DNA from: Dehalococcoidia bacterium
Lineage (GTDB): Bacteria; Chloroflexota; Dehalococcoidia; Tepidiformales; Tepidiformaceae
Direction of reading: 5' to 3'
Assembly: GCA_007118095.1 (NCBI GenBank)
Contig: SKSF01000004.1
Coordinates: 1-32,810, forward strand
Length of the DNA stretch: 32,810 nucleotides
In this document: positions 1-32,810 of the stretch, one piece after another
Layout of the letters: every line of letters starts with the position of its first letter
Numbering within the stretch: position 1 is the first letter of the stretch
Notes under the pieces: generated by a model
Databases searched by the model: none
What the model saw: the letters and a program-made list of their open reading frames with translations, nothing else
What the model was told of the DNA's origin: nothing
Translations under genes and position numbers: made by a program

Positions 1-834
1 TCCGACGCCAACAACATCTCCCTCAGCATCACGCGCGACGGCGACGAATACGTGCTCAACGGCCGCAAGTGGTTCACCTCGGGCATCCTCGCGGACCGGT
101 GCAAGGTCATGATCGTCATGGGGAAGACCGACCCTGACGCGCCCCGGCACCGCCAGCAGTCGATGATTGTCGTTCCCAAGGAGACGCCCGGTGTGACCGT
201 CGAACGCTCGCTCACCGTCTTCGGGTATGAAGACCGCGGCGGCCACGGCCAGGTGCTTTTCGAAGACGTGCGCGTCCCCGCCGACCACCTGCTCGGCGAA
301 GAAGGTGGTGGCTTCGCTATCTCCCAGGCCCGCCTGGGCCCCGGCCGCATCCATCACTGCATGCGAACCATCGGCGTTGCCGAGCGCGCGCTCAAGTACA
401 TGATCGAGCGCTCCCTGGAGCGCAACGCATTCGGCTCCCTCGTGGCGCAGAAGGGCCTCATCCAGGACTGGATCGCCGAGGCCCGCATCGAGATCGACAT
501 GGCACGGGAGTACGTGCTCCGCTGTGCGCACCTCATGGACACCGTGGGCAACAAGGAAGCGGCGAACGAGATCGCCGGCATCAAGGTGGCGATCCCGAAT
601 ATGGCCCTGAAGATCATCGACCGGGCAATCCAGGTCCACGGGGCTGCCGGTGTCACCCAGGACTCTCCGCTCGCCGATATGTGGGCCCACGCGCGCACAC
701 TCCGCATCGCCGACGGCCCCGACGAGGTCCACAAGATGACCATCGCGCGCCGCGAACTCAAGAAGTACGACCCCGACTTCAAGATGACGCCGACGCGCGA
801 GGATGCCGAGCCGCAGGCGTTCATGCGCCCCTGA
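1..834 (+). CDS. Acyl-CoA dehydrogenase, 5'-truncated by window edge
   Basis: This is the C-terminal 277 residues of a flavin-dependent acyl-CoA dehydrogenase, which forms the trans-2,3 double bond in acyl-CoA and passes electrons to an ETF. The reading frame is open from base 1 with no start, so the N-terminal helical domain lies outside the window. Visible landmarks are the mid-domain stretch ending NGRKWFTSG, the segment [14 protein letters not shown], the C-terminal helical domain with VHGAAGV, and the terminal [11 protein letters not shown]. The last motif resembles the ACAD10/ACAD11-type branch, where an Asp occupies the catalytic-base region. That branch prefers long or branched acyl-CoAs, but the substrate here cannot be fixed. 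The gene ends just before a strong terminator, so it is probably the last gene of its transcript. Confidence 0.93.
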
Positions 835-857
835 TCGCGCCCGGCAGCGACAAAGTA

Positions 858-892
858 GAAGGGCGAGCCGTTACTGGCTCGCCCTTCGTTTG
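858..892 (+). terminator. Rho-independent terminator after acyl-CoA dehydrogenase
   Basis: A 12-bp perfect stem (858-869 with 876-887) with a 6-base loop is followed by a short T-rich stretch ending about 892. It lies 23 bases after the acyl-CoA dehydrogenase stop. The A-rich left flank means it could also serve the converging lipoprotein gene. Confidence 0.85.
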
Positions 893-918
893 TGCGTGAA
901 GGCGCTTCCCGCGGTTGG

Positions 919-1479
919 CTAGAAATACAGGTCCACCGGCATGACGTCGTCGATGGCGAGCTGCAACCCTGTTGCCTCGTTGAACGCTTCACGGAAGTCG
1001 TTGCCGAGCGTTTCATCGCCGGTCTCATCGAACTCCATCGCGATGTCTGCCGCTTCGATGAACAAATCAAGGTACGGGGTTGCGACTTCGATGAACTCGT
1101 CCCACTCGGGTCCGGGCACCGGGGTGTCCCGGATGGTCCGTGCGGCGTCGTCCATGTGCTCCGCTTCGGCGGTAATGTCGATTTCCTCCCCTTCATCACT
1201 GGCGATGTCGACAGACATGAACGAAAGCGTTGTCTGCGCATCTCTCAGGTCATGGAGGGCGTCCACGAGCATGTCTTCATAGTCGACGTCTGCCGCATCG
1301 CCGTTGCCATTACCGTTCCCGGGTTCGGGCGTTGGCTCGGTATCAGCCGCGACGTCATCGTGCGGTGCATCGGCGTCGCCTTCGCCGTTCACCGCGTCAT
1401 CGTCATTACCGCACGCCGCCAGGAGTCCGAGCATCGCGAGCGGCAGTATCAGTGCCAGGATCCGTGTCTTGGGTCGCAT
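919..1479 (-). CDS. Small acidic lipoprotein, function unknown
   Basis: This 186-residue protein has an N-terminal lipoprotein signal peptide: basic start (MRPKTR), hydrophobic core, and lipobox LLAAC with Cys23. It should be exported by Sec and lipid-anchored outside the membrane. The anchor is followed by an Asp/Asn/Gly/Pro-rich linker to about residue 60, which resembles the linkers of the solute-binding lipoproteins further along this window. The remainder looks helical and strongly acidic, with no motif I recognise. It is divergent from the next lipoprotein gene, with fewer than 50 bases between likely starts. I cannot assign a function; a membrane-tethered helical-bundle protein is all the sequence supports. 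Confidence 0.8.
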   Translation of the reverse strand: MRPKTRILALILPLAMLGLLAACGNDDDAVNGEGDADAPHDDVAADTEPTPEPGNGNGNGDAADVDYEDMLVDALHDLRDAQTTLSFMSVDIASDEGEEIDITAEAEHMDDAARTIRDTPVPGPEWDEFIEVATPYLDLFIEAADIAMEFDETGDETLGNDFREAFNEATGLQLAIDDVMPVDLYF

Positions 1480-1526
1480 GGCCCCGGATGCTATCAGCGA
1501 ACCGCGGGGTCACGTCGCCGCGCAAC

Positions 1527-2072
1527 GTGATTTCCGTTTACCGGGAGATTATCGGCCATGCTCTCCTGTTCGCCGCTTGCGGCAACGACGACGATGCGCC
1601 CTTTGATGACGCCAACGGTCCCGGGACTGCCGACGACAACGGCAATGGCAACGGCGACAACGGGCTGGATGGCGTTGGCGGTGATCCGGATGCGTCGACC
1701 GCCACCTTCGCTGGGGAAGACCTCGACTTCCACTTCCTTGAATGCCAGGAGCAATTCGACCACGATGACCGTGTTGAGATCCGCGGCCGCAGCGCCGACC
1801 CCCTCATGCCTGACCACGATCCAGAGCTCGAACTCGTACTCCGCGTTAATGAGCGGGACGACGACGCATCCGTCCGCCTCACCCGGGAGGCCATGGAACT
1901 CGACGAAAGCTTCGACGGTCACGAATGGACGGCAACCGCGGCCGAGGTTGATATCGGTTGGTCTGGCGCCAGCGCCACGCTCGAGCTCGAACTGAGCCCC
2001 GGCCCCGATGAAGAGGACGCCGCCGCTGAGGGCGGAGACACCGAAACCATCGAATTCGATCTGGTCTGCTAA
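1527..2072 (+). CDS. Small lipoprotein-like protein with atypical signal peptide
   Basis: The protein carries the lipobox-like LLFAACGNDDD, then an Asp/Asn/Gly-rich linker, then an acidic, probably beta-rich domain of about 130 residues ending in Cys. This is the same plan as the divergent lipoprotein next to it. The signal peptide is unusual: from the GTG at 1527 it is only 17 residues before the Cys, has a Glu inside, and its hydrophobic run (IIGHALLFAA) is short. An in-frame ATG at 1488 is the alternative start, and neither has a convincing ribosome binding site. The gene may be real with a weak signal, or its 5' end may have been damaged. No function is recognisable. Confidence 0.55.
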   Translation: MISVYREIIGHALLFAACGNDDDAPFDDANGPGTADDNGNGNGDNGLDGVGGDPDASTATFAGEDLDFHFLECQEQFDHDDRVEIRGRSADPLMPDHDPELELVLRVNERDDDASVRLTREAMELDESFDGHEWTATAAEVDIGWSGASATLELELSPGPDEEDAAAEGGDTETIEFDLVC

Positions 2073-2092
2073 TGCTGGAGGGTCTCGACGCA

Positions 2093-2146
2093 CTGCGGGC
2101 CCGCAGCGGCATCCCGGGCGCGAACTGGTGAATCAGGTCGCCCGGG
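2093..2146. terminator. Palindrome and stem-loop between converging genes
   Basis: A 14-bp perfect palindrome (2093-2106) is followed by an 8-bp inverted repeat (2113-2120 with 2139-2146, 18-base loop). They sit in the 110-base gap between a plus-strand lipoprotein gene and the minus-strand acyl-CoA dehydrogenase. There is no T-tract, so a bidirectional terminator role is only inferred from position. Confidence 0.35.
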
Positions 2147-2182
2147 TACACATCCCTGGCGATTGGTGGAGGCGGGCAGGCC

Positions 2183-3406
2183 TTAGAACGACGTGTTCCC
2201 CTTGAGCAGTTCCCGCGCGACCGTGTTCCGCAGGATTTCGTCCGTCCCGTCGGCGATGCGGAGCGTCCGCAGCGTCTTCCACCCTTCGTGGAGCCGCGTT
2301 TCGTTCGTGAGTCCCATGCCCCCGTGGACCTGCATCGCCCGGTCGAACACATCTACCGCCGAGTTGGTCGCGAACAGCTTGGCCATTGCGAGCTCCCGGC
2401 GCGCGTCGGCGCCAGCGTCCACTTTCTCCGCCGTCTCCAGGGTCATTGCTTTCGCCGCGAAGATTGCCGTCGCCGAATCCGCAAGCATGTGCTGGATGGC
2501 CTGGTGCCGGGCGATCGGTTGCCCGCCGGTTTCGCGTACCTGTGCATACTCGACAGCACGTTCGAGGGCCCATCGCGCCAGCCCGATGCTCCGCCCCGCG
2601 TTGTAGAGGCGTCCCTGGCTCGCCCCCATCATCGCCAGCGTGAATCCCTGGTCCTCGGGCCCGAACCGCTGTTCATCGGGCACCCGTACGTCGTCGAACG
2701 AAAGGATGGCTTCGCGGCCACCGATCTCCCCATAAAGCCGGATCACCGATTCCACCCGCACGCCTGGCGTGCTCATCGGCACATAGAAGCACGTGATGCC
2801 GCCGCGCCGCCGCTCCACCATGTCCGGGTCGGTCACCGCGAAGGCGAGGACATAATCCGCTGTCGGTGCAAACGACGTCCACTGCTTCGAACCCGTGATG
2901 CTCCATGTATCACCATCCCGGGTTGCCCGCGTCTTCATGCCCCACGCGTCCGAACCAGCGTCGGGTTCGGACATCCCGAAGCACCCCGCCATACGGCCCT
3001 TAACCACGTTCGGCCGGACTTCGGCCGCCAGGTATGGCGACACGTCCTCCCAGAGTACGCTCGGCCCGCTCGCCCAGTGCGAAATGGTGCCGTACATCAG
3101 GCGCTCGCCTGGCCCATACTGGTGGTGCAGCGCCTCCCAGCACAGCACGCTCAGGCGCAGTGGCAGCCCGCTGCCGCCAATACTTTCCGGGCAGAACATC
3201 TGATAGTACCCCGCGCCGGCCGAGGCGATTCGCGTTTCGCGGCGAGCCTCGGCGACTTCGGGGTGCTCGCGGCCATCCTCCTTGAAGAGTTGCCGCGGGT
3301 CCTCCATCAGCTCGCCCAGTGCCGCTTCCCTCGGCGCGACCTCCTGTCCGACAAACGACAGCAGCCCATCGATGACCGCCTGCTCTTCGCTCTGCACCTG
3401 TGCCAT
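2183..3406 (-). CDS. Acyl-CoA dehydrogenase family protein
   Basis: This 407-residue protein is a full-length acyl-CoA dehydrogenase: N-terminal helical domain to about residue 130, middle beta domain with GCFGMSEPDAGSD and the WSITGSKQWTS segment, and C-terminal helical domain with VHGGMGL and the terminal RIADGTDEI. The FAD-contacting motifs are intact. The residue where medium-chain enzymes carry catalytic Glu is Asp here (ADGT instead of YEGT). I chose the ATG at 3406 because a G-rich ribosome binding site precedes it; the open frame runs further upstream but only as a shadow of the dehydrogenase gene before it. It is the last gene of a cupin, SDR and acyl-CoA dehydrogenase operon, 29 bases after the SDR, which suggests a shared catabolic or CoA-thioester pathway of unknown substrate. 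Confidence 0.93.
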   Translation of the reverse strand: MAQVQSEEQAVIDGLLSFVGQEVAPREAALGELMEDPRQLFKEDGREHPEVAEARRETRIASAGAGYYQMFCPESIGGSGLPLRLSVLCWEALHHQYGPGERLMYGTISHWASGPSVLWEDVSPYLAAEVRPNVVKGRMAGCFGMSEPDAGSDAWGMKTRATRDGDTWSITGSKQWTSFAPTADYVLAFAVTDPDMVERRRGGITCFYVPMSTPGVRVESVIRLYGEIGGREAILSFDDVRVPDEQRFGPEDQGFTLAMMGASQGRLYNAGRSIGLARWALERAVEYAQVRETGGQPIARHQAIQHMLADSATAIFAAKAMTLETAEKVDAGADARRELAMAKLFATNSAVDVFDRAMQVHGGMGLTNETRLHEGWKTLRTLRIADGTDEILRNTVARELLKGNTSF

Positions 3407-3435
3407 CTCGCCCCCCGGGTCTTCTCTGTGGTCTG

Positions 3436-4221
3436 CTACCGCTCCGGGCCGCGCAGCAACACACCGCCGTCGACGGGCAGGACCACCCCGGTCACATATC
3501 TTGCTTCGTCCGATGCGAGGTACAGAGCGGCATAGCCGACATCCCAGCCCGTGCCCTCGATACCCAGCAACGAGGCCTGCTTTCGACGCTCCCGCAATTC
3601 CTCGCTCATTCCATCCGAATATACCATTGGCGTGTAGAGCGGCCCTGGTGCGATGCAGTTCGCCCGGATGCCTTGCTTCGCATGGTCCACCGCCAGTGCC
3701 TGCGTCAGCGACACGACTGCCCCCTTCGAGACCGTGTAAGCGGTCAGTCCGCGCGGCCGCATCGCGGCGATAGATGCGATGTTGATGATCGAACCGCCGC
3801 CACTGCCGGCCATCGCCGGCACCGCGTACTTGCTCGCCAGCATCATCGCCGTGACGTTCACCTCCAGCACGCGTTCCCATTCCGCCTGGCCGATTTCCAC
3901 GACCGTCCCGCGGCTGCCGATACCAACGTTGTTGTCCAGCACGTCCACCCGGCCCCAGTTTTCCATCGCCCTGGCAACCATCCGCTCGCAGTCCTGCTCG
4001 CGGGTCACGTCACCCACGAACACCTCGGCGACACCGCCTTCGCTGACGATGAGCTCCCGGGTCGCCTGTGCCGCAGCTTCGTCGCGGTCGGCCAGCAGGA
4101 CACGGGCGCCTTCACGGGCGAAGAGCACGGCGGCCGCTCGCCCGGTCCCCACGCCATCGGAAACGCGCGAACCCGCGCCGGTCACAATGGCGACCTTGTC
4201 TTTCAACCGGCCATCTGCCAT
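3436..4221 (-). CDS. Short-chain dehydrogenase/reductase (SDR)
   Basis: This 261-residue classical SDR oxidises or reduces an alcohol or ketone with NAD(P). The N-terminal Rossmann motif is TGAGSRVSDGVGTG (residues 14-27), longer than the usual TGxxxGxG. The Asp at about 45 after the second strand suggests NAD preference. NNVG is at 97-100, with Asn122, Ser150, Tyr162 and Lys166 as the catalytic set, and the C-terminal VLPVDGG motif is present. It starts 2 bases after the stop of the cupin gene and is followed closely by the acyl-CoA dehydrogenase, so the three are very likely co-transcribed. The long glycine loop resembles SDRs annotated as 3-oxoacyl or hydroxyacyl dehydrogenases in similar degradative clusters, but the substrate is open. 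Confidence 0.93.
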   Translation of the reverse strand: MADGRLKDKVAIVTGAGSRVSDGVGTGRAAAVLFAREGARVLLADRDEAAAQATRELIVSEGGVAEVFVGDVTREQDCERMVARAMENWGRVDVLDNNVGIGSRGTVVEIGQAEWERVLEVNVTAMMLASKYAVPAMAGSGGGSIINIASIAAMRPRGLTAYTVSKGAVVSLTQALAVDHAKQGIRANCIAPGPLYTPMVYSDGMSEELRERRKQASLLGIEGTGWDVGYAALYLASDEARYVTGVVLPVDGGVLLRGPER

Positions 4222-4223
4222 CG

Positions 4224-4613
4224 CTACGCCCCCTGCGAAGCGACTCGCCAGGTTGCGGGGTCGAAGTCGTCTGGCAGCGGCAGGAAAAGGCTGGTCCGCG
4301 GCCCTTCGATCTCGCGCGTGATGTGTCCGCGTCCCGTCGTGTCTTCAGCAAGCAAGATGCCGCCCGGTCCGAGCCGGCGCTTGGAACCGTCCCAGCATTC
4401 CACTTCAACGACGCCGGTCATCGTGATGACGAACTGCCGGCGCGGCGCGTTGTGATAGTCGAGTTCGCCGCCGCTTGGCGTCTCCCGGAACATCACGCCT
4501 TCCACCGGGACAAGGTCCGACAGCCGCCCGTACCGGCTCTCGTTCAAGGGAATTTCCAGGTCTTCGAAATGTGACTCGTTATCGTCACCCGTGTAGACGC
4601 GAACAACGCGCAT
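4224..4613 (-). CDS. Cupin-domain protein
   Basis: This 129-residue single-domain protein has a cupin-like pattern: HNAPRRQFVITMTGVVEVECWDG, then a turn, then RRLGPGGILLAEDTTGRGH. The His and Arg residues near the first motif and the His of RGH are candidate metal or ligand contacts. The start is taken as the ATG at 4613, which has GGGAGG eight bases upstream; the in-frame GTG at 4622 sits directly on that site and is less likely. It is the first gene of the cupin, SDR and acyl-CoA dehydrogenase operon. Family members are often small isomerase-like or sensor proteins, so its enzymatic role is not determined. Confidence 0.85.
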   Translation of the reverse strand: MRVVRVYTGDDNESHFEDLEIPLNESRYGRLSDLVPVEGVMFRETPSGGELDYHNAPRRQFVITMTGVVEVECWDGSKRRLGPGGILLAEDTTGRGHITREIEGPRTSLFLPLPDDFDPATWRVASQGA

Positions 4614-4640
4614 GTCGCGCACCTCCCGCAGCGTTTGGGC

Positions 4641-4669
4641 ATTTTGCGCCCCGCTGCATCGTTCGGCAA
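4641..4669 (-). promoter_or_regulatory. Candidate promoter of cupin operon
   Basis: On the minus strand TTGCCG (4664-4669) and CAAAAT (4641-4646) are separated by 17 bases, ending 27 bases before the cupin ATG. The -10 box departs from consensus, so this is a candidate only. Confidence 0.35.
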
Positions 4670-4717
4670 CGTGCCGGGGTGGCCGCCGCTGCCGCTACCG
4701 GTCACAATCGATCCACG

Positions 4718-5269
4718 ATGCGGCCATATGACTACGCCAGGCGGAACGGAATCCATGAAATCTCGTGGACCGATTTCGGCGAGCTTACGGACCAGCTTGC
4801 CGAAATGTTGGAACGCGAGCGCGTCGACCTCATTCTCGGGGTCGCCCGGGCTGGCCTGTTCCCCGCCACGGCAGTCGCTATGGCACTGCGCCGCGATTTC
4901 CACCCGGTCCGGCTCTCGCGCCGGGTCGACGACGAGGTTGTCCACGCGTCGCCCCAATGGAGCGTCCCGGTGCCCGAAGCCGTGCAGGGAAGGACTGTCG
5001 CCGTGGTCGACGAGATCGCCGATACGGGTGAAACGCTGTCCATGGTCCACGCGGCCGCGCTCGAACGCGGCGCGCATCATGTTGTCACCGCAGCGCTGGT
5101 CGCACACCCGTGGGCAGAACCCTTGCCCCGCCATGTGCCAGTGGTGACCGATGCCTTTGTCGTCTTCCCCTGGGGCCGGCAGGTGCTCATCAACGGCGAA
5201 TGGCAACCACATCCTGAAATGATCGCGGCCATGGAGGCACAGGAGGCGGCGCAGGAACTTGATAGCTGA
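4718..5269 (+). CDS. Phosphoribosyltransferase-domain protein
   Basis: This 183-residue type I phosphoribosyltransferase fold protein has the PRPP-binding signature VAVVDEIADTGETL (residues 94-107), preceded by the loop LILGVARAGLFPA. It should bind PRPP and either transfer ribose phosphate to a purine-like base or act as a regulator. The size and motif resemble xanthine/guanine-type phosphoribosyltransferases (Gpt-like). The ATG at 4718 gives the expected length but has no clear ribosome binding site; longer upstream frames overlap the divergent cupin gene. Its 3' end runs directly into a long hairpin. The base specificity is not readable from the sequence. Confidence 0.85.
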   Translation: MRPYDYARRNGIHEISWTDFGELTDQLAEMLERERVDLILGVARAGLFPATAVAMALRRDFHPVRLSRRVDDEVVHASPQWSVPVPEAVQGRTVAVVDEIADTGETLSMVHAAALERGAHHVVTAALVAHPWAEPLPRHVPVVTDAFVVFPWGRQVLINGEWQPHPEMIAAMEAQEAAQELDS

Positions 5270-5281
5270 TCCTGCGCCGCC
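5245..5281. terminator. 12-bp hairpin at end of phosphoribosyltransferase gene
   Basis: A perfect 12-bp inverted repeat (5245-5256 with 5270-5281, 13-base loop) contains the last codons and stop of the phosphoribosyltransferase gene. It faces the converging solute-binding protein gene that ends at 5305. No T-run follows on either strand, so the terminator call rests on stem strength and position. Confidence 0.5.
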
Positions 5282-5304
5282 CGGACCTTTCCCGGGCCGC
5301 TGCG

Positions 5305-7101
5305 CTAACCGTGTTGCCGCCGTTCGGGGGTGAACCACGAATTCAGCACCGTCGTGCGATGGACGGCATAGCTGTTCTTCCAGTGGAAGTTCTGCACCCA
5401 TGGGTTTGCATACGCGTATCCAGCCGCGGCATGGTTCGGGACGAACAGCACGTAGTCAGCCATTTCCACCTGCATGTCGTGGATGAACTGGACCCGCTCG
5501 TCATGGTCCAGGATCCGGGCCTGTTCGGCGATCAATTCGTCGACGCGGTCCATTTCCTCGATCGCGCTCCCGCCCCAGTTGTGGCGTGCCGAGCTGGACG
5601 CAATATTGCGCGACATAATATCGTTTGGATCACGCGGTGAGCCAATTAGCGGGCCCAGCCCGACGCCCTCCGGTATGTCGCCCAGGTAGGTGGACTGGAT
5701 GTACGAGCCATACTCCTGGTAGGTCAGCTCCACATCCCAGCCCGCTTCTCGGATCTGCGCCGCGTGGAGCTCCCACGTTTGCTCGGCCACGCGGCCGTAG
5801 CGGTCGATGTTCGCTGTGATCCGCAGGCTCGGCGTGGATTCGCCCGTTGCCGCCTCGAAGAGCTGGCGTGCTTCCTGCGGGTTGAACTCGAACAGCTTCG
5901 CACTTTCGCCGTACTGGTCGGCATGCTCGCGCGGCGACAGGAAGAAGGGCTCCATGTTCGAGGCCACGCACGGCGAGAACCAGTCGCCTTCACCTGTCTG
6001 GTCGATGACGCCGAGCGTTGAAGCCCGGTCGATCGACATCGACAGCGCCTGGCGTACCCGCTTGTCGTGCCAGCGGCCGTCGTCATTGTCGAAGTTGAAG
6101 TAGAAGCCAGACCACACACCGTTTCCGTGGAACTGATGGTGCCCTTCGGCGTCAAGCTGCTCCTGCGCCTCGTCATAGATTGCTGAGCTCAGCCACGAAT
6201 GGTCGAATTCCCCGGCGCGCAAGCCAGCAAGGATGCGCTGAGGGTCGGCCGTCATCGAGACCTCGAGCCTGTCGAAATACGGCACACCCTCCAGGTACCA
6301 GTCCGGGTTGCGGTTCCAGTTGATGGCAACACCCGTATCCCATTCCTCGAAGATGAACGGGCCAGTGCCCACCGGGTCGGTCTGGACCTGGCCGCTCTCA
6401 ATCGTTACGACCGGGATAAACCAGACCCCCTCGGGGCTGGATGCGTGAGTCGTCAGAAACGGGGCAAAAGGTTCGTTCAGTGTCACCTGCACCGTGAAGT
6501 CGTCGACGGCTTCCACGCGGTCGATGACGGCTTCGAACGTGCCCGCATTCTGCGAAAGCGAGAGGAATGCCTGGTACGTATCGGCGAAGTCCTCCGCGGT
6601 CGCCTGGCGTCCGTCCAGTGGGGCCTTATCGTGGAAGAAGACGTTCTCCCGGAGCTTAAACGTATAGGTCAGGTCGTCGGGCTGCTCCGGAAGCGATTCC
6701 GCCAGGTCGCCCTCAAGCTCGGTGAAATCATCGGGACTGATGTCAGCGCCCGTGACGTCTGTCAACAACAAACTGTAATGCAAGGTCGCCGGGTGCTGCG
6801 CGAGGTAGGTGAGGTTCTCGAACGGAAAGAGGGTCGGAGGATCTCCACTGGAGAGCCCGACCATCGGGTAGCGCGCCACACCACCATGGCGGTCTTCGTC
6901 GCCGTTTCCATTGGTGTCTGGCGTCGGGCCGGTGTCGTCGTCGTCATCCGCGTCCGGGCGTGCATCGACTTCTTCGTCGTCGTTGCCGCAACCCACGAGC
7001 GCCAGGCCAGCGGCTCCAGTGCCGAGTGCTGCACCAGTGCCCAGGAACCGCCGCCGGGTTGAGCGGCTTCGCCCTACGGTCTCCCAATACCTGCTGCGCA
7101 T
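5305..7101 (-). CDS. Tat-exported ABC transporter solute-binding lipoprotein (copy A)
   Basis: This 598-residue extracellular solute-binding protein of family 5 (peptide/nickel/oligosaccharide type) captures a ligand outside the membrane for an ABC importer. The N-terminus has a twin-arginine motif RRRFL (16-20), a hydrophobic core and lipobox LVGC (Cys38), so it should be exported folded by Tat and then lipidated. An Asp/Asn/Gly-rich tether follows. Family features include the early YPMVGLSSGDPPTLFPFENL region, the YTFKLRENVFFHDKAPLDGR segment and the VRQALSMSIDR motif. The ATG at 7101 is chosen because GGGGAGGG lies nine bases upstream and the two neighbouring paralogues start alike. It is the most diverged of three tandem copies. 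No permease or ATPase gene lies in the window, and the ligand is unknown. Confidence 0.95.
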   Translation of the reverse strand: MRSRYWETVGRSRSTRRRFLGTGAALGTGAAGLALVGCGNDDEEVDARPDADDDDDTGPTPDTNGNGDEDRHGGVARYPMVGLSSGDPPTLFPFENLTYLAQHPATLHYSLLLTDVTGADISPDDFTELEGDLAESLPEQPDDLTYTFKLRENVFFHDKAPLDGRQATAEDFADTYQAFLSLSQNAGTFEAVIDRVEAVDDFTVQVTLNEPFAPFLTTHASSPEGVWFIPVVTIESGQVQTDPVGTGPFIFEEWDTGVAINWNRNPDWYLEGVPYFDRLEVSMTADPQRILAGLRAGEFDHSWLSSAIYDEAQEQLDAEGHHQFHGNGVWSGFYFNFDNDDGRWHDKRVRQALSMSIDRASTLGVIDQTGEGDWFSPCVASNMEPFFLSPREHADQYGESAKLFEFNPQEARQLFEAATGESTPSLRITANIDRYGRVAEQTWELHAAQIREAGWDVELTYQEYGSYIQSTYLGDIPEGVGLGPLIGSPRDPNDIMSRNIASSSARHNWGGSAIEEMDRVDELIAEQARILDHDERVQFIHDMQVEMADYVLFVPNHAAAGYAYANPWVQNFHWKNSYAVHRTTVLNSWFTPERRQHG

Positions 7102-7177
7102 GTGATTCATCCCTCCCCAATCGTTCAATAGGCAATGACCATGATCTGTATCGAGTGCATAAATCATAGCCACCTGC

Positions 7178-7207
7178 ACTATAGTTCGCCCGCCGTATCG
7201 GTGGCAA
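7178..7207 (-). promoter_or_regulatory. Promoter of solute-binding protein copy A
   Basis: On the minus strand TTGCCA (7202-7207) and TATAGT (7178-7183) are 18 bases apart, about 77 bases upstream of the chosen ATG. The -10 box is identical to those of the two paralogous genes. Confidence 0.6.
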
Positions 7208-7263
7208 TACTGAGTCGATGTGATATATCGGCAGTGCAAATGAATGGGAAAGAAGGAGGGCAC

Positions 7264-7298
7264 AAAAAGGCGGCCGGTCGTTTCGACGACCGGCCGCC
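7264..7298 (-). terminator. Rho-independent terminator after solute-binding protein copy B
   Basis: A 12-bp perfect stem (7269-7280 with 7287-7298), GC-rich with a 6-base loop, is followed on the minus strand by five T residues. It lies 26 bases after the stop of copy B and separates it from copy A, so the two are unlikely to be a single transcript. Confidence 0.92.
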
Positions 7299-7324
7299 TG
7301 CGGAGGCGTGCTTACGCCTGGAGG

Positions 7325-9106
7325 CTAGTCTTCGGCGATGCGCTCCGGGGTGAACCACGAGCGCAGCATCGAGGCATGGTGAACGGCGTAGCCGTTCTTC
7401 CAGTGCAGGTTCTGCATCCACGGGTTCGCGTACGCGTAGTCTCCCGCAGCCGTGTACGGCACAACCAGCATGTACTCGGCCATCTCCCGCTGCATATCGT
7501 GGATGTACTCGATCCGCTCGTCCTCATCGAGGATGCGCCGCTGTTCGCGGATCATCTCGTCGATGCGGTCCATCTCGTCGATCGGCGTGCCACCCCAGTT
7601 GTGGCGGGCCGACGACGATGCCTGGTTACGGGACAGCGTGTCGTTCGGGTCGCGGGGAGCCCCGATCAGCGGCCCGAGCCCGACGCCTTCGTCGATCTCG
7701 CCCAGGAACGTGGACTGGATGTAAGAACCGTATTCCTGGTAGGTCAGCTCTACGTCCCAGCCGACTTCCTGGAGGCTGGCCGAGAGGAGCTCCCAGTTCT
7801 GTTCGGCCGCGCGGCCGTACCGGTCGATATTGGCGGTGATGCGGATCTGCGGGGTCTCGGTCCCGAGTGCCGCGTCGAGCAGTGCGCGGGCCTCCTCCGG
7901 GTTGTATTCGAAGAACCGCCCGTTCTCGCCGTAGTCGTCGTCGCGTGGCGACAGGTAGAAGGGGACCATGTCCGTCGAGCAGAACGGCGAGAACCAGTCC
8001 CCACGTCCCGTCCCGTCGAGCACGTCCGCGACCGACTCGCGATTGATCGACATGGAGAGCGCCTGGCGGACGCGCTTATCGCGCCAGCGGCCATCTTCGA
8101 TGTCGAAGTTGAAGTAGAACGCGCCGAAGGAGCTGTTCCCGTAGTAGTAGTTCGTCCCGTCCGGGTCGAGCTGATCCTGCGCTTCGTCGTAGACAGCACC
8201 GCTCAGGCCAGCGAGGTCGAAGTCACCCGCTCGCAGACCGGCCATAAGGCGCTGCGGCTCGGCGACGAGTGAACCTTCCACACGGTCAAAGTATGGAAGC
8301 TCGGGGATGAAGTAGTTGGGGTTCCGGTTCCAGTTGATGGCAACGCCGCTATCCCAGCTATCGAAGAGCCACGGGCCAGTGCCCACCGGGTCCTCCTGAA
8401 CCTGCCCGCTGTCGATGGTCTCGACCGGGATGAGCCACAGGCCTTCGGGTGTCGACGCGTGAACGCTCAAGAACGGCGCGAAGGGCTCATTCAGCGTCAC
8501 CTGGATGGTGAACTCGTCGGTGGCCTCCATGCTTTCGATGACTTCTTCATAGACCGCGGCGTTCTGCGAGAGCGACAGGAAGGCCTGGTACGTGTTGACC
8601 ACGTCTTCCGCCGTCATCTGGCGGCCGTCCATGGGGGCCTTGTCGTGGTAGTGGACGTTATCGCGGAGGCGGAAGATGTAAGTGGTATCGTCTGGCTGTT
8701 CCGGCATACCTTCGCAGACGTCACCTTCGAGGGCGGTGTAGTCGTCGATGTCCACATCATCGCCCGCGTACTCACTAAGCAGACGGCTGTAGTGCATCAC
8801 TGCCGGGTGCTGTGCGAGGAAGGTCAGGTTCTCGTAGGGGAAGAGCGTCGGCGGGTCGCCGCTGCTCATGCCCATGAACGGGTAGCGCAGCGTACCGCCA
8901 TAGCGGTCGCCGTTCTCCTCGCCGTTTCCGTTTGGTGCCGGGGCGTCGTCGCCATTGCCGTTCGCCGGCGTCGTGTCGTCGTCGTCGTTGCCGCAGCCAA
9001 CGAGTGCCAGCCCTGCGGACCCGGCGCCGAGCGCCGCGCCTGTCCCAAGGAACCGCCGGCGCGTCGATTTGCGCCCGGTCAGATCCTTCCAGTAATTGCT
9101 TCGCAT
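7325..9106 (-). CDS. Tat-exported ABC transporter solute-binding lipoprotein (copy B)
   Basis: This 593-residue family 5 solute-binding protein is closely related to copy C, with long stretches identical in amino acids and nearly so in DNA. The N-terminus has twin-arginine RRRFL (16-20) and lipobox LVGC (Cys38), followed by a tether (CGNDDDDTTPANGNG and more) leading to the binding fold. The hallmark segments LRYPFMGMSSGDPPTLFPY and VRQALSMSINR are intact. The start at 9106 is supported by AGGAGGG nine bases upstream and by the matching starts of the other copies. It has its own promoter and terminator, so it is expressed independently. It presumably delivers a peptide-like or other oligomeric solute to an importer encoded elsewhere. 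Confidence 0.95.
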   Translation of the reverse strand: MRSNYWKDLTGRKSTRRRFLGTGAALGAGSAGLALVGCGNDDDDTTPANGNGDDAPAPNGNGEENGDRYGGTLRYPFMGMSSGDPPTLFPYENLTFLAQHPAVMHYSRLLSEYAGDDVDIDDYTALEGDVCEGMPEQPDDTTYIFRLRDNVHYHDKAPMDGRQMTAEDVVNTYQAFLSLSQNAAVYEEVIESMEATDEFTIQVTLNEPFAPFLSVHASTPEGLWLIPVETIDSGQVQEDPVGTGPWLFDSWDSGVAINWNRNPNYFIPELPYFDRVEGSLVAEPQRLMAGLRAGDFDLAGLSGAVYDEAQDQLDPDGTNYYYGNSSFGAFYFNFDIEDGRWRDKRVRQALSMSINRESVADVLDGTGRGDWFSPFCSTDMVPFYLSPRDDDYGENGRFFEYNPEEARALLDAALGTETPQIRITANIDRYGRAAEQNWELLSASLQEVGWDVELTYQEYGSYIQSTFLGEIDEGVGLGPLIGAPRDPNDTLSRNQASSSARHNWGGTPIDEMDRIDEMIREQRRILDEDERIEYIHDMQREMAEYMLVVPYTAAGDYAYANPWMQNLHWKNGYAVHHASMLRSWFTPERIAED

Positions 9107-9183
9107 GTTGTTCGTCCCTCCTGCGTACTGCAATAGCAAGCGGCGATTCGGAGAATTGAACCGCCGCAGCGCTTCCGCACGGG

Positions 9184-9212
9184 ACTATAGGACTCATCCT
9201 GAGCCTATGCAA
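9184..9212 (-). promoter_or_regulatory. Promoter of solute-binding protein copy B
   Basis: On the minus strand TTGCAT (9207-9212), a 17-base spacer and TATAGT (9184-9189) form a near-consensus housekeeping promoter about 78 bases upstream of the ATG. Copy C has the same two hexamers and the same spacing. Confidence 0.75.
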
Positions 9213-9294
9213 GCGAAGTGAATCGCAACATAAAGGTCGGCAATGCCCGCCCGGCTCCCGCAGGCGAGCTAACTGGTGCTCCTTTCTCCTCTTT

Positions 9295-9339
9295 CCGGGG
9301 GCGGCCGGCTACCGGTTTTCGATCACCGGCCGCCCCCGG
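9295..9339. terminator. Strong hairpin after solute-binding protein copy C
   Basis: A 14-bp perfect GC-rich inverted repeat (9295-9308 with 9326-9339, 17-base loop) lies 27 bases after the copy C stop. On the minus strand it is followed by a purine-rich run rather than T residues, so it may stop transcription weakly or protect the 3' end of the message. It occupies most of the gap to the copy B promoter; I see nothing else in 9107-9366. Confidence 0.55.
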
Positions 9340-9366
9340 AATGCGCGCCTTTCTCGCGCTGGCGGT

Positions 9367-11181
9367 TTAGCCCTCCGCGATGCGCTCAGGCGTGAACCAG
9401 CTCCTCAAGTAGGCAGCGTGGTGCACGGCGTAGCCGTTCTTCCAGTGGAGGTTTTGCATCCACGGATTCGCATATGCATATGCTGCGCCGGCCGTATACG
9501 GCACAACCAGCATGTACTCGGCCATCTCCCGCTGCATATCGTGGATGTACTCGATCCGCTCGTCCTCGTCGAGGATGAGCCGCTGTTCGCGGATCATCTC
9601 GTCGATGCGGTCCATCTCGTCGATCGGCGTGCCACCCCAGTTGTGGCGGGCCGATGACGATGCCTGGTTGCGCGACAGCGTGTCGTTCGGGTCGCGGGGA
9701 GCCCCGATCAGCGGCCCGAGCCCGACACCTTCGTCGATCTCGCCCAGGAAGGTGGACTGGATGTAAGAACCGTATTCCTGGAACGTGAGCTCAACGTCCC
9801 AGCCCACTTCCTGCAGGCTGGCAGTGATGAGTTCCCAGTTTTGCTCGGCCGCGCGGCCGTACCGGTCGATATTGGCGGTGATGCGGATCTGCGGCGTTTC
9901 GGTTCCGAGTGCCGCGTCCAGCAGTGCGCGGGCCTCCTCCGGGTTGTACTCGAAGAACTTGCCGTTCTCGCCGTAGTCGTCGTCGCGTGGCGACAGGTAG
10001 AAGGGGACCATGTCCGTCGAGCAGAACGGCGAGAACCAGTCTCCCTGGCCGGTCTGGTCGAGCACATCCGAGATCGACTGGCGGTTCATCGACATTGACA
10101 GCGCCTGCCGGACGCGCGTATCGCGCCAGCGGCCCTCCTCGATGTCGAAGTTGAAGTAGAACGCGCCGAAGGAGCTGTTCCCGAAGTAGTAGTTCGTCCC
10201 GTCCGGGTCGAGCTGGTCCTGCGCTTCGTCGTAGACCGTTCCGCTGAGAAGCGAGAAATCGAAGTCGCCCGCGCGGAGGCCCGCCATGATGCGCTGCGGC
10301 TCGGCGATGAGCGAACCTTCGACGCGATCGTAGTAGGGCCATTCAGGTACGAAGTAGTTGGGGTTCCGGTTCCAGTTGATGGCAACGCCGCTATCCCAGC
10401 TATCGAAGAGCCACGGGCCGGTGCCCACCGGGTCGTCCTGTACCTGGCCACCGTCAATGGATTCGACCGGGATGAGCCACAGACCTTCGGGCGTGGAAGC
10501 ATGAATGGTCAGGAAGGGGGCAAACGGCTCATTGAGCGTTACCTGGATGGTGAACTCGTCCGTCGCCTCGATACCTTCGATGACTTCCTCGTACACAGCC
10601 GCGTTCTGTGAAAGCGAAAGGAACGCCTGGTAGCTGTTGACGACGTCTTCCGCGGTCATCTGGCGACCGTCCATCGGCGCCTTGTCATGAAAATGCACAT
10701 TCTCGCGGAGGCGGAAGACGTAGGTGGTGTCGTCCGGTTGTTCCGGCATACCCTCGCACACGTCACCTTCGAGGGAGGTGTAGTCGTCGATATCAACGTC
10801 CTCGCCCGCATACTCGGTGAGCAGCCGGCTGTAGTGCATCACCGCCGGGTGCTGCGCGAGGTAGGTCAGGTTCTCGTAGGGGAAGAGCGTCGGCGGGTCG
10901 CCGCTGCTCATGCCCATGAACGGGTAGCGCAGCGTACCGCCATAGCGGTCGCCGTTGCCGTTCCCATTGCCGTTGCCGTTGGTGTCCGGCGCGCCGTCGT
11001 CGTCGACACCATTCCCGTTGTCGTCGCCATTCCCGTTCGCCGGCGTCGTGTCGTCGTCGTCGTTGCCGCAGCCAACGAGTGCCAGCCCTGCGGACCCGGC
11101 GCCGAGCGCCGCGCCTGTCCCGAGGAACCGCCGGCGCGTGGATTTGCGCCGCGTCAGCTCCTTCCAGTAGTTACTTCGCAT
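9367..11181 (-). CDS. Tat-exported ABC transporter solute-binding lipoprotein (copy C)
   Basis: This 604-residue protein is a close paralogue of copy B: same twin-arginine RRRFL (16-20), same lipobox LVGC with Cys38, and the same solute-binding family 5 fold. The main difference is the tether, which is lengthened by extra Asp/Gly/Asn repeats (runs of NGNGNG) before the conserved RYGGTLRYPFMGM block. The ATG at 11181 has AGGAGGG nine bases upstream. As the first of the three tandem minus-strand genes it has its own promoter. The near identity with copy B, including upstream DNA, points to recent duplication or gene conversion, while scattered differences in the lobes may reflect a changed ligand. 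Confidence 0.95.
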   Translation of the reverse strand: MRSNYWKELTRRKSTRRRFLGTGAALGAGSAGLALVGCGNDDDDTTPANGNGDDNGNGVDDDGAPDTNGNGNGNGNGDRYGGTLRYPFMGMSSGDPPTLFPYENLTYLAQHPAVMHYSRLLTEYAGEDVDIDDYTSLEGDVCEGMPEQPDDTTYVFRLRENVHFHDKAPMDGRQMTAEDVVNSYQAFLSLSQNAAVYEEVIEGIEATDEFTIQVTLNEPFAPFLTIHASTPEGLWLIPVESIDGGQVQDDPVGTGPWLFDSWDSGVAINWNRNPNYFVPEWPYYDRVEGSLIAEPQRIMAGLRAGDFDFSLLSGTVYDEAQDQLDPDGTNYYFGNSSFGAFYFNFDIEEGRWRDTRVRQALSMSMNRQSISDVLDQTGQGDWFSPFCSTDMVPFYLSPRDDDYGENGKFFEYNPEEARALLDAALGTETPQIRITANIDRYGRAAEQNWELITASLQEVGWDVELTFQEYGSYIQSTFLGEIDEGVGLGPLIGAPRDPNDTLSRNQASSSARHNWGGTPIDEMDRIDEMIREQRLILDEDERIEYIHDMQREMAEYMLVVPYTAGAAYAYANPWMQNLHWKNGYAVHHAAYLRSWFTPERIAEG

Positions 11182-11257
11182 AGTGGTCTTCCCTCCTGCA
11201 TAGGTGAATAGCGGCACATGATGCGGTCATTAGAGCCGTCTATGCCCTGCTCCGGGA

Positions 11258-11286
11258 ACTATAGGAGTGCTGCTATCCTGATGCAA
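11258..11286 (-). promoter_or_regulatory. Promoter of solute-binding protein copy C
   Basis: On the minus strand TTGCAT (11281-11286), a 17-base spacer and TATAGT (11258-11263) match the copy B promoter in both hexamers and spacing. It lies about 77 bases upstream of the ATG. The rest of the 260-base gap to 11441 shows no other feature I can support. Confidence 0.75.
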
Positions 11287-11441
11287 GCGGTGTATATCGA
11301 TCAGAAAGACCCGGCGAATAAGCCGCGTTCGCACCCGATGGTGCTGTCGGTGATTAAGCGTGTCAATAGTTAACGCGAGGCTTGCTACTACGCGCCCCGG
11401 CAGGGATGCCCCCACCACGGGAATCTCTACACTGGAAAGCG

Positions 11442-12029
11442 ATGAGCCCAAGCGTCCCCCGGCGTACCGCCTCCCCCGCTTCCGTCCCTGTCCTCTTCGC
11501 TGCTTTCGCGCTTGTCCTCGCCGCCTGTAATGGCAGTGACGACGCGGACCCGGGTGAGCTCGAAGTCACGGCAATGGCGACCGTCCTCGAAGGTGGCGTC
11601 CCGGTTAGCGCCACCTCGACGCAAGTTCGCGATGAAGGCGATGGCGTCCTGGCGCACGAAATCCAGCTCACCTGGGATGGCGACATCACCGTGACCGTCG
11701 ACGACGCGCGCTTCGCCCACGTCATCGAAGGTGACGAAGGCGGGCACATCGTGACGGCCGGCCGTGGATGCGGCGCCGAATATGACGAAGACCAGGCCGA
11801 CGCGCTGATCGCCTGCACCGATGACCTTCAGCTCATCCAGCTCACACCCGGTGGCACGCACGAATATCCCGTCCGGGCCCACGTCGATCTCGGCGAGCTC
11901 GCCATGGTGCCCGGCCGCTACGTTGCCGACGAGACCATCGAATGGTTTGAGTCAGACGACCCCGAACAGCCGGTCGCGGATGGCGAAGAGGGCGTCTTCA
12001 CCATCCGGCTCACCTACGAAGTCGATTAG
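11442..12029 (+). CDS. Predicted lipoprotein, function unknown
   Basis: This 195-residue protein has a lipoprotein signal peptide: basic start with RR, hydrophobic core VPVLFAAFALVLAAC, and lipobox Cys at about residue 29. A short acidic linker (NGSDDADPGELE) leads to a domain rich in beta strands, containing GRGCGAEYDEDQADALIAC and an immunoglobulin-like C-terminal strand pattern (VFTIRLTYEVD). The two internal Cys could form a disulphide outside the cell. The ATG at 11442 is preferred over the in-frame upstream start because it directly precedes the signal peptide. Its stop is one base from the stop of the converging VOC gene. No family is recognised. Confidence 0.8.
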   Translation: MSPSVPRRTASPASVPVLFAAFALVLAACNGSDDADPGELEVTAMATVLEGGVPVSATSTQVRDEGDGVLAHEIQLTWDGDITVTVDDARFAHVIEGDEGGHIVTAGRGCGAEYDEDQADALIACTDDLQLIQLTPGGTHEYPVRAHVDLGELAMVPGRYVADETIEWFESDDPEQPVADGEEGVFTIRLTYEVD

Positions 12030-12030
12030 C

Positions 12031-12444
12031 CTATTCGTTGCTGTCGAGGAACTCGACCCAGTTCCCTTCGGGGTCTTCCACGATGGCAATCGAGACGTTC
12101 TCGCGGATCTCGCGTGGCTGTACCACCACCTTGTACCCGGCGTCGGCGCAAGCCTGCACAATCTCTTCCAGGTTCGAGACGCTGATTGTCCAGTAGCGGT
12201 ACCCGGTCGCGCCCATGATCCCGCCTGGCGCAGCCGTCGTGCCGATGGGCGATTCGGGCACTACTACCTTGATCAGGCTCGTGCCGCACAGCAGGCGATG
12301 CATCGTCCCGCCGCCACCGCCGGGCATGGGATTCGATTGCACGTGTTCGAACCCGAGTGTATCCCGGTAGAACTTCAGTGCTGCCTCACCGTCATTCACC
12401 ACAATGCCGAGGTCGATCGAGTCTTTCTTCAGCTTCACGCCCAC
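12031..12444 (-). CDS. VOC-family (glyoxalase/bleomycin resistance-like) protein
   Basis: This 137-residue protein has the paired beta-alpha-beta-beta-beta pattern of the vicinal oxygen chelate superfamily: first module IDLGIVVNDGEAALKFYRDTLGFE, second module with YRYWTISVSNLEEIVQACADAG and the terminal VEDPEGNWVEF. Members are small metal-dependent isomerases, dioxygenases or drug-binding proteins. The Glu of the last motif is the usual metal ligand, but the complete set cannot be assigned confidently. The GTG at 12444 has GGGAG seven bases upstream; the longer frame upstream lacks this. It is divergent from the small helical-protein gene and almost touches the converging lipoprotein gene. 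The substrate is unknown. Confidence 0.88.
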   Translation of the reverse strand: MGVKLKKDSIDLGIVVNDGEAALKFYRDTLGFEHVQSNPMPGGGGGTMHRLLCGTSLIKVVVPESPIGTTAAPGGIMGATGYRYWTISVSNLEEIVQACADAGYKVVVQPREIRENVSIAIVEDPEGNWVEFLDSNE

Positions 12445-12587
12445 GTGTCTGCTCCCGTGGCCCGGACTTCGGGCACTGTGCCCGGCGGCCAACACCGTAG
12501 TCTACGCGTCCCGCCGGCCGGTGCATCTTCTGACCGGGCTTGCGCCGGGATCGCATACTTGGTGATACCACTACACGGGGAGGCAAC

Positions 12588-13010
12588 GTGACCGGTCCCG
12601 AATCCACTACCGCGCACCGCCGCGAACCACTCTACGAAGCAGCCGAGCTGCTCGAACGCGCCGCCGCCGAGGCTGTTGACGGTCCCGCCTGGCGGAGGGA
12701 CATCCGCCACGCCGTGCGGGCCAGCACCCTGGCGCTCGAACGGCATCTCGACTCGCTCGCCGGTGGCATTGGGCTCGGCGCGGATATAACGACCGAGCAC
12801 CCGCGGCTGCTACACGCCCTGGAACACCTCGAAGCGGCACAGGCCCGCCTTCTTGTGGACCTCTGGGAAGCACAGGACGCCGGGTCCGGTACGGTCGACC
12901 CTGGCCTGTCGCGCCGCCTCCGTGCGCTCGCGACACAGCTACGCCATGCCGCTGACGACGAAGTCGACCTGCTCTACGAATCGCTCAACGAACCGATGGG
13001 CCAGGACTGA
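12588..13010 (+). CDS. Small all-helical protein, possibly hemerythrin-like
   Basis: This 140-residue, mostly helical protein starts at a GTG with a good GGGGAGG site. The spacing of His and acidic residues (His41, His53, His71, His76, His80-Leu-Glu82, His120 followed by Asp124-Glu125) resembles hemerythrin/HHE four-helix bundles, which bind a di-iron centre and sense or carry oxygen or NO. The match is loose and some ligands may be missing, so this is a suggestion only. Its last 20 codons recur as a decayed copy at 17030-17089, on the far side of the chemosensory-type cassette that starts 98 bases downstream. That proximity raises the possibility of a functional link with the signalling genes. 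Confidence 0.7.
   Translation: MTGPESTTAHRREPLYEAAELLERAAAEAVDGPAWRRDIRHAVRASTLALERHLDSLAGGIGLGADITTEHPRLLHALEHLEAAQARLLVDLWEAQDAGSGTVDPGLSRRLRALATQLRHAADDEVDLLYESLNEPMGQD
12948..13007 (+). repeat. 60-bp direct repeat, left copy (3' end of helical-protein gene)
   Basis: The last 60 coding bases of the helical-protein gene match 17030-17089 at 53 of 60 positions without gaps, in the same orientation and reading phase. The offset between copies is 4082 bases and the CheB/CheR/kinase cassette lies between them. Confidence 0.8.
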
Positions 13011-13093
13011 TCGTCGTCGCACGACGGTGTGATGACAACGCCCATCACCCCTTCGAAGCCCCATTTCCTGAAGACCTCGTGCGGGGTCCTTAG

Positions 13094-13099
13094 TATAGT
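13094..13099 (+). promoter_or_regulatory. Candidate -10 box before cheB-like gene
   Basis: TATAGT ends nine bases before the cheB-like ATG, which would give an almost leaderless message. No matching -35 hexamer is visible at standard spacing, so it is weakly supported. Confidence 0.3.
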
Positions 13100-13108
13100 C
13101 GGACGTAG

Positions 13109-13714
13109 ATGTCCGCAGAACAGAACGATCAATCGCCACCGCCCGGAATAATCACTGTTGCCACCTCAGCGGGAGGGTTGTCTGCGCTGCGGGAACTGCT
13201 GGGAGGCCTTCCGTCCGATTTCGCGTTACCTATCCTCATCGTTCAGCATCTCGCGCCAGACCACCCCAGCCGGCTCGCTCGCATACTCTCCAGCGCGACC
13301 GCCCTGACGGTCACGGAAGCCCGTGACGGCGAGCGAGCCCAGGCCGGCCACGCGTACATGGCGCCACCCGACTGGCACCTGACAGTCGACGAGGAAGGGT
13401 GCATGCGGCTGACTGATGAGCCACGCGTTCACTTCAGCCGGCCGTCGGCCGACGTCCTGTTTGCCTCCGCAGTCGACACCTATGGTCCCGGGACCATAGG
13501 CGTCGTCCTTAGTGGCGCGGGCAGTGACGGGGCCGACGGGGCGATGCGTATCCGGGAAGCTGGCGGGACTGTCCTCTGTTCCGACAAAGAGACCTCCGAA
13601 CACTTCATGATGCCCAAAGCCGCGATAGACCGTGACGCCGTCGATGAAGTTCTGCCCTTACAGGACATCGCCGCCCGGCTCCTCGACATCGTGACAAGCC
13701 GGAGCAACAAGTGA
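13109..13714 (+). CDS. CheB-type protein-glutamate methylesterase, catalytic domain only
   Basis: This 201-residue protein is the C-terminal catalytic domain of CheB, which removes methyl groups from (or deamidates) glutamyl side chains of chemoreceptors. The catalytic triad is visible: Ser20 in TSAGG, His47 in VQHLAP, and Asp140 in LSGAGSDG. The usual N-terminal receiver domain, through which CheA phosphorylation controls CheB, is absent. There is no ribosome binding site of note; the ATG at 13109 follows closely a -10-like box. The stop overlaps the GTG start of the CheR-PAS gene by four bases (GTGA), indicating translational coupling. With no cheA, cheW or receptor gene in view, it likely serves a non-flagellar signalling circuit. 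Confidence 0.93.
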   Translation: MSAEQNDQSPPPGIITVATSAGGLSALRELLGGLPSDFALPILIVQHLAPDHPSRLARILSSATALTVTEARDGERAQAGHAYMAPPDWHLTVDEEGCMRLTDEPRVHFSRPSADVLFASAVDTYGPGTIGVVLSGAGSDGADGAMRIREAGGTVLCSDKETSEHFMMPKAAIDRDAVDEVLPLQDIAARLLDIVTSRSNK

Positions 13715-15555
13715 GCAACGAGCCCGACCCCCGGTTCGAAGAATTACTTGAATACCTGGCCAACACGCGTGGCCTCGACTTCACTGCGTATAAGCGTTCC
13801 ACTGTCATGCGCCGGACGCGGGTGCGCATGGAGAACCTGCACATCGACAGTTTCGACGCCTACAAGGACCGGCTTGAAGCCGACCCGGGCGAATTCGGCC
13901 GCCTGCTCGACACGCTGCTCATCAACGTCACCGCGTTCTACCGCGACCCGGATGCGTGGGAGTACCTGCAGCGCGAAGTTGTGCCGAAGATCATCGAGTC
14001 CCGGGCGCCTTCGGACGCAATCCGCGTCTGGAGTGCTGGATGCTCGTCCGGCGAAGAAGCATTCACCCTGGCTATGGTTTTTGCCGAGGCCATGGGCGTG
14101 GACGAGACGGTCCGGCGGCTGAAGATCTATGCGACTGACGTCGACGAGGATGCGCTCAGCACTGCCCGCCACGCGACCTACGACGCGCGGCAGCTCGCGG
14201 AGACGCTCCCGGCCGAACTGCGTGAAAAATACTTCATCGGGAACAACGAGGCCTTCAACTTCCATCCCGATCTGCGGCGGGCTGTCATCTTTGGGCGCCA
14301 CGACCTCCTGCGCGATGCTCCCATATCGCGGCTTGACTTGCTCTGTTGCCGCAACACGCTCATGTATTTCAACGCCGAATCGCAGCAACGAGTGCTCCAG
14401 AATTTCATCTTCGCGCTCAGGGACGGTGGCTACCTCTTCCTGGGGAAAGCCGAGACCATGATGACCGGCCACATGGAAGTCGAAGCGATGGCGCCAAAGT
14501 ACCGCATCTTCCGGAAAGCGCCCGGCGAGAGCCGCCGCAACCGTGTCCTGCCTGCTCTTGCTGATGCAATGCGGATGCCCGGTGACCAGGGCTCCACTAT
14601 GGATTCGCGCATTGCCGACATCATGCTCGATATCGATCCCGATGCGCAGGTTGTCGTTACTGCGCGGGGTGGGCTCGCCTTCGCGAACCAGAAAGCGCGC
14701 GAACTCTTCGGCCTGGGTGCGCGAGACCTTGGCCGGCCAATACAGGACCTGGAGTTTTCGTACCGGCCCATCGAGCTCCGTTCCATCCTTGAGCGCGTTT
14801 CGCGCGAAATGCAACCAACGAACATTGACAACGTGGCAATGCAATCAGGAGGCGAGCACCGCTGGTACAGGGTTGTAGTGTTGCCGCTGGTGGAGGAACG
14901 CACGTTTCTTGGTGCCAAGATCGTGTTCAAGGACGTCACTGCACACGTCGAGACCGAGTCTGAACTCGAACGCTCCCGGGCTGAGCTCAGCACCGTCTTC
15001 GAAGAGCTCCAATCGACGAACGAAGAACTCGAAACGACCAACGAGGAACTCCAGTCCACTGTCGAGGAACTGGAAACGACCAACGAGGAGCTCCAGTCGA
15101 CGAACGAAGAGCTCGAAACCATGAACGAAGAGATCCAGTCGTCGAACGACGAGCTCGAGTCCCTCAATACTGACTTAAACGAGAAGGCACAGGCCCTGGA
15201 CACGACCAAAGAGTTCCTCGAGTCCATCCTGGCCAGCCTGCTATCCGCCGTCATCGTGGTCGACAGTGAGATGCGGGTGGAGATATGGAACCATGCCGCC
15301 CGTGACCAGTGGGGCCTGCGCGAAGAGGAAGCCAAAGGCCGCTACCTCCCCAGTCTCGACATTGGGCTTCCCGTGGAACAGCTCATACACGCGATCCGGC
15401 AGGCATTGACAGAGCCTGGCGAGCCTCACCAACTGACCGTCTCCGCCATCAACCGCCGGGGCCGCGAAGTCGAATGCCGCGTCGGTGTTACCGCCCGTCG
15501 CCATGCGTCGGAGGATGTCGCCGGCGCAATCATCGCGATCGACGCCAACGGATGA
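13711..15555 (+). CDS. CheR-type methyltransferase fused to PAS domains and coiled coil
   Basis: This 614-residue multidomain signalling protein opens with CheR, an SAM-dependent protein-glutamate methyltransferase. The N-terminal helical part (YKRSTVMRRTRVRM) is followed by the SAM site VWSAGCSSGEEAFTLAM (106-122), YATDVDEDALSTAR and DLLCCRNTLMYFN (209-221). A PAS domain spans about 300-412. A coiled coil follows (413-500) built of near-repeats of ELQSTNEELETTNE. A second PAS occupies about 503-612. Similar CheR-PAS-coil arrangements occur in CheB/CheR hybrid sensor proteins, where all the modules are on one chain; here CheB and the kinase are separate genes. Its GTG start overlaps the cheB stop. 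Substrate and PAS ligand are unknown. Confidence 0.93.
   Translation: MSNEPDPRFEELLEYLANTRGLDFTAYKRSTVMRRTRVRMENLHIDSFDAYKDRLEADPGEFGRLLDTLLINVTAFYRDPDAWEYLQREVVPKIIESRAPSDAIRVWSAGCSSGEEAFTLAMVFAEAMGVDETVRRLKIYATDVDEDALSTARHATYDARQLAETLPAELREKYFIGNNEAFNFHPDLRRAVIFGRHDLLRDAPISRLDLLCCRNTLMYFNAESQQRVLQNFIFALRDGGYLFLGKAETMMTGHMEVEAMAPKYRIFRKAPGESRRNRVLPALADAMRMPGDQGSTMDSRIADIMLDIDPDAQVVVTARGGLAFANQKARELFGLGARDLGRPIQDLEFSYRPIELRSILERVSREMQPTNIDNVAMQSGGEHRWYRVVVLPLVEERTFLGAKIVFKDVTAHVETESELERSRAELSTVFEELQSTNEELETTNEELQSTVEELETTNEELQSTNEELETMNEEIQSSNDELESLNTDLNEKAQALDTTKEFLESILASLLSAVIVVDSEMRVEIWNHAARDQWGLREEEAKGRYLPSLDIGLPVEQLIHAIRQALTEPGEPHQLTVSAINRRGREVECRVGVTARRHASEDVAGAIIAIDANG
15001..15171 (+). 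repeat. In-frame coiled-coil repeat within CheR-PAS gene
   Basis: Imperfect tandem repeats of about 21 bases encode ELQSTNE/ELETTNE heptads (residues 431-487). The repeat is coding and is typical of the linker in CheR-PAS proteins, forming a long dimerising helix. Confidence 0.85.
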
Positions 15556-15584
15556 CCAGGCCGAGCGCGAGGTTCATATTCCGA

Positions 15585-15614
15585 TTGCAACCGTGGGCTG
15601 GGGGGCATTATGGT
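15585..15614 (+). promoter_or_regulatory. Candidate promoter of histidine kinase gene
   Basis: TTGCAA (15585-15590), an 18-base spacer and TATGGT (15609-15614) lie in the 162-base gap before the kinase gene. The gap itself, unlike the overlap of the two preceding genes, suggests separate expression. Confidence 0.4.
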
Positions 15615-15717
15615 CAGTAGACGCCTCGAATGAGGGGCGTTCGACCATCGTCTGCGGTGACTGGCCGTTACTAGCGTATGGGGATTCGGTCGGCCGAGGC
15701 CTCAACTGGAGAAGGAC

Positions 15718-16974
15718 ATGGACGAGCGGCTCAAACGAGCCAGGCAGAACCTGGCGCACGAGCTTGGCCTGGAGAATCCAGCGCTGACAGTTGAGTTCGG
15801 GGAAGAAGTCGGCGAAAAGCTGCGCACCGCTCTCGAAGAACTGCATGTCGCTGAAGAAGAGCTACGCGCTCAAAACGAAGAGCTCCAGGGCTCGTACGAT
15901 GTCCTCGACCGGGAGCGCCGCCTCTTTCGCGACCTCTTCGACAACGCCCCCGTGGGCTACCTGCTCACAGACGGGCAGGGGAACATCGAAGAGCTGAACC
16001 GCGCGGTACTCGAACTCTCGGGCCGTGCGCGCGAGGCTCTGCTGATGCAGCCGGTGTTCGTGCTCTTCTCCATCGCGGAGCGGAGGACCGTGCGGCAGGC
16101 ACTACGAGAGTTGCGCGAAACGGGCCTGCCGCGGCAGGTCGAGGTAAACGTCCTGGGCCCGGGCGGCGGAGAAATTACCGTAGAGATTCGGCTCAATCGT
16201 TCGCCCCTCGACGAAGCCAGCGTCCGCTGGCTCATGTACGACCTCACCGAGCGGAAGCGTGCTGAAATGGCGGACCGTGTGGAGGTCGATCGGGCCCTGG
16301 AGGTCCAGGAGCAGCTCACCAGCCTCATCTCGCACGAGCTGCGCACTCCCCTGACGCTCATCCGCGGCAATGCCGATATGCTCGCGGAGCGGTTCGACGC
16401 GTTGTCGGAGGACGAACTGGAGCAAACCATTGGTGCGATTCAAGAGCAATCGCACCACCTGGAGAGCACGATCAACAACATGTTGGCGCTCAAACAGGGC
16501 GCTGAACGCCTCCCCCTGGAGCCGATCCTTCTCCAGCGCGTGGTGCCGGGAATGCTACGGCGCGCCGGGCTCAGGCTCCAGGATCGCGACGTTCGGCTCA
16601 CGGCTGACTCCGAACTGCCGCCCGTGCTCGCCCACGTGGGATACATCGAACAAATCTTGACCAACTACCTCAGCAACGCAGACAAGTACAGCCCCGCCGG
16701 CACACCCATCAACGTTCGTGTCGAACGCGATGGCGACGATGGCGTCCTGCTTGTCGAGGACCAGGGCGCCGGGATCCCGCCATCTGAGCGAGAGCGGGTT
16801 TTCCAGTCCTTCTTCAGGTCCGCCACCGTCGAGGGGAAGACTCGCGGCGTTGGGCTTGGTCTCAGCGTTTGTCGCTTGCTGGCTGAAGCACAGCACGGTG
16901 AAGTCTGGGCGCGGGCGCGCGAGGGAGGTGGCAGCATCTTCGGCCTGCGGCTGGCACTGTTGCTCTCAGAATAG
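15718..16974 (+). CDS. PAS-domain sensor histidine kinase
   Basis: This 418-residue cytoplasmic-looking histidine kinase has no transmembrane segments. An N-terminal coiled coil (about 35-70, ELHVAEEELRAQNEELQ, resembling the coil of the CheR-PAS neighbour) leads to a PAS domain (70-180). The dimerisation domain carries the phosphorylated His206 in SHELRTPL. The ATPase domain shows the N box NYLSNADKYSP (316-326), G1 VEDQGAGIP (346-354), F region VFQSFFRS and G2 RGVGLGL (376-382), all intact. The ATG at 15718 is preceded by GGAGAAGGAC. No response regulator is adjacent. It probably pairs with a regulator elsewhere and shares input with the CheB and CheR-PAS proteins encoded upstream. Confidence 0.95.
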   Translation: MDERLKRARQNLAHELGLENPALTVEFGEEVGEKLRTALEELHVAEEELRAQNEELQGSYDVLDRERRLFRDLFDNAPVGYLLTDGQGNIEELNRAVLELSGRAREALLMQPVFVLFSIAERRTVRQALRELRETGLPRQVEVNVLGPGGGEITVEIRLNRSPLDEASVRWLMYDLTERKRAEMADRVEVDRALEVQEQLTSLISHELRTPLTLIRGNADMLAERFDALSEDELEQTIGAIQEQSHHLESTINNMLALKQGAERLPLEPILLQRVVPGMLRRAGLRLQDRDVRLTADSELPPVLAHVGYIEQILTNYLSNADKYSPAGTPINVRVERDGDDGVLLVEDQGAGIPPSERERVFQSFFRSATVEGKTRGVGLGLSVCRLLAEAQHGEVWARAREGGGSIFGLRLALLLSE

Positions 16975-17029
16975 GTGCGAGGCTCGCGCATCGCAGGCAT
17001 GGTGTCTTCCGAATCCGTGGCAAGCGCAG

Positions 17030-17089
17030 GCCGCTGACGGCGGACTCGACCCGCTCTACGAATCCCTCAACGGACCGATGGGCCACGAC
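17030..17089 (+). pseudogene. Remnant of helical-protein gene 3' end; right copy of 60-bp repeat
   Basis: This 60-base segment matches the 3' end of the gene at 12588-13010 at 53 of 60 positions. Read in the same phase it gives LDPLYESLNGPMGHD, compared with VDLLYESLNEPMGQD in the intact gene, but the stop codon has become CGA and nothing upstream resembles the rest of that gene. It lies in the 124-base gap between the kinase gene and the MOSC gene. Seven substitutions and reading-phase conservation suggest an older duplication rather than a fresh target-site repeat. Confidence 0.65.
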
Positions 17090-17098
17090 CGAGGGTGG

Positions 17099-17647
17099 TC
17101 AAACCGGCCCCAACGGTGCCCAGGTGCCCTCGGGACGCACAACGGCGACAGCATCACCGGAACGGATCGTCCCGCCGCGCGCCACGGTGGCCATCACGCC
17201 AGCCTTCCGCGTGAGAGACCCGTCAGGATGCCGTTCAAGGACAGCTTCCATCAGGCCCGGCTGGATGCCGTCGAGTTGAGCACAGGGATTCCGCAAGCCA
17301 GTAATCTCCACCACTGCCGCTTCCCCCAGGTGCAGGCGGGACCCCGCCGGGAGCGCGAGGAGGTCGATGCCGCGGGTAGTGATGTTCTCGCCCATCTGCC
17401 CCGGGCTCACTGCGAAGCCGTCGCTGGCAAGGTCGTCGAAGAGCTCAGCGTGCACGAGGTGCACCTGGCGCAGGTTCGGCTGCGAAGGGTCGCGGGCGAC
17501 GCGCGAGCGGTGCTTCACAGTTGTCCCGGCGTGCGCATCACCCTCCACGCCAATGCCCGCAACGAGCTCAATCTGCGCCACGGCCGGCTTGCTCATGGTG
17601 TGTGCGTCGCTCCGGCAGACCGCGACCACCTGCCCGGCCGTTTCCAC
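17099..17647 (-). CDS. MOSC-domain protein
   Basis: This protein of about 182 residues belongs to the MOSC (molybdenum cofactor sulfurase C-terminal) family, whose members bind molybdopterin cofactor or carry sulfur on a conserved Cys. Family landmarks are GIGVEGDAHAG (31-41), RQVHLVHAELFDDL, GQMGENITTRGIDL, and the conserved Cys122 in ITGLRNPC, with a basic residue before the C-terminal AGVMATV segment. The start is placed at the GTG at 17647 because the open frame further upstream runs through the tRNA-Leu gene. The ribosome binding site is weak, so a nearby GTG could be used. It lies 11 bases behind the tRNA and is probably co-transcribed with it. The sulfur donor or acceptor role is inferred. 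Confidence 0.85.
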   Translation of the reverse strand: METAGQVVAVCRSDAHTMSKPAVAQIELVAGIGVEGDAHAGTTVKHRSRVARDPSQPNLRQVHLVHAELFDDLASDGFAVSPGQMGENITTRGIDLLALPAGSRLHLGEAAVVEITGLRNPCAQLDGIQPGLMEAVLERHPDGSLTRKAGVMATVARGGTIRSGDAVAVVRPEGTWAPLGPV

Positions 17648-17658
17648 CCTGGTGGGAC

Positions 17659-17742
17659 TGGTACCGGGGGTGGGATTCGAACCCACACGACCGAAGTCCG
17701 TGGAGTTTAAGTCCACTGCGTCTGCCATTTCGCCACCCCGGC
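17659..17742 (-). tRNA. tRNA-Leu, anticodon UAA
   Basis: This is an 84-nt class II tRNA with a long variable arm. The acceptor stem is GCCGGGG paired with CCCCGGT (first pair G-T), the anticodon stem GTGGA/TCCAC closes the loop CTTAAAC (anticodon TAA), and the T arm is GTGGG-TTCGAAT-CCCAC. The discriminator is A, as expected for leucine, and the CCA end is encoded. It reads UUA codons, which are rare in such GC-rich genes. Confidence 0.95.
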
Positions 17743-17774
17743 CTTTCAAATGTGTGCAGACGGCACCCTCTCGA

Positions 17775-17803
17775 GTGTACCCCTCTCCGGTGCGCTCGAG
17801 AAA
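17775..17803 (-). promoter_or_regulatory. Candidate promoter of tRNA-Leu
   Basis: On the minus strand TTTCTC (17798-17803), 17 bases, then TACACT (17775-17780) lies 32 bases before the tRNA 5' end. The -35 box is weak. Confidence 0.35.
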
Positions 17804-17833
17804 ACGCCTGTGGCCTCGCTGGTACGCTCAGCG

Positions 17834-18511
17834 TCATCCCACTTTCGTTGCCGTCGCTGTTTCCGGCGCAGCAGAGGGACAAACGTCCACCAGCGGGCAC
17901 CGGTCGCACGCCGGCTTGCGTGCGGTGCAGGTGCGCCTTCCGTGCTTGATAAGCAGCATGTGAAACCGGTAGTAGTCTCCAGGGTTCACCATCTCCGCGA
18001 GCGCATCGTGGGCGCGTTCCGCGTTCATCTTCGACGGGATGAGCCCCAGTCGCTTGGCAACCCGCTCCACATGCGTGTCCACCGGCATTGCCGGCAACGC
18101 GAGCGCGAACAGGAGCACACAGGCCGCCGTCTTCGGTCCCACCCCGGGGAGCGACCGGAGCCATTCGCGCGCCTCGTCCAGGCTCGTCTCGCGCAGGAAG
18201 TCCAGGTCCCACGAGGGCGACCGTTCCCGCACCGCATGAAGCACCTGCTGGATGCGCGGCGCCTTTTGCTGCGCCAGCCCGCCTGCCCGGATCGTATCGA
18301 TGACCTCTTCGGTCGGGGCGTCAGCGAGCGCATCCCACGAGGGGTACTGCCGCATGAGCTGCGTGAATGCCCGGCCGCTGTTCGTGTCGGCGGTGTTCTG
18401 CGACAGGATGGTGAGCACGAGCTCTGAAAGCGGGTCGTGGTGTGGCCGCGCCTCGGGCCGCCCGTATACGGGCTCGAGCGCTTCCATTACCTCGTCAGCG
18501 GTCAGCGTCAC
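17834..18511 (-). CDS. Endonuclease III-family DNA glycosylase
   Basis: This 225-residue base-excision-repair enzyme resembles endonuclease III, which removes oxidised pyrimidines and cleaves the abasic site. It has the helix-hairpin-helix LPGVGPKTA (121-129) with catalytic Lys127, Asp145 in VDTHVERV, and a C-terminal 4Fe-4S cluster motif at Cys195, Cys202, Cys205 and Cys211 (spacing 6-2-5). The start is the GTG at 18511, whose GTGA overlaps the stop of the preceding flavoprotein gene by four bases, implying coupled translation. An upstream in-frame ATG at 18544 would add 11 unconserved residues. The family also includes related glycosylases, so the exact lesion specificity is open. Confidence 0.92.
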   Translation of the reverse strand: MTLTADEVMEALEPVYGRPEARPHHDPLSELVLTILSQNTADTNSGRAFTQLMRQYPSWDALADAPTEEVIDTIRAGGLAQQKAPRIQQVLHAVRERSPSWDLDFLRETSLDEAREWLRSLPGVGPKTAACVLLFALALPAMPVDTHVERVAKRLGLIPSKMNAERAHDALAEMVNPGDYYRFHMLLIKHGRRTCTARKPACDRCPLVDVCPSAAPETATATKVG

Positions 18512-19656
18512 GCGGGCCCCATCATCCTTTCCGCCACACGCCACAGCCCCGGCATCTGCTGGAGCTCGCGTGCATAGGTCGAATCACCACGCTGCACCGC
18601 GAAGAACGCGCGCCACAGGAACGGCAGCCGGGCGCTGGCGAACATCCAGGGCCGGGGATTCCGCGACAACATGCCATAGAACATGTACCCGATGACCCTC
18701 GCCGCCCGCAGCTCGGGCATCACCTCCGCGTCGATGTCGCGCTGGTACTGCCGGATGTCGCCGCCGCCGAGGGCACGCAACCCGTTCCGCGCGGCAAGGC
18801 GTCCCGAGTGCACCGCATAGCTGATGCCCTCCTCGGTGAACTCGTCGGCCAGGCCGGCCGCGTCCCCGGCAAGCAGCGCCCGGCTCGAAACGATGCGCTC
18901 GTTCCCCCGGCGGAAGCGGATCTTGTGTCCACGGGCGATGTCTACCTCGTGCCCCTCGAGTCCCAGGCGGCGGATGTACCGGCGCACCACACCCTTCATC
19001 CGGCTGGCCTGTTCGCGCGGCAGCACGATGCCGATCGAAAGGACGGACGCCTTCGGGAAGAGCCATGCATAACCCCAGGGGCGGAACCCCAGCTCGATCA
19101 GCGCCCGCGCCTCGTATCCCTGCTGCCGTTCGGCGCCGCGCACTTCCACTTCCCACGCCCCACATTCCGCGATGTCATATCCCATCCCCAGCATCTTGCC
19201 CACTGGCGAATGGGCGCCGTCGGCGCAAACGACGAGGCCGGCGGTCGCGGTGAAGCCGTCCGCCGCTTCGACGGTGACAGCCCCATTCTCATTGGCGTTT
19301 CGAATCGTCGTGCCGGGGCGGAACTCCGCGCCCGCCTTCTGTGCATGTTCGAGCAAGAGGGCGTCGAAGCGGTCCCGCATGACCATGTGCGCGAACGGCG
19401 TCCCCGAATCGCGCACGAACCGCATGCTCCCCCGCCACGCGACATCGAGGAACCGGACCGAATCCTCGACGACGCTATCGATGGGGAACGGCAGCATCCG
19501 TTCGGTGCGCAGGGGGATTCCGCCGCCGCAGGCTTTGTAGCGCGGGAACTCCGCCCGGTCGACGACCAGGACGCGTGCCCCGCCCGCGGCCAGTTCCCGC
19601 GCTGCGGTACTCCCGGCCGGTCCGGCGCCAACAACGATCGCATCGAAATCGGTCAC
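18508..19656 (-). CDS. Geranylgeranyl reductase-family FAD-dependent oxidoreductase
   Basis: This 382-residue flavoprotein belongs to the geranylgeranyl reductase/digeranylgeranylglycerophospholipid reductase family, which reduces double bonds of isoprenoid chains. It has the N-terminal dinucleotide motif VVGAGPAGSTAA (8-19), the family signature KACGGGIP (41-48), a central CADGAHS (144-150) and the second FAD motif LAGDAAGLADEFTEEG (262-277). The C-terminal part is basic and aromatic (PWMFASARLPFLWRAF), suggesting membrane contact. Likely substrates are menaquinone or other polyprenyl tails, since bacteria of this kind do not need archaeal lipid reduction; this is inference. It is the first gene of a two-gene unit with the endonuclease III gene and is divergent from selD. 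Confidence 0.9.
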   Translation of the reverse strand: MTDFDAIVVGAGPAGSTAARELAAGGARVLVVDRAEFPRYKACGGGIPLRTERMLPFPIDSVVEDSVRFLDVAWRGSMRFVRDSGTPFAHMVMRDRFDALLLEHAQKAGAEFRPGTTIRNANENGAVTVEAADGFTATAGLVVCADGAHSPVGKMLGMGYDIAECGAWEVEVRGAERQQGYEARALIELGFRPWGYAWLFPKASVLSIGIVLPREQASRMKGVVRRYIRRLGLEGHEVDIARGHKIRFRRGNERIVSSRALLAGDAAGLADEFTEEGISYAVHSGRLAARNGLRALGGGDIRQYQRDIDAEVMPELRAARVIGYMFYGMLSRNPRPWMFASARLPFLWRAFFAVQRGDSTYARELQQMPGLWRVAERMMGPA

Positions 19657-19733
19657 GAACGCAATGGTACGCGCCGTGCCGTTCCGGGGCAGTCGGTGCG
19701 GCGACTGCCCCGGGTATCCGCTAGCATGTGTCC

Positions 19734-20789
19734 ATGAGTGAAAAGCCAGTCCGGCTGACTGAACTCACCAGTTGCGGCGGTTGAGCGTCCAAGGCGGGCC
19801 CCGAGGCCCTGGCGCAGGTCCTGTCGCCGCTGGCTGGTGTGTTTAATCGCGAGGCGCATCCCGACCTCCTCGTCGGGACGAGCGTCGCTGACGACGCCGC
19901 TGTGTACCGCATCAACGCGGAAACAGCGGTGGTGGCTACGCTTGACTTCTTTTCCCCCATCGTCGACGACCCATACGCCTATGGCGCCATCGCCGCCGCG
20001 AACGCCATGTCGGACGTCTTCGCCATGGGCGGCGAAGTTGCGCTGGCTTTGAACGTCGCGGCCTTCCCCGAAGACCTGGACGCCAGCGTGATCGGCGAGA
20101 TTCTGCGCGGAGGCGCCGAAAAGGTTGCCGAGGCCGGCGGTGTCATCGCCGGTGGCCACACAGTCTGGGACCAGGAACCGAAGTACGGCCTCAGCGTGAC
20201 TGGCATCGCTCACCCGGACCGGCTCATGGTGAAGTCGGGGCTCCAGCCCGGCGACCTGCTGTATGTGACGAAGCCGCTGGGCGTCGGTTGCCTGGTCTCC
20301 GCGATGCGGAACGGCCATGCCGAGGACGCGTGGATCGAGGGGGCCATCGATTCGATGCTTCAGCTCAACCGCCACCCATCACACCTCGCCCTCGCGGCAG
20401 GTGTCCGTGCTGCCACGGACGTGACCGGGTTCGGCTTGCTTGGCCACCTCTGGGAAATGGCCGAGCGCTCCGCGGTCGCTGTCACAGTTGACCTGTCCAC
20501 CCTGCCGGCCCTGCCGGGCGCGCGCGAAGCCAGCCGCATGGGTTTCCATACGGGTGGCGAGGGCCGCAACCGCGCGTGGGTCGAGCCGAACATGAGTCTG
20601 CCCGTCGATGTCGACGAAGACGCCCTCGCGCTCGGGTTCGACCCGCAGACGTCTGGCGGGCTGCTGCTCGCTATTGCGGAAGGCCGCGCCCCCGAGTTGG
20701 AAGCAGCCTTCGCAAATGACGGGCTGCCACTCTGGCGGATTGGCCGGGTAGAGGCAGGTGCTCCCACGGTAACGCTGCTGCAGGGCTGA
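19734..20789 (+). CDS. selD: Selenide, water dikinase, itself a selenoprotein (in-frame UGA = Sec17)
   Basis: SelD makes selenophosphate from selenide and ATP, the selenium donor for selenocysteine and selenouridine synthesis. The gene begins with the ATG at 19734 (MSEKPVRLTELTSCGG), then an in-frame TGA at 19782-19784, then ASK. The TGA falls at residue 17 and the Lys at residue 20, the positions of the essential Cys17 and Lys20 of E. coli SelD. Decoding it as selenocysteine gives a normal 351-residue protein. A GC-rich hairpin sits just downstream. The rest shows the family's features: the metal-binding DDAAVY and IVDDPYAYGAIAAANAMSDVFAMGG segments, GGHTVWDQEP, ATDVTGFGLLGH, and the C-terminal DPQTSGGLL. 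A conventional gene caller would start at the GTG at 19839 and lose the active site. Confidence 0.95.
19789..19812 (+). promoter_or_regulatory. SECIS-like hairpin downstream of selD UGA
   Basis: Five bases after the UGA codon an outer CCA/TGG pairing (19789-19791 with 19810-19812) encloses an internal loop and a perfect 5-bp stem GGGCC/GGCCC (19796-19800 with 19805-19809) with loop CCGA. The apical loop lies 17 to 20 bases after the UGA, within the range usual for bacterial SECIS elements bound by SelB. The loop lacks an obvious bulged U, so the fold is a candidate. Confidence 0.6.
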
Positions 20790-20791
20790 AA

Positions 20792-20819
20792 TTGTCCCTC
20801 GAAGACTGACTGCTATACT
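20792..20819 (+). promoter_or_regulatory. Promoter of gatB
   Basis: TTGTCC (20792-20797), a 16-base spacer and TATACT (20814-20819), the latter preceded by TGC as an extended -10. It starts right after the selD stop and 34 bases before the gatB GTG. Confidence 0.65.
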
Positions 20820-20853
20820 CGGAGAGCGCCCTCGGAGGGAGGCTACCCCGCCT

Positions 20854-22323
20854 GTGACTGCTGTAGCTACTGCTTACGAGACGATTATCGGGCTGGAAGT
20901 ACATACCCAGCTCACCACGCGCAGCAAGATGTTCTGCGCATGCAGCGCCGACTACTCTGGCGCCGGACCAAACACCCACGTGTGCCCCGTCTGCCTCGGT
21001 CTCCCTGGCGTGCTTCCCGTGATAAACGAGCGCGCTATCGAGTCCATTGTCATGACGGGACTGGCGCTCAACTGTCAGATCGCACCGTTTAGCAAATTCG
21101 ACCGCAAAAACTATCCATACCCCGACCTGATGAAGGGGTATCAGATATCGCAATATGACCTCCCGGTCTGCCACGATGGATGGCTCGAGATCACCGTTGG
21201 CGGTGAGCACAAGCGTGTCGGCATCACCCGCGTCCATATGGAGGAGGACACCGCCCGACTCCTCCATCGTGTCGACGCCTCCACGGGAGAAGGCTACACG
21301 CTTGTTGACGTGAACCGCTCCGGCACGCCGCTCATGGAGATCGTGAGCGAGCCCGACATGCGCACGCCAGCCGAGGCACGCGAGTACCTCGTGCGGCTTC
21401 GGCAGATCCTTCGCTACATCGGCGTCAGCCGCGCCAACATGGAGGAAGGTAACTTCCGCTGCGACGCAAACGTCAGCCTGCGGCCTGTCGATGCGCCCGA
21501 ATATGGCGCCAAGGTCGAAATCAAGAACATGAACAGCTTCCGCGCGGTCCACGACGCGCTCGCGTTCGAAGTCGAGCGCCAGGCGCGACTCCTCAACGCG
21601 GGTGAGCGAATTGTCCAGGAGACGCGCGGGTGGGTCGACGAAAGCCAGGAGACGGTCTCCCAGCGAACCAAGGAAGAAGCGAGCGACTACCGCTACTTCC
21701 CGGAGCCGGACCTCCCGCCCATGCGCTTCAACGAAGCCTACCTGGAGCGCATCCGTGAGCGCATTCCCGAGCTTCCCGAGGCACGGTACCGCCGATTCCT
21801 TGAGCTTGGCTTGAGCGACTACGAGGCCAGTACGCTGACCGAATCCCGTGACCGGGCCGACTATTACGAAGCCGTCATGCACGCGCTGAACGTCGACCGC
21901 CAGCGGGCGGCGAAGCTCGCTGCGAACTGGACCCTGGGGAGCGTTGCCGAGTGGGCAAACGCCACCGGGAACGATGTTGCCAGCATCCCGGTTTCAGCAG
22001 AGAGGCTCGCGGAGCTCATCCAGCTCGCCGAAGACGGCACGATTACAGGCACTGTGGCGAAGCAGGTCTTTGACACCATGCTCGAAAGCGGCCGCGGCGC
22101 CAGGGATATCGTGGAAGCAGACGGCCTTGCGCAGGTAAGCGGGGGCGACGAGCTGACGGAAATAGTACGGAAGGTGATCAGCGAGAACGAGAAAGCAGTC
22201 GGAGACTACCGGGCGGGGAAAGAATCAGCGGTCAAGTTCCTTGTGGGCCAGGTGATGAAGGCGACGCGTGGTCGCGCCAATCCACAGGTCGTGCAGGAAC
22301 TGCTGGTTGAGGAGCTGGGATAA
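20854..22323 (+). CDS. gatB: Aspartyl/glutamyl-tRNA(Asn/Gln) amidotransferase subunit B
   Basis: This 489-residue subunit B of the GatCAB complex activates the misacylated Asp- or Glu-tRNA by phosphorylation, so that ammonia from subunit A makes Asn- or Gln-tRNA. The hallmark N-terminus is YETIIGLEVHTQL; the catalytic cradle contains FDRKNYPYPDLMKGYQISQYDLP and HMEEDTARLLH; and a C-terminal YqeY-like tRNA-binding tail ends with KVISENEKAVGDYRAGKESAVKFLVGQVMKATRGRANP. Cys residues near the start (MFCACSADY, HVCPVCLGLPG) resemble the zinc site. The GTG start has an AG-rich ribosome site (GGAGGGAGG) about 11 bases upstream. gatA and gatC are not in the window. Confidence 0.97.
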   Translation: MTAVATAYETIIGLEVHTQLTTRSKMFCACSADYSGAGPNTHVCPVCLGLPGVLPVINERAIESIVMTGLALNCQIAPFSKFDRKNYPYPDLMKGYQISQYDLPVCHDGWLEITVGGEHKRVGITRVHMEEDTARLLHRVDASTGEGYTLVDVNRSGTPLMEIVSEPDMRTPAEAREYLVRLRQILRYIGVSRANMEEGNFRCDANVSLRPVDAPEYGAKVEIKNMNSFRAVHDALAFEVERQARLLNAGERIVQETRGWVDESQETVSQRTKEEASDYRYFPEPDLPPMRFNEAYLERIRERIPELPEARYRRFLELGLSDYEASTLTESRDRADYYEAVMHALNVDRQRAAKLAANWTLGSVAEWANATGNDVASIPVSAERLAELIQLAEDGTITGTVAKQVFDTMLESGRGARDIVEADGLAQVSGGDELTEIVRKVISENEKAVGDYRAGKESAVKFLVGQVMKATRGRANPQVVQELLVEELG

Positions 22324-22358
22324 AAATGTTCACTCACCCTAACGGTACCGCTCCATCC

Positions 22359-22367
22359 TGCTATACT
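22359..22367 (+). promoter_or_regulatory. Extended -10 promoter of yvcK-like gene
   Basis: TGCTATACT is an extended -10 element without a clear -35. The expected transcription start is about 22374, five bases before the ATG at 22379, which would make the message nearly leaderless. No Shine-Dalgarno sequence is seen before the start, consistent with that. Confidence 0.5.
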
Positions 22368-22378
22368 CTCGGCTGTCG

Positions 22379-23725
22379 ATGTTAGGGCGGATTCGTCAGC
22401 ACAGCGCCCTGAAATGGCTCTACCCTGGCATGCACATCAAGCGATGGCTTGCCCTGTTGATGCTTGGTGTAGTGCTCATGTCCCTCGGTATTGCCTACGT
22501 GCTCCGCGAGGCATACCTCACCTACACTCTCCCCGGCGAATTCTACTACATAACGCTGCAGTTCATTCCACACTGGGGTCGTGGCGCGATCTTCATGTGT
22601 ATCGCGCTCCTTACCGTTGCCCTCAGCGTCTACAAGCTCAACCAGTCACTCCTCTGGGCCATCGTCCGTCCGCAGCCTAGCGACGGCCCCATGGTCCAGG
22701 CGATCTATAACCGCCGCATCCTCAGCCGCGGGCCAAAAGTTGTCGCCATCGGGGGTGGCACTGGCCTTTCGAACCTCCTCCGCGGCCTCAAGGACTACAC
22801 GAGCAATCTCACCGCCATTGTCACCGTCGCCGACGACGGTGGCAGCACCGGCCGCCTGCGGCGCGAGTTCGGCATTGTCGCGCCGGGCGACATCCGCCAG
22901 TGCATCGCCGCCCTTGCCGAAGAAGAGCCGCTCATGTCCAGGCTGTTCCAGTATCGGTTTCGTGAAGGGACTGGCCTGGAGGGGCACTCCTTTGGCAACC
23001 TCTTCCTCGTCGCGATGACGGAAGTCAGCGGCAACTTCGAAGGCGCCATCCTGGAGGCCAGCCGCGTTCTCAATGTGCGCGGCGCCATCCTGCCCTCAAC
23101 GCTCGAAAACGTGACGCTCAGTGCCCGAACCCTCGAGGACGAATACGTCTACGGCGAGCACAACATCACCGAACAGGGCGGCGCCATCCAGGAGCTCTTC
23201 CTCAACCCGCCGAACGTCGAAGCGCACCCCGACGCTGTCCACGCTATCCTCGACGCCGACGTGATCGTGATCGGCCCGGGCAGCCTCTACACCTCCGTGA
23301 TGCCCAACCTCCTGGTCCCCGGCATCCGCAAGGCGCTCGAAACCACCACCGCGCAGACCGTCTTCGTCTGCAACGTTGCCACCCAGCATGGCGAGACCGA
23401 CGGCTTCACCGTTTCGGACCACCTCCGCGCCATCGAGACGAACGTCGGGGCCGGGCTTATCAACACCGTGCTTGCGAACAACAATATCGCGCCCGAGTTG
23501 CCGGAAGCCTGGCATTCCACGCCGGTAGCGGTCCGGCGCCCGGATGCTGCCACGTACAGTAATGTCCGCATCGTCGAATGCGACCTGGTGGCTGAAGAAA
23601 ATCGTTACCGGCATGACCCGGCCAAGCTCGCGGCTACGATTATGCGCTTGTACGATGGGAAACAGTCACCCAACGGTCGCTCTCCGGGCCAGGCGAACGA
23701 GAGCACCGTGCTCGTCTCCCGGTAG
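22379..23725 (+). CDS. yvcK: YvcK/CofD-family protein with N-terminal membrane domain
   Basis: This 448-residue protein has an N-terminal module with two transmembrane helices (about 22-42 and 67-88). The YvcK fold begins near residue 118: GGGTGLSNLLRGLKDYTSNLTAIVTVADDGGSTGRLRREF, then GHSFGNLFLVAM and VIGPGSLYTSVMPNLLVPG. Known YvcK proteins bind UDP-sugars such as UDP-GlcNAc and influence cell-wall and central carbon metabolism; the older name is gluconeogenesis factor. Firmicute forms are cytosolic, so the added membrane anchor would place this one at the envelope. The start is supported by the -10 just upstream. It is followed six bases later by secG. A 2-phospho-L-lactate transferase (CofD) role is less likely. 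Confidence 0.92.
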   Translation: MLGRIRQHSALKWLYPGMHIKRWLALLMLGVVLMSLGIAYVLREAYLTYTLPGEFYYITLQFIPHWGRGAIFMCIALLTVALSVYKLNQSLLWAIVRPQPSDGPMVQAIYNRRILSRGPKVVAIGGGTGLSNLLRGLKDYTSNLTAIVTVADDGGSTGRLRREFGIVAPGDIRQCIAALAEEEPLMSRLFQYRFREGTGLEGHSFGNLFLVAMTEVSGNFEGAILEASRVLNVRGAILPSTLENVTLSARTLEDEYVYGEHNITEQGGAIQELFLNPPNVEAHPDAVHAILDADVIVIGPGSLYTSVMPNLLVPGIRKALETTTAQTVFVCNVATQHGETDGFTVSDHLRAIETNVGAGLINTVLANNNIAPELPEAWHSTPVAVRRPDAATYSNVRIVECDLVAEENRYRHDPAKLAATIMRLYDGKQSPNGRSPGQANESTVLVSR

Positions 23726-23731
23726 TTATCC

Positions 23732-23953
23732 ATGTTAATGAACTTCTTGCAGATCTTTGTTTCCGTGCTGCTCATCGGCTCCGTCCTTCTCCAGGTAAAG
23801 GGGTCGGGCTTTGGTGCCGCGCTGGGCGGTATGTCGTCCGGGTCCTCCTTCCGCACCAAGCGAGGGGTCGAAAGGACTCTCTTCCAGGCGACCATCCTCC
23901 TCATCATCATCTTCATCTTCGTGTCCTTTTTGAGCGTTCAATCTCAGCGCTAG
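23732..23953 (+). CDS. secG: Preprotein translocase subunit SecG
   Basis: This 73-residue protein is a small subunit of the SecYEG channel that assists protein export. It has two transmembrane helices (about 3-20 and 48-68) joined by the conserved cytoplasmic loop LLQVKGSGFGAALGGMSSGSSFRTKRG, ending with FIFVSFLSVQSQR. Either MLMNF at 23732 or MNF at 23738 could be the start. It lies six bases after the yvcK stop and nine bases before the next gene, so the three form a transcription unit. Confidence 0.93.
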   Translation: MLMNFLQIFVSVLLIGSVLLQVKGSGFGAALGGMSSGSSFRTKRGVERTLFQATILLIIIFIFVSFLSVQSQR

Positions 23954-23962
23954 GCCAGCCAT

Positions 23963-25621
23963 ATGGCAGCTCCCGGCACGACCCCGTCGCGCCTTCCCCT
24001 TTTCCTTGGCCTCGGCATTGTTGGCATCGCGGTCATCGCCGGCGCAGCCTTCTACATGGGTGTCGCCGGCGATGAACCTGGTGTCATGCAGCGCTCGTCC
24101 ACATACACGGAGGGCGTCACCGGGACCTGGCAGCGTGTGAATCCGCTCTATGCCGCGGGGAACGACGTCGACCAGGACCTCTCACAGCTCGTCTTCTCCG
24201 GTCTCATGCGGATTGGACCTGGCGGTGAGGTGCTGCCCGACCTCGCAAACTCCGAACCCCACATAAGCGCTGATGGTCTGACGTACACCTTCCCGCTGCG
24301 CGAGGATGCGCGCTGGCACGATGGCGAGCCGTTCACATCCCGTGATGTCGTCTTCACTGTCGAGGCCATCCTTGGCTCAGGATTCAGGGGCGATGGCGAA
24401 CTGGCGGCGCGCTGGGAAGATGTCGAGGTCGAGGCGCCCGACGACCACACCGTGCGCTTTCACCTCCCCGAGCCCTCTGCGCCGTTCCTTGCGCGGGACG
24501 CGACCCTCGGCATCCTCCCAGCCCATCGTCTCGAAGAGGCTGGTCCAGACGGGCTTTTCGATGCCGGGTTCAATTTCTCCCCCGTTGGCACTGGCCCCTA
24601 CCAGCTCGAATCGCTCGATGCGAATGAAGCGGTGCTCTCGGCAAACAGCCGGTACCACCTCGGCAGCCCCGGCATCGACAAGTTCCGTTTCCGGTTCTAC
24701 CCCGACCAAAGAGAAGCCATCGCCGCGCTTGAGCGAGGCGACATTGACGGGCTCTTCCTCCGATCGGCACCTCGTGAAGGGCAACTGGAGCGGCTCGAGA
24801 GTCTCGCGGGGACAACCGTCCAGGGATTCCAGCGCGCGGCCCATCTCGTCCTCTACCTCAACAACGACGCCGCCGCTTTTTTCCGGGACCCGCGTGTAAG
24901 GCAGGCGATCGCCCTCGCCGTGGACCGTGAGGGCATCGTCGATTCTGTCTTCGGCGGCGCCGCGACGCCCTCCTCGCTCCCCATCCCCCCGGGTTCGTGG
25001 GCCCATGATGGGCAGTACGAAGTCACTGGCACAGATGAAAGCGCGCTCGAAGTTGCCCGGGAGCTCCTCGACGAAGCCGGCTGGGAGGAGAGTGAGGAAA
25101 ACGGCGTCCGGGTGCGGCTCGGCTCGGAGTTCCGGCTCACCATCCGAACCGATAGTGATCCCATACGCCTCGCGACGGCCCAGGAGATCGCGGAACAGCT
25201 CGAACCCCTCGGCATCCGTGCCACCGTTGCCAGTACCTCGTTCACCGTGCTCCGGCGCGACTTCCTGCAGGAGCGCCGGTACGAAGCCGCAGTCGCAGGC
25301 TGGGACCAGGGTGTCGACCCCGACCCCTACTTCGCGTGGCACAGCTCGCAGATGGGTACCGCCGGGCTGAATATCGCTAACTACTCCGACCCCGTCGCCG
25401 ACCGGCTCATCGAAGAAGGCCGGCGCAATCCAGACACCGGGGATCGGCTCGACATGTACACGCAGTTCCAGGAGGTATGGGACCGCGCCGTGCCCAGCGT
25501 CGTCATCGCCTACCCCCATTTCATCTACGCGCAGGCTGAAGCCATCGACGGCGCTGTTTCCGAGTTCCTGCCCAGGGCACACCTGCGGTTTGCCGCCGTC
25601 CACGAATGGCGTCGATCTTGA
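23963..25621 (+). CDS. Membrane-anchored peptide-type ABC solute-binding protein
   Basis: This 552-residue family 5 solute-binding protein has a different anchor from the triplet at 5305-11181. It has a single N-terminal transmembrane helix (residues 11-33) with no twin-arginine motif and no lipobox Cys. Binding-fold landmarks are YTEGVTGTWQRVNPLYA, LTYTFPLREDARWHDGEPFTSRDVVF, VRQAIALAVDREGIVDSVFGG and the C-terminal WDRAVPSVVIAYPHFIYAQ. It presumably faces the outside and feeds an oligopeptide-type importer; no permease or ATPase is nearby. It follows secG by nine bases. An alternative is that it acts as a membrane-tethered chaperone or sensor. The ligand is unknown. Confidence 0.9.
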   Translation: MAAPGTTPSRLPLFLGLGIVGIAVIAGAAFYMGVAGDEPGVMQRSSTYTEGVTGTWQRVNPLYAAGNDVDQDLSQLVFSGLMRIGPGGEVLPDLANSEPHISADGLTYTFPLREDARWHDGEPFTSRDVVFTVEAILGSGFRGDGELAARWEDVEVEAPDDHTVRFHLPEPSAPFLARDATLGILPAHRLEEAGPDGLFDAGFNFSPVGTGPYQLESLDANEAVLSANSRYHLGSPGIDKFRFRFYPDQREAIAALERGDIDGLFLRSAPREGQLERLESLAGTTVQGFQRAAHLVLYLNNDAAAFFRDPRVRQAIALAVDREGIVDSVFGGAATPSSLPIPPGSWAHDGQYEVTGTDESALEVARELLDEAGWEESEENGVRVRLGSEFRLTIRTDSDPIRLATAQEIAEQLEPLGIRATVASTSFTVLRRDFLQERRYEAAVAGWDQGVDPDPYFAWHSSQMGTAGLNIANYSDPVADRLIEEGRRNPDTGDRLDMYTQFQEVWDRAVPSVVIAYPHFIYAQAEAIDGAVSEFLPRAHLRFAAVHEWRRS

Positions 25622-25647
25622 CGCCTCGCCTGAGGTAGGGTCGAAGT

Positions 25648-26595
25648 ATGGACCCCACCGGTACCCGCGTCGTTTTCATGGGTTCGCCAACGTTTGCCGA
25701 GCCAACGCTCAGGGCGCTTAACAGCGCGGGCTACCTGGTGCCGCTGGTCATCACACAGCCCGACCGTCCAGCCGGCCGCGGCTCGAAGCTCACGCCGCCG
25801 CCCGTGAAGGTCCTGGCCGAATCACTTGGCCTTCCGGTCTTCCAGCCCGAGACCCTCAAGAAGGCGGAGACGCTGCAGCGAATTCGTGACGCAGCCCCCG
25901 ATGTCCTGGTAGTCGCCGCCTACGGCAAGATCATCCCCCGCACGATTCTCGAGATCCCTTCGCGCGGTGCCCTGAATGTGCACGCGTCGCTCTTGCCGCG
26001 CTGGCGTGGCGCCTCCCCGATCGAATCCGCGATCCTGGCGGGGGACCACGCAACGGGCGTGACCATCATGGAGGTCGTCCAGAAGATGGACGCCGGCCCC
26101 ATCGTTTCGGCGACGCAGGTCCCCATCGACCCGGCCGACACCGCCGGGTCACTCGAAACGCGGCTTGCCGAACGCGGCGCGGAATTGCTCGTCGAAACGC
26201 TCCCGGGCTGGTACGACGGCGAAATCGCCCCTCACGAACAGGACGAGTCACAGGTAACCTATTGCTCGCTCATCAAGAAGGAAGATGGCCACCTCGCGGC
26301 CGGAATGACCGCCGGGGAGGCCGAGCGTGCCGTGCGCGCGTATAACCCATGGCCCGGCGCGTTCGTTGCCTATGGCGAATACCGGCTGGGCATCTGGAAA
26401 GCCCGCGTCGAACCGGATGCCGGGGATGCCGCGCCGGGCGACCTTGTCGTTCGCGACCGCGAACCCGCCATCGCCTTCCGCGACGGCTTGCTCGTGCTCG
26501 AAGAGGTGCAGCGGCAGGGTGCCCGGCGGATGCGGGGCCGCGACTTCCTCAACGGCGAACGCGACCGCCTCCAGTCGAAAGTAGGACTCCGATGA
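25648..26595 (+). CDS. fmt: Methionyl-tRNA formyltransferase
   Basis: This 315-residue enzyme formylates the initiator Met-tRNA using 10-formyl-tetrahydrofolate. The N-terminal Rossmann-type domain carries the catalytic set Asn110, His112 and Asp148 (LNVHASLLPRWRG and VVQKMDAGPI), matching E. coli Asn106, His108 and Asp144. The SLLPRWRGASP loop binds folate. The C-terminal OB-like domain (about 210-315) contacts the tRNA. Its stop overlaps the rlmN start by four bases (ATGA), so translation of the two is coupled. Length and motifs are normal for the family. Confidence 0.97.
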   Translation: MDPTGTRVVFMGSPTFAEPTLRALNSAGYLVPLVITQPDRPAGRGSKLTPPPVKVLAESLGLPVFQPETLKKAETLQRIRDAAPDVLVVAAYGKIIPRTILEIPSRGALNVHASLLPRWRGASPIESAILAGDHATGVTIMEVVQKMDAGPIVSATQVPIDPADTAGSLETRLAERGAELLVETLPGWYDGEIAPHEQDESQVTYCSLIKKEDGHLAAGMTAGEAERAVRAYNPWPGAFVAYGEYRLGIWKARVEPDAGDAAPGDLVVRDREPAIAFRDGLLVLEEVQRQGARRMRGRDFLNGERDRLQSKVGLR

Positions 26596-27671
26596 CACTC
26601 CTTGGTGGACTCCTCCCCGCGGAAGTCGATGAGCTAACCTCGCGTATGGACCTCCCCCGGTACCGTGCCGACCAGCTCCTCCAGGCAGTGCACCGCGAAT
26701 GCGTCGAAGACGTCGCCAACATTCGCCAGTGGCCTGCGCAGGCTCGTGAACAGCTCCAGTCCGAGGGCTGGGAAACCGGTCTGCTGCCCGTCATCCGCAC
26801 GGTCGTCAGCGACGACGGCGAGACGACGAAGTCACTTCTGCGCCTTGGCGACGGCACCCTGGTCGAAGCAGTGCTTATGCAATACCCCGAGGAAGGAAAG
26901 CACCCCCGTTCGACGGTCTGCGTTTCGACGCAGGCAGGCTGCGCGATGGGATGCGTCTTCTGCGCCACCGGCCAGATGGGATTCGAACGCAACCTGACTG
27001 CCGGCGAAGTCGTCGCACAGGTGCTTCACTTCGCCCGTTTCCTGCGCGAACGCGGCGAACACGTCACCAATGTGGTGTTCATGGGTATGGGCGAACCCCT
27101 GGCCAACTACGCTGAGACCATCCGCGCCATCCGCATTCTGACGGACCCCCGTGCCTTTGGGCTGGGTCAGCGCCACATCACGGTTTCTACCGTTGGCGTT
27201 GTCCGCTCCATCGACCGGCTCGCGTCGGAAGGTTTGCAGGTCGGGCTCGCCATCTCGCTTCATGCCCCGAACGAAGAGCTTCGCCAGGAGCTCGTCCCGA
27301 CCGCCGGGCCGACCTCCGTCCGCGACCTGCTCGACGCCGCCTCGCGCTATTTCGACGCCACCGGCCGCCGCGTCACCTTCGAATACGCGCTTATCGACGG
27401 CGTGAACGACTCGCCCGAGCTTGCCAGCGAGCTCGCTACTCTGCTCCGCGGGCGGCGGACACACGTAAACCTCATCCCGGTGAACCCGACGGCAGGGGGA
27501 TACGGTCGCCCGGCCCGGAAACGCGTGCTCGAATTCGAGCGCATCCTGCGGGACGCGGGTATCAACTGCACAGTACGGGTTGAAAAAGGGACGGAGATTG
27601 CTGCCGCCTGCGGTCAGCTCCGGACCGATGACGCGAATCAGCGCCAGGTCAACGTGACACTCGTCGAATGA
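26592..27671 (+). CDS. rlmN: Dual-specificity RNA methyltransferase RlmN (23S rRNA/tRNA m2A)
   Basis: This 359-residue radical-SAM enzyme methylates C2 of adenosine 2503 in 23S rRNA and, in some bacteria, A37 of tRNAs. The cluster-binding motif CxxxCxxC is GCAMGCVFC (Cys117, Cys121, Cys124). The methyl-carrying Cys is Cys340 in AAACGQL. Further motifs are MGMGEPLANY and HAPNEELRQELVP. The start is the ATG at 26592, overlapping the fmt stop by four bases; the longer open frame upstream is only the shadow of fmt. Its last 23 bases overlap the converging small anchored-protein gene. Confidence 0.97.
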   Translation: MTLLGGLLPAEVDELTSRMDLPRYRADQLLQAVHRECVEDVANIRQWPAQAREQLQSEGWETGLLPVIRTVVSDDGETTKSLLRLGDGTLVEAVLMQYPEEGKHPRSTVCVSTQAGCAMGCVFCATGQMGFERNLTAGEVVAQVLHFARFLRERGEHVTNVVFMGMGEPLANYAETIRAIRILTDPRAFGLGQRHITVSTVGVVRSIDRLASEGLQVGLAISLHAPNEELRQELVPTAGPTSVRDLLDAASRYFDATGRRVTFEYALIDGVNDSPELASELATLLRGRRTHVNLIPVNPTAGGYGRPARKRVLEFERILRDAGINCTVRVEKGTEIAAACGQLRTDDANQRQVNVTLVE

Positions 27672-28068
27672 TGAGTGCAGCAGCGCCGATGAGCAGCTTC
27701 CCCACGGCAATGCCGAAACCGATCGCGAACGCCGCGCGCAGGTCCAGCCACGTATGCACTTCGCCCCGGACGACCGGGGCCGCCAGCACACCGACGCGCA
27801 CCTCATCGCACGCCACCGAACGGCCTGCGATAGCGCCCACATTCGACTCGCGAATGGTGCCGCGGTCGAACATTGCCGAGCCCACAGCCGACTGCGCGAT
27901 GTCGGCGTCTTCTGACTGGAGGCGGTTCACGATGGCGCGCGTCACGGTCGCGTCCCGCGCGTCCAGGGAGTTCACCGCACTGCGGTCGATGTCGGCCGCC
28001 TCGGTCGAGTACCACTCGATCCGCTGGCCTTCGACTCGTTCATGGCTTGAGCGTTCCGAATCGGACAC
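27649..28068 (-). CDS. Small protein with beta-repeat region and C-terminal membrane anchor
   Basis: This protein of about 139 residues is not recognised. Residues about 18-95 form loosely periodic strands (DIDRSAVNSLDARDATV, DIAQSAVGSAMF, TIRESNVGAIAG), which suggests a short beta-solenoid such as those of bactofilin-like scaffold proteins. The C-terminus has one hydrophobic helix (about 105-132, AAFAIGFGIAVGKLLIGAAAL) ending in basic residues RRVSR. It is probably tail-anchored, with the repeat region in the cytoplasm or outside. The GTG at 28068 has GAGG five bases upstream and is preferred over the GTG at 28074. The 3' end overlaps rlmN by 23 bases on the other strand. Its job is unknown. 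Confidence 0.7.
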   Translation of the reverse strand: MSDSERSSHERVEGQRIEWYSTEAADIDRSAVNSLDARDATVTRAIVNRLQSEDADIAQSAVGSAMFDRGTIRESNVGAIAGRSVACDEVRVGVLAAPVVRGEVHTWLDLRAAFAIGFGIAVGKLLIGAAALIIRRVSR

Positions 28069-28130
28069 GTGCACCTCGTCGAATTACCCTAGACTGCGCC
28101 ACGTGAAGGCGCAATGCTCGGTATGCTGCC

Positions 28131-29150
28131 ATGCGTACCGCTGATTTTGACTTCGAACTCCCGCCTGACCTGGTGGCGCAGCAACCGGTCGAGCCCCGTG
28201 ATGCCGCTCGCCTCATGGTCCTGCGCCGCTCGGCGGGAACTGTCGAACACCACCATTTCCGTGACCTCCCGGCGCTCCTCTCACCCGGCGACGTGTTGGT
28301 CCGCAACGTCACGCGGGTGATGGCTGCCCGACTCTACGGCGAACGCGCGGACACCGGTGGGCGCATCGAAGCCCTTCTCGTACGCGAGTGCGAGTCCCGT
28401 GAATGGGAGGTGCTCATGCGGCCGGCGCGCCAGGCGGTGCAAGGACGCATCTTCCGCTTCGAAACTGCAGACGGGCCCGTCGAAGCGACGGTGGCGGAAC
28501 GGCGCGATGACCTCGTTGTCCTCCGGTTCCACGGCGACATCGACCCCGCCACCGCCGGCGAGGTGCCGTTGCCGCCCTACATTACCGGGTACGCCGGCGA
28601 CCCCGAACGCTACCAGACCGTCTATAGCCGCGACGCCCGGAGCGCCGCCGCTCCCACGGCGGGCCTGCACTTCACCCCGGCCCTCGTCGAACAGCTCAAA
28701 CAGGCCGGGCACCGGTTCGCAGACCTCACCCTGGATGTCGGGCCGGGCACTTTCCAGCCGGTGAAGGCCGACGACCCGCGCGATCACGCGCTGCACGCCG
28801 AGCACGTCACCCTCCCCGGTGAGTCGGCGACAATTATCCGAACGGCGCAGGAGGAAGCCCACCGCGTCGTGGCAATCGGCACAACGGTGGTCCGCACGCT
28901 CGAACATGTCGCGCGCGAACGTGGCCGGATTGAGCCGTACGCCGGCTGGACATCGCTCAAACTGCTCCCCGGCGACGATTTCTACGCGGTCGATGCGCTC
29001 GTCACAAACTTCCACCTGCCGCGTTCCACGCTGCTCATGCTCGTGTGCGCGTTTGCCGGCACGGAGTTCATGCTTGAGGCCTACCGGCAGGCGGTCGCCG
29101 AGGAGTACCGCTTCTACAGCTTCGGCGACGCGATGCTCATCTTCCCGTAG
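28131..29150 (+). CDS. queA: S-adenosylmethionine:tRNA ribosyltransferase-isomerase QueA
   Basis: This 339-residue enzyme transfers and isomerises the ribosyl part of SAM onto 7-aminomethyl-7-deazaguanine in tRNA, giving epoxyqueuosine. Family landmarks are the N-terminal DFDFELPPDLVAQQPVEPRDAARLMVL, the RNVTRVMAARL segment, PLPPYITGYAGDPERYQTVYS, AAPTAGLHFT, TLDVGPGTFQPV and NFHLPRSTLLMLVCAFAG. The ATG at 28131 fits the family start. The last 14 bases overlap the 3' end of mutY on the opposite strand. The tgt and other queuosine genes are not in this window. Confidence 0.97.
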   Translation: MRTADFDFELPPDLVAQQPVEPRDAARLMVLRRSAGTVEHHHFRDLPALLSPGDVLVRNVTRVMAARLYGERADTGGRIEALLVRECESREWEVLMRPARQAVQGRIFRFETADGPVEATVAERRDDLVVLRFHGDIDPATAGEVPLPPYITGYAGDPERYQTVYSRDARSAAAPTAGLHFTPALVEQLKQAGHRFADLTLDVGPGTFQPVKADDPRDHALHAEHVTLPGESATIIRTAQEEAHRVVAIGTTVVRTLEHVARERGRIEPYAGWTSLKLLPGDDFYAVDALVTNFHLPRSTLLMLVCAFAGTEFMLEAYRQAVAEEYRFYSFGDAMLIFP

Positions 29151-30057
29151 CCTTGCCCGGCAGCCGCCACGACCGCTCCGTCCCCGGCAGCCTCTCGATC
29201 AACCCGTCCCGCTCCAGTCCCCCCAGGTACGTGTCGACGTTCGCCGCGTGTGCGCCGGGAAGCAGATCGGCGATCTCCAGCGTTTCCATGGCATCCCGCT
29301 CGCGCAATGCGTCCACGATGCGCCCCCGGGCGAATCGCGCCGTCTCTTCGAAGCGCACCGCTGCTGCGCCTGCCCCCTCTGCCACGGGTGAACCTGCCAG
29401 CAGCCATGCGCATCCATTTCGCAAGGGGCAGCGGTCGCACGCGGGCTTCCGGGCCGTGCACACCATCGCGCCCAGGTCCATGAGTGCCAGGTTCCAATCC
29501 CGGGCGCCTCGCGATGGCAAGAGTTCGCTCGCAGCTTCCCGCGTCCTGCGGTCCCCCGCTGTCCGCATATCGGCCGCGCCAAGCCGTGCCCGGGCAATGA
29601 CGCGCCCTGTGTTCGTATCCAGCACCGGCGTGCGCCGCTCGCCCGCGAAACAGTGGACCGCTGCCGCTGTATACGGCCCGATACCCGGCAGTGTCTTCAG
29701 CGTGTCCTCATCGGTGGGCACGCGGCCTTCGAAACGGTCGGTCACCTTGACGGCGGCGCGGTGGAGGTTCAGCGCGCGCCGGTTGTACCCGAGCCCCGCC
29801 CACGCCCGGATCACCTCCGCCGGTTCCGCATCCGCCAGCGACGCCGCGTCCGGCCACCGTTCCATCCAATCCACGAAGTACGGCTTCACGCGGTCGACCT
29901 GCGTTTGTTGCAGCATCACCTCGGACACGAGTACTGCATACGGGTCGCGTGTGAGCCGCCACGGCAGGTCGTGGCGGCCGTTTGCCCGGTACCAGCGCAT
30001 GAGCAGCCGGCGAAACGCAGCTGGCGCCGGCCGTTCGTCACGGGTCGCGGATGTCAC
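29137..30057 (-). CDS. mutY: A/G-specific adenine glycosylase, without NUDIX-type C-terminal domain
   Basis: This 306-residue enzyme removes adenine mispaired with 8-oxoguanine. Catalytic Glu46 is in SEVMLQQTQV, the helix-hairpin-helix is LPGIGPYTAAAV (123-134), Asp147 is in VLDTNTGRV, and the 4Fe-4S motif is Cys200, Cys207, Cys210 and Cys216. After about residue 225 the usual MutT-like 8-oxoG-recognition domain is missing. A shorter segment with a winged-helix-like pattern (RGRIVDALRERDAMETLEIADLLPG through LGGLERDGLIERLPG) replaces it. The GTG at 30057 has AGGG five bases upstream; GTG at 30063 is an alternative. Its start lies inside the end of the enoyl-CoA hydratase gene, so it is the last gene of that operon. 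Confidence 0.92.
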   Translation of the reverse strand: MTSATRDERPAPAAFRRLLMRWYRANGRHDLPWRLTRDPYAVLVSEVMLQQTQVDRVKPYFVDWMERWPDAASLADAEPAEVIRAWAGLGYNRRALNLHRAAVKVTDRFEGRVPTDEDTLKTLPGIGPYTAAAVHCFAGERRTPVLDTNTGRVIARARLGAADMRTAGDRRTREAASELLPSRGARDWNLALMDLGAMVCTARKPACDRCPLRNGCAWLLAGSPVAEGAGAAAVRFEETARFARGRIVDALRERDAMETLEIADLLPGAHAANVDTYLGGLERDGLIERLPGTERSWRLPGKATGR

Positions 30058-30841
30058 GCACACCCTGGTTCATTTGCGACATAAGATCGAGTGCCTCGTC
30101 GGACACGAGCAGGTCGAGAAAGAGCGTCCGCTCCTTCTGGAGGCCGTCATTGATTGACATGTCCGTCGCCGTCCGCACCAGCTCCTTGATGTGCCTGGTC
30201 GCGAGCGGCGACTTCCGTCCGAGCTCGCTCGCATACTCGAGTGCCCGGTCGACGACGAGCCCGGCGGGCGCCATCTCGTGCACCATGCCGAGGTCCAACG
30301 CCTCGGCCGGCGTCACGGTCCTTCCGCGCAGGATCATTTCCATCGCACGTGCCGTCCCCACCAGTCGGGCAAGCTTCTGCGTCCCGCCCGCGCCAGGCAG
30401 GATGCCGATGTTGATCTCGGGCAGGCCCAGTGAATACGGCCCATCCTCAGAAATGCGGATATCGCAGCACAGCGCGAATTCGAATCCGCCGCCCATCGCC
30501 GTGCCGTTAATCGCGGCTATCGTAGGCTTCGGCAGTTCCGAGACGCGCCGGAAGGCCGCGTGTAATGCCGATTCCGGCGCCGGGCGCTCCGGGTCGAGCT
30601 CGAATCCGCGTTCGCGCAGGTTCCGCGACAGCCTTTCCAGTTCGACCACCGAGTAGTGCCGAATGAAGATGCCGGGGAGCCCGCCGGTGAAGATGACGAC
30701 CCGGATCCTCTCGTCCTGCTCGACACGGTCTAGCAGGGCTTCCAGCTCCGGTATCGTGTCGCTGTCCATGTACCCTTCCGGAGGATTCGAAAATCGGCAC
30801 AGCAATGCCGCCCCCTGCTGTTCCGTGCTGAGCTGTGTCAT
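30038..30841 (-). CDS. Enoyl-CoA hydratase/isomerase family protein
   Basis: This 267-residue crotonase-fold protein hydrates or isomerises enoyl-CoA thioesters. The oxyanion-hole segments are GGLPGIFIRHYS (53-64) and GTAMGGGFEFAL (113-124). Both acidic residues of the hydratase active site appear present as Glu121 and Glu142 (LGLPEINIG), followed by the GAGGTQ motif. An insertion around residues 70-95 lengthens the loop after the first oxyanion segment. The ATG at 30841 has AGGA upstream. It starts nine bases after the unknown barrel protein and overlaps the mutY start. A role in acyl-CoA breakdown is likely, though crotonases span many reactions. Confidence 0.92.
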   Translation of the reverse strand: MTQLSTEQQGAALLCRFSNPPEGYMDSDTIPELEALLDRVEQDERIRVVIFTGGLPGIFIRHYSVVELERLSRNLRERGFELDPERPAPESALHAAFRRVSELPKPTIAAINGTAMGGGFEFALCCDIRISEDGPYSLGLPEINIGILPGAGGTQKLARLVGTARAMEMILRGRTVTPAEALDLGMVHEMAPAGLVVDRALEYASELGRKSPLATRHIKELVRTATDMSINDGLQKERTLFLDLLVSDEALDLMSQMNQGVRDIRDP

Positions 30842-30850
30842 CGCGTGTCC

Positions 30851-31600
30851 TTACTCGTCGTGCTCGTGTTCTTCTTCCTCGCTGTTCCGGGCCATTGTTG
30901 GCAGCAGCGGGGTGTCGTTCCCGCGGGAACCCGCCCGGCGCGGCGGGATGGTTCGGAGCCGTTCGTTCAGACCGTGCAGTGCCTCCGCCGAGCTGTCCTC
31001 CGTTGCGATCACCGCCACAGCGCCCGAGTCGCGCAGGACGCGCAGTTCGCCGGTTGATACGTCGGCCGATGTGCTTACAAACAGTTCAAGCCCGGAGAGC
31101 ACTGACAGCCGCGCGAACTCCACCTGGTTCTGCAGTGTCATTTCGCCTTCGGGCCGTTTCACGAACATTCCTTCGAGACCGAGGGCGCCCAGCGTCCGGA
31201 GTGTCGTGTCGTCGATGTCCGCCGTCACCGCGAGCACATGGCCAACCTGGTCTGAGTCCAGCGCGTCGGCGCGGGTCCCTTCCAGCGATGACGCGACAAA
31301 GTCAACGCCAGCCTCGGTCAATTGCTGCGCGTCGTCGGCCCCGACGTTCGAAAGCCATGCGCCGAGCGGCGCTTTTGTGTCACTGGAGCCCTTGATGGCT
31401 TCGACCGCCGATGCAGTGTCCTGCGCCCGGAACAGGACGAAGTCTGCCCCGGCCTCGACGGCCTGCCGGGCCCCATCGGCATCGAGAGCGATCATCCCTA
31501 TTGCGAGCGCGCGCGGCTTCACGTGTGTCGATGCGCCAAATCCCAGCCGCGGCCCTTCGCCGCGCTGGGCCCGTTCAATCACCTTCCGCAGTTGGCTCAA
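30851..31600 (-). CDS. Unrecognised TIM-barrel-like protein
   Basis: This 249-residue protein starts at a TTG whose TTGA overlaps the stop of the amidohydrolase gene, with GGGAGG six bases upstream. The pattern of alternating strands and helices (ALAIGMIALDADGARQAVEAGADFVLF, LGAWLSNVGADDAQQLTEAGVDFVAS, SGLELFVSTSADVSTGELRVLRDSGAVAVI) suggests a beta/alpha barrel in which AGADFV-type strands end in possible phosphate-binding turns. No catalytic motif is evident. The acidic, His-rich C-terminal tail (EEEEHEHDE) is unusual and might bind a metal. Co-translation with the amidohydrolase and the enoyl-CoA hydratase suggests a shared pathway. I do not recognise the family. Confidence 0.75.
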   Translation of the reverse strand: MSQLRKVIERAQRGEGPRLGFGASTHVKPRALAIGMIALDADGARQAVEAGADFVLFRAQDTASAVEAIKGSSDTKAPLGAWLSNVGADDAQQLTEAGVDFVASSLEGTRADALDSDQVGHVLAVTADIDDTTLRTLGALGLEGMFVKRPEGEMTLQNQVEFARLSVLSGLELFVSTSADVSTGELRVLRDSGAVAVIATEDSSAEALHGLNERLRTIPPRRAGSRGNDTPLLPTMARNSEEEEHEHDE

Positions 31601-32810
31601 CCTGTGCCTCCCGTTGTGTGCGTTGTCCTCCAGCGTACCTGCGTGCCGCCTTTCACGATGCCCGCGAACTCCTGTGGCTCCGCCAGCGCCGTGAGGTTCG
31701 CCAGCGGGTCACGTGCCAGCACCACCAGGTCTGCCGCCAGCCCTTCGCGGATGCGCCCGCATTCTTCGGCGAGCCCGAGCAGGTCAGCCGCCCGCGCGGT
31801 AGCTGCGAGGATCGCCTCCTCCGGCTTCAGCCCGTATTCTGCCAGCCTCAGGATCTCCTGGGCGTTTTGGCCTGGCCGGTTCATTGGTGTCCCCTGGTCG
31901 GTGCCCATCGCAACCCGCACACCGGCCCGCAGTGCCGCCTGGTAACTGTCGATGTGCGCCTGCAGCACCTGCCAGCCTTTCTCGACCGCATACGGGGGTA
32001 TGCCGGCGTCCAGGCCACCGTGCGCGATGTGGTGTGGCGCGGTCAGCGTTGGCACCAGGTATGTGCCGTGCTCGACCATCAGCCCGATCGCTTCCTCGTC
32101 AAGCCATACCCCGTGTTCGATCGAATCCACACCCGCCCGGATCGCGTTCTTGATCCCCGCTGTCGCTTGCGCGTGAGCGCCAACCACACGGAACGCTTTG
32201 TGGGCTTCTTCCACGCCTGCCCGCAGCTCGTCCTCGCTGAACGACGGTGAGCGCGGATCCACCCCCGGCGTCATCACGCCCCCGCTCGCGAAGAGCTTGA
32301 TGGCGCGCGCGCCCGCGCGGAGCTGTTCGCGCACCGCCTTGCGCACCTCGTCGGGGCCGTCGGCTTCGCGCGCGATAAACCCGTGGCCGTGCCCGCCGGT
32401 CATCGTGACGCCCATCCCGGCCGCCAGGATGCGTGGCCCGCTGATCGTCCCGTCCGCCACCGCGTCAGCCAGGTGGACGTTCAGGTGCCCGGGTGCCCCG
32501 AGGTCCCGGACCGTGGTGAAGCCGGCCGCCAGGGTCTGTTCCGCATGTTGGGCCGCTTTGATGGCGCGGATATGCGGGTGCTCGTGCTGGCTTTCGGTGA
32601 GGGCCTGCGGCGCCCCGGAGCTCACCAGGTGCACGTGGCAATCGATCAGCCCGGGGAGGACGTATGCGCCGTCCAGGTCGATGACCGTAGCGCCGTCCGG
32701 CGCCGGGATGTTGTGCCCGAACGCGACGATGTTGCCGTCCGCGCATGCGAGGTCGAGGCCGCTGACGAAGCTCCCGGGGCCATCGTCGAATATCGATGCA
32801 TTGCGAAGCA
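31597..32810 (-). CDS. Amidohydrolase-family protein, 5'-truncated by window edge
   Basis: These 403 residues are from a metal-dependent amidohydrolase of the imidazolonepropionase/Xaa-Pro dipeptidase-like subgroup. Only the first few residues are cut off by the window end: the visible frame opens LRNASIFDDGPGSF and continues to YVLPGLIDCHVHLVSSG, where His-Val-His is the first metal-ligand pair. Further ligands are suggested in VVGAHAQATAG and IEHGVWLDEEA, with the catalytic Asp in AMGTDQGTPMNRPG. Such enzymes hydrolyse cyclic amides, dipeptides or related C-N bonds; the exact substrate is unknown. An internal GTG at 32634 would cut off the metal motif and is not the start. Its stop overlaps the start of the next gene by four bases. 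Confidence 0.93.
   Translation of the reverse strand, partial: LRNASIFDDGPGSFVSGLDLACADGNIVAFGHNIPAPDGATVIDLDGAYVLPGLIDCHVHLVSSGAPQALTESQHEHPHIRAIKAAQHAEQTLAAGFTTVRDLGAPGHLNVHLADAVADGTISGPRILAAGMGVTMTGGHGHGFIAREADGPDEVRKAVREQLRAGARAIKLFASGGVMTPGVDPRSPSFSEDELRAGVEEAHKAFRVVGAHAQATAGIKNAIRAGVDSIEHGVWLDEEAIGLMVEHGTYLVPTLTAPHHIAHGGLDAGIPPYAVEKGWQVLQAHIDSYQAALRAGVRVAMGTDQGTPMNRPGQNAQEILRLAEYGLKPEEAILAATARAADLLGLAEECGRIREGLAADLVVLARDPLANLTALAEPQEFAGIVKGGTQVRWRTTHTTGGTG

Follow-up and report, generated by a model that had tools for sequence, protein, structure and literature searches.

A conserved in-frame UGA codon in selD of a Dehalococcoidia bacterium probably encodes the active-site selenocysteine of selenophosphate synthetase

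A window of 32,810 nucleotides, the whole stretch of DNA analysed here, from a Dehalococcoidia bacterium (Chloroflexota; Tepidiformaceae) carries a selD gene that is crossed near its 5' end by a UGA codon, which raises the question of whether this codon ends translation or is read as selenocysteine (Sec). The gene, for selenide, water dikinase (selenophosphate synthetase), occupies 19734..20789 of the plus strand and consists of 351 codons plus a stop, with the UGA counted as one residue. It opens with ATG at 19734 and reads MSEKPVRLTELTSCGG up to the UGA at codon 17 (19782..19784), then ASKAGPEALAQVL, staying open to a stop that ends at 20789. The preliminary description of this DNA had placed the UGA at codon 17, between this ATG and the rest of selD, and had claimed that the 5' end of the gene would be missed in standard annotation. 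The first point is borne out by the sequence and its translation; as to the second, a plain ORF finder using table 11 does open the gene at GTG 19839, giving a truncated frame of 316 amino acids (19839..20789, plus strand) without the active-site loop. An in-frame TAG at 19722-19724 shuts the frame upstream, and translation might alternatively begin at an in-frame GTG at 19728. The motif TAGCAT stands six bases before the ATG, no clear ribosome-binding site is seen in 19722-19733, and the selD transcript is possibly leaderless.

The read-through product belongs to the SelD family over nearly its full length. It scores 362.6 bits against the TIGR00476 profile, for which the cut-off is 125 (residues 7-316 on profile positions 1-308 of 311), and aligns with E. 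coli SelD (3u0o) over residues 1-339 (E=4e-67). In the N-terminal part, residues 1-20 of 3u0o are matched without a gap, the UGA falling on C17, the catalytic position, and the AAG codon at 19791..19793 (plus strand) on K20, the conserved active-site lysine. The combination that marks the family, Cys or Sec at position 17 with Lys at position 20, is thus found here, and the 3u0o alignment confirms the earlier claim that Sec at 17 and the essential Lys at 20 stand as in known SelD enzymes. While C17 and K20 of the E. coli protein correspond to U17 and K20, the two enzymes differ nearby: E. coli SelD has Cys17 and Cys19 and lacks Cys14, whereas the window's SelD has U17, Ser19 and Cys14.

The UGA, aligned to the Cys or Sec of homologues, is also retained in relatives. 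In an order-level sample of 38 genomes, SelD was found above the cut-off in 29, with a readable N-terminus in 28, and codon 17 is TGA in 27 of these 28, representing 14 genera. The exception has TGC (genome G012, locus L032; locus L126 is identical to it). Among the order's relatives the start at codon -16/-17 is likewise kept. Because the match to SelD runs end to end, the N-terminus aligns without gaps and the TGA is preserved in 27 of 28 SelD N-termini of the order, a chance open frame is excluded. The draft state of the assembly (227 contigs) and the TGC of G012 could be taken to mean that the true codon here is TGC or TGT, encoding Cys, and was altered by sequencing or assembly error, or that the gene is dead. 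Such an error, which had been singled out beforehand as fatal to the Sec reading, is ruled out because this codon is TGA in 27 genomes from 14 genera of the order and in most of the listed Chloroflexota SelD matches; apart from it, the frame is uninterrupted and conserved, and synonymous change is additionally restrained in the RNA that follows (described below). The probability of an error or pseudogene is therefore negligible. Import of the G012 Cys-SelD from outside the family is unsupported, as in the tree it sits inside the family clade.

Conservation of the N-terminus also bears on the proposal that the UGA is a true stop, with translation from GTG 19839 producing a functional protein without the active-site loop, comparable to a SelD-related paralogue inactive in selenophosphate synthesis. 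An open frame of 316 amino acids does begin at this GTG. However, on both sides of the UGA the adjoining peptide is conserved at protein level in 27 genomes, and in several relatives the 60 codons 3' of the UGA contain no ATG, GTG or TTG, so that a downstream start is rejected. Moreover, this is the only SelD above the TIGR00476 cut-off in a genome that holds tRNA-Sec, SelA, SelB and other UGA-containing genes. Termination at codon 17 is accordingly regarded as extremely improbable.

Reading of the UGA as Sec demands a dedicated machinery, and the preliminary description had called for SelA, SelB and tRNA-Sec elsewhere in the genome, naming the absence of SelB and tRNA-Sec as grounds for rejection. 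In the draft assembly (3.2 Mb, 98% complete), a tRNA-Sec gene with anticodon UCA lies at 10075-10168 of contig C14 (72.6 bits), and SelB is encoded on C70 by an uninterrupted frame of 614 residues that matches both the elongation-factor part and the C-terminal part. SelA is present in two pieces, one at the low end of C68 that covers profile positions 2-325, the other at the high end of C209 with positions 339-453. Because both pieces lie at contig ends, selA most likely spans a contig gap and is predicted to be intact. The set of tRNA-Sec, SelA, SelB and SelD is thus represented in the genome, broken only by the gap in selA. In the Cys-SelD relative G012, a stretch of about 8 kb contains a UGSC-family gene, selD, tRNA-Sec and selB (L164, G012:C4:158500-171500), unlike in the window's genome, where these genes occupy separate contigs.

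Across the 38 genomes, tRNA-Sec was found in 28 of 29 SelD-positive and 0 of 9 SelD-negative genomes (Fisher p = 6e-8), and SelB in 27 of 29 and 0 of 9, respectively (Fisher p = 3e-7), both p values being optimistic because the genomes are related; SelD, tRNA-Sec and SelB are jointly missing from nine genomes. These observations argue against the alternative that near-cognate read-through or a reassigned code places Cys, Trp or some other residue at the UGA. The inserted residue cannot be named from sequence alone, but the bacterial Sec machinery is there in full and accompanies SelD across genomes, Sec is known to work at position 17 (PMC4561486), and UGA still terminates genes in this organism, including selD itself (20787-20789). 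Insertion of a residue other than Sec is consequently considered very unlikely. The conserved TGA, together with tRNA-Sec, SelA and SelB, supports the earlier claim that the organism decodes UGA as selenocysteine.

Taken together, the evidence leads us to infer, with a probability of roughly 97%, that the product of selD is a selenophosphate synthetase with selenocysteine, specified by the UGA at codon 17 and inserted via SelB with the aid of a SECIS element, in an organism that also uses Sec in at least three other proteins. Translation would initiate at 19734, and at codon 17 SelB carrying Sec-tRNA(Sec) would serve the ribosome in place of a release factor, aided by an RNA stem-loop just 3' of the UGA. 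The resulting enzyme would convert selenide and ATP to selenophosphate by means of U17 and K20, and SelA would use selenophosphate to convert Ser-tRNA(Sec) to Sec-tRNA(Sec), which would then supply SelD itself as well as at least three other selenoproteins, two of the UGSC family and one SelW-like.

The RNA following the UGA carries a candidate bacterial SECIS at 19785..19826 (plus strand). Among the 27 TGA-containing genes, codons 24-31 (19803-19826) have the lowest synonymous variation of any 8-codon window in selD, 0.15 compared with a gene mean of 0.485 and with 0.336 for the lowest such window past codon 40. When eight codon columns were drawn at random 200,000 times, no set was as low, in a test that takes columns as independent although the genomes are related. 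In the TGC-containing selD of G012 this stretch is altered. A short G+C stem, present in two registers among relatives, starts 11 bases 3' of the UGA (GGGCC at 19796-19800 and GGCCC at 19805-19809, enclosing a loop at 19801-19804). The predicted fold of -16.9 kcal/mol was no better than those of shuffled sequences (z -0.29 to 0.9, for short stretches), and the pairs are kept, with no covariation beyond shuffle level, because the stem hardly varies. The assignment therefore rests on synonymous constraint and position, which fit a bacterial SECIS of putative structure. Scanning the window by codon usage for further read-through TGAs was uninformative, as even the selD TGA was not ranked.

The active site is of the C-x-x-U type, Cys14 (TGC, 19773..19775, plus strand) lying three residues ahead of U17 in C14-G-G-U17. 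This arrangement was described for single-domain Sec-SelDs of an ocean metagenome, of which it accounted for about 5.6% (PMC2398784). In contrast to its minority status there, Cys14 is universal in the order studied here (28 of 28 N-termini), and it is common across Chloroflexota. Over 95 loci, Cys14 occurs without Cys19 in 67 and Cys19 without Cys14 in 22, while neither is found in six and both in none. This distribution raises the idea, tentative and on balance unlikely, that a Cys near the Sec (C14 here, C19 elsewhere) is a functional partner that may stand on either side of U17 and is needed only once. One conceivable role is that of a resolving thiol, which would join U17 in a selenenylsulfide during selenium transfer or for protection. 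On a tree built from 90 SelD bodies, eight changes are required for the second-Cys state and eight for the Sec/Cys state. The states run along clades, with too few independent switches for a sign test to decide the matter.

SelD is not the sole selenoprotein of this organism, given UGA copies of genes from two further families. SelD, SelW-like and UGSC proteins are among the main selenoprotein families (PMC2398784), and selenoproteins were sought here family by family. At least three more UGA-containing genes were found in the window's genome, making at least four with selD. Two belong to the UGSC family and have TGA where the UGSC motif has its U (C205:33086-33514, minus strand; C27:32410-32841, plus strand; loci L159 and L160), and TGA is present in every UGSC match of the order. 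The third belongs to a tandem pair of SelW-like (Rdx) genes at C121:56519-57043 (L196, L197), in which a Cys copy with CRPC stands first, side by side with a Sec copy with CVP-UGA. A Sec-containing formate dehydrogenase as the main client was rejected, as none of the FdhA matches of the order contains a TGA, and so was a supply of selenium to selenouridine synthesis, for which no TIGR03167 match was found in the 38 genomes. Within these searches, selenophosphate therefore appears to go into selenocysteine.

Selenocysteine-containing SelD is a classic prokaryotic selenoprotein that has been described for decades, and the window's selD is a plain, ordinary member of this known group, in its CxxU form. 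It shares with Sec-containing bacterial SelD (TIGR00476; PMC4561486) its full length, Sec in place of Cys17, retention of K20 and the company of SelA, SelB and tRNA-Sec, and shows no essential difference. Of the SelD genes detected in prokaryotes, 19% were reported to contain Sec, whose position never varied (PMC4561486). Among 400 Chloroflexota genomes, SelD is present in 315, and a single TGA was counted in 131 of the 150 best-scoring listed matches; this rate is not unbiased, since the list is made up of the best-scoring matches. The named relatives are metagenome-assembled genomes of Dehalococcoidia and other Chloroflexota, most with TGA at codon 17. Going by the best-scoring listed matches, the Sec form is the majority and UGA-containing SelD is the rule in Chloroflexota. 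The locus thus points to selenocysteine use by this lineage. It also illustrates that gene calling with the unmodified bacterial code would remove the active site from an enzyme that the entire pathway requires; the annotation of selD should be corrected to a start at 19734 with Sec at codon 17, and the other UGA-containing genes of the genome likewise need correction.

Elsewhere in the window, three tandem paralogous genes for family-5 extracellular solute-binding proteins lie on the minus strand (5305-7263, 7325-9139 and 9367-11217), the third of which matched Pfam SBP_bac_5, while the other two were judged by their similar translations. A tRNA-Leu (UAA) gene at 17659-17742, also on the minus strand, overlaps the 5' end of the ORF for a MOSC-domain protein (17099-17749), and the start of that protein is therefore probably further downstream than listed.
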